NCBI GenBank assembly: GCA_017431685.1
Contig: JAFRKO010000048.1
Coordinates: 1 to 58,388, forward strand
DNA from: Mogibacterium sp.
GTDB taxonomy: Bacteria > Bacillota > Clostridia > Peptostreptococcales > Anaerovoracaceae
DNA: 58,388 nucleotides
Reading direction: 5' to 3'
This document shows positions 1 to 58,388 of the stretch, piece after piece (positions within the stretch are counted from its first letter, which is position 1; each line of letters starts with the position of its first letter). The position numbers were made by a program, and so were the translations under genes. A model generated the notes under the pieces. That model searched no databases and was not told the DNA's origin. It saw nothing but the letters and a program-made list of their open reading frames with translations.

Positions 1-12
1 GGCAATAGAAAA

Positions 13-133
13 GCGCCTTTAGGCGCCGCCTGAGAATAGAGATGCGGTTGGCAGTCTATTCGGCGCGTCTTAAGACGCTTGCAAGCAAAAGGCCCTTTTA
101 GGGCCAGTGCATACCACCAGTTCAACTGGTGGT
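13..133. repeat. Cluster of short palindromes at the left edge
   Basis: Five inverted repeats lie within 121 bases: GCGCC/GGCGC (13-26, loop TTTA), GCGTCTTAAGACGC (65-78), GCTTGCAAGC (77-86), GGCCC/GGGCC (91-105, loop TTTTA), and 10-base arms ACCACCAGTT/AACTGGTGGT around one base (113-133). Read on the minus strand, the 91-105 and 13-26 hairpins are each followed by TTTT, so they could terminate the transporter gene that ends at 151. The density is more than one terminator needs. An end of an IS200/IS605-type element, or a derived palindromic repeat, is an alternative, but no transposase gene is visible here. Confidence 0.55.
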
Positions 134-150
134 TATGATTTATTTGTATA

Positions 151-2049
151 TTATTTGGCCTTTTTACCTCTTTTGGCTTTTGCTTTTTTATTACTGTCTG
201 CTTTACTGCTTTCTGGTGAGGGCTCACTCGCGAACGGGTCCTCGACAGCAGGTATCGCATTCAGAGCATCGAAGTACTTGCTGTAATCGTCGCTGTAGGC
301 CTGCAGGTATCTTTGAGAGGCTGAATGATGAAGCTGATGAACAAATGAGTGTTCCTGACCGAAAATCGAGCTGTCTTCACCTTCCATTATATAGATGGCA
401 ATGTCGCTGCATTTGTCGGAAATGTGCTCAACGTTTGTAAGAATGGACTGATATCTGATACCGTTGATCGGATCACAAAGATGATTGACCATCCTGTATA
501 CATGTCTGGCGTTCAGCTCCTCAACGAGGTCATCGATGACTTCTTCAAGAGGCTCTACCTTTGCCGCAAGAGCAGCGCTTTTTGACTTGTATGCGCGCGA
601 TGTTATATCCAGGATCTCGTATATGGAATCGAATGCAACACGAAGTTCTTCCAGCGCAGTTTCTGAGAATACCTTGTTCTCACTCCTTAATGTGTTGACC
701 TCTTCAGCTATATTCACAGCAAGATCTCCGATTCGTTCGTAACAGATCAGTGCTTTGAGAACTCTGTTCTGATGCCGGTTATCTACCTCTCTGGTTACAT
801 AAGGTGAAAGAGATACAACATATTTGTTGGTGGCGTCAGTCATGCTGTCAAGCAGGTTTTCACGTGCCTGTATGCGGTTGTTACGCTTAGGGTCAAAGTC
901 ATATATCTGTCTCACAGCAGCATCGAAATTGTGAGAGGCAATGTCGCTCATCTCCATTACGACACTCTCTGCCTGATCGAGTGCGAGAGCAGGGGAGGTA
1001 AAGAGACGTTCGTCAAGAGCGTCGAGCGCGGCGATGGCATTCATGTCTTCTTCATCGATCGGGTCATCTTTTACGATTTTCATACTGATCTGCTCCATCA
1101 CACCTGTGAACGGCAGCAGCAGCACAGCAGGGATGAGCCTGAAGCATCCATGGATATTAGCAACGCCGCCGGAATTCAATATTCCGGTCCAGAGTGCATC
1201 ACTGATAATGCCTGTCTTTCTTCCTATGAATACGAGCAGGAAGCAGATGATGGCGGCGAATACGTTATAAACTATATGAACGACAGCTGTGCGCCTCTGA
1301 ACGGGTTTGGCACCGATACGGCTTACAAGATATGTCGTAAGACAGTCTCCGATGTTTACACCTATAATGACCGCAAATACAGCGCTGAATGTGACTCCTA
1401 CTGAACTTGCTATAGACTGTATGATTCCGACTACCGCTGATGAACTCTGTACTACACCTGTTACAAGAACACCGGAAAGGAAGCCGAGTGCATAATTGTT
1501 TGAGAAAGCCGTAAGCAGGTGGCTGAGGGATTCTCCGAAGCCGGATACTATATTGCTCATGTAGATGAGGCCCATGAAGAGAATACCGAATCCACAGGCT
1601 ACCGAACCAATCGTCTTATATGAACCTGTTTTAAGGAACATAATGCAAACGATTCCGATCACAAGTGCGAGAGGGGCCAGGTTGTCAGCTTTAAAGAAAT
1701 ACAGAGGACTGTCCATACCTGAACTGACGTCCATCAGCCTGATGATCTGGGCTGTTATGGCGGTTCCTACATTGGCGCCGAGCACTATGCCGACAGACTG
1801 ATGAAAAGTAAGGAATCCTGCTCCTACCAGACCTACGGTGATAACTATTGTTGCTGTTGAACTCTGGATTATACAAGCCACCAGCATTCCGAGAAGAAAA
1901 CCCATGAAGGGTCTGTTTGTGACCTTAGCGAGGGCATTCTTCATCGCTCCGCCTGAAGAACTCTGAAGTCCGTCACCCATGACTCTCATTCCGTAAAGGA
2001 ACATAGAGAGTCCGCCGAGAAAGGCGATCACATTATAGAAAATCTCCAT
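151..2049 (-). CDS. Na/Pi cotransporter family protein with C-terminal PhoU domain
   Basis: Predicted sodium-dependent phosphate transporter of the cytoplasmic membrane (NptA/YjbB type), 632 residues. The first ~370 residues are hydrophobic and carry the two inverted QSS repeats typical of the family (QSSTATIVITVGLVGAG and QSSSAVVGIIQSIA). The C-terminal ~200 residues are a helical PhoU-like domain followed by a lysine-rich tail. I chose the ATG at 2049 (MEIFYNVIAFLGG), not the upstream in-frame ATG at 2190, because a GGAGG lies at a suitable distance and the family normally begins at this hydrophobic helix. The gene stands alone, divergent from the Rrf2-nifS-nifU operon. PhoU-fused members may be gated by phosphate status or signalling; that role is inferred. 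Confidence 0.9.
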   Translation of the reverse strand: MEIFYNVIAFLGGLSMFLYGMRVMGDGLQSSSGGAMKNALAKVTNRPFMGFLLGMLVACIIQSSTATIVITVGLVGAGFLTFHQSVGIVLGANVGTAITAQIIRLMDVSSGMDSPLYFFKADNLAPLALVIGIVCIMFLKTGSYKTIGSVACGFGILFMGLIYMSNIVSGFGESLSHLLTAFSNNYALGFLSGVLVTGVVQSSSAVVGIIQSIASSVGVTFSAVFAVIIGVNIGDCLTTYLVSRIGAKPVQRRTAVVHIVYNVFAAIICFLLVFIGRKTGIISDALWTGILNSGGVANIHGCFRLIPAVLLLPFTGVMEQISMKIVKDDPIDEEDMNAIAALDALDERLFTSPALALDQAESVVMEMSDIASHNFDAAVRQIYDFDPKRNNRIQARENLLDSMTDATNKYVVSLSPYVTREVDNRHQNRVLKALICYERIGDLAVNIAEEVNTLRSENKVFSETALEELRVAFDSIYEILDITSRAYKSKSAALAAKVEPLEEVIDDLVEELNARHVYRMVNHLCDPINGIRYQSILTNVEHISDKCSDIAIYIMEGEDSSIFGQEHSFVHQLHHSASQRYLQAYSDDYSKYFDALNAIPAVEDPFASEPSPESSKADSNKKAKAKRGKKAK

Positions 2050-2183
2050 ACAGTATCTGATCCTCCGATATGAAATTAGAATAAAAATAACGTTTAATCC
2101 CAACTTCCACCAAAATATATTATAAAAAACTGAACTGTCAAAAAGCAATTCCACAGATATTGAAAAACTAGAGAAAAAGCCTG

Positions 2184-2212
2184 TTGACATATTCCTACTA
2201 AAAGAGTAGGAT
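2184..2212 (+). promoter_or_regulatory. Promoter and Rrf2-type operator of the nifS-nifU operon
   Basis: TTGACA (2184-2189) and TAGGAT (2207-2212) are separated by 17 bases. Between and overlapping them is a perfect 7-base inverted repeat, TCCTACT / AGTAGGA, with a 5-base centre. This position would block RNA polymerase. The first gene downstream encodes an Rrf2/IscR-like regulator, so autorepression is the simplest reading (inference). Confidence 0.7.
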
Positions 2213-2270
2213 TTGTCTGGTGCTTATCGCGGCAACGCGGTATATGAAAAAAGAAAGGGGAGTTTCAGAT

Positions 2271-2726
2271 ATGATGGTTTCGACCAAAGGCAGATATGCT
2301 CTGACTGTAATGGTTGATCTTGCCAGAAAAGGTGAAAACGGTTATGTATCGCTTTCAGATATTGCTGAGAGCGAAAACCTCTCCATGAAGTATCTTGAGA
2401 GCATAATTGCCATCTTAAATAAAGGTGGAATGCTCAGGAGTCTCAGAGGAAAGAACGGAGGATATAAGCTTTCACGCGATCCTAAAGACTATACTATCAA
2501 CGAGATACTGCTGCTGACAGAAGGAACGCTGGCTCCGGTAAACTGCATAATGCAGGAGGGCGTGCAGTGTGAAAAGGCTGCTACATGCAGTACACTTCCT
2601 CTTTGGGCAGGACTTGACAAGGTGATTGAGAACTATCTGAAGGGAATCACCCTTGAAGATATAATAAACGGCAACCGTAAAAAAATGCTCGGCGAATACT
2701 GCGAGAGCTGTGGGCCGGCAGAATAG
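2271..2726 (+). CDS. Rrf2 family transcriptional regulator, IscR-like
   Basis: DNA-binding regulator, 151 residues. The N-terminal winged helix-turn-helix (residues ~4-65, with STKGRYAL and LRGKNGGYKL) is typical of the Rrf2 family. Cysteines at 92, 100 and 106 match the position of the IscR [2Fe-2S] ligands (C92, C98, C104), though with wider first spacing. Two more cysteines (144, 147) lie near the C-terminus. An iron-sulfur-sensing role is therefore more likely than a CymR-like role, which needs no cysteines. The start at 2271 is preceded by AAAGGGGAG at ~8 bases. The longer frame from 2220 runs back through the promoter and is unlikely. It lies directly upstream of nifS and nifU and probably controls them. 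Confidence 0.9.
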   Translation: MMVSTKGRYALTVMVDLARKGENGYVSLSDIAESENLSMKYLESIIAILNKGGMLRSLRGKNGGYKLSRDPKDYTINEILLLTEGTLAPVNCIMQEGVQCEKAATCSTLPLWAGLDKVIENYLKGITLEDIINGNRKKMLGEYCESCGPAE

Positions 2727-2747
2727 ATATCCAGGAGGAATATATAG

Positions 2748-3956
2748 ATGAGAGTTTATGCTGATAACGCCGCAACAACATATCTCAGCAAGACGGCAAG
2801 AGACAAACTCATACAGTGTCTTGATGAGTATAACGGCAATCCTAACAGCCTTCACAGTGACGGACAGCGTACGCAGGAAGCGCTTGATGAGGCCAGAGAA
2901 ATAGTTGCAAAGTGCATTAATGCCGCAAAGCCTAATGAGATTTATTTCACTTCGGGCGGATCCGAAGCAGACAATCAGGCTCTGCTCTCAGCTGCAAGAG
3001 GACTGAAGTCGAAGGGTAAGAAGCACCTGATCACACTTAATATCGAGCATCACGCTATTCTTCATACCATGCGCAAACTCGAAAAGGAAGGTTTCGAGGT
3101 TACCTATCTTGCTCCTAAATCAAACGGTATCGTAGATGTCAAAGACGTAGAAGATGCCATCAGAGATGATACCGCGCTTGTGAGCATTATGTTTGCAAAT
3201 AACGAGATGGGTGCTGTACAGCCGATACCTGAAATCGGTGCTGTCTGCAAGGCAAAGAAGGTGCTGTTTCACACAGACTCTGTACAGGCTGCAGCTCATC
3301 TGCCTATAGACGTGCAGGCTATGAATATAGATATGCTTTCGATGTCAGGACATAAATTCCATGGTCCTAAGGGCGTCGGAATTCTCTATGCCCGCAATGG
3401 AATAAAGCTGGTTAACGTTATCGAAGGAGGAGCCCAGGAGAGAGGTAAACGTGCCGGAACTGTCAATGTGCCGGGTATCGCCGCAATGGCGGTCGCACTC
3501 AAGGAAGGATGCGACAACATGGAAGAGAATATGGCTAAGGTCAGAACTCTCAGGGACAGGCTCATCGAAGGATTAAAGGATATCCAATACTCGCAGCTCA
3601 ACGGAGATCCGGTCAGAAGACTGCCGGGCAATGTGAACTGGTCGTTCGAAGGCGTTGAAGGCGAGAGCCTGCTTCTTCACCTTGATATGTACGGAATCGA
3701 ATGCTCATCCGGCAGCGCATGCACGAGCGAATCACTTGATCCGTCTCACGTATTGCTCGGAATGGGAGTGCCGATAGAGGCAGCACACGGATCGCTGAGA
3801 TTCAGTCTGGATATCGATAACACTGAAGAGCAGATAGACTATATCATAGAGAAAGTACATCAGGTAGTCGAGCTATACAGAGGTATGTCACCGTATTGGG
3901 AAGACCTGCTGACAGGCAAGAGAGAACACTGCATACCGGAATTCTGGAGCAAATAG
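2748..3956 (+). CDS. nifS: Cysteine desulfurase, NifS/IscS type
   Basis: PLP-dependent enzyme that removes sulfur from cysteine as a persulfide for Fe-S assembly, 402 residues, cytosolic. Visible signatures are the N-terminal YADNAATTYLS, the HTDSVQAA region, the PLP-lysine motif SMSGHKFHGPKG, and the mobile-loop catalytic cysteine in CSSGSACTSES. The length is normal for group I desulfurases. A GGAGG ribosome-binding site precedes the ATG. It is followed 12 bases later by the scaffold gene and preceded by the Rrf2 regulator, the usual Clostridia order for housekeeping Fe-S assembly. The many Fe-S proteins in this window (hydrogenase, Nfn) would depend on such a system. Confidence 0.95.
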   Translation: MRVYADNAATTYLSKTARDKLIQCLDEYNGNPNSLHSDGQRTQEALDEAREIVAKCINAAKPNEIYFTSGGSEADNQALLSAARGLKSKGKKHLITLNIEHHAILHTMRKLEKEGFEVTYLAPKSNGIVDVKDVEDAIRDDTALVSIMFANNEMGAVQPIPEIGAVCKAKKVLFHTDSVQAAAHLPIDVQAMNIDMLSMSGHKFHGPKGVGILYARNGIKLVNVIEGGAQERGKRAGTVNVPGIAAMAVALKEGCDNMEENMAKVRTLRDRLIEGLKDIQYSQLNGDPVRRLPGNVNWSFEGVEGESLLLHLDMYGIECSSGSACTSESLDPSHVLLGMGVPIEAAHGSLRFSLDIDNTEEQIDYIIEKVHQVVELYRGMSPYWEDLLTGKREHCIPEFWSK

Positions 3957-3968
3957 GAGGAAATAAAA

Positions 3969-4388
3969 ATGTCACTGTATACAGATAAAGTAATGGATCA
4001 TTTCGAGCATCCGCGCAATGTCGGAGTAATCGAGAATGCTGACGGAATAGGCGAAGTCGGAAATCCGGTCTGCGGAGATATCATGAAGATGTATCTCAAG
4101 GTAGAGGACGATAAGATTGTAGACGTAAAATTCAAGACTTTTGGCTGCGGAAGCGCTATAGCAACAAGTTCAATGGCTACAGAACTCATCAAGGGAAAGT
4201 CTCTTGATGAAGCGCTGGAGCTCACAAACAAAGCAGTAGTTGATGCTCTTGACGGACTTCCTGCAAGAAAGATACACTGCTCGGTGCTTGCAGAGGACGC
4301 AATCAAGGCAGCACTGGTTGATTACTATACAAGAAGCGGCAGAGAAATGCCTGAAAGTCTGGTAGGGTTTGAACCTCACGAAGACTGA
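3969..4388 (+). CDS. nifU: Fe-S cluster assembly scaffold, NifU/IscU N-terminal domain
   Basis: Scaffold on which the sulfur delivered by NifS is built into [2Fe-2S] clusters, 139 residues. The three conserved cluster cysteines are at ~35 (NPVCGD), ~60 (TFGCGSA) and ~104 (IHCSVLAED), as in IscU. It has only the IscU-like domain, with no C-terminal Nfu domain, which is the common short form in Clostridia. The AGGAGG site and 12-base gap from nifS indicate translation from the same mRNA. A strong terminator follows at 4445. Confidence 0.95.
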   Translation: MSLYTDKVMDHFEHPRNVGVIENADGIGEVGNPVCGDIMKMYLKVEDDKIVDVKFKTFGCGSAIATSSMATELIKGKSLDEALELTNKAVVDALDGLPARKIHCSVLAEDAIKAALVDYYTRSGREMPESLVGFEPHED

Positions 4389-4444
4389 TTTATGCTTAAA
4401 GTAAGCGCGGGTTATCTGCTGAATGAGAGAAGATAACAAACTGC

Positions 4445-4490
4445 AATAATCACGCTTTGGGATCAGAAATCCTGTAAGCGTGATTATTTC
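4445..4490 (+). terminator. Terminator after nifU
   Basis: Perfect 13-base arms AATAATCACGCTT (4445-4457) and AAGCGTGATTATT (4476-4488) with an 18-base loop, ending in a short T run. It closes the Rrf2-nifS-nifU transcript. Confidence 0.75.
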
Positions 4491-4600
4491 ATGTCCTGAT
4501 CTGAATAGATTTCCGGGATAAAGCAGATCGCGAGGAGCTATTAAAAAGCACATAGAAATTCATCAAATCTATAAAAAAGTTGACAATTGTGTTGTATAAT

Positions 4601-4637
4601 TTATTGATAGTTTTGCAGAGAGCGAAACTATCAATAA
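4601..4637 (+). promoter_or_regulatory. 13-base perfect inverted repeat in the leader of the RDD gene
   Basis: Arms TTATTGATAGTTT (4601-4613) and AAACTATCAATAA (4625-4637) flank an 11-base loop. It ends 24 bases before the start codon and directly follows a TATAAT (4595-4600) that could be a -10 box, placing the repeat at the very 5' end of the mRNA. It could be an operator or an mRNA-stabilising 5' stem-loop. No U-tract follows, so it is not a terminator. Confidence 0.6.
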
Positions 4638-4661
4638 ATAAATTGGCTGGAGATCAATTGA

Positions 4662-5639
4662 ATGGTTGAAAAAAGAGTAATGAAGCTTGCCTCCAGGGGC
4701 AAGAGGTTCGGTGCAGCATGTATCGATTTTGTTGTACCTTTTGTAAGTTACATGCTTTACACTGCGGTGATGGCTGCGAACGGAATCAGGACCGGTATTC
4801 CTGGATATGGCTATGGTAACGATTTCGGTTATGGGTTTGGATATGGCTATGGTTATGGCTACGGCTACGATATAGGCCGAAATCATCTGAACGGTGCTTC
4901 TGCCGTAATTATGTTTATAGTCTTCATCATCCTGCTTGCGTATATAATTCTGGAGTTTGTTTTATTTGCAAAAGGCAAGTCTATAGGCAAGGCAATTCTG
5001 GGGCTGCAGGTAGTATCGAGTACAGACGGAAAGCCTTTCAGATTCTGGAAGATGTTTTTCAGAGAGTGTTTCGTAAAAAGCGCGTCAGGCTCTGTCTTCG
5101 GCCTCGGATACATATGGATACTTCTGGATGAGAAGAACAGAGGATGGCATGACAAGATTCTGGATTCGTATGTAGTTGATCTGAAAGAATCAGAAAGAAT
5201 GAACCTCAGAAGGCACCTCGAAAAAGCGCGTGCAGAAGCTCAGAAGACGGAGCAGGTTTCGATGACTGTACCCGCACCTTCACCTGAACCTGTGCCGGAT
5301 GTACAGGAAGCGGAAGCGGATATCCCTGAGGTACGTACGGAGGCTGAGCCTGATATAGAGGTGATACCGGAGATCGCAGAGTCTGAAACCGAAGAAGCCA
5401 ACGGAGAATCAACAGAGGCTGAGCTGATTGTGACGGAAGATGCAGCCGAAGAGGATGCTGAAGAGATCGCAGAAGATACCGAACCGGATATTCCTGTACT
5501 GAGTATGTCGATGAAGAAAGAAGAACTTCTTGAAGCGGCTCGGGAGCGGGGGGTGCAGGTCAGTACAAGGGCGACAAAAGCCGCAATCATTGAAGCAATT
5601 GAAAAAGCAGCAGATATAACTGAAGAAGAAACAGAATAA
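4662..5639 (+). CDS. RDD family membrane protein with acidic linker and C-terminal HeH/SAP-like segment
   Basis: 325 residues. Residues ~8-180 form an RDD domain: an N-terminal amphipathic RGKRFGAACIDF segment, a first membrane helix, a second helix near residues 85-105, then the basic GKSIGKAILGLQVV segment and DEKNRGWHDKILDSYVV, all usual for the family. The loop between the first two helices (~45-70) is a Gly-Tyr-rich repeat of about 25 residues. Residues ~190-280 are a low-complexity Glu/Ala/Pro tail. The last ~40 residues (KKEELLEAARERGVQVSTRATKAAIIEAIE, split KKEELLEAARERG and TKAAIIEAIE) resemble the small helix-extended-helix (HeH/SAP) fold that often binds nucleic acid. The RDD call is firm; the C-terminal assignment is tentative and the function unknown. 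The ATG follows a GGCTGGAG site. Confidence 0.8.
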   Translation: MVEKRVMKLASRGKRFGAACIDFVVPFVSYMLYTAVMAANGIRTGIPGYGYGNDFGYGFGYGYGYGYGYDIGRNHLNGASAVIMFIVFIILLAYIILEFVLFAKGKSIGKAILGLQVVSSTDGKPFRFWKMFFRECFVKSASGSVFGLGYIWILLDEKNRGWHDKILDSYVVDLKESERMNLRRHLEKARAEAQKTEQVSMTVPAPSPEPVPDVQEAEADIPEVRTEAEPDIEVIPEIAESETEEANGESTEAELIVTEDAAEEDAEEIAEDTEPDIPVLSMSMKKEELLEAARERGVQVSTRATKAAIIEAIEKAADITEEETE

Positions 5640-5656
5640 AGGGAAGAATACAGGGC

Positions 5657-6382
5657 ATGAAAAAAACAGGCAAGATCGTACACAACGACAATCTTGTTCG
5701 TGATATATACAAGATGACATTCGATATGGGGGAGTGTGACTTCAGACTTCCCGGTCAATATGCTATGATTGAAGCAGGCGGAGTCCGCAGACCTTATCAG
5801 GTGTGCGATTTTGACAGTAACAGATTCACGGTGGTATTTCCGGCGGATGGTAAAGAAAGTAAGATACTTGCTTCGCTTGGACCGGGAGAAGAGGTCACGG
5901 TAACCATGGGCCTGGGGAACGGGTTCGATCTGGACGCGATGCCGGAGGAAGTTTTGCTTGTAGCGGATGACCTGGGTATTCCTGAAATGCTCGGGCTTTC
6001 CCGTGCTCTTTTGGTACGCGGCATAAAGTGCAAACTGATACTCAGCTATCCGAGTAAAAAGGATATATATATGCTCGAGTCTTTCAGACATCTTGTAAAC
6101 GAAATCGAAGTGCTGACGCTCGATGGAAGCAACGGCAGAGAGGGAAGCGCGTCGGATGCAGTGAGACATGTACCGTACATCTGTGCCGGAGGTTCACTGA
6201 GCATGCTGAAATCGCTTGCCAATAAGGCGGACGCCGGACAATTCAGTATGAGCAGCACGGTGCTTGCCGAATCGGCTGACTACGATGACTGCTTTATTGA
6301 AACCACTGAGGGCAGGCTCAATTGCAGCGATGCCGGCCCGGTATTTGACAAGAATATAATCAGATGGGATCTCCTGATCTGA
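5657..6382 (+). CDS. PyrK-like ferredoxin-reductase-fold protein lacking most [2Fe-2S] ligands
   Basis: 241 residues, similar to the electron-transfer subunit of dihydroorotate dehydrogenase B. The N-terminal FAD-binding barrel shows FRLPGQYAMIEA and the flavin-contact motif RRPYQVCDF. The NAD-binding half follows, and the C-terminus keeps the NCSDAGPVF box seen in PyrK. In PyrK three further cysteines earlier in the C-terminal region bind a [2Fe-2S] cluster. Here the corresponding stretch (about 205-225) has none except one Cys in DYDDCFIE, so the cluster is probably absent. No pyrD or other pyr gene is adjacent. It may be a redox partner of unknown specificity, or a degenerate paralog. Spacing to the RDD gene (17 bases) and to nnr (28 bases) suggests one operon. 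Confidence 0.7.
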   Translation: MKKTGKIVHNDNLVRDIYKMTFDMGECDFRLPGQYAMIEAGGVRRPYQVCDFDSNRFTVVFPADGKESKILASLGPGEEVTVTMGLGNGFDLDAMPEEVLLVADDLGIPEMLGLSRALLVRGIKCKLILSYPSKKDIYMLESFRHLVNEIEVLTLDGSNGREGSASDAVRHVPYICAGGSLSMLKSLANKADAGQFSMSSTVLAESADYDDCFIETTEGRLNCSDAGPVFDKNIIRWDLLI

Positions 6383-6410
6383 TTGTTGTAAACAAAGAGA
6401 GGTATTGCCG

Positions 6411-7931
6411 ATGTATGCATTGACGGCAAAGGGAATGAAATACATGGACCGGTTTGCTTCACAGGCAGGGCTCCCGGGTGTTGTTCTCATGGAGAACGCC
6501 GCGAGAGGAGTAGCCGATGAAGTTGCCGAAAGAATCCCTGACAAATCTGCAAAGATACTCGTTCTGGCCGGACACGGCAATAACGGAGGAGACGCAGTAG
6601 CTGCCGCCAGGTGGCTTGCACAAAAGGGGTATAAGGGCGTCAGTGTATATTTTGCCGGCAGGATCGACAAGGCCAGCGATGAACTGAAGCGCCAGATGAG
6701 CGTACTCGTAAATTCACACAGAGATGTACGTATATCAGGTCTCAGAGGCGTGGAGCGCAATATACTCAATGCGAGATATGACTGCATAATCGATGGTGTG
6801 TATGGCATTGGGCTCAACAAGGTTCTCGGAGATGATGACGTCAGGCTGGTAAAATATATCAACTCGAAATCAGGATATAAAGTAGCGATTGACGTTCCTT
6901 CAGGACTCAACGCAACGAGCGGTCTCATAATGGGAGAGGCAGTCAGAGCCGACCTGACTGTTACATTCGGATGTTACAAGACCGGCATGTTTTTCGGGGC
7001 CGGCAGAGAATGCTGCGGCGAAGTAAAAGTCGTGGACATAGGCCTCATGAATGACGGCTTTGATAATGTCAGCGATAAGCTCGAGGTGCTTGACAGAGAG
7101 TTTCTCGACAGAACTATAGAAAAGGCTCTGGCTCCGCGCATGGAGACCGGTCATAAGGGAACATTCGGTACAGTCGGACTTGTGATAAGTTCGAACGGCA
7201 TGCTGGGAGCAGGCATGCTTGCCGCGAAAGCAGCATATAGAGCCGGCTGCGGTCTGGTAAAGATCTTCTGCCCGTCAAAATACACTGGATTCTTCAATGT
7301 TTCCATACCTGAGGCTGTTGCGGTCCCATACAAACCTGATGATGTGCTGGGTGCCTTCGAAGGGTTCAAAGATGGTGTAGATGTCATTCTTATAGGTCCG
7401 GGCCTCAGAGAGGATTCGGTCGGCAGACTGCTGGTCAAGCAGATCCTTGCCGGCAGAAAACCGGCTGTGTTCGATGCAGGTGCGCTTAATCTCATCTCGA
7501 AGAATCTGAAATCGCTGAGAAAGAGAAAATGTCAGTGTGTAATAACACCTCATCTTGGTGAGATGGCAAGGTTATGCGGTGAAGACATAAATATCGTGGC
7601 AAGGAGCAGAATCGGATACACACGCAAGTTTTCCGAGAAATTCGAGGTGAGCATGGTAGTCAAGTCTGATGTATCGCTCATAGCTTTGAGGGATGCCGGA
7701 AACGGCCAGAAACTCTACCTGAATACCGTAGGAAATTCCGGTCTTGCAACCGCAGGTTCGGGAGATGTCCTTGCAGGAGTAATCGCATCACTCATAGCTC
7801 AGGGCAACACACTCGATACCAGTCTTATGTACGGCGTTATGGTTCATGGGAAAGCGGCAGAGAAGTTTGCACAGGACAGCGATTCAAGACGCAAAATGAT
7901 GGCAGGAGATATTATTGACAATCTCTTCTAA
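6411..7931 (+). CDS. nnr: Bifunctional NAD(P)H-hydrate epimerase/ADP-dependent dehydratase
   Basis: Repairs hydrated NAD(P)H (NADHX/NADPHX), 506 residues. The N-terminal epimerase half (YjeF-N, residues ~1-215) has LAGHGNNGGDAVAAARWLA and the VPSGLNATSG loop. The C-terminal dehydratase half (~230-506) has LIGPGLRE, CVITPHLGEMARL and the nucleotide-binding TAGSGDVLAGVIASLI motif. The fusion of both activities is common in bacteria. I start at the ATG at 6411, 8 bases after AAAGAGAGG; a TTG two codons upstream is possible but less likely. The gene is likely cotranscribed with the PyrK-like gene, both concerned with pyridine nucleotides and flavin. Confidence 0.93.
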   Translation: MYALTAKGMKYMDRFASQAGLPGVVLMENAARGVADEVAERIPDKSAKILVLAGHGNNGGDAVAAARWLAQKGYKGVSVYFAGRIDKASDELKRQMSVLVNSHRDVRISGLRGVERNILNARYDCIIDGVYGIGLNKVLGDDDVRLVKYINSKSGYKVAIDVPSGLNATSGLIMGEAVRADLTVTFGCYKTGMFFGAGRECCGEVKVVDIGLMNDGFDNVSDKLEVLDREFLDRTIEKALAPRMETGHKGTFGTVGLVISSNGMLGAGMLAAKAAYRAGCGLVKIFCPSKYTGFFNVSIPEAVAVPYKPDDVLGAFEGFKDGVDVILIGPGLREDSVGRLLVKQILAGRKPAVFDAGALNLISKNLKSLRKRKCQCVITPHLGEMARLCGEDINIVARSRIGYTRKFSEKFEVSMVVKSDVSLIALRDAGNGQKLYLNTVGNSGLATAGSGDVLAGVIASLIAQGNTLDTSLMYGVMVHGKAAEKFAQDSDSRRKMMAGDIIDNLF

Positions 7932-8002
7932 GAGTAGTAAAATCTTTTCGTTGCGGCTTTACGCTGTAATAATCCCATGACGAACGGAGGTGAGACAAGA
8001 AA

Positions 8003-8182
8003 ATGGCACAGGTAATAGTAAGAGAAAACGAGAGCCTGGAGAGTGCTCTTAAGAGATTTAAGAGATCTTGCGCTCGCGACGGCGTTATGGCTGAGCTGCG
8101 TAAGAGAGAGCACTACGAGAAGCCGAGTGTAAGACGTAAAAAGAAGTCCGAGGCTGCTCGTAAGAAAGCTCGTAAGTATTAA
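8003..8182 (+). CDS. rpsU: 30S ribosomal protein S21
   Basis: 59-residue basic protein of the small ribosomal subunit. The sequence begins [20 protein letters not shown], includes [20 protein letters not shown], and ends in the Lys/Arg-rich [16 protein letters not shown] tail, as in Firmicute S21. The AGGAGG-like GGAGGTGAG sits ~10 bases before the ATG. It is followed by a terminator and then yqeY, the order known from many Firmicutes (rpsU-yqeY). Confidence 0.96.
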
Positions 8183-8195
8183 TAACAAAACGGAG

Positions 8196-8230
8196 ATGCG
8201 AACCAGCTTTTATAGGTTCGCATTTTTTCT
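8196..8230 (+). terminator. Terminator after rpsU
   Basis: Arms ATGCGAACC (8196-8204) and GGTTCGCAT (8215-8223) with six T residues following. Probably partial, since yqeY begins 27 bases later and is usually expressed with rpsU. Confidence 0.85.
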
Positions 8231-8256
8231 TAACCATATAGTAAAGGAGATACATA

Positions 8257-8712
8257 ATGGGTCTTAAAGAACAACTGATGCAGGACTATAAGGACGCGAT
8301 GAAGAATGCGGACGCTGTAAAGAAAAACACAGTAAACATGGTAAGGGCTGCCATCAAGCAGTATGAAGTTGACCAGAGAGTAACTCTCGAAGACGATGCA
8401 GACGTCGTAAAGATCATCAAGAAACAGGTCAAGATGAGAGCAGATGCTCTTTCTGACTTTGTAAAGGCCGGCAGAGATGATATGGTTGAAGGCTACAAAA
8501 AGGAGATCGAAATACTCAAGGCTTATCTGCCTGAAGAAATGGGTGAGGAAGAAATCAGGGCCAAGGTAAAAGAAATTGCTGAGAAACTAGGCCTTGAAGC
8601 CAATATGAAGAATATGGGTGTTCTGATGAAGAGCACAATGGCAGAACTCAAGGACAAGGCTGACGGTTCTGCTGTAAACAAAGCTGTAAAGGAATTTCTC
8701 AGCGGTAAGTAA
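8257..8712 (+). CDS. yqeY: GatB/YqeY domain-containing protein
   Basis: 151 residues, a complete YqeY-type protein: an N-terminal helical domain (GLKEQLMQDYKDAMKNADA...) and the C-terminal tRNA-binding-like tail also present at the end of GatB (KNMGVLMKSTMAELKDKADG, then VNKAVKEFL). YqeY proteins are thought to bind tRNA or aid aminoacyl-tRNA quality control; their exact role is not settled. AAAGGAGAT precedes the start. It lies between rpsU and phoH and is 3 bases from the latter, consistent with an operon. Confidence 0.92.
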   Translation: MGLKEQLMQDYKDAMKNADAVKKNTVNMVRAAIKQYEVDQRVTLEDDADVVKIIKKQVKMRADALSDFVKAGRDDMVEGYKKEIEILKAYLPEEMGEEEIRAKVKEIAEKLGLEANMKNMGVLMKSTMAELKDKADGSAVNKAVKEFLSGK

Positions 8713-8715
8713 TAT

Positions 8716-9708
8716 ATGGAATACAGATTAAACATACCAGAAGAAATCAACATACAGGGGCTTTTCGGCAACTACGATGCCAACATCCGCTCTGTTGAGA
8801 AGTTCACAGGCACGGAGATGTCGCTGCGCGACAATGTTCTGACCATAAGGGGAAGAGATCCCGAGCTTGCTGCACGTATAGTTGCAAGACTGATCGAAGC
8901 ACTGAGTATCGAACCTGAGCTGGATCCGCAAAAGCTGAACTATCTCATCGAGATGGAAGCAGGGGGAAAGACCTTCGATGAACAGAAAGCTTCACGTGAT
9001 ATCATCTGCTATACGCATACCGGCAGACCTCTCAAGCCGAAGACACAGGCACAGAAGGATTATGTAGATAATATCCGTGCGGCTGACATGGTGTTTGGAA
9101 TAGGTCCTGCCGGAACAGGCAAGACTTATCTGGCGTGCGCAATGGCTATCAATGCTTATAAGAACAAAGAGGTGGAAAGGATCATCCTGACCCGGCCTGC
9201 AGTTGAAGCAGGCGAGCGGCTCGGATTTCTTCCGGGTGATATGCAGGAGAAAGTAGATCCATATCTTAGACCTCTTTATGATGCTCTTTATGATGTGCTT
9301 GGTATAGAAGCTGCCGCAAGACTTAGGGAGAAGGGTGTGATTGAGGTCGTACCTCTGGCATATATGAGAGGACGCACTCTCGACAATGCCTTTATTATCC
9401 TCGATGAGGCACAGAACACTACGCGTGAGCAGATGAAGATGTTTCTTACCCGTATGGGATTCAACTCAAAAGTTGTTGTAACAGGAGACATTACTCAGAT
9501 CGATCTTCCCAACGGCACTGTGTCGGGGCTAAAAGAGGCACGCAAGGTGCTCAGCGGTGTGGAAGGCATAAGGTTCAACACTTTTTCTGAAGTCGATGTA
9601 GTAAGGCATGAGCTGGTGAAGCGCATTATAAGAGCATACGATTCATACGACAATAAAAATAGAGTAAGAGCCACTACTTCGAAGGGCAACAAAGTCAGTG
9701 ACAGGTGA
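8716..9708 (+). CDS. PhoH family protein (PhoH-like ATPase)
   Basis: 330 residues, cytosolic ATPase. An N-terminal KH-like segment (residues ~1-80) precedes the PhoH ATPase core. Walker A GPAGTGKT is at 130-137, and the Walker B-type motif FIILDEAQNTT near 225 is followed by TGDITQIDLP. PhoH-like proteins are linked to RNA metabolism and are commonly encoded next to ybeY, as here, 3 bases upstream. A ribosome-binding site lies within the end of yqeY (AGCGGTAAG), so translational coupling is likely. Confidence 0.93.
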   Translation: MEYRLNIPEEINIQGLFGNYDANIRSVEKFTGTEMSLRDNVLTIRGRDPELAARIVARLIEALSIEPELDPQKLNYLIEMEAGGKTFDEQKASRDIICYTHTGRPLKPKTQAQKDYVDNIRAADMVFGIGPAGTGKTYLACAMAINAYKNKEVERIILTRPAVEAGERLGFLPGDMQEKVDPYLRPLYDALYDVLGIEAAARLREKGVIEVVPLAYMRGRTLDNAFIILDEAQNTTREQMKMFLTRMGFNSKVVVTGDITQIDLPNGTVSGLKEARKVLSGVEGIRFNTFSEVDVVRHELVKRIIRAYDSYDNKNRVRATTSKGNKVSDR

Positions 9709-9711
9709 TAT

Positions 9712-10206
9712 ATGCAAATTGTATTCAGTGACGAATTTGATAAACTTACTCCGGAGATGTGGAATCTCATGGAAAGGGCTGCGGATATAGCGCTCAGGAC
9801 GGAGTTCAGCGAGCTTGAAAGTATTGAGCTTGATAATGAGCCGGAGCTTGGCGTAACAGTCGTTGACGACAGTGAGATACTCGAACTGAACCGGGAATAC
9901 AGAGAAAAGGACAATGTTACGGATGTCCTCAGTTTTCCGCAGTTTGAAGGCCATGACGATCTTCTTGAGGATCTTATGGACGATGAGACGGAGACTCTGA
10001 TCGGCGATGTAGTTATATGTTTTGAACAGGCTGAAAGACAGGCTGAAGAATACGGAACGGGACTTACCCGTGAAATGCTTTACCTCTTCGTACACAGTGT
10101 GATGCACCTGTTTGGTTACGATCATATGAATGAAGAGGAGAAAGCTGTGATGCGCACCCGTGAAGAAGAAGTGCTTTCAGCGATAGGAGTCAAGAGAAAG
10201 AAGTGA
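9712..10206 (+). CDS. ybeY: Endoribonuclease YbeY, 16S rRNA maturation
   Basis: 164 residues. Metal-dependent single-strand endoribonuclease for 16S rRNA 3' processing and ribosome quality control. The zinc-site motif HSVMHLFGYDH gives His128, His132 and His138, the diagnostic H-x3-H-x5-H pattern, and LSFPQ is present upstream. The stop overlaps the GTG start of era. The phoH-ybeY-era order is widely conserved and links rRNA maturation with Era. Confidence 0.95.
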   Translation: MQIVFSDEFDKLTPEMWNLMERAADIALRTEFSELESIELDNEPELGVTVVDDSEILELNREYREKDNVTDVLSFPQFEGHDDLLEDLMDDETETLIGDVVICFEQAERQAEEYGTGLTREMLYLFVHSVMHLFGYDHMNEEEKAVMRTREEEVLSAIGVKRKK

Positions 10207-11111
10207 AATCAGGATTCATAGGAATAGCAGGCAGACCGAATGTAGGCAAGTCCACATTGATGAACAGAATGCTGGGTGAAAAGATCGCTATAACATCGGC
10301 AAAGCCTCAGACAACATTAAACAGGATAACCGGTATCTACACGGATCTTGAATATGAGAACGGTGAAGGCCTTCAGATGGTATTTCTTGATACCCCGGGG
10401 ATTCACAAGCCGCACAACAAGCTCGGCCAGGCCATAAACGAAACAGCAGTCAACACCCTGAGTGGTGTTGACGTTATTTTGCTTATTGTCGACGGAACTC
10501 TTGAATTCGGACGGGGCGACGAAGCTATTCTCAAGCTCCTTGAGAACATCAGCGCCCCTAAGATTCTGGCTATCAACAAAACCGATCTTATAGGACCTGA
10601 GAAGTATCTGGAGCTTTACAACAGGTATGACAGTACCGGCCTTTTTGATGATATTTACGGGGTTTCTGCTCTGAAAGGCGATAACATCGACATGCTGCGT
10701 GACAGGCTCGCAGGCTGTATGAATGAAGGACCGATGTACTATCCGGATGATATCGCGACTGAAGATCCTGTAAGGTTTATCGTAAGCGAAATAATACGTG
10801 AGAAACTCATGAACTATCTTGATGATGAAGTCCCGCACGGGGTCTTTGTTGAGATTGAGTCTTTCGTTGAACCTGAGGATCCGCGCGCTGCAGTGGAGAT
10901 ATCCGCTGTGATCTACTGCGAGAAGAAATCACATAAGGGTATAATCATCGGCAAGGGCGGCAGCAAGTTAAAAGGGGTAGGAAAGGCTGCACGTCTTGAG
11001 ATAGAGGACCTTCTCGGATGCAAGGTATTCCTGAGTCTTTTCGTTAAGGTTAAGGAAGGCTGGCGCGATTCTGAGAGGACCATACGTAACTGGGGCTATA
11101 AAGACGAATGA
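10203..11111 (+). CDS. era: GTPase Era
   Basis: 302 residues. Ribosome-assembly GTPase that binds the 3' end of 16S rRNA. The GTPase domain shows G1 GRPNVGKST, switch region TTLNRITGIY, G3 DTPGIHKP and G4 NKTD (~125). The C-terminal KH domain has GIIIGKGGSKLKGVGKAARLE. The start is GTG at 10203, overlapping the ybeY stop by 4 bases, so translation is probably coupled. Its stop in turn overlaps the recO ATG (ATGA). Confidence 0.97.
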   Translation: MKSGFIGIAGRPNVGKSTLMNRMLGEKIAITSAKPQTTLNRITGIYTDLEYENGEGLQMVFLDTPGIHKPHNKLGQAINETAVNTLSGVDVILLIVDGTLEFGRGDEAILKLLENISAPKILAINKTDLIGPEKYLELYNRYDSTGLFDDIYGVSALKGDNIDMLRDRLAGCMNEGPMYYPDDIATEDPVRFIVSEIIREKLMNYLDDEVPHGVFVEIESFVEPEDPRAAVEISAVIYCEKKSHKGIIIGKGGSKLKGVGKAARLEIEDLLGCKVFLSLFVKVKEGWRDSERTIRNWGYKDE

Positions 11112-11872
11112 TAATAACTACCGAAGGCATAGTATTACGTCAGCGAAAGATAGCGAATAACAGACGCATGATAGTGCTGTTCACGAAGCAGTACGGCAAG
11201 CTTTCAGCCGGAACTTCCGTAAACGAGAAGTCCCGCAGCAAAGCTGCGCTGGCGCTTCGTCCTTTTACGTACGCTGAATATGACATATTCAAAGGCAGGG
11301 AGACATACAGCATCAACTCTGCACAGGTAAATAAGAGCTTTTTCTCGATCGGAGAAGATATAGACCGTTTTATGAATGCATCGGCATTTATCGAATATCT
11401 CGACAAGGTACTTGAAGAAGGAGTCCCTGCTCCCAAACTGTTTGACCTCAGCCTGGAGTTCCTTCAGTCGGTTTCAGAATGCAGGACCGGTATGGATACT
11501 CTGCTCTACGCATTTATAGTCAAAACGTTCAGAACACTGGGGGTAGCGCCTGAACTCAGCTGCTGTGTCAACTGTGGCAAGGCACCCGGTAATTTCGGAA
11601 AAGGCTTCCCGCCATTCTCTGTTTCTAGCGGCGGGATCATCTGCCCGGAGTGCGCCGAAGAAGAGAAAAGGGCAGCGGATTCGTTGATTTACAAACCTGA
11701 TTTCGATATAATCTCTGTGTTTAGGTACTTTGACTCAAAGCCTATAAAAACTTTTGAAAAAATAGACCTCAAGCTCGGGGTCCGGAGCGAGGTCAGAGAA
11801 ATACTTTCTGAGTATACAAGCCGCTATCTTGGGGTGGATGTGCTCAGGCCGACAAGAGGATTGGAGGTATAA
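11108..11872 (+). CDS. recO: DNA repair protein RecO
   Basis: 254 residues. Mediator that loads RecA on SSB-coated single strands in the RecFOR pathway. The N-terminal OB fold (TTEGIVLRQRKIANNRRMIVLFT) is followed by a helical domain with a zinc module, CVNC (Cys153, Cys156) and CPEC (Cys179, Cys182). The overlap with era and the 2-base gap to the next gene mark a tight operon, and era-recO adjacency is common in bacteria. Confidence 0.95.
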   Translation: MIITTEGIVLRQRKIANNRRMIVLFTKQYGKLSAGTSVNEKSRSKAALALRPFTYAEYDIFKGRETYSINSAQVNKSFFSIGEDIDRFMNASAFIEYLDKVLEEGVPAPKLFDLSLEFLQSVSECRTGMDTLLYAFIVKTFRTLGVAPELSCCVNCGKAPGNFGKGFPPFSVSSGGIICPECAEEEKRAADSLIYKPDFDIISVFRYFDSKPIKTFEKIDLKLGVRSEVREILSEYTSRYLGVDVLRPTRGLEV

Positions 11873-11874
11873 AA

Positions 11875-12504
11875 ATGGAGATCACACTGGAAAAAATCGA
11901 GTTGGTAAAAGACAGAACCGGTTCAACTTATGCTGAAGCAAAAGCTGCTCTCGAGGCTGCTGACGGCAGCGTAGTAGACGCTATCATCGCTCTTGAAGAA
12001 ACCATGAACAAAGAGCACGATAAGGTCGATGGCGGAAGTCTCAAAGACAGCCCTCTTTTTGCCAAACTCAAGGAGATCGTAGACAAAGGCAATGTCTCGA
12101 GAATCCTCGTAAGCAAAGGCGACAAGACCATAGTAAACTTTCCTGTAACAGCAGGCGTAATCGGCGCACTGCTCGTACCGTGGGGAGCTATCCTCGGTAT
12201 CGTAGCAGCCATGGGTACACAGTGCAGCATTGACTTTGTTGACGACAAGGGCAATGTAGTGGATATTGACGGCACGGTAGTAGGGTTTTACGACAAGGCA
12301 AGAGGCGCTGTTGTAAAAGGAATGGACAAAGCTCAGGATGCTATCAACAAGGAGACTCTGGATGATCTCATGAGTACGATCGACAGCTTTGCAAAGAAGG
12401 CCGGAAAAACCGTAAAAGAACTTATCAAGGACGCATCCGAAGCTTATAAGCAGAGCGATGCAGAAGATATCATAGAAGAAGAATTCAAAGACGAGGAGTT
12501 ATAG
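11875..12504 (+). CDS. DUF4342 domain protein with N-terminal UBA-like segment
   Basis: 209 residues. Residues ~1-45 resemble a UBA/TS-N helical bundle (ELVKDRTGSTYAEAKAALEA, then DGSVVDAIIALEE), as in elongation factor Ts. Residues ~70-140 match the DUF4342 pattern: a strand KGDKTIVNFPVT, a glycine-rich hydrophobic helix GVIGALLVPWGAILGIVAAMG, then a strand with CSIDFVDDKGNVV. The C-terminal ~60 residues are charged and helical. It may associate with the membrane through the short hydrophobic stretch. The function is unknown. It sits between recO and glyS with gaps of 2 and 3 bases and its own GGAGG, so it is translated with the housekeeping operon. Confidence 0.8.
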   Translation: MEITLEKIELVKDRTGSTYAEAKAALEAADGSVVDAIIALEETMNKEHDKVDGGSLKDSPLFAKLKEIVDKGNVSRILVSKGDKTIVNFPVTAGVIGALLVPWGAILGIVAAMGTQCSIDFVDDKGNVVDIDGTVVGFYDKARGAVVKGMDKAQDAINKETLDDLMSTIDSFAKKAGKTVKELIKDASEAYKQSDAEDIIEEEFKDEEL

Positions 12505-12507
12505 TAT

Positions 12508-13944
12508 ATGCCAATTGATAAAAAAGATATCCCTGTAACCGACAGAGCGGTAACGATGGAGAAGATAATAGCGCTCTGCAAAAATAGAGGCTACATCTTC
12601 CCTGGATCTGAAATTTACGGCGGACTTGCAAACACCTGGGACTTCGGGCCTCTCGGTGTGGAGTTCAAAAACAACATCAAGGATGCCTGGAGGCAGAAGT
12701 TTATAAGAGAGTCAAGGCTCAACGTAGGACTTGACGCAGCAATCCTTATGAACCCTCAGACATGGGTAGCTTCGGGACACGTAGGCGGCTTCAGCGACCC
12801 GCTGATTGACTGCAGATCCTGCAAGACCCGTTACAGAGCAGACCAGCTTATCGAAGACTGGTACAAGGAGAATGAACCTGATACAGAAGTTGTTGTTGAC
12901 GGATGGTCAAGAGAAGAAATGGAGAATTTCATCGCTGACAAGGCCATCAAGTGCCCTAACTGCGGCAAGAGCGATTTTACCGGCATCAGACAGTTCAATC
13001 TGATGTTCAAGACATTCCAGGGAGTTACCGAGGATTCCAAGGCTGAAATCTACATGAGACCGGAGACTGCACAGGGAATCTTTGTAAACTTCAAGAATGT
13101 TCAGAGAACTGCCCGCAAAAAGATACCTTTCGGTATCGCACAGGTCGGTAAATCATTCAGAAACGAAATTACACCGGGCAACTTTATCTTCAGAGTAAGA
13201 GAATTTGAGCAGATGGAACTTGAATTCTTCTGCAAGCCTGGTACTGAGCTCGACTGGTTCGCTTACTGGAAGTCGTATTGCATCAGCTTCCTCGAGAAGC
13301 TTGGACTTAAGCCGGAGTATACAAGGTTCAGAGACCACTCACCAGAGGAGCTTTCGCATTACAGCAATGCAACTACCGATATAGAATACCTCTTCCCGTT
13401 CGGCTGGGGCGAGATCTGGGGAGTCGCATCACGTACAGACTATGACCTCATGGCGCACCAGACTCACTCCGGAGAGGATATGAGCTATCTCGATCCTGAA
13501 ACAAACGAGAGATATGTGCCATATTGCATTGAGCCTTCAGTTGGAGTTGAAAGGCTTGTTCTGGCGTTCCTGGTTGATGCTTATGATGAGGAGATACTTA
13601 CAGACTCTAAAGGCAAGGAAGACGTACGTACGGTCCTCAGACTGCATCCGGCACTTGCACCTTACAAGGCAGCTGTGCTTCCTCTTTCAAAGAAGCTTGA
13701 AGATGTAGCCCGCCCTGTATATGAAGAACTCTGCAAGTATTTCATGGTCGAGTATGATGCATCAGGATCTATCGGAAAGCGCTACAGAAGGGAAGATGAA
13801 ATCGGAACACCGTTCTGCATCTGTGTAGACTTTGATACAGCAGAAGATGGTACAGTCACTATCCGTGACCGCGATACCATGGAGCAGGTAAGAATACCTG
13901 TTTCCGAGGTCAGAAACTATATTGAGGAGAGACTGCGCTTCTAA
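12508..13944 (+). CDS. glyS: Glycine--tRNA ligase, dimeric class II type
   Basis: 478 residues, the single-chain (eukaryote/archaea/Gram-positive) type of glycyl-tRNA synthetase. Class II motifs are visible: [20 protein letters not shown] at the N-terminus, [10 protein letters not shown], the motif 2 region [13 protein letters not shown] followed by [14 protein letters not shown], and motif 3 [14 protein letters not shown] zinc-binding-like CxxC pair ([18 protein letters not shown]) is in the insertion. The C-terminal anticodon-binding domain ends with [12 protein letters not shown]. Fittingly, this organism has a glycine riboswitch and a glycine fermentation operon 4 kb downstream, but the gene is coupled to the recO operon. 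Confidence 0.96.
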
Positions 13945-14011
13945 TAAGTTACAAGTTATAAAATATAGTACATTAAGCACTATTAATTATTGATAAAGGA
14001 GAGAAAAGCCT

Positions 14012-16639
14012 ATGGCAAAGTACGTTTATTCATTTAATGAAGGTACAAAGGATATGAGAGCTCTGCTCGGCGGCAAGGGAGCTAACCTTGCTGAGATGAC
14101 CAATATCGGTCTTCCTGTACCTTTCGGATTCACCATTACTACAGATGTATGCAGAAAATACACTGAGGATGGTGGGGTCCTTGCTCAGGAAGTGATCGAT
14201 GAGGTCTGGGAGCATATTGCTGAGCTCGAAGAGGTAATGGGTAAAAAGTTCGGTGACAACGAAAACCCGCTGCTCGTTTCGGTAAGATCCGGAGCACCTA
14301 TCTCGATGCCGGGCATGATGGACACAATACTCAACCTCGGACTCAATGATGTCGCTGTTGAAGGCCTTGCAAAGAAGACCGGCAATGACAGATTTGCTTA
14401 TGACAGCTACAGAAGATTCATGCAGATGTTCGGCGATGTAGTACTGGAAATCAAAAAGTCAAACTTTGACGCTGTATTTGAAAACCAGAAGAAGAAGGCC
14501 GGCGTGGAATTTGATGTTGAGCTGACAACTGATGATCTGAAGGAAGTCATTGAAGGCTATAAGGAAGTCGTTAAGAGAGAGCTTGGCAGAGATTTCCCTC
14601 AGGATCCTAAGGACCAGCTGCTCGAGGCTATCAAAGCTGTATTCAGATCATGGAACAACGACAGAGCTATCCTGTACAGAAAGATGTACGGTATTTCAGA
14701 TTCCCTTGGAACAGCTGTAAATGTACAGTCCATGGTATTCGGTAACAGCGGAAACGATTCCGGTACAGGTGTAGCATTCACGCGTAACCCGGCCAACGGC
14801 GAGAACAAGCTCTTCGGAGAGTTCCTCGTAAATGCTCAGGGCGAGGATGTTGTAGCAGGTATCAGAACACCGCAGCCTATTTCAGAGATGGCAGACGCTT
14901 TCCCTGAGGTATACGCACAGTTCGAGAAAATCGCAAACACTCTCGAGAATCACTATAAAGACATGCAGGACATGGAGTTCACTGTTGAAGACAGAAAGCT
15001 CTTCATGCTTCAGACACGTAACGGCAAAAGAACAGCTGCTGCAGCAGTCAAGGTTGCCGTAGATCTCGTAAAAGAAGGACTGATCGACAAGGATACTGCT
15101 GTTATGAGAGTAGAGCCTGATCAGATCAATCAGCTCCTGCACCCTGTATTCGACGCTGATGAGCTCAAGAAGGCAACTCCTGTAACAAAGGGACTTCCTG
15201 CATCTCCTGGCGCTGCTACAGGTCAGATCGTATTCTCTGCAGATGACGCTGCTGCATTCGCTGCAGAAGGCAAAAAGGTTATCCTCGTGAGAGAAGAAAC
15301 TTCACCTGAGGACCTCGCAGGCATGGTTGCCGCTGAAGGTATCCTGACAGCCCGCGGAGGCATGACATCGCATGCAGCTGTAGTTGCAAGAGGAATGGGC
15401 AAGTGCTGTGTGTCCGGATGCAAAGAGATCACAGTTGACGAAGCCAGCAAGACTCTGACAGTAGGCGGAAAGGTATACACTGAGGGAGACTTCATTTCGC
15501 TTAACGGTACAGACGGAAACGTTTATACAGAAGCTATAAAAACTCTTGCTCCTGAGCTTTCCGGAGACTTCGGACAGATCATGGAGTGGGCTGATGAGGC
15601 CAGAACACTCAAGGTCAGAACAAATGCTGACAATCCGAGAGACGCTGCTCAGGCTGTAGCATTCGGTGCTGAAGGTATCGGACTCTGCCGTACAGAGCAC
15701 ATGTTCTTCGATGACGAGAGAATTCCGAAGATCAGAAGAATGATCCTCGCCGAGAACGAAGATGAGAGAAGAGAAGCTCTCGCAGGCCTTCTGCCATATC
15801 AGAAGGAAGACTTCAAGGGTATCTACAAGGCTATGGGTGAGAGACCTGTAACAATCAGACTCCTTGACCCGCCTCTGCATGAGTTCCTGCCGAAGACAGA
15901 TGAGGACATCAAGCAGCTTTCAGAGCAGTTCAGCATCCCTTATGAGAAAGTGGTGAACAAGACTCTTGAGCTCCACGAGTTCAATCCTATGCTTGGACAC
16001 CGCGGATGCAGACTGGCTGTCACATATCCTGAGATCGCTGAGATGCAGACTGAGGCTATCATCACAGCTGCACTCGAAGTACGTAAAGAGGAGGGCCTTG
16101 ATGTAGTTCCTGAGATCATGGTACCGCTGGTAGGTCACGTAAACGAGCTCAAGTTTGTCAAGAAGACTATCGTTGAGACTGCTGACAAACTGATCGCTGA
16201 GTCCGGTGAAGACATGAAGTACATGGTTGGTACAATGATCGAGATCCCAAGAGCAGCTGTTACTGCAGACGAGATCGCAGAAGAAGCAGAGTTCTTCTCA
16301 TTCGGAACAAACGACCTCACACAGATGGGGTTCGGATTCTCCAGAGATGACACAGGTTCGATCATCAAGGAATACGTTGATAAGGGTATCTTCGATACTG
16401 ATCCGTTCCAGTCACTCGACCAGTCAGGAATCGGCAAGCTTGTTAAGATAGCTGTTGAAGGCGGAAAGAAGACAAGACCGAACATCAAGCTCGGTATCTG
16501 CGGAGAGCACGGCGGAGAGCCTGCAACCATACGCTTCTGCCATGAAGTAGGACTCAACTACGTATCCTGCTCGCCGTTCAGAGTACCTATCGCGAGACTT
16601 GCTGCTGCACAGGCTGCTATCGCAGAGAAGCGCGGCTAA
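14012..16639 (+). CDS. ppdK: Pyruvate, phosphate dikinase
   Basis: 875 residues. Interconverts pyruvate + ATP + Pi with PEP + AMP + PPi. The N-terminal ATP-grasp part has LLGGKGANLAEM and SVRSGAPISMPGMMDTILN. The swivelling phosphohistidine domain has GGMTSHAAVVARGMGK. The C-terminal PEP/pyruvate barrel has GIGLCRTEHMF, MLGHRGCRLAV and the catalytic cysteine region GICGEHGGEP. Length and domains are complete. GGAGAG lies upstream of the ATG. It is separated from glyS by 67 bases and ends at a terminator. Together with the membrane pyrophosphatase at 35093, it suggests a PPi-linked glycolysis/gluconeogenesis. Confidence 0.97.
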   Translation: MAKYVYSFNEGTKDMRALLGGKGANLAEMTNIGLPVPFGFTITTDVCRKYTEDGGVLAQEVIDEVWEHIAELEEVMGKKFGDNENPLLVSVRSGAPISMPGMMDTILNLGLNDVAVEGLAKKTGNDRFAYDSYRRFMQMFGDVVLEIKKSNFDAVFENQKKKAGVEFDVELTTDDLKEVIEGYKEVVKRELGRDFPQDPKDQLLEAIKAVFRSWNNDRAILYRKMYGISDSLGTAVNVQSMVFGNSGNDSGTGVAFTRNPANGENKLFGEFLVNAQGEDVVAGIRTPQPISEMADAFPEVYAQFEKIANTLENHYKDMQDMEFTVEDRKLFMLQTRNGKRTAAAAVKVAVDLVKEGLIDKDTAVMRVEPDQINQLLHPVFDADELKKATPVTKGLPASPGAATGQIVFSADDAAAFAAEGKKVILVREETSPEDLAGMVAAEGILTARGGMTSHAAVVARGMGKCCVSGCKEITVDEASKTLTVGGKVYTEGDFISLNGTDGNVYTEAIKTLAPELSGDFGQIMEWADEARTLKVRTNADNPRDAAQAVAFGAEGIGLCRTEHMFFDDERIPKIRRMILAENEDERREALAGLLPYQKEDFKGIYKAMGERPVTIRLLDPPLHEFLPKTDEDIKQLSEQFSIPYEKVVNKTLELHEFNPMLGHRGCRLAVTYPEIAEMQTEAIITAALEVRKEEGLDVVPEIMVPLVGHVNELKFVKKTIVETADKLIAESGEDMKYMVGTMIEIPRAAVTADEIAEEAEFFSFGTNDLTQMGFGFSRDDTGSIIKEYVDKGIFDTDPFQSLDQSGIGKLVKIAVEGGKKTRPNIKLGICGEHGGEPATIRFCHEVGLNYVSCSPFRVPIARLAAAQAAIAEKRG

Positions 16640-16686
16640 AACTTTCCGGCCAGGCGGTTACGCCGCAGAACTGGGAAACATGAAAC

Positions 16687-16720
16687 AAAAAGAGCACTTC
16701 CATTCGGAAGTGCTCTTTCT
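16687..16720. terminator. Bidirectional terminator between ppdK and the 96-residue gene
   Basis: Arms AAAGAGCACTTC (16689-16700) and GAAGTGCTCTTT (16707-16718) with a 6-base loop; A-rich on the left and T-rich on the right, so it can serve both convergent genes. Confidence 0.85.
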
Positions 16721-16740
16721 ATGTAAAGAATTCTTTACGT

Positions 16741-17031
16741 TTAGCTAAGCTGCACGGCCTCTGCCTCATCAGGGAAAAAGTATGCTTTGAGGTCATGTAT
16801 ATTGTGTGACGTGTATTCGCTCAGCACTCGTCCCTCAAGCTGGTATGTTCTGATGAAACGTTTGCCGTCAACAGTGCTCCACTGTTCCATGTCCCATGTC
16901 AGATAGCCGATATCATCGGTTTTCTTTTCTTTGAGAATCAGATCCACCTGACGCCCCTCTTTCATCTTATTGATAAGTTCATCTCTTGATAATTCGGTTT
17001 CTTCGTTTTTTACGATATCTTTTACCTTCAT
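16741..17031 (-). CDS. Hypothetical protein, 96 residues
   Basis: I do not recognise a family. The protein is soluble and charged: an N-terminal helical part (MKVKDIVKNEETELSRDELI, residues 1-20), then likely beta strands around QVDLILKEKKTDDIGYLTWD and VDGKRFIRTYQLEGRVLSEY. The start is well supported by AAGGAGGG directly upstream. It is convergent with ppdK and divergent from the glycine riboswitch region. Alternative functions cannot be assigned from sequence alone. Confidence 0.7.
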   Translation of the reverse strand: MKVKDIVKNEETELSRDELINKMKEGRQVDLILKEKKTDDIGYLTWDMEQWSTVDGKRFIRTYQLEGRVLSEYTSHNIHDLKAYFFPDEAEAVQLS

Positions 17032-17176
17032 TTTGGCCCTCCTTGGCTGGTTGTCTGAAAAGGAATCATGATAATTTTATGAAATATGACCAATGGTGTT
17101 ATAGAACAAATCATATGAATAATCAATACCAGAAGAAGACAGTATTCAAAAAGCACATAGAAAAACAAGATATCTA

Positions 17177-17214
17177 TTGAATGCATTTATAACACTTGAT
17201 AAAATTTTATCAAG
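17177..17214 (+). promoter_or_regulatory. Promoter with a 20-base palindrome upstream of the glycine riboswitch
   Basis: TTGAAT (17177-17182), 17 bases, TAAAAT (17200-17205). The -10 lies inside a perfect palindrome, CTTGATAAAATTTTATCAAG (17195-17214). Transcription from here would begin just before the riboswitch. The palindrome is a candidate operator for an unidentified repressor. The stretch 17032-17176 upstream of it is AT-rich and shows nothing else. Confidence 0.65.
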
Positions 17215-17245
17215 AAATAGGGGCTTTTTTAATAAAGGGTCTGAG

Positions 17246-17380
17246 TCCTCCCGAGAGAGAACCGGACAACAACGTTTAGGGCATTTTATGTCCTGGCGTT
17301 GAGCTGGTCGCTGAAGAGGCAAGTTCAGTAAAGCAGCAGATTACTGGATGAAACTTTCAAGCAAAAGGATCGGGTCGGAT
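17246..17380 (+). ncRNA. Glycine riboswitch aptamer (single)
   Basis: The conserved glycine-aptamer blocks are present in order: a CGAGAGAGAACCGG segment, a variable P3a hairpin, CGCTGAAGAGGCAAG, a variable P3b hairpin, then AAACTTTCAAGCAAAAGGAT. The outer P1 helix pairs TCCTCCCG (17246-17253) with CGGGTCGGA (17371-17379). Only one aptamer is evident, not the tandem form. It precedes grdX-grdE-grdB, whose products consume glycine, so an on-switch that activates the operon when glycine is abundant is expected (inference by analogy with gcvT). Confidence 0.85.
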
Positions 17381-17415
17381 ACCTATTTCTGGATCATTAA
17401 TAATTATGATGAAAC

Positions 17416-17460
17416 AGGGAGAATGCTGTTTGCATTTATTATGCAAAGCATTCTCCCTAT
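17416..17460 (+). terminator. Hairpin of the riboswitch expression platform
   Basis: 12-base arms AGGGAGAATGCT (17416-17427) and AGCATTCTCCCT (17447-17458), extended inside by TTGCAT/ATGCAA. It ends 22 bases before the grdX start and is followed by the weak T-rich ATCTTATT. This is likely the switchable terminator. Confidence 0.6.
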
Positions 17461-17480
17461 CTTATTCCCGGAGAAGATAG

Positions 17481-17876
17481 ATGAAGTACATTATCCTTAC
17501 AAACAATCCGCTTGCAGAAGATGAATTCAAAGAGACACATGATGTTGAATTTGTTGACGGTAAGCTTATCGATGTGCTCATAAAGGCCAGAGATATGGTC
17601 AATTGCGGTGCTGTACTTCTGAATCATCCGCTTTATGGAAGCGTTAAGCCAAACGAAACGCCTTACAGGTCGCTTCTGATAAAGTGTCCGGCAGAACCGG
17701 CTGACGGGAGCTTTCCGGCAGCTGATCCGGAGTCTGTAAGGCTGATAGGAAATGCGGTAAACGCTTTCAGAAAATTTATCGTTAAGAAGGAGATCACCAA
17801 TCCATCTCTTCTGGAAGATTTTCAGGTCGTTGACCTTAGCCTTCTGAAGAGTGCCGTGGCAGCGGCTGACCGGTGA
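17481..17876 (+). CDS. grdX: GrdX family protein
   Basis: 131 residues, small cytosolic protein found at the head of glycine reductase operons; its function is not established. The N-terminus MKYIILTNNPLAEDEF and the central GAVLLNHPLYGSVKPNETPY are recognisable for the family. It directly follows the riboswitch and precedes grdE by 102 bases, a gap that contains a GC-rich hairpin. Its place as first gene suggests a role in maturation or regulation of the complex (inference). Confidence 0.85.
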   Translation: MKYIILTNNPLAEDEFKETHDVEFVDGKLIDVLIKARDMVNCGAVLLNHPLYGSVKPNETPYRSLLIKCPAEPADGSFPAADPESVRLIGNAVNAFRKFIVKKEITNPSLLEDFQVVDLSLLKSAVAAADR

Positions 17877-17891
17877 CCCCCTGCTTATACA

Positions 17892-17931
17892 GGAGCCTGT
17901 CCGCTAAAGCCCCTATTTACGGACAGGTTCC
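17892..17931 (+). other. Intercistronic hairpin between grdX and grdE
   Basis: 12-base stem GGAGCCTGTCCG (17892-17903) with CGGACAGGTTCC (17920-17931), one G-U pair, 16-base loop. No U-tract follows, so a processing or mRNA-stability element is more likely than a terminator. Confidence 0.6.
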
Positions 17932-17978
17932 CGGCAAGTAATGCAACTCTCATTATACACCAAAGGAGGCGATCAAAA

Positions 17979-19259
17979 ATGAGATTGGAAATCGGAAAAA
18001 TCAATATTACTGATATCCGGTTTGCGGAAGAATCAAAGGTCGAAGGCGGAGTCCTCTACGTAAACGCAGAAGATTTTAAGCCGGTAGTCCTTGAGGATGA
18101 AAAAATCAAAGACGTATACTTCGATATTGCCAAGCCGGGTGAGTCCGTAAGGATCACACCTGTCAAGGACGTTATTGAACCTCGCGTAAAGGTAGAAGGC
18201 AAGGGCGGAGTATTCCCTGGCTGGATATCCAAGGTAGACACAGTAGGATCCGGCAAGACTCTCGCACTTAAGGGAATGGCACTTGTAACAGCAGGTAAGA
18301 TCGTAGGATTCCAGGAAGGTGTCATCGACATGACAGGCCCTGGTGCAGACTACACACCGTTCTCGAAGACTCTGAACCTGGTAATGGTTTGCGAGCCAGT
18401 AGAAGGTCTCAAGCAGCATGACTATGAGGCTGCTGTACGTAAAGCAGGTTTCCGCGTAGCAGCTAAGATCGGTGAGCTCGCAAGAGGCATCGAGCCTGAT
18501 GAAACATGCGTATATGAGACATGCGGCATCAAGGAAGGCATTGAGAAATATCCTGATCTCCCAAGAGTGGGCTATGTATCAATGCTTCAGACTCAGGGAC
18601 TTCTGCACGACACATACGTATATGGCGTTGACGCTAAGCAGATCATTCCAACCATCATGAGCCCTACAGAGGCTATGGACGGAGCTATCGTTTCCGGTAA
18701 CTGCGTATCTGCCTGCGACAAGAACCCTACATACATACATCAGAACAACCCTGTAATTGAGGATCTCTTCGCACAGCATGGCAAGACTATCAACTTTGTT
18801 TGCCAGATCATCACAAACGAGAACGTGTATCTTGCAGACAAGGAAAGATCTTCCAATATGACAGCTAAGCTCTGCCGCATGCTCGACCTCGACGGCATCA
18901 TTCTGACTCAGGAAGGTTTCGGTAACCCTGATACAGACCTGATCATGAACTGCAAGAAGATCGAAGCAGAAGGTGTAAAGACTGTAATCGTAACAGACGA
19001 GTATGCAGGAAGAGACGGAAAGTCCCAGTCCCTCGCAGACGCTGACGTTGCTGCAGACGCAGTAGTTACAGGCGGAAATGCCAACGAAGTCATAATCCTG
19101 CCTAAGCTTGACAAGGTGATCGGTACACTCGATTACATCAACAAGATCGCAGGAGCCAGCGACAAGACGCTGAGAGAAGACGGAACTCTCGAAGTTGAGA
19201 TTCAGGTCATCACTGCAGCTACAAACGAGATGGGCTTCGGAACACTGAGTGCAAGATAG
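17979..19259 (+). CDS. grdE: Glycine reductase component B, proprotein of alpha/beta subunits
   Basis: 426 residues. Part of substrate-specific protein B, which binds glycine and passes the carboxymethyl group to GrdA. The proprotein is known to split at an Asn-Cys bond to give two subunits of ~22-25 kDa and a carbonyl group on the new N-terminus. The site is visible: MDGAIVSGN | CVSACDKNP with the cysteine at residue 242, the position known from Eubacterium acidaminophilum. The presence of this site and the riboswitch upstream support glycine specificity. AAAGGAGG precedes the ATG. It is 24 bases from grdB. Confidence 0.95.
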   Translation: MRLEIGKINITDIRFAEESKVEGGVLYVNAEDFKPVVLEDEKIKDVYFDIAKPGESVRITPVKDVIEPRVKVEGKGGVFPGWISKVDTVGSGKTLALKGMALVTAGKIVGFQEGVIDMTGPGADYTPFSKTLNLVMVCEPVEGLKQHDYEAAVRKAGFRVAAKIGELARGIEPDETCVYETCGIKEGIEKYPDLPRVGYVSMLQTQGLLHDTYVYGVDAKQIIPTIMSPTEAMDGAIVSGNCVSACDKNPTYIHQNNPVIEDLFAQHGKTINFVCQIITNENVYLADKERSSNMTAKLCRMLDLDGIILTQEGFGNPDTDLIMNCKKIEAEGVKTVIVTDEYAGRDGKSQSLADADVAADAVVTGGNANEVIILPKLDKVIGTLDYINKIAGASDKTLREDGTLEVEIQVITAATNEMGFGTLSAR

Positions 19260-19283
19260 GACAGGGAAAGGAGGATTAAAAAA

Positions 19284-20597
19284 ATGGCTAAGATCAAAGT
19301 AGTTCACTACATCAACCAGTTCTTTGCCGGAATCGGCGGAGAAGAAAAGGCCGACATCCCTGCTGAACTTCACAAGGGTGAGGTCATCGGACCTGGAATG
19401 GCATTCAACACAGGATTCAAGGACGAAGCTGAGATCATCGCTACTATCGTATGCGGAGACTCTTACTTCAATGAAAATATAGAGGCAGTCAAGGCTGAGA
19501 TCCTCGGATGGGTCAAGGATCTTGCACCTGATCTGTTCATCGCAGGCCCTGCATTCAATGCAGGACGTTACGGAGTAGCCTGCGGAACTATCGCAGCTGC
19601 AGTACAGGAAGAACTCGGCATCAAGTCCATGACAGGAATGTACGTTGAGAACCCTGGCGCAGATATGTATAAGGACAAAACATACATCCTTCAGACAAAG
19701 GACAGCGCTGCAGGAATGAGAGATGCTGTTAAGAAGATGACAGCATTTGCCCTCAAGTATGCAAAGGGAGAGAAGATCGGTGCTTCCTGCCAGGATGGTT
19801 ACATGAACCAGGGTGTCCGCGTCAACTTCTTCGAGAAGGAGAGAGGCTCCAAGAGAGCTGTAGACATGCTTCTTAAGAAACTCGCTGACGAGCCTTTCAC
19901 AACAGAGTATCCAATGCCTGACTTCGACAGAGTAGAACCAAATCCTGCAGTTAAGGATATGGCGCACGCAAAGATCGCTCTGGTAACTTCGGGCGGTATC
20001 GTAGTAAAGGGCAACCCGGATCACATCGAGAGCTCCAGCGCTTCGAGATTCGGTGAGTACAGCCTTGAAGGCGTATATGATCTTGATGAGAACACATTCG
20101 AGACAGCTCATGGCGGTTATGACCCTGTTTATGCAAACCAGGATGCAGACAGAGTACTGCCTGTAGACGTGCTGCGCGATCTCGAGAAGGAAGGCGTGAT
20201 CGGCAAACTGCACGAAAAATACTATGCAACAGTAGGTAACGGAACTTCCGTAGCAAATGCTAAGGGATTCGGCGCAGAGATCGGTAAGCGTCTGGTGGCT
20301 GACGGTGTAGACGCAGTTATCCTCACCTCCACGTGAGGAACCTGCACTCGTTGCGGCGCAACGATGGTAAAAGAGCTCGAAAGAGCAGGACTCCCTGTAG
20401 TCCATGTCTGCACAGTAACACCTATTTCGCTGACAGTAGGCGCAAACAGAATCGTACCTGCTATCGCTATTCCGCATCCTCTGGGCAACCCTGCTCTTGA
20501 TAAGGATGAGGAGAAGGCTCTCCGCCGCAAGCTCGTTCTGAAGGCTCTCAAGGCACTTCAGACAGAGGTTGACGGACAGAAGGTATTCGAAGACTAA
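19284..20597 (+). CDS. grdB: Glycine reductase component B gamma subunit, selenoprotein
   Basis: 437 residues including selenocysteine encoded by the in-frame TGA at 20334-20336 (residue ~351). The motif is TST-U-GTCTRCGATM, the U-x2-C-x2-C active site that attacks the glycine Schiff base carbon. The frame continues after the TGA with family-conserved sequence (VGANRIVPAIAIPHPLG) to TAA at 20597, so TGA is not a stop. A SECIS-like hairpin follows the TGA. AAAGGAGG ribosome-binding site. It is paired with grdE and paralogous to grdH at 24610. Confidence 0.95.
20334..20368 (+). promoter_or_regulatory. SECIS element in grdB
   Basis: The UGA (20334-20336) is followed 12 bases later by the hairpin CGTTGC-GGC-GCAACG (20349-20363). 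The stretch 20327-20368 is identical, base for base, to 25650-25691 in grdH, including synonymous positions, while the flanks differ. That points to RNA-level selection for selenocysteine insertion. Confidence 0.8.
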
Positions 20598-20612
20598 TCG
20601 ATACGTTTTTTA

Positions 20613-20639
20613 CTGCGGCCGCCTAAAGGGCGGCCGCAG
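20613..20639 (+). other. GC-rich hairpin after grdB
   Basis: 11-base arms CTGCGGCCGCC (20613-20623) and GGCGGCCGCAG (20629-20639). No T-tract follows (GTGCAATG); six T residues precede it instead. A weak terminator or an mRNA 3'-end stabiliser. Confidence 0.6.
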
Positions 20640-20667
20640 GTGCAATGCATCAGAATGAAAGGTATAT

Positions 20668-21222
20668 ATGCCGGAGATCACAGTCTGGACAAAGCAGAAC
20701 AAGGCGGTTCTGAATCAGCTTAATGCGAAAGGAAGGTTCATTGCAGATGAATCTTTCATACGCCGCGAACTTGAAGACACAGCTGACATAATGCTGTTTA
20801 TCTACAGGTGGCTGGCTGACAACATGCCGGCTGCTGACAGACCTGATGACGTGTTGTTTCCGGTATGGGTATCTTTCGAAAAAGAAGCGACGATGTTCCC
20901 TGAACCCGGGTATGCAGTACTGGAACTCCGTGTGGATTCCGATAAAGTGACAAAGCTTGATATAGCAAAGTGGACACGTATCACAAACTACGCATACATT
21001 CCTGCAGATAAAGCTGACGAAGCGGAGCACAAAAGGATACTCGAACAATATGGGACTGACAACGCCAGTGCTGTGATGACGCAGTTCTGGCCTGAGCTGA
21101 AAAGGAAAATAATCGACAGCTGGAGCAGGCTGTTTGATGACAGCATCGTACTTGGAAGCACCAACGCATACGGACTTATGTGGGAGGTCAGAAAAGAATG
21201 GATACGGACCGTAATACAGTAA
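20668..21222 (+). CDS. DUF3841-like protein A
   Basis: 184 residues, soluble. N-terminal ITVWTKQNKAVLNQLNAKGRF, then PDDVLFPVWVSFEKEA, a central region DIAKWTRITNYAYIP with DKADEAEHKRILEQYG, and a C-terminal FWPELKRKIIDSWSRLFDD and GLMWEVRKEW. These shared blocks make it paralogous to the two neighbouring genes (21198 and 21766) and resemble the DUF3841 family, whose function is unknown. It has no catalytic motif I can name. It follows grdB by 70 bases and overlaps the next paralog by 25 bases. A role in reductase regulation or assembly is suggested only by location. Confidence 0.65.
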   Translation: MPEITVWTKQNKAVLNQLNAKGRFIADESFIRRELEDTADIMLFIYRWLADNMPAADRPDDVLFPVWVSFEKEATMFPEPGYAVLELRVDSDKVTKLDIAKWTRITNYAYIPADKADEAEHKRILEQYGTDNASAVMTQFWPELKRKIIDSWSRLFDDSIVLGSTNAYGLMWEVRKEWIRTVIQ

Positions 21223-21773
21223 CTCTCTTCTCCCCACAGGCAGAAGCTGTCTGGGATGCTTTAATGAGAGATGGTGTGGCTTATTCGCGCAGAGAGTATA
21301 TAACAAAAAAATATGAGGAATCTGCGGGCATATTCCTGGCCGCATATGACGCGTATATACATGAAGCCTGCAGGATAGTCCCGCGGCCTGATGACAGTGC
21401 CTATCCTTATTGGGCGTTCGCATCGAAGGAACAGCTCGATCTTTCGGGCGGGGGCAGGGTGATGATACTTGAAGTCCCTGTAAACGAAGCTGTGTTTTTT
21501 GATCAGTACGACTGGTATAAAGTCCTGAGACTTTCATATATAGGAGAGTCTGAAGAAGACGAGGCTGCATTTACCCGGAAACTGGCGATGAGAGGTATCA
21601 GAGATTCTTCTGAGGCAGTACTGAAACCGTTCTATCCGGATATAAAGAGAGAAATCACGGGCAGCTGGAAAAGACTTTTCAGGCACGATGATGCGATAAG
21701 AAGGGGAGATGCTTCGGGTGTCAGAGCAATACAGGCAGGACTCTGGTGCATAAAAAAAGAATGGCTCATCTGA
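21198..21773 (+). CDS. DUF3841-like protein B
   Basis: 191 residues, paralog of the preceding protein. Shared blocks are TLFSPQAEAVWDALMRDGVAYS at the N-terminus (in two parts), RPDDSAYPYWAFASKEQ, a W-containing centre with EDEAAFTRKLAMRG, FYPDIKREITGSWKRLF, and the ending GLWCIKKEW. I use the ATG at 21198, 10 bases after GGGAGG; a GTG at 21180 is possible. It starts inside the previous gene (25-base overlap) and its last 8 bases overlap the end of the opposite-strand paralog at 21766. Function unknown. Confidence 0.65.
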   Translation: MDTDRNTVTLFSPQAEAVWDALMRDGVAYSRREYITKKYEESAGIFLAAYDAYIHEACRIVPRPDDSAYPYWAFASKEQLDLSGGGRVMILEVPVNEAVFFDQYDWYKVLRLSYIGESEEDEAAFTRKLAMRGIRDSSEAVLKPFYPDIKREITGSWKRLFRHDDAIRRGDASGVRAIQAGLWCIKKEWLI

Positions 21774-22311
21774 GCCACTCGCGCCTCAGCTCCCATGACA
21801 GCCCGACTATCATGTTGGGATCCGAAGGCATCATTGTGTAAACGCGCTCCCAGCTTTTGAGCACTTTCTGTCTGAGAACAGGGTAGAAGTTGCCTGCGCT
21901 GCCGCTGACTAGCGATGACGGAGAAGAAATGCCGTATCTTGCAAGCTCGGCTTCATGGGCAAGCTCATCCTTCTTGTCCAAAGGGAAGTACAGATGGTTG
22001 ATCATGAAGTCCCAGGCTTCGTTGTTCGCAAGCATGTAATATCCATCGGGTATATCCAGCTTAAGGAAAACGGAATCCTCTGACGGAGGAATCGCATCGG
22101 TACCTTCAGGACTGAGCCAGACAGGATACAACGCATCATCAGGTATATAAACCTTACCGCGTGCATAAGAAGTGAGCTTCCTGTACAGCGGAGCGTAATG
22201 ATCCGTAATGGTAGTGTACTTTTCACGGATGTATTCTTCTTTGACGACGTACCTGCCGTTTGCGCGCAGTTCGTCGAGAACCTGCGATGACTGACGTGTA
22301 TAGAAAATCAT
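21766..22311 (-). CDS. DUF3841-like protein C
   Basis: 181 residues, third paralog, on the opposite strand. Blocks: MIFYTRQSSQVLDELRANGR, PDDALYPVWLSPEG, a W-centred region with HLYFPLDKKDELAHEAEL, NFYPVLRQKVLKSWERVY, and GLSWELRREW at the end. Its ATG overlaps the stop of the TetR gene by 4 bases, so the two are translated together. This gives a regulator-plus-DUF3841 unit facing the two-gene unit after grdB. Function unknown. Confidence 0.65.
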   Translation of the reverse strand: MIFYTRQSSQVLDELRANGRYVVKEEYIREKYTTITDHYAPLYRKLTSYARGKVYIPDDALYPVWLSPEGTDAIPPSEDSVFLKLDIPDGYYMLANNEAWDFMINHLYFPLDKKDELAHEAELARYGISSPSSLVSGSAGNFYPVLRQKVLKSWERVYTMMPSDPNMIVGLSWELRREWLR

Positions 22312-22979
22312 AATTGTGTCGTAAGTCTTATTGATTCCAGCATGCGTGCGGTCTGTGTTTCAGCTGTAATGCCTTTGTCACGACCAATGAGCTGAAAAAG
22401 CAGTACGTAAAAAAATGAAACAGTCATATCGTTGATCAGAATGATCTCACGCTCAGACTTTTTCCCCTCAAGTACAGGTATAAGGAGCATGAGGTTACGG
22501 TTTCTGAGGTTAGATGAACGGTACATTCCTTCAAGAATTATGTCATCGTCCGCACCTCTGTCATGAGGGAAGAGACGGTAATACTCGCTGATAATATTGC
22601 TCAGATTGCCGCTGTGTCTGCTGAAAAACAGAGTGTTATATTCTTCAGGGTATTTAAAGGCGTGCTTGCAGAACAACTCCCATGAGAGATAGTAGATCTG
22701 AAGATCAGAAATATCTTCAGCAGGTTCTTCGTAATCCCGGCTGGCATCAGCCATTTCACGGGTGTATTCCTGGAGCACATGCACACATGCAAAAAGGACG
22801 ACTTCATCAATGTCTTCAAAGTATCTGTAAATAAGTGCGCTGTTCATGCCGACACGGCTGCCCAGAGATCTGGCGGTTACGGATGATATTCCATCCTCGC
22901 GTATCATCTCCATCGCGGTGTTGATTATACGGATCCTGTTATTAGCAATAGCTTCCGCTGACAGGGAAGGTCTGCCCAT
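22308..22979 (-). CDS. TetR family transcriptional regulator
   Basis: 223 residues. The N-terminal helix-turn-helix is clear: RIRIINTAMEMIREDGIS, VTARSLGSRVGMNSALIYRY, FEDIDEVV (residues ~15-60). The ligand-binding C-terminal domain is helical and not assignable. The gene is divergent from the betaine grdI-grdH-transporter genes, across a 283-base control region with a promoter and an inverted repeat at the expected start site. It most likely controls that operon in response to betaine or a related compound (inference). Confidence 0.85.
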   Translation of the reverse strand: MGRPSLSAEAIANNRIRIINTAMEMIREDGISSVTARSLGSRVGMNSALIYRYFEDIDEVVLFACVHVLQEYTREMADASRDYEEPAEDISDLQIYYLSWELFCKHAFKYPEEYNTLFFSRHSGNLSNIISEYYRLFPHDRGADDDIILEGMYRSSNLRNRNLMLLIPVLEGKKSEREIILINDMTVSFFYVLLFQLIGRDKGITAETQTARMLESIRLTTQL

Positions 22980-23137
22980 GATTCACTTACTCCTTTGATG
23001 CTGAATGTCTCAAACATGCTATTGAAAAAATCAATGTAGAAACAAGACAAATAGTGCCTGTTAAGGGAATATTAACAACTATTGGGGTGTGTGTACAAGG
23101 AGTTAACGAGAATTTATTAAACTTGTTAAAAAAATAC

Positions 23138-23201
23138 TTTACAGTACAATAGCTTTTTTCTATAATTTAGTTAATAAAACGCGTTTAAAAAAAGCGTTTT
23201 A
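23138..23201 (+). promoter_or_regulatory. Promoter and candidate TetR operator of the betaine reductase genes
   Basis: TTTACA (23138-23143), 17 bases, TATAAT (23161-23166). Just downstream, at the predicted start of transcription, is the inverted repeat TAAAACGC (23175-23182) / GCGTTTTA (23194-23201), which contains the small palindrome AAACGCGTTT. A TetR repressor bound here would block transcription. The rest of 22980-23262 is AT-rich, with two AGTACATT copies just before the ribosome-binding site. Confidence 0.75.
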
Positions 23202-23262
23202 TATAGTACATTTTCCCTTATTTAAGTACATTACTCACATTCAGCAAGAAAGGAGTACGTAA

Positions 23263-24591
23263 ATGAAACTCAAGATCGGAAACATCCCAGTCAAGGATGT
23301 AGTTCTGGGTAGTCAGGACAGCTTCGAGAATGGTGTTCTTACCATTAACAAGCAGGCTGCTATCGACTACCTCATGGAGCTTGATGATCATATTACAAGC
23401 CTCGATATCGTAATCGCTCATCCTGGCGATGACACAAGAATCGTGCCTGTAATCGAGACCATCGAACCGAGATGCCGTGTTGACGGACGCACACTCTTTC
23501 CTGGCGTAACTGACGAAATCGTTCCTGCAGGAGATGGAGAGCTCAAGGCTCTTAAAGGAATCTGCGTTACGGTTGTCGGCGGCACCTGGGGATCATTCGG
23601 AGACGGCGTCATCGACATGGGCGGCGAAGGTGCAAAGCACACTTACTGGTCCAAGCTCATCAACGTCTGCCTTGTAGGTGAGACTGATGAAGAATTTGAA
23701 CGTTATGAACAGCAGAAAATGAATCACGCTCTGAGATGGGCAGGCCACAGATTCGCGGAATACCTCGGCAAGATCGCCAAGGGTATAGCGGCAGAAGAAT
23801 TCGAAGAATATGAATTCGAGCCGGTTGCAGACAGAGCAAAGAAGAACAACGGACTGCCTAACGTAGCACTCGTTATGCAGCCACAGTCCCAGATGGAGGC
23901 TCTCGGATATAACGATCTCTGGTATGGCTGGGACATGAACAAGTATCTACCTACATTTGTAAGTCCTACAGAAGTGCTCGACGGCGCAATGATTTCCGGA
24001 TCTTTCATGCCGGCTTCATCAAAGTGGTCAACTTACGAAATGCAGAACTTCCCTACAATAAAGGAACTCTTCGCAGAAGATGGCAAGAGCCTGAACTTTG
24101 TCGGTGTTATCATGTCGATGCTCAACGTAGCTCTTGACCAGAAGGAAAGAGCTGCTGTCATGGTAAGAAACATGGCGCTCAACCTGGGCGTTGATTACGC
24201 GATCGTAACAGAAGAAGGTTACGGTAACCCTGATGCTGACTATGTACGCTGCCAGGTCATCCTCGAGGATGCAGGCATCCCTGTAGTAGGTATCTCCAAT
24301 GAGTGTACAGGACGTGACGGATTCTCACAGCCGCTCGTAACACTCGACTCGAAGCTGAACGCACTCGTTTCTTCGGGTAATGTATCTGAACTTTCAGATC
24401 TTCCGGCGTGCGCAACTGTTATTGGATGCCTCGAGGCAATGAACAGAGACGGAATGTCGGGCAGCTGGGGCTATGATGAGAATCTCGGCAAATCCGCAAG
24501 AGATGACGGGTCCATCATCATGGAAGACAACAACTGGTTCTGCGGAGACCACATCAGCGGATTCTCAGTCAAGACGATGATCGAATTCTAG
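23263..24591 (+). CDS. grdI: Betaine reductase component B subunit, GrdE/GrdI-type, unprocessed
   Basis: 442 residues, paralog of GrdE over its whole length (same PVIETIEPRCRVDG, GVIDMGGEGAKHTYWSK, SPTEVLDGAMISG and TEEGYGNPDADY blocks). At the GrdE cleavage site the Asn-Cys is replaced by Ser-Phe (ISGSFMPASSKW, residues ~245-256), so it cannot form the carbonyl subunit by the same reaction. Betaine, a quaternary amine, cannot form a Schiff base, and I recall the betaine protein B having only two large subunits. With the adjacent BCCT carrier this favours betaine over sarcosine (GrdG). AAAGGAG precedes the ATG. Confidence 0.82.
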   Translation: MKLKIGNIPVKDVVLGSQDSFENGVLTINKQAAIDYLMELDDHITSLDIVIAHPGDDTRIVPVIETIEPRCRVDGRTLFPGVTDEIVPAGDGELKALKGICVTVVGGTWGSFGDGVIDMGGEGAKHTYWSKLINVCLVGETDEEFERYEQQKMNHALRWAGHRFAEYLGKIAKGIAAEEFEEYEFEPVADRAKKNNGLPNVALVMQPQSQMEALGYNDLWYGWDMNKYLPTFVSPTEVLDGAMISGSFMPASSKWSTYEMQNFPTIKELFAEDGKSLNFVGVIMSMLNVALDQKERAAVMVRNMALNLGVDYAIVTEEGYGNPDADYVRCQVILEDAGIPVVGISNECTGRDGFSQPLVTLDSKLNALVSSGNVSELSDLPACATVIGCLEAMNRDGMSGSWGYDENLGKSARDDGSIIMEDNNWFCGDHISGFSVKTMIEF

Positions 24592-24609
24592 TGGAAGGGA
24601 GGCAGAGCA

Positions 24610-25926
24610 ATGAAGAAAGTTATTTGTTACGTCAACCAGTTCTTCGGCGGTATCGGCGGCGAAGATAAGGCTGATCAGGAACCTTACATTGTTGAGGGAG
24701 TTGTAGGCCCAACCATGGCTATCAACGCCGCACTCAAGGATGCAGAGGTCACACACACCGTAGTATGCGGCGATAACTTCATGGGTTCCAACACTGAAGA
24801 GGCGCTCTCCAGAATCCTTGGATTCCTCGAAGGCAAAGAGATGGATCTCTTTATCGCTGGTCCTGCTTTCCAGGCCGGACGTTACGGCGTAGCTTGCGGA
24901 AACGTTTGCAAAGCCGTTAAAGAAAAATTCGGAGTTCCTGTTCTCACATCAATGAACGGTGAGAATCCGGGAGCTGACATGTTCAAGAAGGACGTTATCA
25001 TCTTCAAGGGCGGCACAGGCGCTGTAAAGATGAGACAGGATGTTAAAGTCCTCACTAACTTCGCTAACAGACTTCTTGCAGGTGAGCCTAACAGAGGCTG
25101 CGAGGCTGAAGGCTACTTCGAGAGAGGTTGCAGACATGAGCTCTTCCTTGAGGACATCAGAGAGAACACAGCTGCTTACCGTGGCGTTCAGATGCTCAAG
25201 AAGAAAATGGCAGGCGAGCCATACCAGACAGAGCTCATCATCCCAGAGAAGGATCTCGTTCCTATCGCGGCTCCAGTCGAGCTTAAGGATGCAGTAGTTG
25301 CTCTCGTTACAACATCCGGATGCGTACCTGTAGAGAACCCTGACAGAATCCAGTCGGCTTCTGCTACAAGATGGGGCAGATACAGCATCAAGGATATGGA
25401 CAGACTCGAAGCTGGCGTATTCAAGACGATCCACGCCGGTTATGACCCTGCAGCAGCTAATGCAGACCCTAACGTACTCGTTCCGCTCGATGCTGTAAGA
25501 GCATATGAGAAGGAAGGAAAGTTCAAGAGACTGCATGACTACTTCTACACAACAGTAGGTACAGGTACAACAGAAGCCGAAGCTACAAGAATGGCTGAGG
25601 AAATGATCCCGTATCTCCGCGAGGATGGCGTTAACGCAATTATCCTCGGCTCCACGTGAGGAACCTGCACTCGTTGCGGCGCAACGATGGTTAAGGCTCT
25701 TGAGAGAGCAGGATTCAATGTTGTACATATGTGCAACCTCATCCCTGTATCGATGACAGTCGGAGCTAACAGAATCGTTCCTACTATCTCGATCCCATAT
25801 CCTCTCGGTGACCCTAATACACCGAAGGAAGAGCAGTGGAAACTGCGTTACCACAGAGTTGGTGTGGCACTCGATGCTATTGCTACAGACGTTACAGAGC
25901 AGACAGTATTCAAGGTAAGAATCTGA
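24610..25926 (+). CDS. grdH: Betaine reductase component B selenoprotein subunit
   Basis: 438 residues with selenocysteine at the in-frame TGA 25657-25659 (residue ~350): GST-U-GTCTRCGATM. The frame continues with VGANRIVPTISIPYPLG to TGA at 25926. It is paralogous to grdB and pairs with grdI, 18 bases upstream, to form the substrate-specific protein B. Its product should catalyse selenium attack on the betaine methylene carbon and transfer to GrdA. Sarcosine reductase GrdF is the alternative; the lack of a processing site in grdI and the BCCT gene favour betaine. GGAAGGGAGG ribosome-binding site. Confidence 0.9.
25657..25691 (+). promoter_or_regulatory. SECIS element in grdH
   Basis: UGA at 25657-25659, hairpin CGTTGC-GGC-GCAACG at 25672-25686. 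The window 25650-25691 is identical to that of grdB (20327-20368). Confidence 0.8.
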
Positions 25927-25944
25927 TAGATCAGGTGACTTGCC

Positions 25945-27432
25945 ATGAAAGAGAAAAAGCTCAACTTAGTTTTCATAATCTCTGTTGTGCTGACTCTTGC
26001 CATATGTCTGTGGGGCATCGTGCTTCCGGACTCGTTTGGTAAGGCAGCTACAGGAAGCATGAACTTTCTGACAACAGATTTTGGCTGGTTCTATGCAGTT
26101 GCAATGACAGCTTTCGTGGTGTTCTGCATCTGGATCGGGTTCTTCAGCAAGTACAAGAATGTTCGCCTGGGACCTGATGATTCAACACCTGATTACAGCG
26201 ACCTTACATGGTTCGCGATGCTGTTCTCGGCCGGCATGGGCGTCGGGCTGGTATTCTGGGGAGTTGCAGAACCTCTGAATTACTACCTGGCACCGATAGG
26301 CGGGCTTGAGGCTGCTTCTGATTCAGCCATGAGGATGGCTTTCACCAAGTCATTCCTGCACTGGGGAATCCACCCGTGGGCTAATTACTCAGTGCTCGCT
26401 CTCGCGCTTGCTTATATGCAGTTCCGCAAGGGCAAACCGGCTCTCGTAAGTTCGGTATTTATTCCTCTCATCGGCGAAGAGAGGACCAACGGATGGATCG
26501 GCAAGCTGATCGACATTCTGGCTATCTTCGCTACAGCCGGAGGAGTAGCGACATCTCTGGGTCTTGGAGTACTGCAGATCAATTCAGGAATGAATTTCCT
26601 TGCAGGCGTTCCGGAGACTCACACAGTTCAGCTCATCCTGATCGTAGTTCTCGGTCTTATATACACTGCGACTGCGGTTATGGGAGTAGACAAGGGTATC
26701 AGCAAAGTCTGTGACCTCAATATCAGAATCGCGATAGGCGTTATGATCCTCCTGTTCATTGTCGGACCGACTGTTCCGATTCTGAACAACCTTACAGAAG
26801 GCCTTGGTGCTTATATCAGCGGAATCGTTAAGAACAGTTTCGAAGTAGGTGCTTTTGGAGATGCTGACTGGTACAAGTCCTGGACTACATTCTACTGGGC
26901 ATGGTGGATCGCATGGGCACCATTCACAGGCTCCTTCATCGCGAGAATATCGAGAGGCAGAACAATCGGACAGTTTGTAAAGGGAGTAATGTTTATTCCG
27001 GCCGGATTCTCAGTAATCTGGTTTGCTATCTACGGAACTCTCGGAATGAGGTGCGATATGGCTATCATCAAAGAAGCAGTCGCATCGACTTCCACAGCAC
27101 TGTTCCTGGTACTCAAAGAGTACCCGCTCGGAATGATCATATCCGTAGTCATGTTCGTTCTGATCTGCACATTCTTCATAACATCTGCCAATTCGGCAAC
27201 ATATGTTCTGGGAATGTACAGTGAAAAAGGAACACTCGATCCTACGAATAAGACCAAGATCGTATGGGGTGTACTCATGGCTGCACTCGCGGCAGCAATG
27301 ATGCTCGGAAGCGGCAACGGTCTGAGCATGCTGCAGACTCTGTCCATCGTAGCAGCCTTCCCATTTGCTTTCATCATGGTAGCTGCCATGGTAGCACTGG
27401 TAAAGGCTCTTAAGAAGGAAAGAGAAGAGTAA
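25945..27432 (+). CDS. BCCT family betaine/carnitine/choline transporter
   Basis: 495 residues, about 12 membrane helices. The family signature is present: GMGVGLVFWGVAEPLNYY, FHWGIHPWANY-like (SFLHWGIHPWANYSVLALAL), and the substrate-site segment FYWAWWIAWAPFTGSFIARI followed by SRGRTIGQF. It lacks the long hydrophilic C-terminal osmosensor domain of BetP, ending soon after the last helix with KALKKEREE. This points to nutrient uptake, not osmoregulation. Its place 18 bases after grdH makes glycine betaine the likely substrate for reduction. AAGCTCAAC and a weak site precede the ATG at 25945. Confidence 0.92.
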   Translation: MKEKKLNLVFIISVVLTLAICLWGIVLPDSFGKAATGSMNFLTTDFGWFYAVAMTAFVVFCIWIGFFSKYKNVRLGPDDSTPDYSDLTWFAMLFSAGMGVGLVFWGVAEPLNYYLAPIGGLEAASDSAMRMAFTKSFLHWGIHPWANYSVLALALAYMQFRKGKPALVSSVFIPLIGEERTNGWIGKLIDILAIFATAGGVATSLGLGVLQINSGMNFLAGVPETHTVQLILIVVLGLIYTATAVMGVDKGISKVCDLNIRIAIGVMILLFIVGPTVPILNNLTEGLGAYISGIVKNSFEVGAFGDADWYKSWTTFYWAWWIAWAPFTGSFIARISRGRTIGQFVKGVMFIPAGFSVIWFAIYGTLGMRCDMAIIKEAVASTSTALFLVLKEYPLGMIISVVMFVLICTFFITSANSATYVLGMYSEKGTLDPTNKTKIVWGVLMAALAAAMMLGSGNGLSMLQTLSIVAAFPFAFIMVAAMVALVKALKKEREE

Positions 27433-27447
27433 AGCGGCGATTCAATG

Positions 27448-27524
27448 TTAATAAGGACCGGCAGTCCGCTGCCCGCCCTTATTAAGGGCTCCGGTTGCGC
27501 GTGCCCCTATGCGTAACCGGGCCC
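27448..27524 (+). other. Two hairpins between the transporter and grdA
   Basis: First: TTAATAAGG (27448-27456) / CCTTATTAA (27477-27485), with an inner GGCAG/CTGCC stem. Second: GGGCTCCGGTTGCGC (27486-27500) / GCGTAACCGGGCCC (27511-27524). No U-tract follows (AATAAAAC). They may stabilise the highly needed grdA mRNA or limit read-through. Confidence 0.6.
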
Positions 27525-27569
27525 AATAAAACAACTATCTTTAGTTATTACAAAGGAAAGGAGAAACAG

Positions 27570-28001
27570 ATGGCAATTCTGAATGGAAAGAAAGTTATCG
27601 TCATCGGAGACCGTGATGGTATTCCGGGTCCGGCGATAGCCGAATGTGCCAAGTCAGCAGGAGCCGATGTCGTATTTTTCTCGACTGAGTGCTTCGTCTG
27701 AACGGCTGCCGGTGCCATGGATCTGGAGAATCAGAAGAGAGTTAAAGAGTTCTACGATGAGTACGGTGTTGATAACCTGGTAGTACTCGTAGGCGCTGCA
27801 GAAGGAGAGGCAGGCGGCCTCGCTGCAGAGACAGTAGCTCTCGGAGATCCTACATTTGCAGGGTGTCTGGCAGGGGTTTCGTTGAAACTCCCATGTTACC
27901 ATATATGCGAACCTGAGATCAAAGCAGAGATCGATGAAGCAGTATATGATGAGCAGATCAGCATGATGGACATGGTGCTGGCTGTTGACGACATTTTCTA
28001 A
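27570..28001 (+). CDS. grdA: Glycine/betaine reductase selenoprotein A, C-terminally shortened
   Basis: 143 residues. Common protein A, which carries the carboxymethyl group on selenocysteine and ends as a selenide-sulfide re-reduced by thioredoxin. TGA at 27699-27701 encodes Sec44 in [18 protein letters not shown], at the position known for GrdA. Typical GrdA proteins have ~158 residues. Here TAA at 27999 follows VDDIF, but the same frame continues GTG ATG ACT ... with the family-like codons for MTAIREQVAEA to TAA at 28038-28040. So the gene has either lost its last 13 codons by a nonsense change, is read through, or carries a sequence error. GGAAAGGAG ribosome-binding site. Confidence 0.93.
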
Positions 28002-28040
28002 GTGATGACTGCTATTCGTGAACAGGTCGCCGAAGCATAA
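28002..28040 (+). pseudogene. Untranslated remnant of the GrdA C-terminus
   Basis: In frame with grdA after its TAA, the codons read VMTAIREQVAEA and then TAA. The IREQ core matches the end of usual GrdA proteins (I recall MKSIREQFGKF in a clostridial homolog). This supports a recent point change at 27999-28001. Confidence 0.6.
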
Positions 28041-28054
28041 TCAATCAATTAAAT

Positions 28055-28108
28055 AGGAACGGATCGCTGCCAGTGGAACTCACTCCTTTTGGCGGCGACC
28101 CGTTTCCT
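28055..28108 (+). other. Hairpin between grdA and trxB
   Basis: Stem AGGAACGG (28055-28062) with CCGTTTCCT (28100-28108), one bulge, continued by TCGC/GCGA and GCC/GGC. It is not followed by T residues and ends 36 bases before the trxB start. Confidence 0.55.
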
Positions 28109-28144
28109 GGAAACAATCAACCAATTATCATGGAGGTGAGCCAC

Positions 28145-29098
28145 ATGAAAACATATGATATCGTAATAATCGGTGGTGGTCCTGCAGGTCTTGCAGCTGG
28201 ACTTTATTCAGGCAGAGCAAAGATGGACACACTGATTATTGAAAAGCAGAAGTACGGCGGACAGATCGTTATTACGGATGAGCTTGAGAACTATCCGGGA
28301 TCGATCGAGGGCGAAACAGGCCCATCACTTATCGCACGTATGGTCGCACAGTGCGATAAGTTCGGATGCGAAAGAGTTGAAGATACTATTACTGACGTTG
28401 AACTCGAAGGTGATGTTAAGGTAATAAAAGGATTAAAGGGTGAATACCAGGCTAAGGCAGTTATCATTACCGGAGGTGCTACACACACCACAATCGGCTG
28501 CCCGGGCGAGAAGGAATTCACAGGTAAGGGCGTATCCTACTGCGCTACATGCGACGCTGCGTTCTTCGAAGACTTCGAAGTATACGTAGTCGGCGGAGGA
28601 GATGCTGCAGTAGAAGAGGCTATGTACCTCACAAAGTTTGCCCGCAAGGTCACACTGATCCACAGAAGAGACGCTCTCAGAGCGGCAAGATCCATCCAGG
28701 AGAAGGCATTTGCCAATGAGAAGATGGAGTTCATGTGGAACACAGTAATCGAAGAGATCAAGGGAGACGGACTCGTTCAGAGCATGGTAGTCAAGGACAC
28801 CAAGACAGGCGAGACCAGAGAGATCTTCGCTGATGAAGAAGACGGAACATTCGGAATCTTCGTATTTATCGGATTCAAGCCGCTGTCATCGATCTACGAA
28901 GGAAAGATCGATATGGAAAGAGGCTACATCTTAACTGATGATGACATGCACACAAATATCCCTGGCGTATTCGCTGCAGGAGATATCCGCAAGAAGAGTC
29001 TGAGACAGGTAGTCACAGCAGCTGCAGATGGCGCTATTGCTGCTACACAGGCAGGTAAGTACATCGAAGAGCTCGCTGGAACAGCATATAAATACTAA
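28145..29098 (+). CDS. trxB: Thioredoxin reductase (glycine-reductase associated)
   Basis: 317 residues. FAD enzyme that reduces thioredoxin with NADPH. The FAD-binding GGGPAGLAAGLYSGR is at the N-terminus, the redox disulfide CATC at 133-136, the NAD(P)-binding VVGGGDAAVEEA in the middle, and the FAD-binding GVFAAGDIR near the end. I use the ATG at 28145, preceded by GGAGGTGAG; the longer frame from 28073 runs through the hairpin and is unlikely. It supplies electrons through TrxA to GrdA. Confidence 0.95.
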   Translation: MKTYDIVIIGGGPAGLAAGLYSGRAKMDTLIIEKQKYGGQIVITDELENYPGSIEGETGPSLIARMVAQCDKFGCERVEDTITDVELEGDVKVIKGLKGEYQAKAVIITGGATHTTIGCPGEKEFTGKGVSYCATCDAAFFEDFEVYVVGGGDAAVEEAMYLTKFARKVTLIHRRDALRAARSIQEKAFANEKMEFMWNTVIEEIKGDGLVQSMVVKDTKTGETREIFADEEDGTFGIFVFIGFKPLSSIYEGKIDMERGYILTDDDMHTNIPGVFAAGDIRKKSLRQVVTAAADGAIAATQAGKYIEELAGTAYKY

Positions 29099-29141
29099 TT
29101 TCATAATTGCATTCCATCAGAAGACAAGGAGGATGGCACAG

Positions 29142-29459
29142 ATGTTAGAAGTTGATAAGAAAACTTTTGAAGAAGAGGTTCTTCAGGCAGAAGGTTATGT
29201 AGTAGTAGATTTCTACGGAGACGGATGCGTACCATGCGCAGCTCTCATGCCACATGTACACGCACTCGCTGACGAGTATGGCGACAAGCTCAAATTCGCT
29301 GCACTCAACACTTCGAAGGCAAGAAGAGTTGCTATCGGCCAGAAAGTAATGGGACTTCCTGTTATCGCTGTTTACAAGGATGGCGAGAAGGTAGAAGAAC
29401 TCGTTAAGGACGATGCAACACCGGAAGCTGTTAAGGCTATGGTAGAGAAGTACATATAG
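29142..29459 (+). CDS. trxA: Thioredoxin (glycine-reductase type)
   Basis: 105 residues. The active site is GCVPC (Cys29, Cys32) in place of the usual WCGPC, which is characteristic of thioredoxins in grd operons. The cis-proline loop LPVIAVY is present. The start is the ATG at 29142, 9 bases after AAGGAGG; the ATG at 29133 abuts that site and is too close. It reduces the selenide-sulfide of GrdA after each turnover. Confidence 0.94.
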   Translation: MLEVDKKTFEEEVLQAEGYVVVDFYGDGCVPCAALMPHVHALADEYGDKLKFAALNTSKARRVAIGQKVMGLPVIAVYKDGEKVEELVKDDATPEAVKAMVEKYI

Positions 29460-29469
29460 GAGAATAATC

Positions 29470-31014
29470 ATGGGCGAATATGCAGTACTCGGAGGAGCTA
29501 GCTATACACTGGCATACACACCTGACATGGTAATCCATGACGGAGCTACTCAGGTAACAGAGCGTGTTGTAAATCCTGACGGAGAATATCTGAAAGAGCT
29601 CCCGAATCATCTGAGAAGTTTTGAAGACGCAGTCAGATATGCACCTAACCAGGCATACATCGGCAACCTCAACAATGAGGAACTCAAGGCAATCGAGTTC
29701 CCTTGGTATGACAAGCCGACTGATATCACTGAGAGAACAGGAAAATACGGCGAGATCATGCCTGAGGACGAGTTTTACGGACTCATGCAGATCTGCGATA
29801 CATTTGATCTGGTAGAACTGGAAGCAGGCTTTGCTGCTTCTGTCAAGGAGAAACTCGCTGCTCACGGTATGTTCACTGACGAGCAGGTAGCTGTACTCGA
29901 CAAGAATGCAAACTTCACAGAGGAAGGACTTGCAGCAGTAGTCGAGGATGGAGGCTGCGGACTTTACTTCGATGGAAAGCTCGTAGGAGTTATCAAAAAG
30001 GCACACGATGTTGACGTTAACCTTTCAGCACATGTCATGCTCGAGAACATCGCCAGCAAGGCTACAAGCGTGCTTTCACTTCTCCATCTTATCAGAGTCA
30101 CAGGCATCGACCCTGCAGAAGTTGACTATGTAATCGACTGCGCAGAGGAAGCATGCGGTGACATGAACCAGAGAGGCGGCGGCAACTTTGCTAAGGCTGC
30201 AGCCGAGATCGCCGGTCTTACGAATGCAACAGGATCCGACACAAGAGGATTCTGCGCAGGTCCTGCACACGCACTGCTGAACGCAGCATCGCTGGTTAAA
30301 GCAGGAACTTTCAAGAACGTTGTTGTGACCGCCGGTGGTTGTACCGCTAAGCTCGGAATGAACGGCAAGAGCCATGTTGAGAAGGGCCTTCCGGTCCTCG
30401 AAGACTGCCTTGCAGGATTCTCAGTCCTTATTCGTGAGGACAACGGCACTGATCCGGTCATCCGTACGGATATCGTCGGCAGACATACCGTAGGTACAGG
30501 CTCATCACCACAGGCGGTCATCAGTTCCCTCGTTACTGATCCGCTTGACAGAGCAGGACTCAAGATCACTGATGTTGACAAGTTCGCACCTGAGATGCAG
30601 AACCCTGATATCACAAAGCCTGCAGGCGCAGGAGATGTACCTGAAGCTAACTTCAAGATGATCGCTGCTCTCGGAGTTAAGAGAGGCGATATCGAGAAGA
30701 AAGAGCTCGCATCATTCATCGTTGAGCACGGAATGAAGGGCTGGGCTCCTACTCAGGGCCACATTCCTTCAGGAGTTCCTTTCATGGGACCTTGCAGAGA
30801 TATGATGCTTGATGGCCAGATCGAAAGAGCAATGGTCATCGGTAAGGGAAGTCTCTTCCTTGGAAGAATGACAAACCTCTTCGACGGCGTATCTTTCGTG
30901 ATCGAAGCTAATAAGGGACAGGGCGAAGGCGGCTCCGGAGTTTCCGAAGAGGAAGTCAGAGGCCTGATCGCAAGCGCACTGAAGGACTTCGCAGCAGGGC
31001 TCCTGGCAGAGTAA
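29470..31014 (+). CDS. grdC: Glycine/sarcosine/betaine reductase component C beta subunit
   Basis: 514 residues. With GrdD it converts the carboxymethyl-selenoether on GrdA to an acetyl thioester and releases acetyl phosphate. The fold resembles beta-ketoacyl synthase III (FabH); blocks such as GSDTRGFCAGPAHALLNAA (as GSDTRGFCAGPAH) and VVTAGGCTAKLGMNGKSHVEKG are characteristic of GrdC. It starts 10 bases after trxA with AGGAG. It is common to the glycine and betaine pathways. Confidence 0.95.
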   Translation: MGEYAVLGGASYTLAYTPDMVIHDGATQVTERVVNPDGEYLKELPNHLRSFEDAVRYAPNQAYIGNLNNEELKAIEFPWYDKPTDITERTGKYGEIMPEDEFYGLMQICDTFDLVELEAGFAASVKEKLAAHGMFTDEQVAVLDKNANFTEEGLAAVVEDGGCGLYFDGKLVGVIKKAHDVDVNLSAHVMLENIASKATSVLSLLHLIRVTGIDPAEVDYVIDCAEEACGDMNQRGGGNFAKAAAEIAGLTNATGSDTRGFCAGPAHALLNAASLVKAGTFKNVVVTAGGCTAKLGMNGKSHVEKGLPVLEDCLAGFSVLIREDNGTDPVIRTDIVGRHTVGTGSSPQAVISSLVTDPLDRAGLKITDVDKFAPEMQNPDITKPAGAGDVPEANFKMIAALGVKRGDIEKKELASFIVEHGMKGWAPTQGHIPSGVPFMGPCRDMMLDGQIERAMVIGKGSLFLGRMTNLFDGVSFVIEANKGQGEGGSGVSEEEVRGLIASALKDFAAGLLAE

Positions 31015-31025
31015 AGGAGGGCGAA

Positions 31026-32183
31026 ATGGCTCAGAATATACAGAAAATGATCGCTGAGACCTTCCTTGAAATGGCACAGGGCATTGAAAGCGGAAGCTAC
31101 GGCAAGCGTCCTAAGATCGCACTTACCGGAATGGGAAGTGAGCATGGTGAAGAGAACTCGATGGCAGCAGCTGTTATGGCTGCAAAAGAAGGCATCGACG
31201 TTTACTACATCGGCACACTTGAGGCTGAAGGCGTTACAACTGTAAAAGTTGCTGACGACGAAGAAGGACACAAGAAGATGGAAGAGCTGCTTGAAAACGG
31301 CGCTGTTGATGCAGCCGTAACAATGCACTATCCGTTCCCTATCGGAGTGTCCACAGTCGGAAGAGTAATCACACCTGCAAAGGGCAAGGAAATGTTCATT
31401 GCCAACACAACAGGTACTTCCAGCGCTGACAGGATCGAAGGAATGATCAAGAATGCCGTTTACGGCATCATCGCTGCCAAGGCATGCGGAGTTGCTGATC
31501 CAAGTGTCGGTATTCTCAATGTAGACGGAGCAAGACAGACAGAGAAGGCACTTAAGGAACTCGCAGACGGCGGTTATCCGATCAGATTTGCAGAATCTAC
31601 AAGAGCTGACGGCGGATGTGTAATGAGAGGAAACGACCTTCTTCAGGGAGCACCTGACATCATGGTCACAGATTCTCTCACAGGAAACGTACTCGTCAAG
31701 ATGATGTCTGCTTTCCAGACAGGCGGAAGCTTCGAAGCAACAGGCTACGGATACGGTCCGGGAATCGGCGAAGGTTATGACAGACTGGTCATGATCATTT
31801 CAAGAGCATCCGGCGCACCGGTCATCGCAGGAGCTCTGCGTTATGCAGCACAGCTCGTGAGAGGCAAGGTGTTCGAAGTTGCAGCAAAGGAATTTGCAGC
31901 AGCAAAGAAAGCCGGCCTTGATAACATCCTCAAAGCACGCAAGGCAGCAGCAAAACCTGCAGCTGCAGCTGAAGAGGAAGTAAAGGCTCCACCTGCTGAG
32001 ATAGTTACAGCTCAGATCCCGGGAATCGAGGTCATGGACCTTGAGGACGGCGTACAGGCACTCTGGAAGCAGGGAATCTACGCTGAAAGCGGCATGGGAT
32101 GCACAGGACCTATCATCCGTGTATCGGATGCTAATCTCGACAAGGCGAGAGAGATACTTACAGCAGAAGGATATATCGGGTAA
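31026..32183 (+). CDS. grdD: Glycine/sarcosine/betaine reductase component C alpha subunit
   Basis: 385 residues. PlsX-like subunit that carries out phosphorolysis of the acetyl thioester to acetyl phosphate. N-terminal KIALTGMGSEHGEENSMAAA, TTGTSSADRIEGMIKNAVYG and GNVLVKMMSAFQTGG belong to the PlsX-like core. A C-terminal extension ends with ESGMGCTGPIIRV; its cysteine is residue 359, the residue I recall as carrying the acetyl group in Eubacterium acidaminophilum. An Ala-rich linker (residues ~310-330) separates the two. AAAGGAGG ribosome-binding site, 11 bases after grdC. Confidence 0.95.
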   Translation: MAQNIQKMIAETFLEMAQGIESGSYGKRPKIALTGMGSEHGEENSMAAAVMAAKEGIDVYYIGTLEAEGVTTVKVADDEEGHKKMEELLENGAVDAAVTMHYPFPIGVSTVGRVITPAKGKEMFIANTTGTSSADRIEGMIKNAVYGIIAAKACGVADPSVGILNVDGARQTEKALKELADGGYPIRFAESTRADGGCVMRGNDLLQGAPDIMVTDSLTGNVLVKMMSAFQTGGSFEATGYGYGPGIGEGYDRLVMIISRASGAPVIAGALRYAAQLVRGKVFEVAAKEFAAAKKAGLDNILKARKAAAKPAAAAEEEVKAPPAEIVTAQIPGIEVMDLEDGVQALWKQGIYAESGMGCTGPIIRVSDANLDKAREILTAEGYIG

Positions 32184-32205
32184 ACCTTCATAATAGTTGT
32201 TGGGA

Positions 32206-32251
32206 CGGCGCTGCACAGGAATTTTTCATCTGCTATTCCTGTGCGGCGCCG
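32206..32251 (+). other. Long hairpin between grdD and selC
   Basis: 16 paired bases: CGGCGC plus GCACAGGAAT (32206-32222) against ATTCCTGTGC plus GCGCCG (32235-32251). It ends 18 bases before the tRNA. There is no U-tract. It could mark the 3' end of the grd mRNA or a processing site that frees the tRNA. Confidence 0.65.
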
Positions 32252-32269
32252 GACTCAATATACAGATCT

Positions 32270-32367
32270 GGGGGTAGATAGGTGCTGGTGTGCCTCGCGG
32301 TCTTCAAAACCGTTTGCAGGGGGTTAGCAGCCTCCCGGGTGGGTTCGATTCCCACGTACTCCCGCCA
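32270..32367 (+). tRNA. selC: tRNA-Sec (anticodon UCA)
   Basis: 98 bases including an encoded CCA. Bacterial tRNA-Sec architecture is visible: a long acceptor stem starting GGGGGTAG and ending GTACTCCCG-CCA, a 6-pair D stem (AGGTGC/GTGCCT) with a 4-base loop, the anticodon loop CTTCAAA with TCA at 32304-32306, a long variable arm (GGGGG...CCTCC), and the T arm GTGGG-TTCGATT-CCCAC. It reads UGA and so decodes the three selenoprotein genes upstream. Its position between grdD and nfnA suggests cotranscription with the reductase genes. Confidence 0.95.
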
Positions 32368-32440
32368 GTCGTTATTAACATGGCAAAAAAGCCGGTCCTG
32401 TAATGCAGATAGTGACAGGACCTGTAGCGGAGGGGATTTA

Positions 32441-33298
32441 ATGTATAAAGTAGTAAGAAGAAAGGCACTGAGACCAACAGTGACACAGCTGGAGATCGAG
32501 GCGCCGCTGGTAGCGCGCAAGGCGAAACCGGGCCAGTTCATCATCCTGAGAGTAGATGAAGAAGGCGAGAGGATCCCGCTGACAGTAGCGGGAGTGAACC
32601 CGGAAGAGGGAACAGTAAAGATCATCTTCCAGGTAGTAGGAGCAACAACAGAGGCACTGAACCACGTAGCTGAAGGCGGATATCTTCAGGACTTCGTAGG
32701 ACCTCTCGGCAATCCGACCGAGACAGAGGGTATCAAGAAGGTGTGCATCGTAGGCGGCGGCGTAGGCTGCGCGATCGCTATGCCTGTAGCGCAGGAGTTC
32801 CACCGCATCGGCGCGGAGGTAACGAGCATCATCGGCTTCAGGAGCGAAGACCTGGTTATCCTTGAGGAGGAGTTCAACGAGTGCTCAGACACTCTGTATG
32901 TGATGACGGATGACGGCAGCTACGGCAGGCACGGCAACGTAACAGTACCGCTGGATGAGATGCTTGCAGCAGGCGAGAAGTTCGACATGATCATCACGAT
33001 CGGCCCTCTGATCATGATGAAGTTCGTGACACTGACAGCGAAGAAGTATGATGCACCTATAACAGTATCGATGAGCCCTATCATGATCGACGGAACAGGC
33101 ATGTGCGGCGGCTGCAGACTGACACTGAACACAGAGGACGGCCCTGTTATGAAGTTCGCATGCGTGGACGGCCCTGACTTCAACGGATATGAGGTAGACT
33201 TCGACGAGGCGATCTCGAGAGGCCGCATGTACTTCGACTATGAGAGACATGCACATGAAGCAACATGCAATCTGTTCAAAATGGCAGAGAACGCGTAG
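32441..33298 (+). CDS. nfnA: NfnA-like small subunit, ferredoxin--NADP+ reductase (sulfide dehydrogenase beta type)
   Basis: 285 residues. FAD and [2Fe-2S] subunit of the electron-bifurcating NADH-dependent ferredoxin:NADP+ oxidoreductase. The FAD barrel has KPGQFIILRVDEEGERIPLT, the NAD domain CIVGGGVGCAIAMPVAQEF, and the cluster motif GTGMCGGCRLTL with a later FACVDGPDF. The ATG at 32441 follows GGAGGGGAT; a longer frame runs through selC and is spurious. The beginning of the gene uses CTG, GCG and GTA far more than its neighbours. It supplies NADPH for TrxB or re-oxidises it. Confidence 0.9.
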   Translation: MYKVVRRKALRPTVTQLEIEAPLVARKAKPGQFIILRVDEEGERIPLTVAGVNPEEGTVKIIFQVVGATTEALNHVAEGGYLQDFVGPLGNPTETEGIKKVCIVGGGVGCAIAMPVAQEFHRIGAEVTSIIGFRSEDLVILEEEFNECSDTLYVMTDDGSYGRHGNVTVPLDEMLAAGEKFDMIITIGPLIMMKFVTLTAKKYDAPITVSMSPIMIDGTGMCGGCRLTLNTEDGPVMKFACVDGPDFNGYEVDFDEAISRGRMYFDYERHAHEATCNLFKMAENA

Positions 33299-33316
33299 AG
33301 GAAAGGGGGAAAAGAA

Positions 33317-34729
33317 ATGGCACTTGATCCAAAGAAACATGAAATGCCGGCACAGGACCCTCAGGTCCGTGCGCATAATTTCAGCGAGGTAGCACTCGGA
33401 TATACGGAAGAGATAGCAATTGCAGAGGCACAGAGATGTCTCAACTGCAAGAACAAGCCATGCGTGGCAGGCTGCCCTGTGAACGTAAACATTCCTGACT
33501 TCATCATGAAGGCGAAGGAAGGCGACTGGGAAGGCGCATACCAGATCATCAACGCAACATCGACACTTCCTGCAGTATGCGGAAGAGTATGCCCGCAGGA
33601 GACGCAGTGCGAAGCAAAGTGCACCATGGGCATCAAGTTCGAGCCTGTAGGGATCGGACGTCTTGAGAGATTCGCAGCAGACTGGCACAATGCGAATGCG
33701 ACAGAGAAGGCAGTCGCACCTGAGAGCAACGGCCACAAGGTAGCTATCGTAGGCTCGGGTCCGGCAGGACTGACATGCGCAGGCGACCTTGCGAAGAAGG
33801 GCTACAAGGTAACAGTATACGAAGCGCTTCACACAGCAGGCGGAGTACTGGTATACGGAATCCCTGAGTTCAGACTTCCTAAGGCTATCGTAGCAAGAGA
33901 AGTCGAGGGCCTCAAGGACCTCGACGTAGACATCGAGACCAACGTCATCATCGGAAAGACTCTTACAGTAGACGAGCTCTTCGATGAGATGGGATTCGAG
34001 GCAGTATTCATCGGCTCAGGCGCAGGACTTCCGATGTTCATGAACATCCCTGGCGAGTCGCTCAAGGGCGTATTCTCTGCAAACGAATACCTGACAAGAT
34101 CGAACCTCATGAAGGCATATCTGGACGATCCTAAGACACCTATCATGAAGGGCGGCAAGGTAGCAGTAGTCGGCGGCGGAAACGTAGCTATGGACGCAGC
34201 ACGTACAGCACTGAGACTCGGAGCAGAGCACGTATACATCGTATACAGAAGATCGATGGAAGAGCTTCCTGCAAGAAAAGAGGAAGTAGAGCACGCGATC
34301 GAGGAAGGCATCGATTTCAGACTGCTGAACAACCCTGTAGAGATCCTCGGATACAACAATCCTGATGATCCGAGAGATCCTAAGAACGGATTCGTAAAGG
34401 CCATCAGATGCATCAAGATGGAACTCGGCGAGCCTGACGCAAGCGGCAGAAGGAGACCTATCCCTGTAGAGGGAAGCGAGTTCGAGCTCGATGTTGACGC
34501 AGTCATCATGGCACTCGGAACCAGACCGAACCCGCTGATCAAGAACACGACAAAGGGTCTTGAGGTCAACCGCAAGGGCGGCTTCGTAGTCAATGAAGAC
34601 GGACTGACAAGCCGTGAGGCAGTATATGCAGGCGGCGACGCGGTCACAGGAGCGGCTACAGTAATCAGCGCTATGGGCGCAGGCAAACTCGCTGCGGCTT
34701 CAATAGACAAATACCTGTCTTCTAAATAA
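33317..34729 (+). CDS. nfnB: NfnB-like large subunit, NADPH-dependent (glutamate synthase small-subunit type)
   Basis: 470 residues. The N-terminal domain has cysteine-rich motifs for two [4Fe-4S] clusters (CLNCKNKPCVAGCPVNVNIP and CGRVCPQETQCEAKC). Two nucleotide-binding Rossmann parts follow: VAIVGSGPAGLTCAGDLAKKG and VAVVGGGNVAMDAARTALRL. The C-terminal FAD motif is AVYAGGDAVTGAATVISAMG. The same fold is found in GltD, but the partner directly upstream is NfnA-type and no gltB large subunit is present. AAAGGGGG site, 18 bases after nfnA. The pair balances NADH, NADPH and ferredoxin. Confidence 0.92.
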   Translation: MALDPKKHEMPAQDPQVRAHNFSEVALGYTEEIAIAEAQRCLNCKNKPCVAGCPVNVNIPDFIMKAKEGDWEGAYQIINATSTLPAVCGRVCPQETQCEAKCTMGIKFEPVGIGRLERFAADWHNANATEKAVAPESNGHKVAIVGSGPAGLTCAGDLAKKGYKVTVYEALHTAGGVLVYGIPEFRLPKAIVAREVEGLKDLDVDIETNVIIGKTLTVDELFDEMGFEAVFIGSGAGLPMFMNIPGESLKGVFSANEYLTRSNLMKAYLDDPKTPIMKGGKVAVVGGGNVAMDAARTALRLGAEHVYIVYRRSMEELPARKEEVEHAIEEGIDFRLLNNPVEILGYNNPDDPRDPKNGFVKAIRCIKMELGEPDASGRRRPIPVEGSEFELDVDAVIMALGTRPNPLIKNTTKGLEVNRKGGFVVNEDGLTSREAVYAGGDAVTGAATVISAMGAGKLAAASIDKYLSSK

Positions 34730-34780
34730 AGTCACATATTGCACATATATCTGCAGAAGTGACACTGTAAAGCAGTATAC

Positions 34781-34822
34781 ACACGCTCATGAGATATGTA
34801 TGTTTCATGAGCGTGTTATTGT
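34781..34822 (+). terminator. Terminator after nfnB
   Basis: Arms ACACGCTCATGA (34781-34792) and TCATGAGCGTGT (34805-34816), then TATTGTTAAGTT. The rest of the gap to 34937 is AT-rich without features. Confidence 0.8.
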
Positions 34823-34937
34823 TAAGTTATTATGTGGATGAAAACTTGTTAGCAGTGCTTTTGAAAAAATATTGTTTTTGTAGAATAAAAAATTTTTATA
34901 ATTATTGTCAAAAAAACATAATTTAACAAAGACTTTC

Positions 34938-35040
34938 TTGTAAATTTCAAGCAATCTGCTATACTTAAAAAACAAGAAAAAACAAAACGATACATTGTTC
35001 TTTATTGAGTACAAAACAATGTGAGCATATAATAATATGC
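34938..35040 (+). promoter_or_regulatory. Promoter and leader repeats of the pyrophosphatase gene
   Basis: TTGTAA (34938-34943), 16 bases, TGC-TATACT (34960-34965). In the leader lie the inverted repeat ACATTGTT (34992-34999) / AACAATGT (35015-35022) and the small palindrome GCATAT/ATATGC (35025-35040). The latter two could fold at the 5' end of the mRNA. Confidence 0.6.
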
Positions 35041-35092
35041 GGCAATAAAAAATAGTGAATTGTTTTGTTAATTGATTAAGGAGGCATTCATT

Positions 35093-37210
35093 ATGCAAGA
35101 TTATTTACTTTCGCATCTGTACTGGATAAGCCTGTTTGCTTCCATCTGCGCTCTGGTCTTTGCCTATATACAGGCTAAAAAGGTACTGAACTCAGATGAA
35201 GGAACTGACAGGATGAAAGAGATATCGCGCTTTGTACGTACAGGCGCAGCTGCTTTCTTGAAGCGCCAGTACCGCACGGTAATCATATTCTTCATCGTCA
35301 TGTTCTGCGTACTCTGCGGAATGGCAGCAGCGCATAAACTGACATGGTATGTACCATTTGCGTTTATCACAGGAGGTTTCTTCTCAGGTCTTTCCGGATA
35401 TATCGGAATGAGCATCGCTACAAGAGCTAACGACCGTACTGCATGTGCAGCTCAGCAGAGCCTTAACAAGGGACTCAGAGTAGCGTTCTCCGCAGGTTCG
35501 GTAATGGGCTTCACAGTAGTAGGCCTCGGACTTCTCGACATCTCACTGTGGTATGCACTTCTCGACCTCGTATTCCATGAAACACTCGAGAATATCACAG
35601 CTGCAATGGTCACTTTCGGAATGGGAGCTTCTTCAATGGCTCTGTTCGCCCGTGTCGGCGGCGGTATCTTCACAAAGGCTGCTGACGTAGGCGCTGACCT
35701 CGTAGGTAAGGTAGAAGCAGGTATCCCTGAGGATGACCCGCGTAACCCTGCTGTTATCGCTGACAATGTCGGTGATAACGTTGGTGACGTAGCAGGAATG
35801 GGTGCTGACCTCTATGAATCATATGTAGGATCCATGGTTTCAACATGTGCTCTCGGAGCTATCGCATTCCTTTCAAGCGGTCTCGGAGTAAAGTCCGTAG
35901 CACTGCCGCTTCTTATGGCAGCAGTCGGAGTAGTATTCTCCGTCATCGGTTCGTTCTTTGTACAGACTAAGGAAGGCGCAAGCCAGAAGAACCTGCTTGC
36001 AGCTCTTCGCCGCGGAACAAACTTCTCGGCTATCGCTACTGCAGTATTTTCGTTTGTCCTCGTATGGTGGCTCTTCGGAATCGAGTTCTACGGACTCTAT
36101 CTTGCTATCATTGCTGGACTTCTCGCAGGCGTTCTGATCGGACTCTGCACAGAGTACTACACATCTGATACATATAAGCCGACACAGAAGATCGCTGAAT
36201 CTTCACAGACAGGTACAGCTACACTCATCATCAGCGGACTCGGCACAGGCATGATGTCCACAACACTCCCGATCCTTATCGTAGGAGCTGCTATCATCAT
36301 TGCTTACTACTGCTCAGGTATGTGCCCTGTAGACGTAGCACCATCGAGTATCGGACTCTATGGAATCTCGCTCGCAGCTGTAGGAATGCTTTCCACACTC
36401 GGAATCACACTCGCTACAGACGCATACGGCCCTGTTGCTGACAATGCCGGCGGTATTGCTGAAATGGCAGGACTTCCGTCTGAAGTCCGTGAGAGAACAG
36501 ACGCTCTCGATTCACTCGGTAACACAACAGCTGCTACAGGTAAAGGATTCGCTATCGGATCTGCCGGAATGACGGCTCTTGCTCTTATTGCAAACTTCAA
36601 GGAAAAGCTCCTCGTTTACATGCCGGATGGACAGGACCTGCAGCTTAATCTGCTCGACCCTAAAGTCCTCGTCGGACTCTTCATCGGAGCATGCCTGCCG
36701 TTCCTCTTCTCATCGCTCACAATGGGTGCTGTTAACAGAGCAGCTCAGAGCGTTGTGCTTGAGGTAAGACGCCAGTTCAAAGAGATCCCTGGACTCATGG
36801 AAGGCAAGGCAAATGCAGACTATGCAAGATGCGTAGACCTCTGCTCAAAGGCATCACTCAAGGAGATGATCCTTCCTGCATGTGTAGGTATCGCAGCTCC
36901 TATCGTTACAGGTCTCATCCTCGGCGGACTCGGAGTAGTCGGAATGCTCTGCGGAGCTACAGTTTCCGGCTTCATTATGGCTATATTCATGGCTAACTCG
37001 GGCGGCGCATGGGACAATGCCAAGAAGTATATCGAGGCAGGCCATTTCGGCGGCAAGGGCAGCGAAAACCACAAGGCTGCTGTAGTCGGCGACACGATCG
37101 GCGACCCGTTCAAGGATACATCCGGACCTTCGATAAACATCCTGATCAAGCTGGTATCGATGGTATCCATCGTATTTGCAGGACTTATTGCATCTGTAAG
37201 TCTCCTGTAA
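35093..37210 (+). CDS. hppA: Membrane-bound pyrophosphatase, K+-dependent type
   Basis: 705 residues, ~16 membrane helices. Hydrolyses PPi and pumps H+ and/or Na+. The PPi-binding signatures are [39 protein letters not shown] and, near the end, [20 protein letters not shown]. The motif [16 protein letters not shown] has Ala where K+-independent enzymes have Lys, which places it in the K+-dependent group; whether it moves Na+ cannot be told with certainty. The start at 35093 has AAGGAGG at 8 bases. It recovers energy from PPi made by PPDK and biosynthesis. Confidence 0.95.
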
Positions 37211-37238
37211 ATTTGTACGGACATAAACGTATGATATA

Positions 37239-37274
37239 TAAAGCACCTGCACTGGAGTGTGTGGGTGCTTTTTA
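37239..37274 (+). terminator. Terminator after hppA
   Basis: Arms AAAGCACC (37240-37247) and GGTGCTTT (37264-37271), then two more T residues. Confidence 0.75.
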
Positions 37275-37350
37275 TAAGAGTTAGAAAGAATTAATCTATG
37301 ATATAATACATATACGTTTACGCACAGTAAAAGACTATTAGGGAGGACTA

Positions 37351-38364
37351 ATGGATCATTCAGTCATTAGTGCAAAAAAAGTCCTGGTAACAGGAGCGTA
37401 CGGCCTTTTGGGGAGCCACACAGTAAGGGAACTTATCAATAAAGGGTATTATGTAAGAGCATTTGGACGTGATCAGGAGAAGCTGTCAAAACTTGCTGAA
37501 GGGTATGAGAATACGCAGATAGACATCTTCTGCGGTGATTTCTGCAATGCAGCAGATATCGATAAGGCCTGCGAAGGTATGGATTATGTGATTCACTGCG
37601 GTGCGCTTCTGAAAGGATGGGGCAGGCGAAGCGACTATATAAGAACGAATGTCGAGGGAACCAGAAATGTACTGAATGCATGTGCAAAAAATAACATAAA
37701 ACGTCTCGTACACACATCATCGCCGAGCGCTCATGCTTTGCGCAACAATTTGAATATTACAGAGGAAGATCAGAACGAAGGAAACCGGCTCAACTTTTAT
37801 ATTGAAAGCAAGCTTATGGCTGAGAAGCTGGTGAGAGGGCAGAACAAAGTTCCTTATTCCATAATAAGGCCTCGCGGGATCACAGGGATAGGCGATAAGA
37901 ACATGCTTCCTGTACTTATCAATGTAAACAGACAGATAGGGATACCTCTTTTTCAGAAAGGCAAGGTGCTTGTGGATCTTGTATGTGCCGAAAATGCAGC
38001 ACTCGCCCTAAGGCTTTGCATGGAGAAGGAAGAAGCTCTCGGGAAGGCATACAATATAACGAACGGAGAACCTAAGCTCGTCACTGAACTTGCTGAAGAA
38101 ATGTTTACTGCGCTCGGAACAAAAGCCAGATATATCAGGCTCCCGTTCATACCGGTTTACGCAGCAGCAGGGATGCTTGAGGCCGTGTGGAAGCTCTTTA
38201 AAATATATGATAAAGCTCCTCCGATTACCCGCATTAACGTATGCACGCTGGGAAGAAGCCAGATATTCAGCATAGAAAAGGCAAGGAGAGAGCTGGGATA
38301 TGAGCCTGAGGTAAGTCTCAGCGAAATGATTAAACAATATGCGGAGGATTATGGCCGTGGATAG
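37351..38364 (+). CDS. NAD-dependent epimerase/dehydratase family protein
   Basis: 337 residues, extended short-chain dehydrogenase. The nucleotide-binding VLVTGAYGLLGSHTVRELI is at ~11-30, and the catalytic region has TSSPSAHA and YIESKLMAEKLV (Tyr-x3-Lys replaced by Y-I-E-S-K, i.e. YxxxK). The closest resemblance is to 3-beta-hydroxysteroid/dihydroflavonol-type reductases acting on sugars, lipids or terpenoids; the substrate cannot be read from sequence. GGGAGGAC precedes the ATG. Its end overlaps the acyltransferase gene, suggesting a joint role in lipid modification. Confidence 0.8.
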   Translation: MDHSVISAKKVLVTGAYGLLGSHTVRELINKGYYVRAFGRDQEKLSKLAEGYENTQIDIFCGDFCNAADIDKACEGMDYVIHCGALLKGWGRRSDYIRTNVEGTRNVLNACAKNNIKRLVHTSSPSAHALRNNLNITEEDQNEGNRLNFYIESKLMAEKLVRGQNKVPYSIIRPRGITGIGDKNMLPVLINVNRQIGIPLFQKGKVLVDLVCAENAALALRLCMEKEEALGKAYNITNGEPKLVTELAEEMFTALGTKARYIRLPFIPVYAAAGMLEAVWKLFKIYDKAPPITRINVCTLGRSQIFSIEKARRELGYEPEVSLSEMIKQYAEDYGRG

Positions 38365-39547
38365 AGGCCGCATAAAATTCAGATACAAATTAATATATAA
38401 GACTGTGAGAAGTCTGGTGCCGCTTATTCTTCGCAAGTATGATTTCAGGACAGACATAATAAGCAAGAAGGACGAGCCGTATATAGTTGTGGCCAACCAT
38501 CTGACTGAAGTAGATATGCTGATGGTTGCCGGTGCTTTTTCCGAGCATATGTACTTTGTGGCCGGTGAGCATCTGCTCAGGACAAAAGCCGGTCCTAAGA
38601 TAAAGTGGGCACAGGATCCTATTTTTACGTATAAAGGAGCTCCTTCAATTGATACGATGAGGGAGGTCATCAGAACTGTCAAAGCCGGCCATAACGTAAT
38701 GATATTTCCTGAGGGAAGCAGGTCTTTCAACGGCGAAACCATAAGGCTTGACTACGGCATAGCAAAGCTTGCAAAAATGGCGGGATGTGCGCTTGCGACT
38801 TACCACATTGAAGGCGGGTACTTTGTAGCTCCAAGATGGGCTTATACGACCAGAACCGGACCTATGAAGGGACATATAGTCAACGTCTATTCATCTGAGG
38901 AAGTCAAAAGCCTGAGTAAGGAAGAGCTCACTGAATGTATAAACAGAGACATTTACGAAAACGCATATGAGACCCAGCGCCGCAACATGTATACATATAA
39001 GGGCAAAAAACTTGCTGAAGGTCTAGAAAACTATCTCGTTAAATGCTCCTGCTGCGGGGCCTTTGATTCAATGATAACGGAGGATGACAGATTCTGCTGC
39101 ACTGAGTGCGGACAGCACGGCATATATACTCCTGAAGGATTTCTGAAAGGTGACGGACTCAGATTCGACAGCGTTTACGACTGGGGTATGTGGTCCGAAA
39201 GAGAGATAAGTGAATATATAAGGACATTTGAACAGACAGGTCCTGTTTTCTGCGACACGGATGTTGTGCTGTATGAGGTCCTCCCTGACCACAGCCGCGT
39301 CGATCTGGCTTCCGGTGAGGTAAAGGGCTATAAGGACAGAATCGAAATAGGTGCGGAAGTATTCCCGTTTGAAGATATCAGCGGGATGGACATGCTCTAT
39401 TTCGGCAAAACGCTTGTGTTCACATATAAGAAGAGACATTTTGCCATAACCGGCGAGAATTATCACGCTATTAAATACCAGAAGCTGTTTATCGTATATA
39501 AGACAAAGGACAAAAAACAGAACAGTCAAAACAAGGCTGTGCTATAA
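38351..39547 (+). CDS. Lysophospholipid acyltransferase family protein with zinc-ribbon C-terminal domain
   Basis: 398 residues. Residues ~10-200 are a PlsC-type acyltransferase: the catalytic NHLTEVD (His-x4-Asp) and the glycerophosphate-binding FPEGSRS motif are present. Residues ~225-260 hold two cysteine pairs (CSCCG and CCTEC) like a zinc ribbon, and the remaining ~130 residues form an unassigned beta-rich domain. This extension is absent from ordinary PlsC. The start could be ATG 38351, GTG 38356 or ATG 38339; the GCGGAGG at 38341-38347 favours 38351 or 38356. It overlaps the epimerase gene by 14 bases. Confidence 0.82.
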   Translation: MAVDRGRIKFRYKLIYKTVRSLVPLILRKYDFRTDIISKKDEPYIVVANHLTEVDMLMVAGAFSEHMYFVAGEHLLRTKAGPKIKWAQDPIFTYKGAPSIDTMREVIRTVKAGHNVMIFPEGSRSFNGETIRLDYGIAKLAKMAGCALATYHIEGGYFVAPRWAYTTRTGPMKGHIVNVYSSEEVKSLSKEELTECINRDIYENAYETQRRNMYTYKGKKLAEGLENYLVKCSCCGAFDSMITEDDRFCCTECGQHGIYTPEGFLKGDGLRFDSVYDWGMWSEREISEYIRTFEQTGPVFCDTDVVLYEVLPDHSRVDLASGEVKGYKDRIEIGAEVFPFEDISGMDMLYFGKTLVFTYKKRHFAITGENYHAIKYQKLFIVYKTKDKKQNSQNKAVL

Positions 39548-39594
39548 TCAAATAATAACAAAACAGCAACTTTTTTTAATTACAGATTGATATT

Positions 39595-41610
39595 ATGAGA
39601 AAACAACTAGAGGATCCAATAGAAGAGAAGAAAAGCAAATTCAGCATGGGAATGATCCTTGTCGCGATCGGTATCGTGTACGGTGATATCGGAACATCTC
39701 CGATGTACGTAATGAAGTCCATCGTAGAAGGCAATGGAGGCATCCAGTATGTTGATCCGGATTTCATAGTCGGATCTCTGTCACTCGTCATATGGACTAT
39801 TACTCTGCTGACAACCGTCAAACATGTACTTATCGCCCTGAACGCTGATAACCACGGCGAGGGAGGCATATTTGCCCTGTATACTCTGGTCAGAGACTAT
39901 GGCAGATGGCTCATCATCCCTACAATGATAGGTGGATGCACGATGCTTGCAGATGGAGTTCTCACACCTGCTGTAACCGTAACAACAGCTGTTGAAGGTC
40001 TGCGAAGCATACCGTTCATGAACAGACTCCTGGGGGAGGGACAGTTCGTGGTTATAGTAATTACACTCACCATAGTCAGCGTGCTGTTCATGATCCAGCG
40101 AAGCGGTACAAGTTCAATAGGAAAGATGTTTGGGCCTGTAATGATGATATGGTTCCTGTATCTTGGATTGACAGGAATATGGCTCTTATTGGGTGATCTT
40201 ACCATTATCAAAGCCCTCAACCCTATATACGCAGTAAAAGTGCTTTTCAGTCCAGGCAATAAAGCAGGACTCATGATTCTGGGAAGCGTGTTTCTCTGTA
40301 CGACAGGAGCTGAAGCCCTTTACACGGATATGGGCCATGTCGGTAAAGAGAACATCATGCGCAGTTGGCCATTCGTAAAGACCTGCCTGATACTCAATTA
40401 TATGGGACAGTGTGTATGGATACTCGCTAACCGCAACAATCCGGAAATGGCTGCGATCCATGACCTGAATCCGTTCTATATGATGCTGCCTCAGGGCATG
40501 CGTCCTGTAGCCATCGTACTCAGTGCTTTGGCTGCCATTATCGCCAGTCAGGCACTCATCAGCGGGAGCTATACTCTTGTACATGAAGCAGCAGCCCTGG
40601 ATCTGATGCCTCACCTTAACGTCAGATACCCATCGGATACACACGGGCAGATATACATACCACTTGTGAACAACATACTCTGGATATTATGTGCTGCAGT
40701 TATCCTTTACTTCAGAAGCGGATCACGCATGGAGAACGCATACGGTCTGGCGATCACTATAAGCATGCTCATGATGACGGTGCTCTTCACCGTGTATATA
40801 GGGGTCCTGCATAGAAGAATAATCGGAGCGATCCTGTTCGCTGTAACATTTGCTGCGCTTGAAGGAGTATTCTTCGTATCGAGCCTCGGCAAGTTCAGCA
40901 TAGGAGGTTATGTTGCGATAATCATATCGCTTGTTATCCTGCTGATCATGATAAGCTGGTACAGAGGAACACAGATAGAGCGCATGCAGAAGGTGAAGCT
41001 TCCTATGCGTGACTACCTCAGCAATATAAAAGGACTGCAGAATGACCCGGACATCCCATATATAAGCAATAACCTTGTATACATAGCAAAGGGAGACAAC
41101 TTTGAAGAGATAGACCGTGACATTCTTTATTCAATACTCGACAGGGATCCTAAGAAGGCCGATGCCTACTGGTTTATTAGTATTAATACAACACAGGAAC
41201 CGTTCGACAGAGAATACGAAGTGGAAACATTCGGAACGGATTATATATTCCGTGTGAATCTCATACTTGGCTATAAAGTCAAACAGAGTGTTAACGTCTA
41301 TCTCAGACAGATAGTGCAGGATCTCCTGAAGACAGGTGAGCTGCCTAAGCAGATCCGCGAGCACTCTATATACGGACCGTCTGAAGTCGGATCATTCAAG
41401 TTCTGTATGATCCGAAAGATGATGCCGGGTGAAGGGGATCTTTCTGCGATCGACAACTTCCTTATTCACAATAAGTACCTGATCAGAAGACTGGCCGGAA
41501 GTCCGGTAAGATGGTTCGGGCTCCAGACCTCACGTGTGCTGATTGAATACGTACCGCTTTTCCTTCCTAGGAGACAGCCGGAAGAAGAAAGACTTGAAAG
41601 GATAAGATAA
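39595..41610 (+). CDS. kup: KUP family potassium transporter
   Basis: 671 residues. K+ uptake protein (probably K+/H+ symport), ~12 membrane helices in the first ~450 residues and a cytosolic C-terminal domain of ~200. The family-typical GIVYGDIGTSPMYVMKSI is near residue 25, followed by ADNHGEGGIFALYTLVR, and TTGAEALYTDMGHVGKENI in the middle. The ribosome-binding site is weak, so expression may be low or coupled. The K+ it takes up would support the K+-dependent pyrophosphatase upstream, but a direct link is inference. Confidence 0.94.
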   Translation: MRKQLEDPIEEKKSKFSMGMILVAIGIVYGDIGTSPMYVMKSIVEGNGGIQYVDPDFIVGSLSLVIWTITLLTTVKHVLIALNADNHGEGGIFALYTLVRDYGRWLIIPTMIGGCTMLADGVLTPAVTVTTAVEGLRSIPFMNRLLGEGQFVVIVITLTIVSVLFMIQRSGTSSIGKMFGPVMMIWFLYLGLTGIWLLLGDLTIIKALNPIYAVKVLFSPGNKAGLMILGSVFLCTTGAEALYTDMGHVGKENIMRSWPFVKTCLILNYMGQCVWILANRNNPEMAAIHDLNPFYMMLPQGMRPVAIVLSALAAIIASQALISGSYTLVHEAAALDLMPHLNVRYPSDTHGQIYIPLVNNILWILCAAVILYFRSGSRMENAYGLAITISMLMMTVLFTVYIGVLHRRIIGAILFAVTFAALEGVFFVSSLGKFSIGGYVAIIISLVILLIMISWYRGTQIERMQKVKLPMRDYLSNIKGLQNDPDIPYISNNLVYIAKGDNFEEIDRDILYSILDRDPKKADAYWFISINTTQEPFDREYEVETFGTDYIFRVNLILGYKVKQSVNVYLRQIVQDLLKTGELPKQIREHSIYGPSEVGSFKFCMIRKMMPGEGDLSAIDNFLIHNKYLIRRLAGSPVRWFGLQTSRVLIEYVPLFLPRRQPEEERLERIR

Positions 41611-42765
41611 ATGAAATCCATAATGTTCGGAAAACTTGAAGATGGCAGAGCTGCCGGTCTTTACTTTCTTGAATCACCCGATGGCATGAGAGCTGCTGTC
41701 ACAGATTATGGTGCAGCACTTGTAAGTATTGCAGTGCCTGACAGAAAAGGGGTGATACGTGATGTTGTGCTTGGCCACGATGATGTTTCGGGATATGAAA
41801 CCGGCAGCGGACATATAGGAGCTTTTGTAGGGCGTTTTGCAAACCGCATCGCTGGAGCAGAATTTGAACTCAATGGCCGCACTTACGGGCTTACTGCCAA
41901 TAACGGCACAAACTGTCTCCATGGCGGAAGAGACTTCTTTAAAAACAGGCTATGGACAGTCAAAATCGATTTTACAAGTGTAAGATCGGGCGACATAATG
42001 GCAGCATATGCATCGGAAAGTATTGCCGACAGGGATCCATCGCGCGGTATGAGGAGCATGCACGACAACATGATCACATTCTGTCTGGACAGTCCGGACG
42101 GTGATCAGGGTTTCCCCGGCAACATGCACATTGAGGTCACGTATTCACTTCCAGGCGACGGAAAGCTGAGGATCGACTACAGAGCTGTGTCCGATGCGGA
42201 TACTCCTGTGAGTTTCACAAATCACAGCTATTTCAATCTTAACGGACATGACAGCGGCACAGTGATCGGACACTGGGCGAGAATAAATGCTGAGTATTAT
42301 ACTCCTGTGGATGAGAGGCTCATTCCTTTGGAGGAGCCTGAACCGGTCGAGGGCACTCCGTTCGACTTCCGCGAGGATAAAATGCTCGGAAGAGACATCA
42401 ACGCCGATAATGATCAGATTGTTTTCGGAGGAGGCTACGACCATAATTTCATCATAGGAGACTCAGAAAGCGAAGCTGGTGAAAGGACCATAAAAGAGGC
42501 TGGTGTTCTTTATTCAGATGACAGCGGTATATGCATGACCGTACTTACAGATATGCCGGATATGCAGGTTTATACTGCCAACGGCCTTATAGACGAGCCG
42601 GGAAAAGACGGAGCGGTGTACGGAAAACGCAGCGCTGTCTGCTTTGAGACACAGTTCAGACCAAATGCCATTAACAGCAGTGATCCGGATGTTCGTGAGG
42701 GATGCATACTGAGGGCAGAAGAGGAGTTCACATCCTCAACTATATACAGATTCAGCAATTTATAA
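41611..42765 (+). CDS. galM: Aldose 1-epimerase
   Basis: 384 residues. Interconverts alpha and beta anomers of glucose/galactose. GRFANRIAGAEFELNG, NGTNCLHGG, the catalytic histidine region FTNHSYFNLNGHD and the catalytic-glutamate region VCFETQFRPNAIN are all present. It starts immediately at the kup stop (TAAATG, no gap), with GAAAGGA in the end of kup, implying coupling. A terminator follows. Confidence 0.93.
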   Translation: MKSIMFGKLEDGRAAGLYFLESPDGMRAAVTDYGAALVSIAVPDRKGVIRDVVLGHDDVSGYETGSGHIGAFVGRFANRIAGAEFELNGRTYGLTANNGTNCLHGGRDFFKNRLWTVKIDFTSVRSGDIMAAYASESIADRDPSRGMRSMHDNMITFCLDSPDGDQGFPGNMHIEVTYSLPGDGKLRIDYRAVSDADTPVSFTNHSYFNLNGHDSGTVIGHWARINAEYYTPVDERLIPLEEPEPVEGTPFDFREDKMLGRDINADNDQIVFGGGYDHNFIIGDSESEAGERTIKEAGVLYSDDSGICMTVLTDMPDMQVYTANGLIDEPGKDGAVYGKRSAVCFETQFRPNAINSSDPDVREGCILRAEEEFTSSTIYRFSNL

Positions 42766-42776
42766 AGACTAAAAAG

Positions 42777-42808
42777 ACGGCTCCGGAGTCAATCCCGGAG
42801 CCTTTTCT
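42777..42808. terminator. Terminator between galM and pgi
   Basis: Arms GGCTCCGG (42779-42786) and CCGGAGCC (42795-42802), then TTTTCTT for galM. It lies between two convergent genes. Confidence 0.8.
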
Positions 42809-42838
42809 TATCAGCTATAAAATGTCTTATATATTTTT

Positions 42839-44422
42839 TTAGATTTCAAGCAGCTTTGAGTACTCAGCCAGAGCGCCGTCCGTTTCGTGAGCAAGTACCT
42901 TTTTAGCCAGTACTTTACCAAGCTGTACGCCTTCCTGATCGAAGCTGTTGAGATTCCACAGGAAGCCCTGGAACATGATCTTGTTCTCGAAGTGGGCGAG
43001 AAGAGCGCCGAGGCTCTCAGGTGTCAGCTTATCACCGATGATTATGCTAGATGGTCTGCCGCCTTCAAAGTTCTTGTTGAGATTCTCATCCTCTTTACCG
43101 CAGGCAAAGGCTACTATCTGCGCAGCAACGTTTGCCTCGAGTTTCTTCTGGCTTGTGCTTCCCTGAATAACAACATCTTTTCCGGTCTGGTTCTCTTTGA
43201 AACCAATGAACTGCAGAGGAACGATAGTCTTGCCCTGATGCAGCAGCTGATAGAATGAGTGCTGACCGTTGGTACCAGGCTCTCCGAAAATCACCGGACC
43301 TGTCACATAGTTTACAGGTTCTCCGAAGCGGTTGACGGACTTTCCGTTGGATTCCATGTCAGCCTGCTGGAGGTGGGCAGGGAATCTCGCAAGTGCCTGT
43401 GCGTAAGGAAGTACAGCAGTGCTCTCATATCCAAGAACGTTTCTCTCGTATACGCCGATCAGCGCATCAAGCATGGCAGCATTTGACATAGGATCAGCCT
43501 GAGCAGCCAGCCTGTCAGCCTCTGCCGCTCCCTTAAGGATTGCATCGAATACATCAGAACCGAGGGAGAGAGACAGAACGGCTCCGCCTACAGCAGATGT
43601 CGAGGAATATCTTCCGCCGATATAGTCATCCATGAAGAATGCGGCAAGATAGTCACTGCTCTTTGCAAGCGGGGATGTCTCGCTGGTTACTGCTATCATG
43701 TGCTTTGACGGATCAAGTCCCAGAGAAACAAGAGCGTCCTTTACAAATGCCTCATTAGTAAGAGTCTCGAGGGTAGTTCCTGACTTTGAGACCAGAATGA
43801 ACAGTGAGTGAGCCACGTCAATGGCATCGAGAACGCTTACCGCGTCATCCGGATCGACATTGCTTATGAATTTAGCGTCCATCAGCAGTTTTCCGTTGGC
43901 GCGTGCCCAGTTCTCAAGTGCGATATACAGTGCGCGAGGTCCGAGATCGCTGCCGCCTATTCCTATCTGAACAACAGTAGTGAATTTTTCACCATCAGCA
44001 TTGCAGATCTCACCGGCATGAACTTTTGCGGCAAAGTCAGCGATTTTCTCCTGTACACCTGTATAAAAAGCTCTCTTGTCTGTGCCGTCTGCGATGACAT
44101 CGTCACCAAGCTGACCTCGTGTGAGGTGGTGGAGAACCAGTCTTTTTTCGCCTGTGTTGATCATGGCTCCGTTATAAAGTTCTCTGAACTTGCCCTCAAG
44201 GTCTGACTCTTTGGCAAGAGCAGCGAGCATTTCGAGAACTTTTTCATCAACCTGCTTCGCAGCATAGTTATATGTAAGTCCGCATGCCATAGGCACAGAA
44301 TAATTCTTAACACGTTCTGCGCCGGAATCGCCTGTCATTGCCTTTTTAAGATCAACTCTGTGATTCGATTCCATTAGAACTTTGTATGCTTCAAGGGTAT
44401 CAAGGTTTTTCCATTCTGCCAT
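42839..44422 (-). CDS. pgi: Glucose-6-phosphate isomerase
   Basis: 527 residues, full length for the long bacterial form. Converts glucose-6-P and fructose-6-P in glycolysis/gluconeogenesis. Signatures: GIGGSDLGPRALYIAL, SIS-domain ILVSKSGTTLETLTNEA, GGRYSSTSAVGG, and GEPGTNGQHSFYQLLHQG with the catalytic His. GAGGAGGAT precedes the ATG. It stands alone, convergent with galM, which supplies the preferred glucose anomer. Confidence 0.96.
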   Translation of the reverse strand: MAEWKNLDTLEAYKVLMESNHRVDLKKAMTGDSGAERVKNYSVPMACGLTYNYAAKQVDEKVLEMLAALAKESDLEGKFRELYNGAMINTGEKRLVLHHLTRGQLGDDVIADGTDKRAFYTGVQEKIADFAAKVHAGEICNADGEKFTTVVQIGIGGSDLGPRALYIALENWARANGKLLMDAKFISNVDPDDAVSVLDAIDVAHSLFILVSKSGTTLETLTNEAFVKDALVSLGLDPSKHMIAVTSETSPLAKSSDYLAAFFMDDYIGGRYSSTSAVGGAVLSLSLGSDVFDAILKGAAEADRLAAQADPMSNAAMLDALIGVYERNVLGYESTAVLPYAQALARFPAHLQQADMESNGKSVNRFGEPVNYVTGPVIFGEPGTNGQHSFYQLLHQGKTIVPLQFIGFKENQTGKDVVIQGSTSQKKLEANVAAQIVAFACGKEDENLNKNFEGGRPSSIIIGDKLTPESLGALLAHFENKIMFQGFLWNLNSFDQEGVQLGKVLAKKVLAHETDGALAEYSKLLEI

Positions 44423-44699
44423 TTCTGTATCCTCCTCTGATGAGTGGTTTTGCGGGGATCCGATGATGCCCGCTGCAATTCTTTATCAGCTTTAGTTTAC
44501 ATTAAAAACAGCTGCATGTAACGCAAAAAATGGTCGGATATCGGATAATTTTAGAACTTAAATGAAAGTTGAGATGTATATCAAACAGTTGTAAAATATT
44601 TTACTGTGATGGAGCAGTGACAGAGACCTGCAACGGGCTTCGGTACAGCTGAATCACCCCTAAATACATCAGAAATAATGGATAAAGGAATAGTATGAG

Positions 44700-46469
44700 A
44701 TGAAGAAAGAAATCGTTGAGTTAAGAAAAATCATGGCAGAGGAGGGCATAGACGCATACTTTGTGCCTTCAGGTGATTTTCACGGATCCGAATACGTTAA
44801 CGAGTTTTTCAGAACACGCGAGTTTCTGAGCGGATTTACCGGGTCTGCCGGAGAACTCCTTGTAACCGCAGACGGAGCATGGCTCTGGACAGACGGCAGA
44901 TATTTTCTGCAAGCTGCCAAACAGCTTGAGGGGAGTGGTATAGAACTCATGAAAATGGGTGAGGAAGGAGTACCTTCAATCGGAGACTTCATCCAGCAGC
45001 TCGTTGATTCCGCAGATCATGATTATAATATAGGCTTCGATGGAAGGGTGGTCTCATCGAAATTCAGCAAAGCGCTTAAGGAGAGATTCAGCAGTTCAGG
45101 TAAAAAAGTCAGCTTCAGCATAGAAAAAGATCTCGGCGGTGAAGTGTGGAAAGACCGTCCGCAGATCAGACCGAGCAAAGTGTGGGAGCTTCCTGTCAGT
45201 TCTGCAGGCATAGATACAGCAGATAAGATAAAAGCTGTAAGGGCTGAGATGAAGTCGAAGAATACTGATCACCTTCTTGTTACAGATCTTATGGAATCGG
45301 CGTGGCTTCTCAACCTGCGTGCAGATGATATCCTATACACACCGGTATTCTTTTCGTTCATACTTCTGACTCAGGACACGGTAAATCTTTACGTGATGGA
45401 TGGCACTCTGGCGGACGGGCTGCCTGAAAGGCTGTCTTTTGTTGAAGTAAAAGCTTATGATGACATTTATAAAGATATATCAGCTCTTCCTGCCGGCAGC
45501 ACACTGTGGCTCGACCCTGTTACGTGCAATTGTGCTTTATATGATTCCGTGCCTGATGGAGTCAGTATCCATGAGGCTCTGACACCTCCGGCTCTTATGA
45601 AGATAATCAAAAACGAGGCTGAGATAAAGGGAATGAGGCGTGCTCATGTGCTCGACGGAGTTGCTGTAACAAAACTGATCAAATGGCTTAAGGACACATC
45701 GCTGACTTTGCCTAAAACAGAACTCAGCGTCTCTGCCAAACTTAAGGAACTGAGACTTAGCAATAAAGAGTGCTTCGATCTTTCATTTGAGACTATAGCC
45801 GGATACGGTCCTAACGGTGCCATCATCCATTACGAGCCTACACCTGAGACTGATGCGGAGGTAAAGCCTGAAGGCTTCCTGCTTGTGGACTCCGGGGGAC
45901 AGTATACGGGTGGAACAACGGATATAACAAGGACGATAGCTCTTGGCCCGCTTACCGAAGAAATGAAGACTGATTACACCTATGTACTTAAGGCACACTT
46001 GGTAATGGCCATGTTCAGACTGGCCCCTGACATGAACAGCTGCGAGATAGATAAGGCTGTAAGGGCAGAAATGAATACTGCTGGACTGGGCTTCAACCAC
46101 GGCCTTTCACACGGCGTAGGCCATGTTCTCAGTGTTCACGAGGGGCCAAGCGGAATAAAGAAGGATGATTCATCCTACCCGGTAAAAGCCGGCATGATAA
46201 TGTCGAACGAACCGGGCGTATATATCGAAGGCGGCTTCGGCGTAAGGATAGAAAACATGGTAGTCTTCAAAAATGACGGAGAAGGATTTATTGTAAACGA
46301 ACCTCTGACATGCGTTCCTTATGAAAGGGAAGCTATAAAAAAAGAGCTTCTCACAGATGAACAGCTCCGTTATGTCAATGAATATCATAAGTGGGTGAGA
46401 GAAACGCTCACTCCGCTGCTTGATGATGAGACTGCGTCCTGGCTGGCAGCTGAAACAGCGGAATTATAG
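44700..46469 (+). CDS. M24 family Xaa-Pro aminopeptidase
   Basis: 589 residues, the long three-domain form. Two N-terminal creatinase-like domains (DAYFVPSGDFHGSEYVNEFF; WLWTDGRYFLQAAKQL) precede the pita-bread catalytic domain. The metal ligands are recognisable in LLVDSGGQYTGGTTDITRT (two Asp), LSHGVGHVLSVHEGP (His), MSNEPGVYIEGGFG and RIENMVV (Glu). It releases N-terminal residues before proline, and so would feed amino-acid fermentation. AAAGGA precedes the ATG at 44700; the ATG five bases earlier is out of frame. Confidence 0.93.
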   Translation: MKKEIVELRKIMAEEGIDAYFVPSGDFHGSEYVNEFFRTREFLSGFTGSAGELLVTADGAWLWTDGRYFLQAAKQLEGSGIELMKMGEEGVPSIGDFIQQLVDSADHDYNIGFDGRVVSSKFSKALKERFSSSGKKVSFSIEKDLGGEVWKDRPQIRPSKVWELPVSSAGIDTADKIKAVRAEMKSKNTDHLLVTDLMESAWLLNLRADDILYTPVFFSFILLTQDTVNLYVMDGTLADGLPERLSFVEVKAYDDIYKDISALPAGSTLWLDPVTCNCALYDSVPDGVSIHEALTPPALMKIIKNEAEIKGMRRAHVLDGVAVTKLIKWLKDTSLTLPKTELSVSAKLKELRLSNKECFDLSFETIAGYGPNGAIIHYEPTPETDAEVKPEGFLLVDSGGQYTGGTTDITRTIALGPLTEEMKTDYTYVLKAHLVMAMFRLAPDMNSCEIDKAVRAEMNTAGLGFNHGLSHGVGHVLSVHEGPSGIKKDDSSYPVKAGMIMSNEPGVYIEGGFGVRIENMVVFKNDGEGFIVNEPLTCVPYEREAIKKELLTDEQLRYVNEYHKWVRETLTPLLDDETASWLAAETAEL

Positions 46470-46481
46470 ATATGGAAAAAC

Positions 46482-46519
46482 AAAAGCGCTTCCGGATTTA
46501 TGAACCGGAAGCGTATTTT
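46482..46519. terminator. Bidirectional terminator
   Basis: Arms CGCTTCCGG (46485-46493) and CCGGAAGCG (46503-46511), with A residues on the left and TATTTTTATT on the right; it serves the convergent M24 and S66 genes. Confidence 0.8.
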
Positions 46520-47544
46520 TATTGCAGCTCCATGCTCAGCTCAGCATATCCGTCCTCGAACTCCAGATGCCCGATAGAACCGTTTATTATAGTGAACGAT
46601 GGCTTTGTATGTCCTATATCCGCATTCCAGATGAGAGGCAAATCCATATCACCGAATACTCTTTCGAGCTGCTCCAGATAGTCTTCATCACTGGCGTCTC
46701 CGGTAAAGCATGTGCGGCCGATGATCACAGCTTTTGCATACTCGAATAAGCCCATCTGTTTCAGTCTGTTCATGGAATACATGAGTCCCATAGGTGTGAG
46801 CTCGAAATTGTCGAAAAACCAGATAAGACCGTCGCTTTTGTACCTTTCAGCGAATCCATGAAGGTCGATATACGGTGTGCCTATCACCTCGTCTATGACA
46901 TCGATACAACCGCCAATAAGTCTTCCTGTCACGTCAAGCTCGCTTTCTTCATTGAGCTCATACTCCTTCGGATTTCCTCTGAACAGAAGCCATTCAACAG
47001 GTGCATCCATATCGTACTCCTCAGTCTCTTCGTTGAAGCCTGTAGAATTGTAAAGCTCATATGAGTGCTGGACCGGCATCTCGCCGAAGATGACCGAAAG
47101 GGCGTTGAACTGGAATTCGTGGAGAGGTCTCCAGTCCCATGCTCCGGCATTTACACCGTAAATGGTGGCTATATCGAAAACTGTGGTGAGCAGCATCTGA
47201 ATGGCAGTCGGATCGGAATACCCGGCGAACCATTTGGGATGACTCTTTACAAGCTCCCAGTCGATATATGGAAGCATTTCAACTGTATAGTCTCCACCCG
47301 AAGCGCAGAATACCATATCTATATCATCATCTGCAAACAGCTCATTGAACTCATTGCCGCGCACATCTGCAGGAGCGGAAGGGCAGTCTTCGCTCCTTAC
47401 ACTTTCCGTTTCACACGGTATAAGACCTGTTTGCTCGAGTATATCAAGAGACATATCGAAAAAGTCGAGCTTGCATCCGACACCGGCGCTTGGTGCACAT
47501 ATGCCTATATAAGAGCCTTCATTTGGAAATTCAGGGTAGATCAT
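46519..47544 (-). CDS. S66 family peptidase (LD-carboxypeptidase/MccF-like)
   Basis: 341 residues. Serine peptidase of the LD-carboxypeptidase family. YIGICAPSAGVG is at the N-terminus, CASGGDYTVEMLPYIDW follows, the nucleophile is in WFAGYSDPTAI, and the C-terminal histidine is in NADIGHTKPSF. The length and the tryptophan-rich loop resemble MccF-like members more than the murein LdcA. The substrate is unknown: murein tetrapeptides or a peptide-nucleotide toxin are both possible. No signal peptide is evident, so it acts in the cytosol. It stands alone. Confidence 0.87.
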   Translation of the reverse strand: MIYPEFPNEGSYIGICAPSAGVGCKLDFFDMSLDILEQTGLIPCETESVRSEDCPSAPADVRGNEFNELFADDDIDMVFCASGGDYTVEMLPYIDWELVKSHPKWFAGYSDPTAIQMLLTTVFDIATIYGVNAGAWDWRPLHEFQFNALSVIFGEMPVQHSYELYNSTGFNEETEEYDMDAPVEWLLFRGNPKEYELNEESELDVTGRLIGGCIDVIDEVIGTPYIDLHGFAERYKSDGLIWFFDNFELTPMGLMYSMNRLKQMGLFEYAKAVIIGRTCFTGDASDEDYLEQLERVFGDMDLPLIWNADIGHTKPSFTIINGSIGHLEFEDGYAELSMELQ

Positions 47545-47937
47545 TAAATAATTCTCCGTTTCTGATGTGATTTATTGGGCTAAGCCTTGTCAATTATAGC
47601 ACGATTGGTCTTTTCGGAAATAAAAAACATCAATACTTTATCTTTTGAAATAAGGGCTTTAGATAGTGGATTAATTCAATCTATAAAAGACTCTTCAAAT
47701 AACTGTCATCTGGAACAAAACCTGCAAGTGGCATGAAGTGAAACTTAATACAAAACAATTTATACAAATAACCACTAAACGTTTTGCGATTAATAAACAA
47801 AGTTTCAGATTGCCAGAATTATAACAATAATGTAAAATAAATCTGAATGGAGGAATAGCTGTAATTATTGGAATTTCAAGCATTAATCCCCATTAAGTTT
47901 GTAGGAATTAGAAGAGTTTTAAAGGAGGCACTAGCAG
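47545..47937 (+). promoter_or_regulatory. Intergenic region with the hydrogenase promoter
   Basis: 393 bases, AT-rich. TTGCCA (47810-47815), 17 bases, TAAAAT (47833-47838) is a good promoter for the hydrogenase operon, with start near 47845 and a leader of about 90 bases ending in AAAGGAGGC. I see no operator palindrome, RNA gene or further coding sequence in 47545-47809. Confidence 0.6.
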
Positions 47938-48426
47938 ATGAAAGTATCGAGCGTTCCTTTCAAGGGAACTAAAGATCAGGAAGCCAAACTGCTCGAAGTG
48001 ATCGCCAAGTACAAAGGCCAGAAGGGAGCACTGATGCCTATCATGCAGGAGGCACAGAATATCTACGGATATCTTCCTTACCAGGTACAGAAGATCATTT
48101 CCGATGAGACAGGTATTCCTATCGAAAAGATTTACGGTGTAGCTACTTTCTATGCGCAGTTCTCGATGTCGCCTAAGGGCAAGTATATCGTATCGGTATG
48201 TCTCGGTACTGCTTGCTATGTTAAGGGCGCTGGCAAGGTTCTCGAGGAAGTCGAGGCTAAGCTTGGAATCGGCGACGGCGAATGCACCCCTGACGGCAAG
48301 TTCTCTCTTGAGGTTTGCCGCTGCGTAGGCGCATGCGGACTGGCACCTGTTATGATCGTTGCAGGAGATGTATATGGTAAGATGACCCCTGACAGAGTCG
48401 GCGGCATCCTTGCGAAATACGAATAA
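47938..48426 (+). CDS. hydC: Hydrogenase subunit HydC (NuoE-like, [2Fe-2S])
   Basis: 162 residues. Thioredoxin-fold [2Fe-2S] protein of the NuoE family; small subunit of the trimeric NAD(H)/ferredoxin-linked [FeFe] hydrogenase. Cluster cysteines are in SVCLGTACYVKGA and CRCVGACGLAPVM. The N-terminal helical LMPIMQEAQNIYGYLP segment is typical. It is first in a three-gene operon with hydB and hydA. AAAGGAGGC precedes the ATG. Confidence 0.93.
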   Translation: MKVSSVPFKGTKDQEAKLLEVIAKYKGQKGALMPIMQEAQNIYGYLPYQVQKIISDETGIPIEKIYGVATFYAQFSMSPKGKYIVSVCLGTACYVKGAGKVLEEVEAKLGIGDGECTPDGKFSLEVCRCVGACGLAPVMIVAGDVYGKMTPDRVGGILAKYE

Positions 48427-48446
48427 CGCATAATGGAGGGCAAGTC

Positions 48447-50324
48447 ATGAAAACACTGCAAGAATTAAAAGACATTAAGGCGGCAAAGGGCGGTCAGGTC
48501 GATATCAGATTCAATCCTGACACTGCTGAAGAAGCCGTAAAAACCTACGTCCTCGTATGCGGAGGTACCGGCTGCCAGTCAAACCACAGCGTTGAGGTCA
48601 TGGACGAACTCAACAGCCTGATCGACGCTGCCGGCAAGAAAGACGAGATCCAGGTAATCCAGACAGGCTGCCAGGGACTCTGCGCTAAGGGACCTATCAT
48701 GGTAGTCCATCCGGGTAACGTTTTCTATCAGGAAGTAAAGCCTGATATGGTAGAGCGCATCTTCAATGAGCATATCCTCGGCGGAACACCTGTTGACGAA
48801 TATCTCATGGTAGAAGAGCTCCCTAATGGTGAGAAGATCCATTACGTTGATTCTCCGTTCTATAAAGATCAGCTGAGAATGGCTCTCCGCAACTGCGGAA
48901 AGATCGACCCTGAAGATATCGATGAGTACATCGCGAGAGACGGATATCAGGCTCTTGCAAAGGCTCTTCTGGAGATGACTCCGGACGATGTTATCAAGGA
49001 AGTCGTTGATTCGGGACTCAGAGGCCGTGGAGGCGGCGGATTCCCGACGGGAAAGAAGTGGATGTTCGCATCCGCTAACAGAGGAAAAGTCCAGAAGTTT
49101 GTAGCCTGCAACGCTGACGAAGGCGACCCGGGCGCATTCATGGACAGATCCATCCTTGAGGGTGACCCTCATTCAGTACTCGAAGCTATGGCTATCGCCG
49201 GATATGCTATCGGCGCTAACCAGGGCTACATCTACGTAAGAGCTGAGTATCCTATCGCTGTCGACAGACTGAAGATCGCTCTCGATCAGGCCAGAGACTA
49301 TGGCGTGCTCGGAAAGAACATCTTCGGTTCGGGATTCGACTTCGATGTAGACCTCAGACTCGGCGCCGGAGCGTTCGTATGCGGCGAAGAAACAGCTCTG
49401 ATGACCTCCATCGAGGGTAACAGAGGTGAGCCTCGTCCTCGTCCTCCATTCCCTGCTGTAAAAGGTCTGTTCGCTCAGCCGACAGTACTCAACAACGTTG
49501 AGACTTACGCAAACATCCCACAGATCATCCTCAACGGTGCAAGCTGGTTCAACCAGTACGGCACAGAGACATCAAAGGGAACAAAAGTATTCGCTCTCGG
49601 CGGCAAGGTCAACAACACAGGTCTCGTAGAGGTTCCTATGGGAGCTACTTTGAGACAGGTAGTAGAAGAGATCGGCGGCGGAGTTCCTAACGGAAAGAAG
49701 TTCAAGGCTGCTCAGACAGGCGGACCTTCCGGCGGATGCATCCCTGCTAAATCATATGATGTTCCTATCGACTACGAGTCACTCAAGGCTATCGGTTCCA
49801 TGATGGGATCAGGCGGAATGATCGTACTCGACGAGGACAACTGCATGGTAGATATCGCTAAGTTCTACCTCGGATTCACAGTAAGCGAATCCTGCGGAAA
49901 GTGCACACCATGCCGTATCGGTACAAAGCGCATGCTCGAGATCCTCGAGAAGATCTCAGCAGGCAGAGGCGAGATCGAAGATCTCGATAAACTCGATGAA
50001 CTGGCTCACTACATCCAGGCTAACGCTCTCTGCGGACTTGGACAGACAGCTCCGAACCCGATCCTCTCGACAATCGAGCACTTCAGAGATGAGTATGAAG
50101 CACACATCATCGACAAGAGATGTCCTGCAGGCGTCTGCAAGGCACTGCTCAACTACGTGATCGATCCAGAGAAGTGCAAGGGCTGCACAAAGTGTGCCCG
50201 CAACTGCCCGGTCGGCGCTATCACAGGCGCTGTCAAGCAGCCACACGTTATTGATCCGGCTAAATGCATCAAGTGCGGTGCCTGCATGGAGAACTGCGCA
50301 TTCGGTGCAATAAGCAGAAAGTAA
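48447..50324 (+). CDS. hydB: Hydrogenase subunit HydB (NuoF-like, FMN/NADH-binding)
   Basis: 625 residues. NADH-oxidising and flavin subunit where electron bifurcation takes place. N-terminal [2Fe-2S] thioredoxin-like domain (CGGTGCQSNHS, TGCQGLCAKGP), then the NuoF core with the glycine-rich NADH/FMN sites GLRGRGGGGFPTGKKW and GAGAFVCGEETALM, the [4Fe-4S] motif SCGKCTPCRIGTKRM, and a C-terminal 2x[4Fe-4S] ferredoxin domain (CKGCTKCARNCPVGAI; CIKCGACMENCAFGA). Length and order match bifurcating HydB. GGAGGGCAAG precedes the start. Confidence 0.95.
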   Translation: MKTLQELKDIKAAKGGQVDIRFNPDTAEEAVKTYVLVCGGTGCQSNHSVEVMDELNSLIDAAGKKDEIQVIQTGCQGLCAKGPIMVVHPGNVFYQEVKPDMVERIFNEHILGGTPVDEYLMVEELPNGEKIHYVDSPFYKDQLRMALRNCGKIDPEDIDEYIARDGYQALAKALLEMTPDDVIKEVVDSGLRGRGGGGFPTGKKWMFASANRGKVQKFVACNADEGDPGAFMDRSILEGDPHSVLEAMAIAGYAIGANQGYIYVRAEYPIAVDRLKIALDQARDYGVLGKNIFGSGFDFDVDLRLGAGAFVCGEETALMTSIEGNRGEPRPRPPFPAVKGLFAQPTVLNNVETYANIPQIILNGASWFNQYGTETSKGTKVFALGGKVNNTGLVEVPMGATLRQVVEEIGGGVPNGKKFKAAQTGGPSGGCIPAKSYDVPIDYESLKAIGSMMGSGGMIVLDEDNCMVDIAKFYLGFTVSESCGKCTPCRIGTKRMLEILEKISAGRGEIEDLDKLDELAHYIQANALCGLGQTAPNPILSTIEHFRDEYEAHIIDKRCPAGVCKALLNYVIDPEKCKGCTKCARNCPVGAITGAVKQPHVIDPAKCIKCGACMENCAFGAISRK

Positions 50325-50339
50325 GGGGAGGTGAACACA

Positions 50340-52100
50340 ATGGCAGATATCAAAGTAACAGTTGATAATATTACTGTAACTGTTCCGGAAGGTTCCACCC
50401 TGCTGGATGCAGCTCATAAGGCGGGCATCGACGTTCCTACACTGTGCTATCTGAGAGGTATCAATGAGATCGGTGCCTGCAGAATGTGCGTTTGTGAGGT
50501 AGTTGGAGCTAGAGCTCTTGTCGCTGCCTGCGTATACCCATGCACAGACGGTATGGTAGCATATACCAATACCGAGAAAATCAAAGACTACAGACGTAAA
50601 ACTCTTCAGCTGATACTGTCCGATCACGATCAGGACTGCCTCGGTTGCGTAAGATCCACAGACTGCGAACTTCAGGCTCTCTGCAAACGCTATGGCGTTG
50701 AGAAGACTGACTACTATGCAGGTGTTAAGAATGAATTTGCAATCGATGCTTCTTCGGCTTCGATAGTAAGAGACAACAACAAGTGCATCCTCTGCAGAAG
50801 ATGTACAGCTGCATGCGAGAAGTATCAGAGCATCGGCGTTATCGGCGCAAATGACAGAGGATTCGCTACTCATATCGGCAGCGCGTTCGAGCTTCCTCTC
50901 GCAGAGACAAGCTGCGTAAACTGCGGACAGTGCATCGTTGCATGCCCGGTTGGCGCTCTGCATGAGGTAGATGCTACTCAGGCTGTAAAGGCTGCTCTCG
51001 CAGATCCTTCGAAGACAGTAGTCGTTCAGGCTGCTCCTTCAGTCAGAGTCGGACTTGGTGAATGCTTCGGTATGCCTATCGGCGCTGAGGTAGAGGGCAA
51101 GATGGCTGCAGGCATGAGAAGACTCGGATTCGATGCTGTATTCGACACCAACTTCTCGGCCGACCTCACTATCGTTGAGGAAGCCAACGAGCTCATCGAG
51201 AGAGTTACAAAGGGTGGAGTACTCCCGATGATCACATCCTGCTCACCTGGATGGATCAAGTTCATCGAGCACTACTATCCTGAACTTCTCCCGAACGTTT
51301 CTTCCTGCAAGTCGCCTCAGCAGATGTTCGGCGGCGTAGTCAAGACTTTCTGGGCTGAGAAGAAGGGCATCGATCCTAAGGACATCGTTTCCGTATCGAT
51401 CATGCCATGCACAGCTAAGAAGTTTGAGTGCGGCAGAGACGATCAGTCTGCAGCAGGAGTTCCTGATGTAGATTACGCTCTGACAACAAGAGAACTCGGA
51501 AGACTCATCAACGAGGCCGGCATCGACTTTGTCAACCTGCCTGATGAACCATACGATGATCCTCTGGGCGAGAGCACAGGTGCTGCTGTAATCTTCGGAG
51601 CGACAGGCGGAGTTATGGAAGCTGCTCTCAGAACAGCCGTTGAATGGATCACAGGACAGCAGCTCGGCAAGGATCTGCTCGAGTTCCAGGATGTCCGTGG
51701 CGTTGAAGGTGTAAAAGAAGCATGCTATAAGGTAGGCGACCTCGAAGTAAGCGTTGCCGTAGCTTCCGGACTTGCTAATGCACGTAAAGTACTTGAGATG
51801 GTCAAGTCTGGCGAGAAGAAATACACATTCATCGAAATCATGGCTTGCCCGGGCGGATGCGTAAACGGCGGCGGACAGCCACATGTTCCATCCAAGATCA
51901 AGAACTTCATCGATGTTCGTGAAGTAAGAGCTAAGGGCCTGTACGACCTCGATGCTGCAAGACCTCTGAGAAGATCTCACGAGAATCCAAGCATCAAGGC
52001 AATCTATGATGAGTACTTCGGATCATATGGAAGCCACAAGGCTCATGAAGTTCTGCATACAACTTACGTAGCACGTAAGGTTAATGCAGATCACGAGTAA
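50340..52100 (+). CDS. hydA: [FeFe] hydrogenase catalytic subunit HydA
   Basis: 586 residues. H2-forming/consuming subunit. The N-terminal NuoG-like [2Fe-2S] domain (CYLRGINEIGACRMCVCEV), a His-Cys3 cluster (HDQDCLGCVRSTDCELQALC, split at H..C) and two [4Fe-4S] motifs (CILCRRCTAAC; CVNCGQCIVACPVGAL) precede the H-cluster domain with TSCSPGWIKFIE, MPCTAKKFE and MACPGGCVNGGGQP. This domain set and the hydC-hydB partners indicate the group A3 bifurcating type. I start at ATG 50340, 8 bases after GGGGAGGTG; GTG 50331 lies within that site. Confidence 0.96.
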   Translation: MADIKVTVDNITVTVPEGSTLLDAAHKAGIDVPTLCYLRGINEIGACRMCVCEVVGARALVAACVYPCTDGMVAYTNTEKIKDYRRKTLQLILSDHDQDCLGCVRSTDCELQALCKRYGVEKTDYYAGVKNEFAIDASSASIVRDNNKCILCRRCTAACEKYQSIGVIGANDRGFATHIGSAFELPLAETSCVNCGQCIVACPVGALHEVDATQAVKAALADPSKTVVVQAAPSVRVGLGECFGMPIGAEVEGKMAAGMRRLGFDAVFDTNFSADLTIVEEANELIERVTKGGVLPMITSCSPGWIKFIEHYYPELLPNVSSCKSPQQMFGGVVKTFWAEKKGIDPKDIVSVSIMPCTAKKFECGRDDQSAAGVPDVDYALTTRELGRLINEAGIDFVNLPDEPYDDPLGESTGAAVIFGATGGVMEAALRTAVEWITGQQLGKDLLEFQDVRGVEGVKEACYKVGDLEVSVAVASGLANARKVLEMVKSGEKKYTFIEIMACPGGCVNGGGQPHVPSKIKNFIDVREVRAKGLYDLDAARPLRRSHENPSIKAIYDEYFGSYGSHKAHEVLHTTYVARKVNADHE

Positions 52101-52117
52101 AGCTTGTCTTTTTTGCC

Positions 52118-52244
52118 CACAGCTTTGTCAGCATCGCGGTTCTGCGCTGCTCACTTACTACAGGTAAGCTCCGCTGAATCGTAAGGAATCCACCGCTAGC
52201 GGTACCCCCTTACGATAAACTCGACTGCTTGCTTCCTCGCTGTG
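52118..52244. other. Structured intergenic element after hydA
   Basis: The outer ends CACAGC (52118-52123) and GCTGTG (52239-52244) are complementary. Inside are CTTAC/GTAAG (52154-52168) and ATCGTAAGG (52178-52186) / CCTTACGAT (52208-52216), the latter enclosing the palindrome ACCGCTAGCGGT (52192-52203). No coding sequence is apparent. The nested, closed architecture suggests a non-coding RNA or a small palindromic mobile repeat. The remaining bases to 52414 hold a terminator and the leader of the next gene. Confidence 0.55.
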
Positions 52245-52283
52245 AACGAAAAATCCTACGCTTTACATAATAGCAATAAAAAT

Positions 52284-52317
52284 GAAGCTGCTCCGCGAAA
52301 GCGGGGCAGCTTTTTTT
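52284..52317 (+). terminator. Terminator downstream of hydA
   Basis: Arms AGCTGCTCCGC (52286-52296) and GCGGGGCAGCT (52301-52311, one G-U pair), followed by a run of T to 52317. Confidence 0.88.
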
Positions 52318-52414
52318 CGCTGCCGGTATCTTAGCGTTTAAAAAGGAAGAACGTTATGATACAATTATTTGGCGTCTGGCCAGGGCGCAAATAACTGTCA
52401 CTACGGAGGAAATA

Positions 52415-53794
52415 ATGATACACGATAATGCTTGGACAACATACAGCGCTGATGATCTTAAGAAACTCGAAGATCTGAGCGCTGATTATATTGAGTTTTT
52501 GAACAACGGCAAAACTGAGCGCGAATGTGCAGCACAGCTTGTCGCAATGGCAAAGGGGAAGGGATACAGAGATTTAGCTGATGTCATCGCCAATGATGAA
52601 AAATTGTCAAGTGGCGATAAGGTGTACGCGGTAAACATGGACAAGATGGTGATGCTGCTCAACATCGGTGAGGATATCATTAATAATGGAATGAATATTC
52701 TGGGTGCTCATATCGATTCTCCAAGACTCGATATCAAGCAGAATCCTTTGTATGAGAGCGATGAGCTCGCATACCTTGATACACACTATTATGGCGGAGT
52801 CAAAAAATATCAGTATGTAACTATGCCGCTGGCTCTTCATGGTGTGGTAGTAAAACCTGATGGAACAAAAATCACGATCAACATCGGCGAAAAGGAAGAT
52901 GACCCTGTATTTATTATCAGCGATATCCTTATACATCTTTCAGCGGATCAGATGAAAAAGACCGTCGCGGAAGCAGTTCCGGGCGAAAATCTTGATATAC
53001 TCATAGGAAGCAGGCCGCTGAAGGGTGAAGAGAAGGATGCCGTTAAGGCAGCTGTACTCAAGATCCTCAAGGACGAGTATGACATCGATGAGGACGATTT
53101 CGTATCTGCCGAGATCGAAGCAGTTCCTGCAGGAAAGGCAAGGGAAGCAGGCTTTGACCGCTCCATGATAGTAGGTTATGGACATGACGACAGATGCTGC
53201 GCATATCCGTCCGCAGCTGCAATGTTTGACGTTGACGCTCCAAAGACAACTTCGTGCGGACTTTTTGTAGACAAGGAAGAGATCGGCAGTGTAGGTGCGA
53301 CCGGCATGGAATCACATTTCTTTGAGGACATGATGAGAGAAGTGCTCGACAGGATGGGAATATACAGTGAACTCAATCTTGTCAGATGCTTAAGAAACAG
53401 CCGCATGCTCAGCTCAGATGTAAGTGCGGCTTATGATCCGCTTTTCGCAGACAGATTCGAGAAAAAGAATTCTGCTAAGTTCGGACATGGCCTTGCTTTC
53501 AACAAGTATACAGGAGCAAGGGGAAAGTCCGGCGCAAACGATGCAAACGCTGAATATCTTGCCATGATAAGACAGATGCTCGACAAGCACGATGTAGTTT
53601 ATCAGACTGCAGAGCTCGGCAAGGTAGATGCAGGCGGCGGCGGAACGATCGCTTATATTCTGTCACTGTACGGGATGCAGGTCGTTGACTGCGGCGTAGC
53701 CATTCTGTCTATGCATGCTCCTTGGGAGACATTGAGCAAGAGTGACCTGTATGAAGCCTACAAGGGCTATAAAGCGTTCCTGATAGAAGGATAA
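52415..53794 (+). CDS. M18 family aminopeptidase
   Basis: 459 residues, metallo-aminopeptidase related to aspartyl aminopeptidase and Lap4. Metal-binding and catalytic regions: GAHIDSPRLDIKQNPLYE, YGHDDRCCAYPSA, FVDKEEIGSVGATGMES, and near the end MHAPWETLSKSDLYEAYKGY. The length is typical for the clostridial form. It probably recycles peptides in the cytosol for fermentation. ACGGAGGA precedes the ATG. Confidence 0.94.
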   Translation: MIHDNAWTTYSADDLKKLEDLSADYIEFLNNGKTERECAAQLVAMAKGKGYRDLADVIANDEKLSSGDKVYAVNMDKMVMLLNIGEDIINNGMNILGAHIDSPRLDIKQNPLYESDELAYLDTHYYGGVKKYQYVTMPLALHGVVVKPDGTKITINIGEKEDDPVFIISDILIHLSADQMKKTVAEAVPGENLDILIGSRPLKGEEKDAVKAAVLKILKDEYDIDEDDFVSAEIEAVPAGKAREAGFDRSMIVGYGHDDRCCAYPSAAAMFDVDAPKTTSCGLFVDKEEIGSVGATGMESHFFEDMMREVLDRMGIYSELNLVRCLRNSRMLSSDVSAAYDPLFADRFEKKNSAKFGHGLAFNKYTGARGKSGANDANAEYLAMIRQMLDKHDVVYQTAELGKVDAGGGGTIAYILSLYGMQVVDCGVAILSMHAPWETLSKSDLYEAYKGYKAFLIEG

Positions 53795-53800
53795 TAAAAC

Positions 53801-54256
53801 GTGTTTAAAGCTGCAATTATTACATTCCTGATGGCTATGGTGCCGGTAATAGAACTGAGAGGTGCGATCCCCTATGGGGTTATCGCAGGTCTTAGCGTAC
53901 CTGCAGCGTTCATCATAGCGGTGATCGGCAATCTGGTACCTATTCCTGTACTGGTGGTTTTCACACGCAAGGTGTTTGAGTGGCTGAGAACGATAAGTAC
54001 GGGACTCGACAGGTTAGTCAGCAGGCTTGAGGCTAAGGCTGAGAAGAACAAAGAAGTAGTTCTGAAATACCAGTTCTGGGGACTCGTGCTGCTGGTTGCG
54101 ATACCGCTTCCCGGCACGGGAGCATGGACGGGAGCACTGGTAGCTGCAATGATGGATATGAGACTGAAGAGGGCAATGCCGGCAATAATACTGGGAGTGC
54201 TGATTGCCGGAGTCATCGTGACTACAGTCACATATGGAGCAGGCGCACTGTTCTGA
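53801..54256 (+). CDS. COG2426-type small membrane protein
   Basis: 151 residues, three to four membrane helices. The N-terminal MVPVIELRGAIPYGVIAGL and the C-terminal AIPLPGTGAWTGALVAAMM segments are typical of the COG2426/putative small multidrug export family; true export function has not been shown for it. The start is GTG at 53801 (6 bases after the M18 stop), with AGAAGGA upstream, so it is coupled to the peptidase. A bidirectional terminator follows. Confidence 0.85.
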   Translation: MFKAAIITFLMAMVPVIELRGAIPYGVIAGLSVPAAFIIAVIGNLVPIPVLVVFTRKVFEWLRTISTGLDRLVSRLEAKAEKNKEVVLKYQFWGLVLLVAIPLPGTGAWTGALVAAMMDMRLKRAMPAIILGVLIAGVIVTTVTYGAGALF

Positions 54257-54275
54257 TCCCGCAACACACAAAATA

Positions 54276-54326
54276 AAAATGCCTGACGACACCGGTGTAT
54301 TTGCCGCGTGTCGCCAGGCATTTTAA
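54276..54326. terminator. Bidirectional terminator
   Basis: 17-base arms with one mismatch: AAAATGCCTG-A-CGACAC (54276-54292) and GTGTCG-C-CAGGCATTTT (54308-54324). It serves both the COG2426 gene and proC. Confidence 0.88.
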
Positions 54327-54342
54327 GTTGTGCTGTTTTGTG

Positions 54343-55140
54343 CTATTTCTTACCGAGCTCTCTGCTGCGCTCGGTCGCTTTGACTACTGTATCGATAAAT
54401 GCCCCGCGGACACCGTGCTCTTCAAGAGTTCTGATACCAACGATGGTATTACCTCCCGGTGAACACACCTGATCTTTCAGATAATCCGGATGCTCACCGG
54501 TCTCAAGGACCATTTTGGCCGCGCCCATTACAGTCTGGGCTGCCAGCTTCATGGCGGTCTTACGCGGAAGACCTTCTGCGACACCTCCATCGGCAAGTGC
54601 TTCTATAACTATGTAAATATAAGCAGGGCCGGCGCCGGAGAGTCCGCAGGCTGTATCAATGAGGTGTTCCGGCATCCATTCAACTATGCCGAGCGACTCT
54701 AAAATCTTCTGAGCAAATTCTTTTTCTTCTTCCGTGAAATCAGTGTCGGAATCAAGCGCAAAAGCACCTGCGCCTACCAGGGCAGGGGTGTTTGGCATGA
54801 TCCTGAGAAGCCTGAAGCTGCCACCTGTCATCTCGCGGATGGTCTCTGTTGTAAGACCGGCCATGATAGAGATCATCGCCTTGCCATCCATAGAATTACC
54901 GAGTTCTTTAAGAGCAGACTCTGCATACTGCGGCTTTACTGCTACCTGAAGAATATCTACAGCTTCACCAAGCTCCCTGTTGCTGCTGACAATATTGCAG
55001 CCCATGGCTTTGAATTTGTCAGTTATTGCCTTTGAAAAATCAGAAACATAAACGTCTTTCGGATCAATGACACCCTCTTTGACTGCTCCTGATATTATTG
55101 CGCCTCCCATTGCACCTGCACCAAGAAATCCTATTTTCAT
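54343..55140 (-). CDS. proC: Pyrroline-5-carboxylate reductase
   Basis: 265 residues. Reduces pyrroline-5-carboxylate to proline with NAD(P)H. The Rossmann motif GFLGAGAMGGAIISG is at the N-terminus, MPNTPALVGAG in the middle, and the signature SGAGPAYIYIVIEALADGG with VCSPGGNTIVGI toward the C-terminus. I use ATG 55140, 8 bases after TTGGAGGCA, not the ATG at 55155. It stands alone. In an organism that ferments amino acids, it may serve proline supply or the ornithine-proline route. Confidence 0.95.
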   Translation of the reverse strand: MKIGFLGAGAMGGAIISGAVKEGVIDPKDVYVSDFSKAITDKFKAMGCNIVSSNRELGEAVDILQVAVKPQYAESALKELGNSMDGKAMISIMAGLTTETIREMTGGSFRLLRIMPNTPALVGAGAFALDSDTDFTEEEKEFAQKILESLGIVEWMPEHLIDTACGLSGAGPAYIYIVIEALADGGVAEGLPRKTAMKLAAQTVMGAAKMVLETGEHPDYLKDQVCSPGGNTIVGIRTLEEHGVRGAFIDTVVKATERSRELGKK

Positions 55141-55319
55141 AATGATTGCCTCCAAATAATATTAATACATAGTTATTGTAACATTCATTACCCATGCATT
55201 ATCAAGTTATTTAATAAACTAATCGAGGCAATATTTACAAACAGATGTTCAAGTGTTATTATTTACGGGTAAAACACACTTTTTAAACAGAAGGCCGTAA
55301 ATTACGGGGATACAAGCAG

Positions 55320-56150
55320 ATGAAAAAAGATTTTCCTAAGATCGGTCCTACGGTTACCATGTTCGTACCGTATGACTGTAATAATGCATGTCCGTTTTGC
55401 GTAAACAAAAAAGAGTATAGAGATACATCCGGATTCGATCTTCAGAGATGCTACAGGTCGCTGGACCTTATGAACAGAATATTCCCGCATAACGATATAG
55501 TTCTCACGGGCGGGGAACCTCTTGCGGAACTCGAAGCGCTTCAGGACATCCTCGATCATATTGAAGAAGGACATCATATCTATATCAATACCACCATGCC
55601 GGTCGGAGAAGGTCAGACCATTGAAGACGTTGCAGCAGTGCTCAACAAGTATGCAGACCGCATCAGCTGCATCAATGTATCCAGGCATCTTAAGCATTAT
55701 GTAAAAGAATGTCCGGATGAAATATTTGATCTTCTCAAGTTCAGAACCAGGATCAACTGCGTGGTGTTTGAAGATGCGAAAGACCCTGAAACAAAAGAGA
55801 AGCTGATCAGATTCCTTGACAGGTTCAAGGGGCACGAAATACAGCTGAGAGCAAACTACTCTTTCCTGACGCTTGAGAACGTATTCGACACAGAAAACGA
55901 CAATCTTTTTAAACTTATTTCAGAGATATGTGAGTATAAGTATTCCCTTGAAAAGGAGAGATTCAGAACAGGATTTGTGTTTGAACGTGACGGCAGCAAA
56001 ATCACATACCACAAGACATTACCATTCGCCAAGGTAAACGGAATCGTCGGCGATATCATAATCAGACAGACTGGCCGCATTTATGACGACTGGAACGAAT
56101 ACGGCCATGAGCTGAATATCAATGATCTGGTGGATCACCAGTACAAATAG
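55320..56150 (+). CDS. Radical SAM domain protein
   Basis: 276 residues. The radical SAM [4Fe-4S] motif is CNNACPFC (C-x3-C-x2-C, residues ~20-27), followed by the SAM-contact LTGGEPLAE (~60). No C-terminal auxiliary-cluster cysteines are clear. The C-terminal region is beta-rich (TGFVFERDGSKITYHKTLPF) and not assignable. The substrate is unknown. It is 12 bases upstream of lexA, so both are probably cotranscribed, which is an unusual pairing. No clear ribosome-binding site precedes the ATG beyond ACGGGGAT. Confidence 0.8.
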   Translation: MKKDFPKIGPTVTMFVPYDCNNACPFCVNKKEYRDTSGFDLQRCYRSLDLMNRIFPHNDIVLTGGEPLAELEALQDILDHIEEGHHIYINTTMPVGEGQTIEDVAAVLNKYADRISCINVSRHLKHYVKECPDEIFDLLKFRTRINCVVFEDAKDPETKEKLIRFLDRFKGHEIQLRANYSFLTLENVFDTENDNLFKLISEICEYKYSLEKERFRTGFVFERDGSKITYHKTLPFAKVNGIVGDIIIRQTGRIYDDWNEYGHELNINDLVDHQYK

Positions 56151-56162
56151 CGGAGGAGAGCC

Positions 56163-56795
56163 ATGAAAAAGAGTGAACAGCGTCAGAACGACATCCTCGC
56201 ATTTATGAAGAAGACCATCGCCGCCAAGGGCTATTCGCCTACTGTCAGAGAAATCTGCGCAGCACTCGAGATCAAGTCAACATCTACAGTGCACAGCGAC
56301 ATCAAAGCACTCGAAGATAAGGGCCTTGTCAGAAAAGATCCGGCGAAGCCGAGAACAGTGCTGCCTGTAGAAAACGAATATATTAAGGCCGCCGAGGTAT
56401 CATATGATACTGTGGCACTTCCGGTCGTTGGCAGGGTCGCTGCCGGCGAGCCGATACTGGCAGAACAGAATATCGTAGATGAAATGCCTATACCGGCACG
56501 CTTTGTAGGAGCAGGTACAAATTTCATTCTTACAGTGCATGGAGACAGCATGGTGAATGTAGGTATCAATGACGGTGACTATCTGATCGTACAGGAAGCT
56601 CATGAAGCATCCAACGGTGAGATCGTTGTAGCCCTTGTGAATGATGATTACGAGACTGGAGCTACAGTAAAAAGATTCTATAAAGAGGCTGATCACATAA
56701 GGCTTCAGCCTGAAAACGACTACATGGACCCGATAATTGCCAGAGATGTAACAGTAGTCGGAAAGGTGAAAGGCGTTTTCAGATACTTCAACTGA
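56163..56795 (+). CDS. lexA: LexA repressor
   Basis: 210 residues. SOS repressor that cleaves itself when RecA is activated. The winged-helix N-terminus has GYSPTVREICAALEIKSTST. The cleavage site Ala94-Gly95 (GRVAAGEP) and the Ser129 (HGDSM) / Lys170 (ATVKRF) dyad are all present, so it should be functional. GGAGGAG precedes the ATG. I do not see a clear SOS box (GAAC-N4-GTTC) in front of lexA or the radical SAM gene. Confidence 0.95.
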   Translation: MKKSEQRQNDILAFMKKTIAAKGYSPTVREICAALEIKSTSTVHSDIKALEDKGLVRKDPAKPRTVLPVENEYIKAAEVSYDTVALPVVGRVAAGEPILAEQNIVDEMPIPARFVGAGTNFILTVHGDSMVNVGINDGDYLIVQEAHEASNGEIVVALVNDDYETGATVKRFYKEADHIRLQPENDYMDPIIARDVTVVGKVKGVFRYFN

Positions 56796-56802
56796 TATAG
56801 TC

Positions 56803-56862
56803 AAAAACAGTCCGGTTATCCGGACTGTTTCATTCCATCGTACAACCAATTTTTGTACGATG
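56803..56862 (+). terminator. Terminator after lexA and second hairpin
   Basis: ACAGTCCGG (56807-56815) / CCGGACTGT (56820-56828) with A residues before and TT after. A second stem CATCGTACAA / TTGTACGATG follows at about 56837-56862. Confidence 0.75.
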
Positions 56863-56902
56863 TTTCAAGGCGGGCATTTGAGTTATCCTCATCAGCCCGC
56901 TG

Positions 56903-57496
56903 TTATATTGCGCACAAATGCTGCATATAAGGCTTCAGAGCTTCTTCAATGCGGTAGAATGGAAGACCTACCACATTCTCGTAATCACCATCTATATGGT
57001 CAATATAACGGCCAAAATAACCTTGAATGGCATAAGATCCTGCCTTGTCATAAGGTTCTGTCTGTGAGATATAGTTTCGTATATCCTCATCAGAATAATT
57101 GATACAATGTACTGTTGTCACATCATTGAGTACAGTTTCAGCCCCGCTGTTTATGTCAATGAGGCAAATGCCAGTGACTACATAGTGGAAGGTGCCGCGT
57201 ATCTTATCAAGCATACGGAATGCATCTTCAGCGTCGATTGGCTTGCCCATTATCTCGTCCTTCCAGACAATGGTGTCTGCGCCGATAATAAGATGCCCGT
57301 CATACTGCGGATCGTCTTTCACGGCTTCGTAGCATGAGCGTGCTTTCTGCGAAGCAAGTTCTTCAACAGCTGCGTTCATACCGATGTTATCCGGCAGATG
57401 TTCATCGGTATCCTGAGGAAGCACGATAGGATCAATACCGTGCTTATTAAGAATCTCCAGACGTCTTGGTGACGCCGATGCAAGAATTATGTGCAT
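56903..57496 (-). CDS. maf: Maf family nucleotide pyrophosphatase
   Basis: 197 residues. Hydrolyses nucleoside triphosphates, probably dTTP/UTP or modified pyrimidines (house-cleaning). The family motif ILASASPRRLEIL is at the N-terminus, followed by ADTIVWKDEIMGKP and the AGSYAIQGYFGRYIDHIDGDYENVVGLP segment (in parts). YhdE/YceF subgroup choice is uncertain. It is convergent with lexA. Confidence 0.93.
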   Translation of the reverse strand: MHIILASASPRRLEILNKHGIDPIVLPQDTDEHLPDNIGMNAAVEELASQKARSCYEAVKDDPQYDGHLIIGADTIVWKDEIMGKPIDAEDAFRMLDKIRGTFHYVVTGICLIDINSGAETVLNDVTTVHCINYSDEDIRNYISQTEPYDKAGSYAIQGYFGRYIDHIDGDYENVVGLPFYRIEEALKPYMQHLCAI

Positions 57497-57544
57497 AGTA
57501 AGTGCTCCTGTGATTTTATCTTATGAAATTGTAGCATTTTTGTG

Positions 57545-57573
57545 TTGACAAGACACTACGCCGTGCATATAAT
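57545..57573 (+). promoter_or_regulatory. Consensus promoter of the infC operon
   Basis: TTGACA (57545-57550), 17 bases, TATAAT (57568-57573): a full match to the vegetative sigma consensus. It drives the translation factor/ribosomal protein operon. Confidence 0.9.
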
Positions 57574-57579
57574 TATCGA

Positions 57580-57743
57580 GGTCAAAGCAGAAGTTATCCG
57601 CTTCTCGCCTTACAGACTAGCGTTGGTAGGGCCACATAAGATAAGATAGTATTTCTTATTTGCGGATGCTTGTGCGTCCGCAAATTTTTAGTTTACGGAC
57701 ATTACGGATTCAGGTGCACGTTGAGAAAGAGAGGGACAGAACC
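57580..57743 (+). promoter_or_regulatory. infC leader with attenuator
   Basis: About 165 bases of leader. It contains a terminator-type hairpin, TTTGCGGA (57659-57666) / TCCGCAAA (57677-57684) followed by TTTTT (57685-57689). Firmicute infC-rpmI-rplT leaders are controlled by L20 binding and attenuation; this arrangement fits that L20 leader. The start of infC follows about 55 bases later with GAGAGGG. Confidence 0.75.
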
Positions 57744-58280
57744 ATTAGCGCCAGAGATAATAAAAAGAATCAGACTCAGATCAATGAAGAGATAAGGGCA
57801 GATGAGGTCCGTCTTATTGATGAGAACGGTCAGATGCGCGGTATCGTCAGCATCGACGAAGCGCTTAGGCTTGCTGAAGAAGCAGATCTTGATCTGGTAA
57901 ATATCTCGCCTAACGCAGAACCGCCGGTATGTAAGATTCTCGACTTCGGCAAGTATCGCTACGAGCAGCAGAAGAAGGAGAAGAATGCCAAGAAGAATCA
58001 GCATGTGACAGAAATAAAAGAGATCAGGCTGAGCGCTTCCATCGAAGACCATGATGTAGAGGTCAAGGCTAAGGCGGCTACAAAGTTTCTGCAGGACGGA
58101 GACAAAGTAAAGGTATCACTTAGATTCCGCGGCAGGGAACGCGACTATACGCAGCTCGGTTTCGACGCAATGAAGAAGTTTGCCGATATGGTAGCTGATT
58201 ATGGCGTCATTGAAAAAGAGCCTAAGATGGAAGGCAGAAGAATGAATATGTTCCTTGCACCTAAGAAAGACAAAAAATAA
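57744..58280 (+). CDS. infC: Translation initiation factor IF-3
   Basis: 178 residues. Prevents subunit joining and checks start codon pairing. It begins at the AUU codon 57744, 5 bases after GAGAGGGACAG, giving ISARDNKKNQTQINEEIRAD. The AUU start is a known conserved feature that lets IF-3 limit its own translation; there is no ATG in this part of the frame. The N-terminal domain (VRLIDENGQMRGIVSIDEAL), linker, and C-terminal domain (KVKVSLRFRGRERDYTQLG) are complete. Confidence 0.96.
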   Translation: MSARDNKKNQTQINEEIRADEVRLIDENGQMRGIVSIDEALRLAEEADLDLVNISPNAEPPVCKILDFGKYRYEQQKKEKNAKKNQHVTEIKEIRLSASIEDHDVEVKAKAATKFLQDGDKVKVSLRFRGRERDYTQLGFDAMKKFADMVADYGVIEKEPKMEGRRMNMFLAPKKDKK

Positions 58281-58306
58281 GATCAATATACAGGAGGATA
58301 ACCCAA

Positions 58307-58388
58307 ATGGCTAAGAACAAAATGAAGTCACACAGAGGCGCTATGAAGCGTCTGCACGTTACAGGCTCCGGCAAGGTCAAGAGAAACA
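58307..58388 (+). CDS. rpmI: 50S ribosomal protein L35 (partial, cut by window end)
   Basis: The first 27 residues read MAKNKMKSHRGAMKRLHVTG and continue to the window edge, matching L35. AGGAGGATAA precedes the ATG, 27 bases after infC. rplT (L20) is expected next. Confidence 0.94.
   Translation, partial: MAKNKMKSHRGAMKRLHVTGSGKVKRN

Follow-up and report, generated by a model that had tools for sequence, protein, structure and literature searches.

The grdA reading frame and its extra stop codon

Selenoprotein A of glycine/sarcosine/betaine reductase is encoded with one in-frame stop codon, the TGA read as selenocysteine. The gene described here carries a second one close to its 3' end, and the question is whether this stop belongs to the organism or to its assembly. 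The window analysed is the whole stretch of 58,388 nucleotides of contig JAFRKO010000048.1 from Mogibacterium sp. As it would be annotated, grdA occupies 27570..28001 of the + strand, starts with ATG at 27570-27572, matches Pfam PF04723 and encodes 143 residues. The TGA at 27699..27701 (+) is the predicted selenocysteine codon 44 and lies in the motif CFVUTA, which is common to relatives. The initial annotation had the gene end after VDDIF at the TAA at 27999-28001, and the reading frame confirmed this end and the length of 143 residues; the TAA is codon 144 of the + strand frame. It had also pointed to further codons with the usual GrdA ending, and these are indeed there: the frame continues through 12 sense codons (VMTAIREQVAEA; 28002..28040, +) up to a second TAA at 28038-28040, the frame from ATG to second TAA thus covering 27570-28040. 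The last nine of its sense codons have the same bases as in three congeners (L004-L006).

The 143-residue product alone matches PF04723 with 238.6 bits (E 2.6e-71, cut-off 22) over profile positions 1-139 of 147. In a genome-wide search, the same profile runs across the TAA, aligning 147 of its 147 positions with one TGA and one TAA inside. The C-terminal segment EM..IR of GrdA, incomplete in the open reading frame, is encoded past the TAA with E145 changed. Since this conserved end is encoded solely in the zero frame after the stop, no frameshift is needed, and we rejected a frameshift in place of read-through.

Genomic context and selenocysteine machinery

The window has the surroundings of known GrdA operons: two component-B pairs, component-C genes, the thioredoxin system trxA/trxB and selenocysteine machinery including a tRNA-Sec gene. 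The first component-B pair (17973..20597, PF09338 / PF07355) consists of a grdE-type gene (17973-19259, +) and a grdB-type selenoprotein gene (19284-20597, +), whose sole in-frame stop is the selenocysteine TGA. A glycine riboswitch aptamer was found upstream of it, at 17242-17382. The second pair, matched by the same two families, is formed by grdI (23263-24591, +) and grdH (24610 to about 25929, +; selenocysteine TGA at 25657-25659); a further TGA near the end of grdH may be its true stop. This pair probably belongs to a betaine reductase, judging from the adjoining gene for a BCCT-family transporter (25945..27432, +; PF02028, 587.8 bits). Rfam SECIS_4 elements lie right after the selenocysteine codons of both grdB-type genes, at 20337-20374 and 25660-25697, unlike grdA, where none reached the gathering threshold. 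A third, partial match to the GRDB profile in the same genome (G000:C73:7974-8396, 51.5 bits, profile positions 202-346) is perhaps another selenoprotein-B relative.

Downstream of grdA, trxB (28145-29098, +) and trxA (29142-29459, +) are open. They are followed by two open genes at 29470-31014 and 31026-32183 (both +), which, from operon order, we take to be grdC and grdD; the Pfam matches in these positions are DUF5940 and FA_synthesis. The sole tRNA gene found within the window is that of tRNA-Sec (32270..32363, +; Rfam 68.6 bits), with anticodon TCA, which reads UGA and not UAA. The gene selB, located elsewhere in the genome, is open (372.4 bits). The BCCT gene and the grd genes other than grdA are open as well, interrupted only by the TGA codons in the two grdB-type genes.

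GrdA in related genomes

In the genus, a grdA match was obtained in 19 of 47 genomes, including the present one; the 28 genomes without a match are in many cases incomplete. Among these 24 matches, 14 are full-length, the window copy being one of them. All 13 other full-length copies have a single TGA as their sole internal stop; among the 10 partial copies, neither TAA nor TAG occurs. A family sample of 247 genomes, which overlaps with the genus sample, gave a grdA match in 52 genomes and 50 full-length copies. One TGA is present in 48 of these, two TGA in the copy of G220, and a TGA plus a TAA in the window. A TAA at codon 144 thus occurs in none of the 13 other full-length copies of the genus and in none of the 49 others of the family sample.

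In the G220 copy (L130, G220:C41:1-1500), the second in-frame TGA stands at a codon that specifies glycine in the three relatives compared. It resembles the window in that a single odd stop interrupts an otherwise normal grdA. It differs in that one codon is odd with no patch of differences noticed around it, the tail is intact, and the odd stop is a TGA in a gene that uses selenocysteine.

We also compared the window protein with 93 other GrdA rows, made up of 80 loci and the 13 genus copies; they represent 83 distinct proteins, and some genomes are in both sets. The 80 loci are the best 80 of at least 296 confirmed ones, from at least 592 pattern stretches obtained by scanning genome contigs. 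Among these matches listed, lengths range from 152 to 159 residues; those of L077, L104 and L116 are slightly short as they were counted from an internal match start, and the length of 152 is one so counted. Most relatives among the matches listed have 153-157 residues, 156 being commonest, so that the usual length of about 158 given in the initial annotation is slightly high. None of the 93 rows ends near residue 143, and aligning the grdA relatives did not show them all ending at the position of the window TAA, the outcome that the initial annotation had named as a refutation.

Residues 1-143 of the window protein are 86-97% identical to those of six congeners. The five nearest relatives among the matches listed come from metagenome assemblies named Mogibacterium sp. 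(sheep duodenum) or uncultured Clostridiales. The RUG labels among them stand for rumen. The source bacterium is probably gut-dwelling. In two congeners, G008 (L016, L020, L023) and G014 (L018, L021, L024), fragments of grdA sit at the ends of several contigs; their coding ends are near-identical but their downstream flanks differ, which suggests that these species have two or more near-identical grdA copies. A search of a plasmid collection returned five distant grdA-like records, of 60-80% identity.

A patch of clustered nonsynonymous differences

Comparing grdA codon by codon with 13 congeners, we found that up to codon 133 its differences from the closest ones are mostly synonymous. The stop lies in a patch at 27971..28009 (+) where the window departs from near relatives by six purine-to-pyrimidine differences, all nonsynonymous: A to C three times, G to T twice and A to T once, giving E134D, D138A, C143F, E144stop, E145V and N147T. 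Near relatives are here 11 of the 13 congeners, two more distant ones (L002 and L014) being left out. At five of the six sites all 11 agree on another base; at the remaining one, 27997, the window base is also present in one congener (L012). Over the whole of grdA, the window stands alone against 11 of 11 relatives at six sites, the sixth being a synonymous one at 27713; the concentration of five of these six in 39 nt gave p = 0.0011 in a permutation test. The single-base nonsense change envisaged in the initial annotation therefore does not stand as such, the TAA being one of six clustered differences. A real change is still conceivable, but as a stop accompanied by five adjacent nonsynonymous changes.

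Three of the affected residues are nearly invariant. Among the matches listed, all 93 rows have E at residues 134 and 145, and 91 have D at residue 138 (the other 2 have N), while residues 143, 144 and 147 are variable. Of the C-terminal residues, E145 and R150 occur in all 93 rows, M146 in 92 and I149 in 91. A real stop that is partly read through, whether by means of a suppressor tRNA or through near-cognate decoding, would still yield some full-length GrdA, and the open frame beyond it, with nine codons base-identical to three congeners, speaks for this. Even so, the protein would carry E134D, D138A and E145V at near-invariant positions. The stop is absent from every other copy examined among the matches listed, TAA terminates 20 of the 32 window reading frames picked as likely genes, and the one tRNA gene found in the window reads UGA. 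We thus found no support for the read-through proposed initially and regard it as highly improbable.

To place the patch in its surroundings, we considered codons whose amino acid is identical in all aligned relatives, with at least four of them. Twelve genes of the region contain 3242 such codons, 26 of which are changed in the window only. Three of these changes are in grdA, among 123 invariant codons; all lie from codon 134 on, the codons before the patch having no window-only change at any invariant residue. Three such changes within 42 nt occur in grdA only; pairs are present in grdE, grdI, grdH and the BCCT gene. At the level of bases, at least four relatives agree at 8262 sites of the 12 genes, and the window differs alone at 175, of which 43 are nonsynonymous. 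The grdA patch, with five of five nonsynonymous in 39 nt, has the highest nonsynonymous count among the 12 genes. Dense clusters exist elsewhere too. In grdI, seven differences fall within 39 nt (23763-23799), four of them nonsynonymous and of mixed types, as judged on four relatives only; the dense stretch of window-only differences there extends over 23757-23826. In the BCCT gene, 39 nt starting at 26310 hold seven, most of them synonymous, and eight in 45 nt are found from 22287 and from 22296, outside the 12 compared genes. Clustering alone is therefore not unique to grdA. The spectrum was compared post hoc, with the patch already seen, and on few changes: of the 38 nonsynonymous window-only differences that the 12 genes have outside the patch, 8 are A>C or G>T and 10 go from purine to pyrimidine, while A>C plus G>T make up 43 of all 270 window-only sites, patch included. 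At the sequence level, the patch is distinctive in being wholly nonsynonymous and one-directional and in striking three residues invariant across the family.

These clusters bear on a second reading, in which grdA was genuinely broken in the sequenced strain not long ago, by a localised multi-base mutation that created the TAA with five missense changes. The dense window-only clusters elsewhere in the operon, such as that in grdI, are in its favour. Relaxed selection, however, would scatter changes gene-wide, synonymous ones included, while all six lie within 39 nt and are nonsynonymous; nothing else is broken in the operon or in the selenocysteine machinery examined. The absence of a grdA match in 28 of 47 genus genomes, many of them incomplete, indicates that the system can be lost and makes a true loss biologically plausible. 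Weighing both sides, including the structural and genomic points below, we consider a real breakage unlikely but worth keeping in view.

Predicted structure of the truncated protein

AlphaFold2 predicted the full-length protein of a congener (L047, 32-row alignment) with a mean pLDDT of 90.0 and a pTM of 0.87, with a helix at 139-155, whereas the 143-residue window protein, modelled with the same rows, reached 74.0 and 0.73; the two queries differ in sequence as well as in length. Weak parts of the shorter model lie also far from the cut, at 45-50 and 81-98. The stretch lost past the stop is most of the confidently predicted C-terminal helix, and these models suggest that this helix belongs to the core of the GrdA fold. 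No convincing GrdA structure was found in the PDB: a search by sequence gave seven weak matches, judged to be chance (best E 0.013), and a search by fold gave no match at E <= 0.001.

The weaker predicted fold fits a real breakage, in which selenoprotein A would lose most of its C-terminal helix and glycine and betaine reductase would be off or weak. It argues against the idea that the 143-residue protein is a working short form. Such a form would have kept selenocysteine 44 and an N-terminal part well preserved relative to six congeners. It would, though, be shorter than any of the 93 other rows listed, the shortest of which have 152-153 residues, it would lack C-terminal residues conserved in 91-93 of them, and its predicted confidence is clearly lower even at residues 81-98. 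Tolerance of a shorter protein, also suggested in the initial annotation, is in our estimate very improbable. We give equally little credence to a lineage in which patch and stop are real and the reductases work with a selenoprotein A that is short or partly produced by read-through. Were it true, translation of one selenoprotein mRNA would bypass in-frame stop codons of two different kinds.

Copy number, possible templates and assembly quality

The assembly has 2.74 Mb in 74 contigs, with 94.45% completeness and 4.85% contamination. The second grdA that the initial annotation proposed to look for was not found in it by profile, by a degenerate pattern of the 3' end or by blastn, which returned 14 other matches of 15-26 bases each; as the assembly is 94.45% complete, a copy may lie in the missing part. 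A broken gene with no intact copy found beside it is compatible with real loss, as is the 58-kb contig, which passes through grdA unbroken.

A templated origin of the patch, by gene conversion or template switch, was rejected: blastn found no source in the genome, and the window offers no convincing one, its best matches (21/26 and 23/33) being slightly higher than those of two relatives' control sequences (19/26 and 22/33). This lack of a copying template also weakens the case for a real mutation. A diversity-generating retroelement is argued against by two of the six changes being at G and by no second copy having been found.

Matches to ABC_tran do not support a generally poor assembly: all 49 in this genome are free of internal stops, and so are all 45 and all 38 of those in two congeners. 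We also compared the window from 250 to 32665 with a relative (G019), using reading frames of at least 130 codons from two of its stretches (L034 and L035) and matches of at least 55% identity. Over 7463 aligned residues, inspection revealed no other interrupted gene. Five aligned segments with stops were listed. In the gene from about 8257, the stops lie solely in an upstream leader, where no RNA family was found. The other four segments, which lie on the minus strand, were judged non-coding: one is at 17360-17494, and the remaining three overlap plus-strand genes wholly or in part, grdA being one of these genes.

A local consensus error as the probable explanation

Of the options raised in the initial annotation, a sequencing or assembly error is the best supported, given a dense, one-directional patch in an otherwise intact operon. 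We rank first, with a probability of about 0.6, a local Illumina-type error that produced both the patch and the extra TAA. A stretch of some 40 bases of wrong consensus would contain the TAA, which would be absent from the organism. It may have been a low-depth stretch built on the poor-quality part of one or a few Illumina reads in the + direction, a single poor read entering the contig where the assembler retained rare k-mers between solid ones. In that case the organism itself would have a normal gene for full-length selenoprotein A, whose product serves both reductases. We infer short-read assembly, low local depth and read tails as the cause.

The error patterns described for Illumina reads resemble the patch, consisting of substitutions only, dense and in one direction, with A/C and G/T dominant (PMC3334598, PMC4381044); they were described for reads, and that of the window is deduced from the assembled consensus. 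Five of the six differences in the patch are such dense, one-directional A/C or G/T swaps. One HiSeq study (PMC3334598) reports miscalls that cluster regionally, are often strand-specific and consist mostly of A/C (29.2%) and G/T (26.8%). In one MiSeq data set, A to C made up 66-85% of the errors at A, and G to T 40-45% of those at G, in the last 50 bases of reads (PMC4381044). Contrary to this spectrum, A to C was among the rarest errors in the own data of another Illumina study, which states that others found it commonest (PMC6053417). A review states that MEGAHIT retains a rare k-mer if it is flanked within its read by solid k-mers on both sides (PMC7299287). Our literature search found no papers on stop codons in metagenome assemblies and, for grdA, papers of a general kind.

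A consensus error accounts for the density of the patch, its single direction, its A/C and G/T bias and its disregard of conserved residues. Against it is the exceptional local dip in depth that six wrong bases within a 58-kb contig require. We set it at about 0.6, with real loss as the unlikely but serious alternative, because the rest of the assembly looks clean, other dense clusters exist and a loss of grdA is plausible.

Significance

By its profile match and selenocysteine 44 motif, the window gene is a member of the GrdA family (PF04723). What sets it apart from the other copies examined is the combination of a TAA at codon 144 with amino-acid differences at five flanking positions. A short, one-directional patch at family-invariant residues would be a useful error flag for draft genomes. 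If the breakage is real, the loss of an energy pathway would have been caught at a very early stage. If, as we favour, the patch is an error, automatic annotation would miscall the assembly's single identified selenoprotein A as broken, and the glycine/betaine reductase pathway of this bacterium might be scored as lost.
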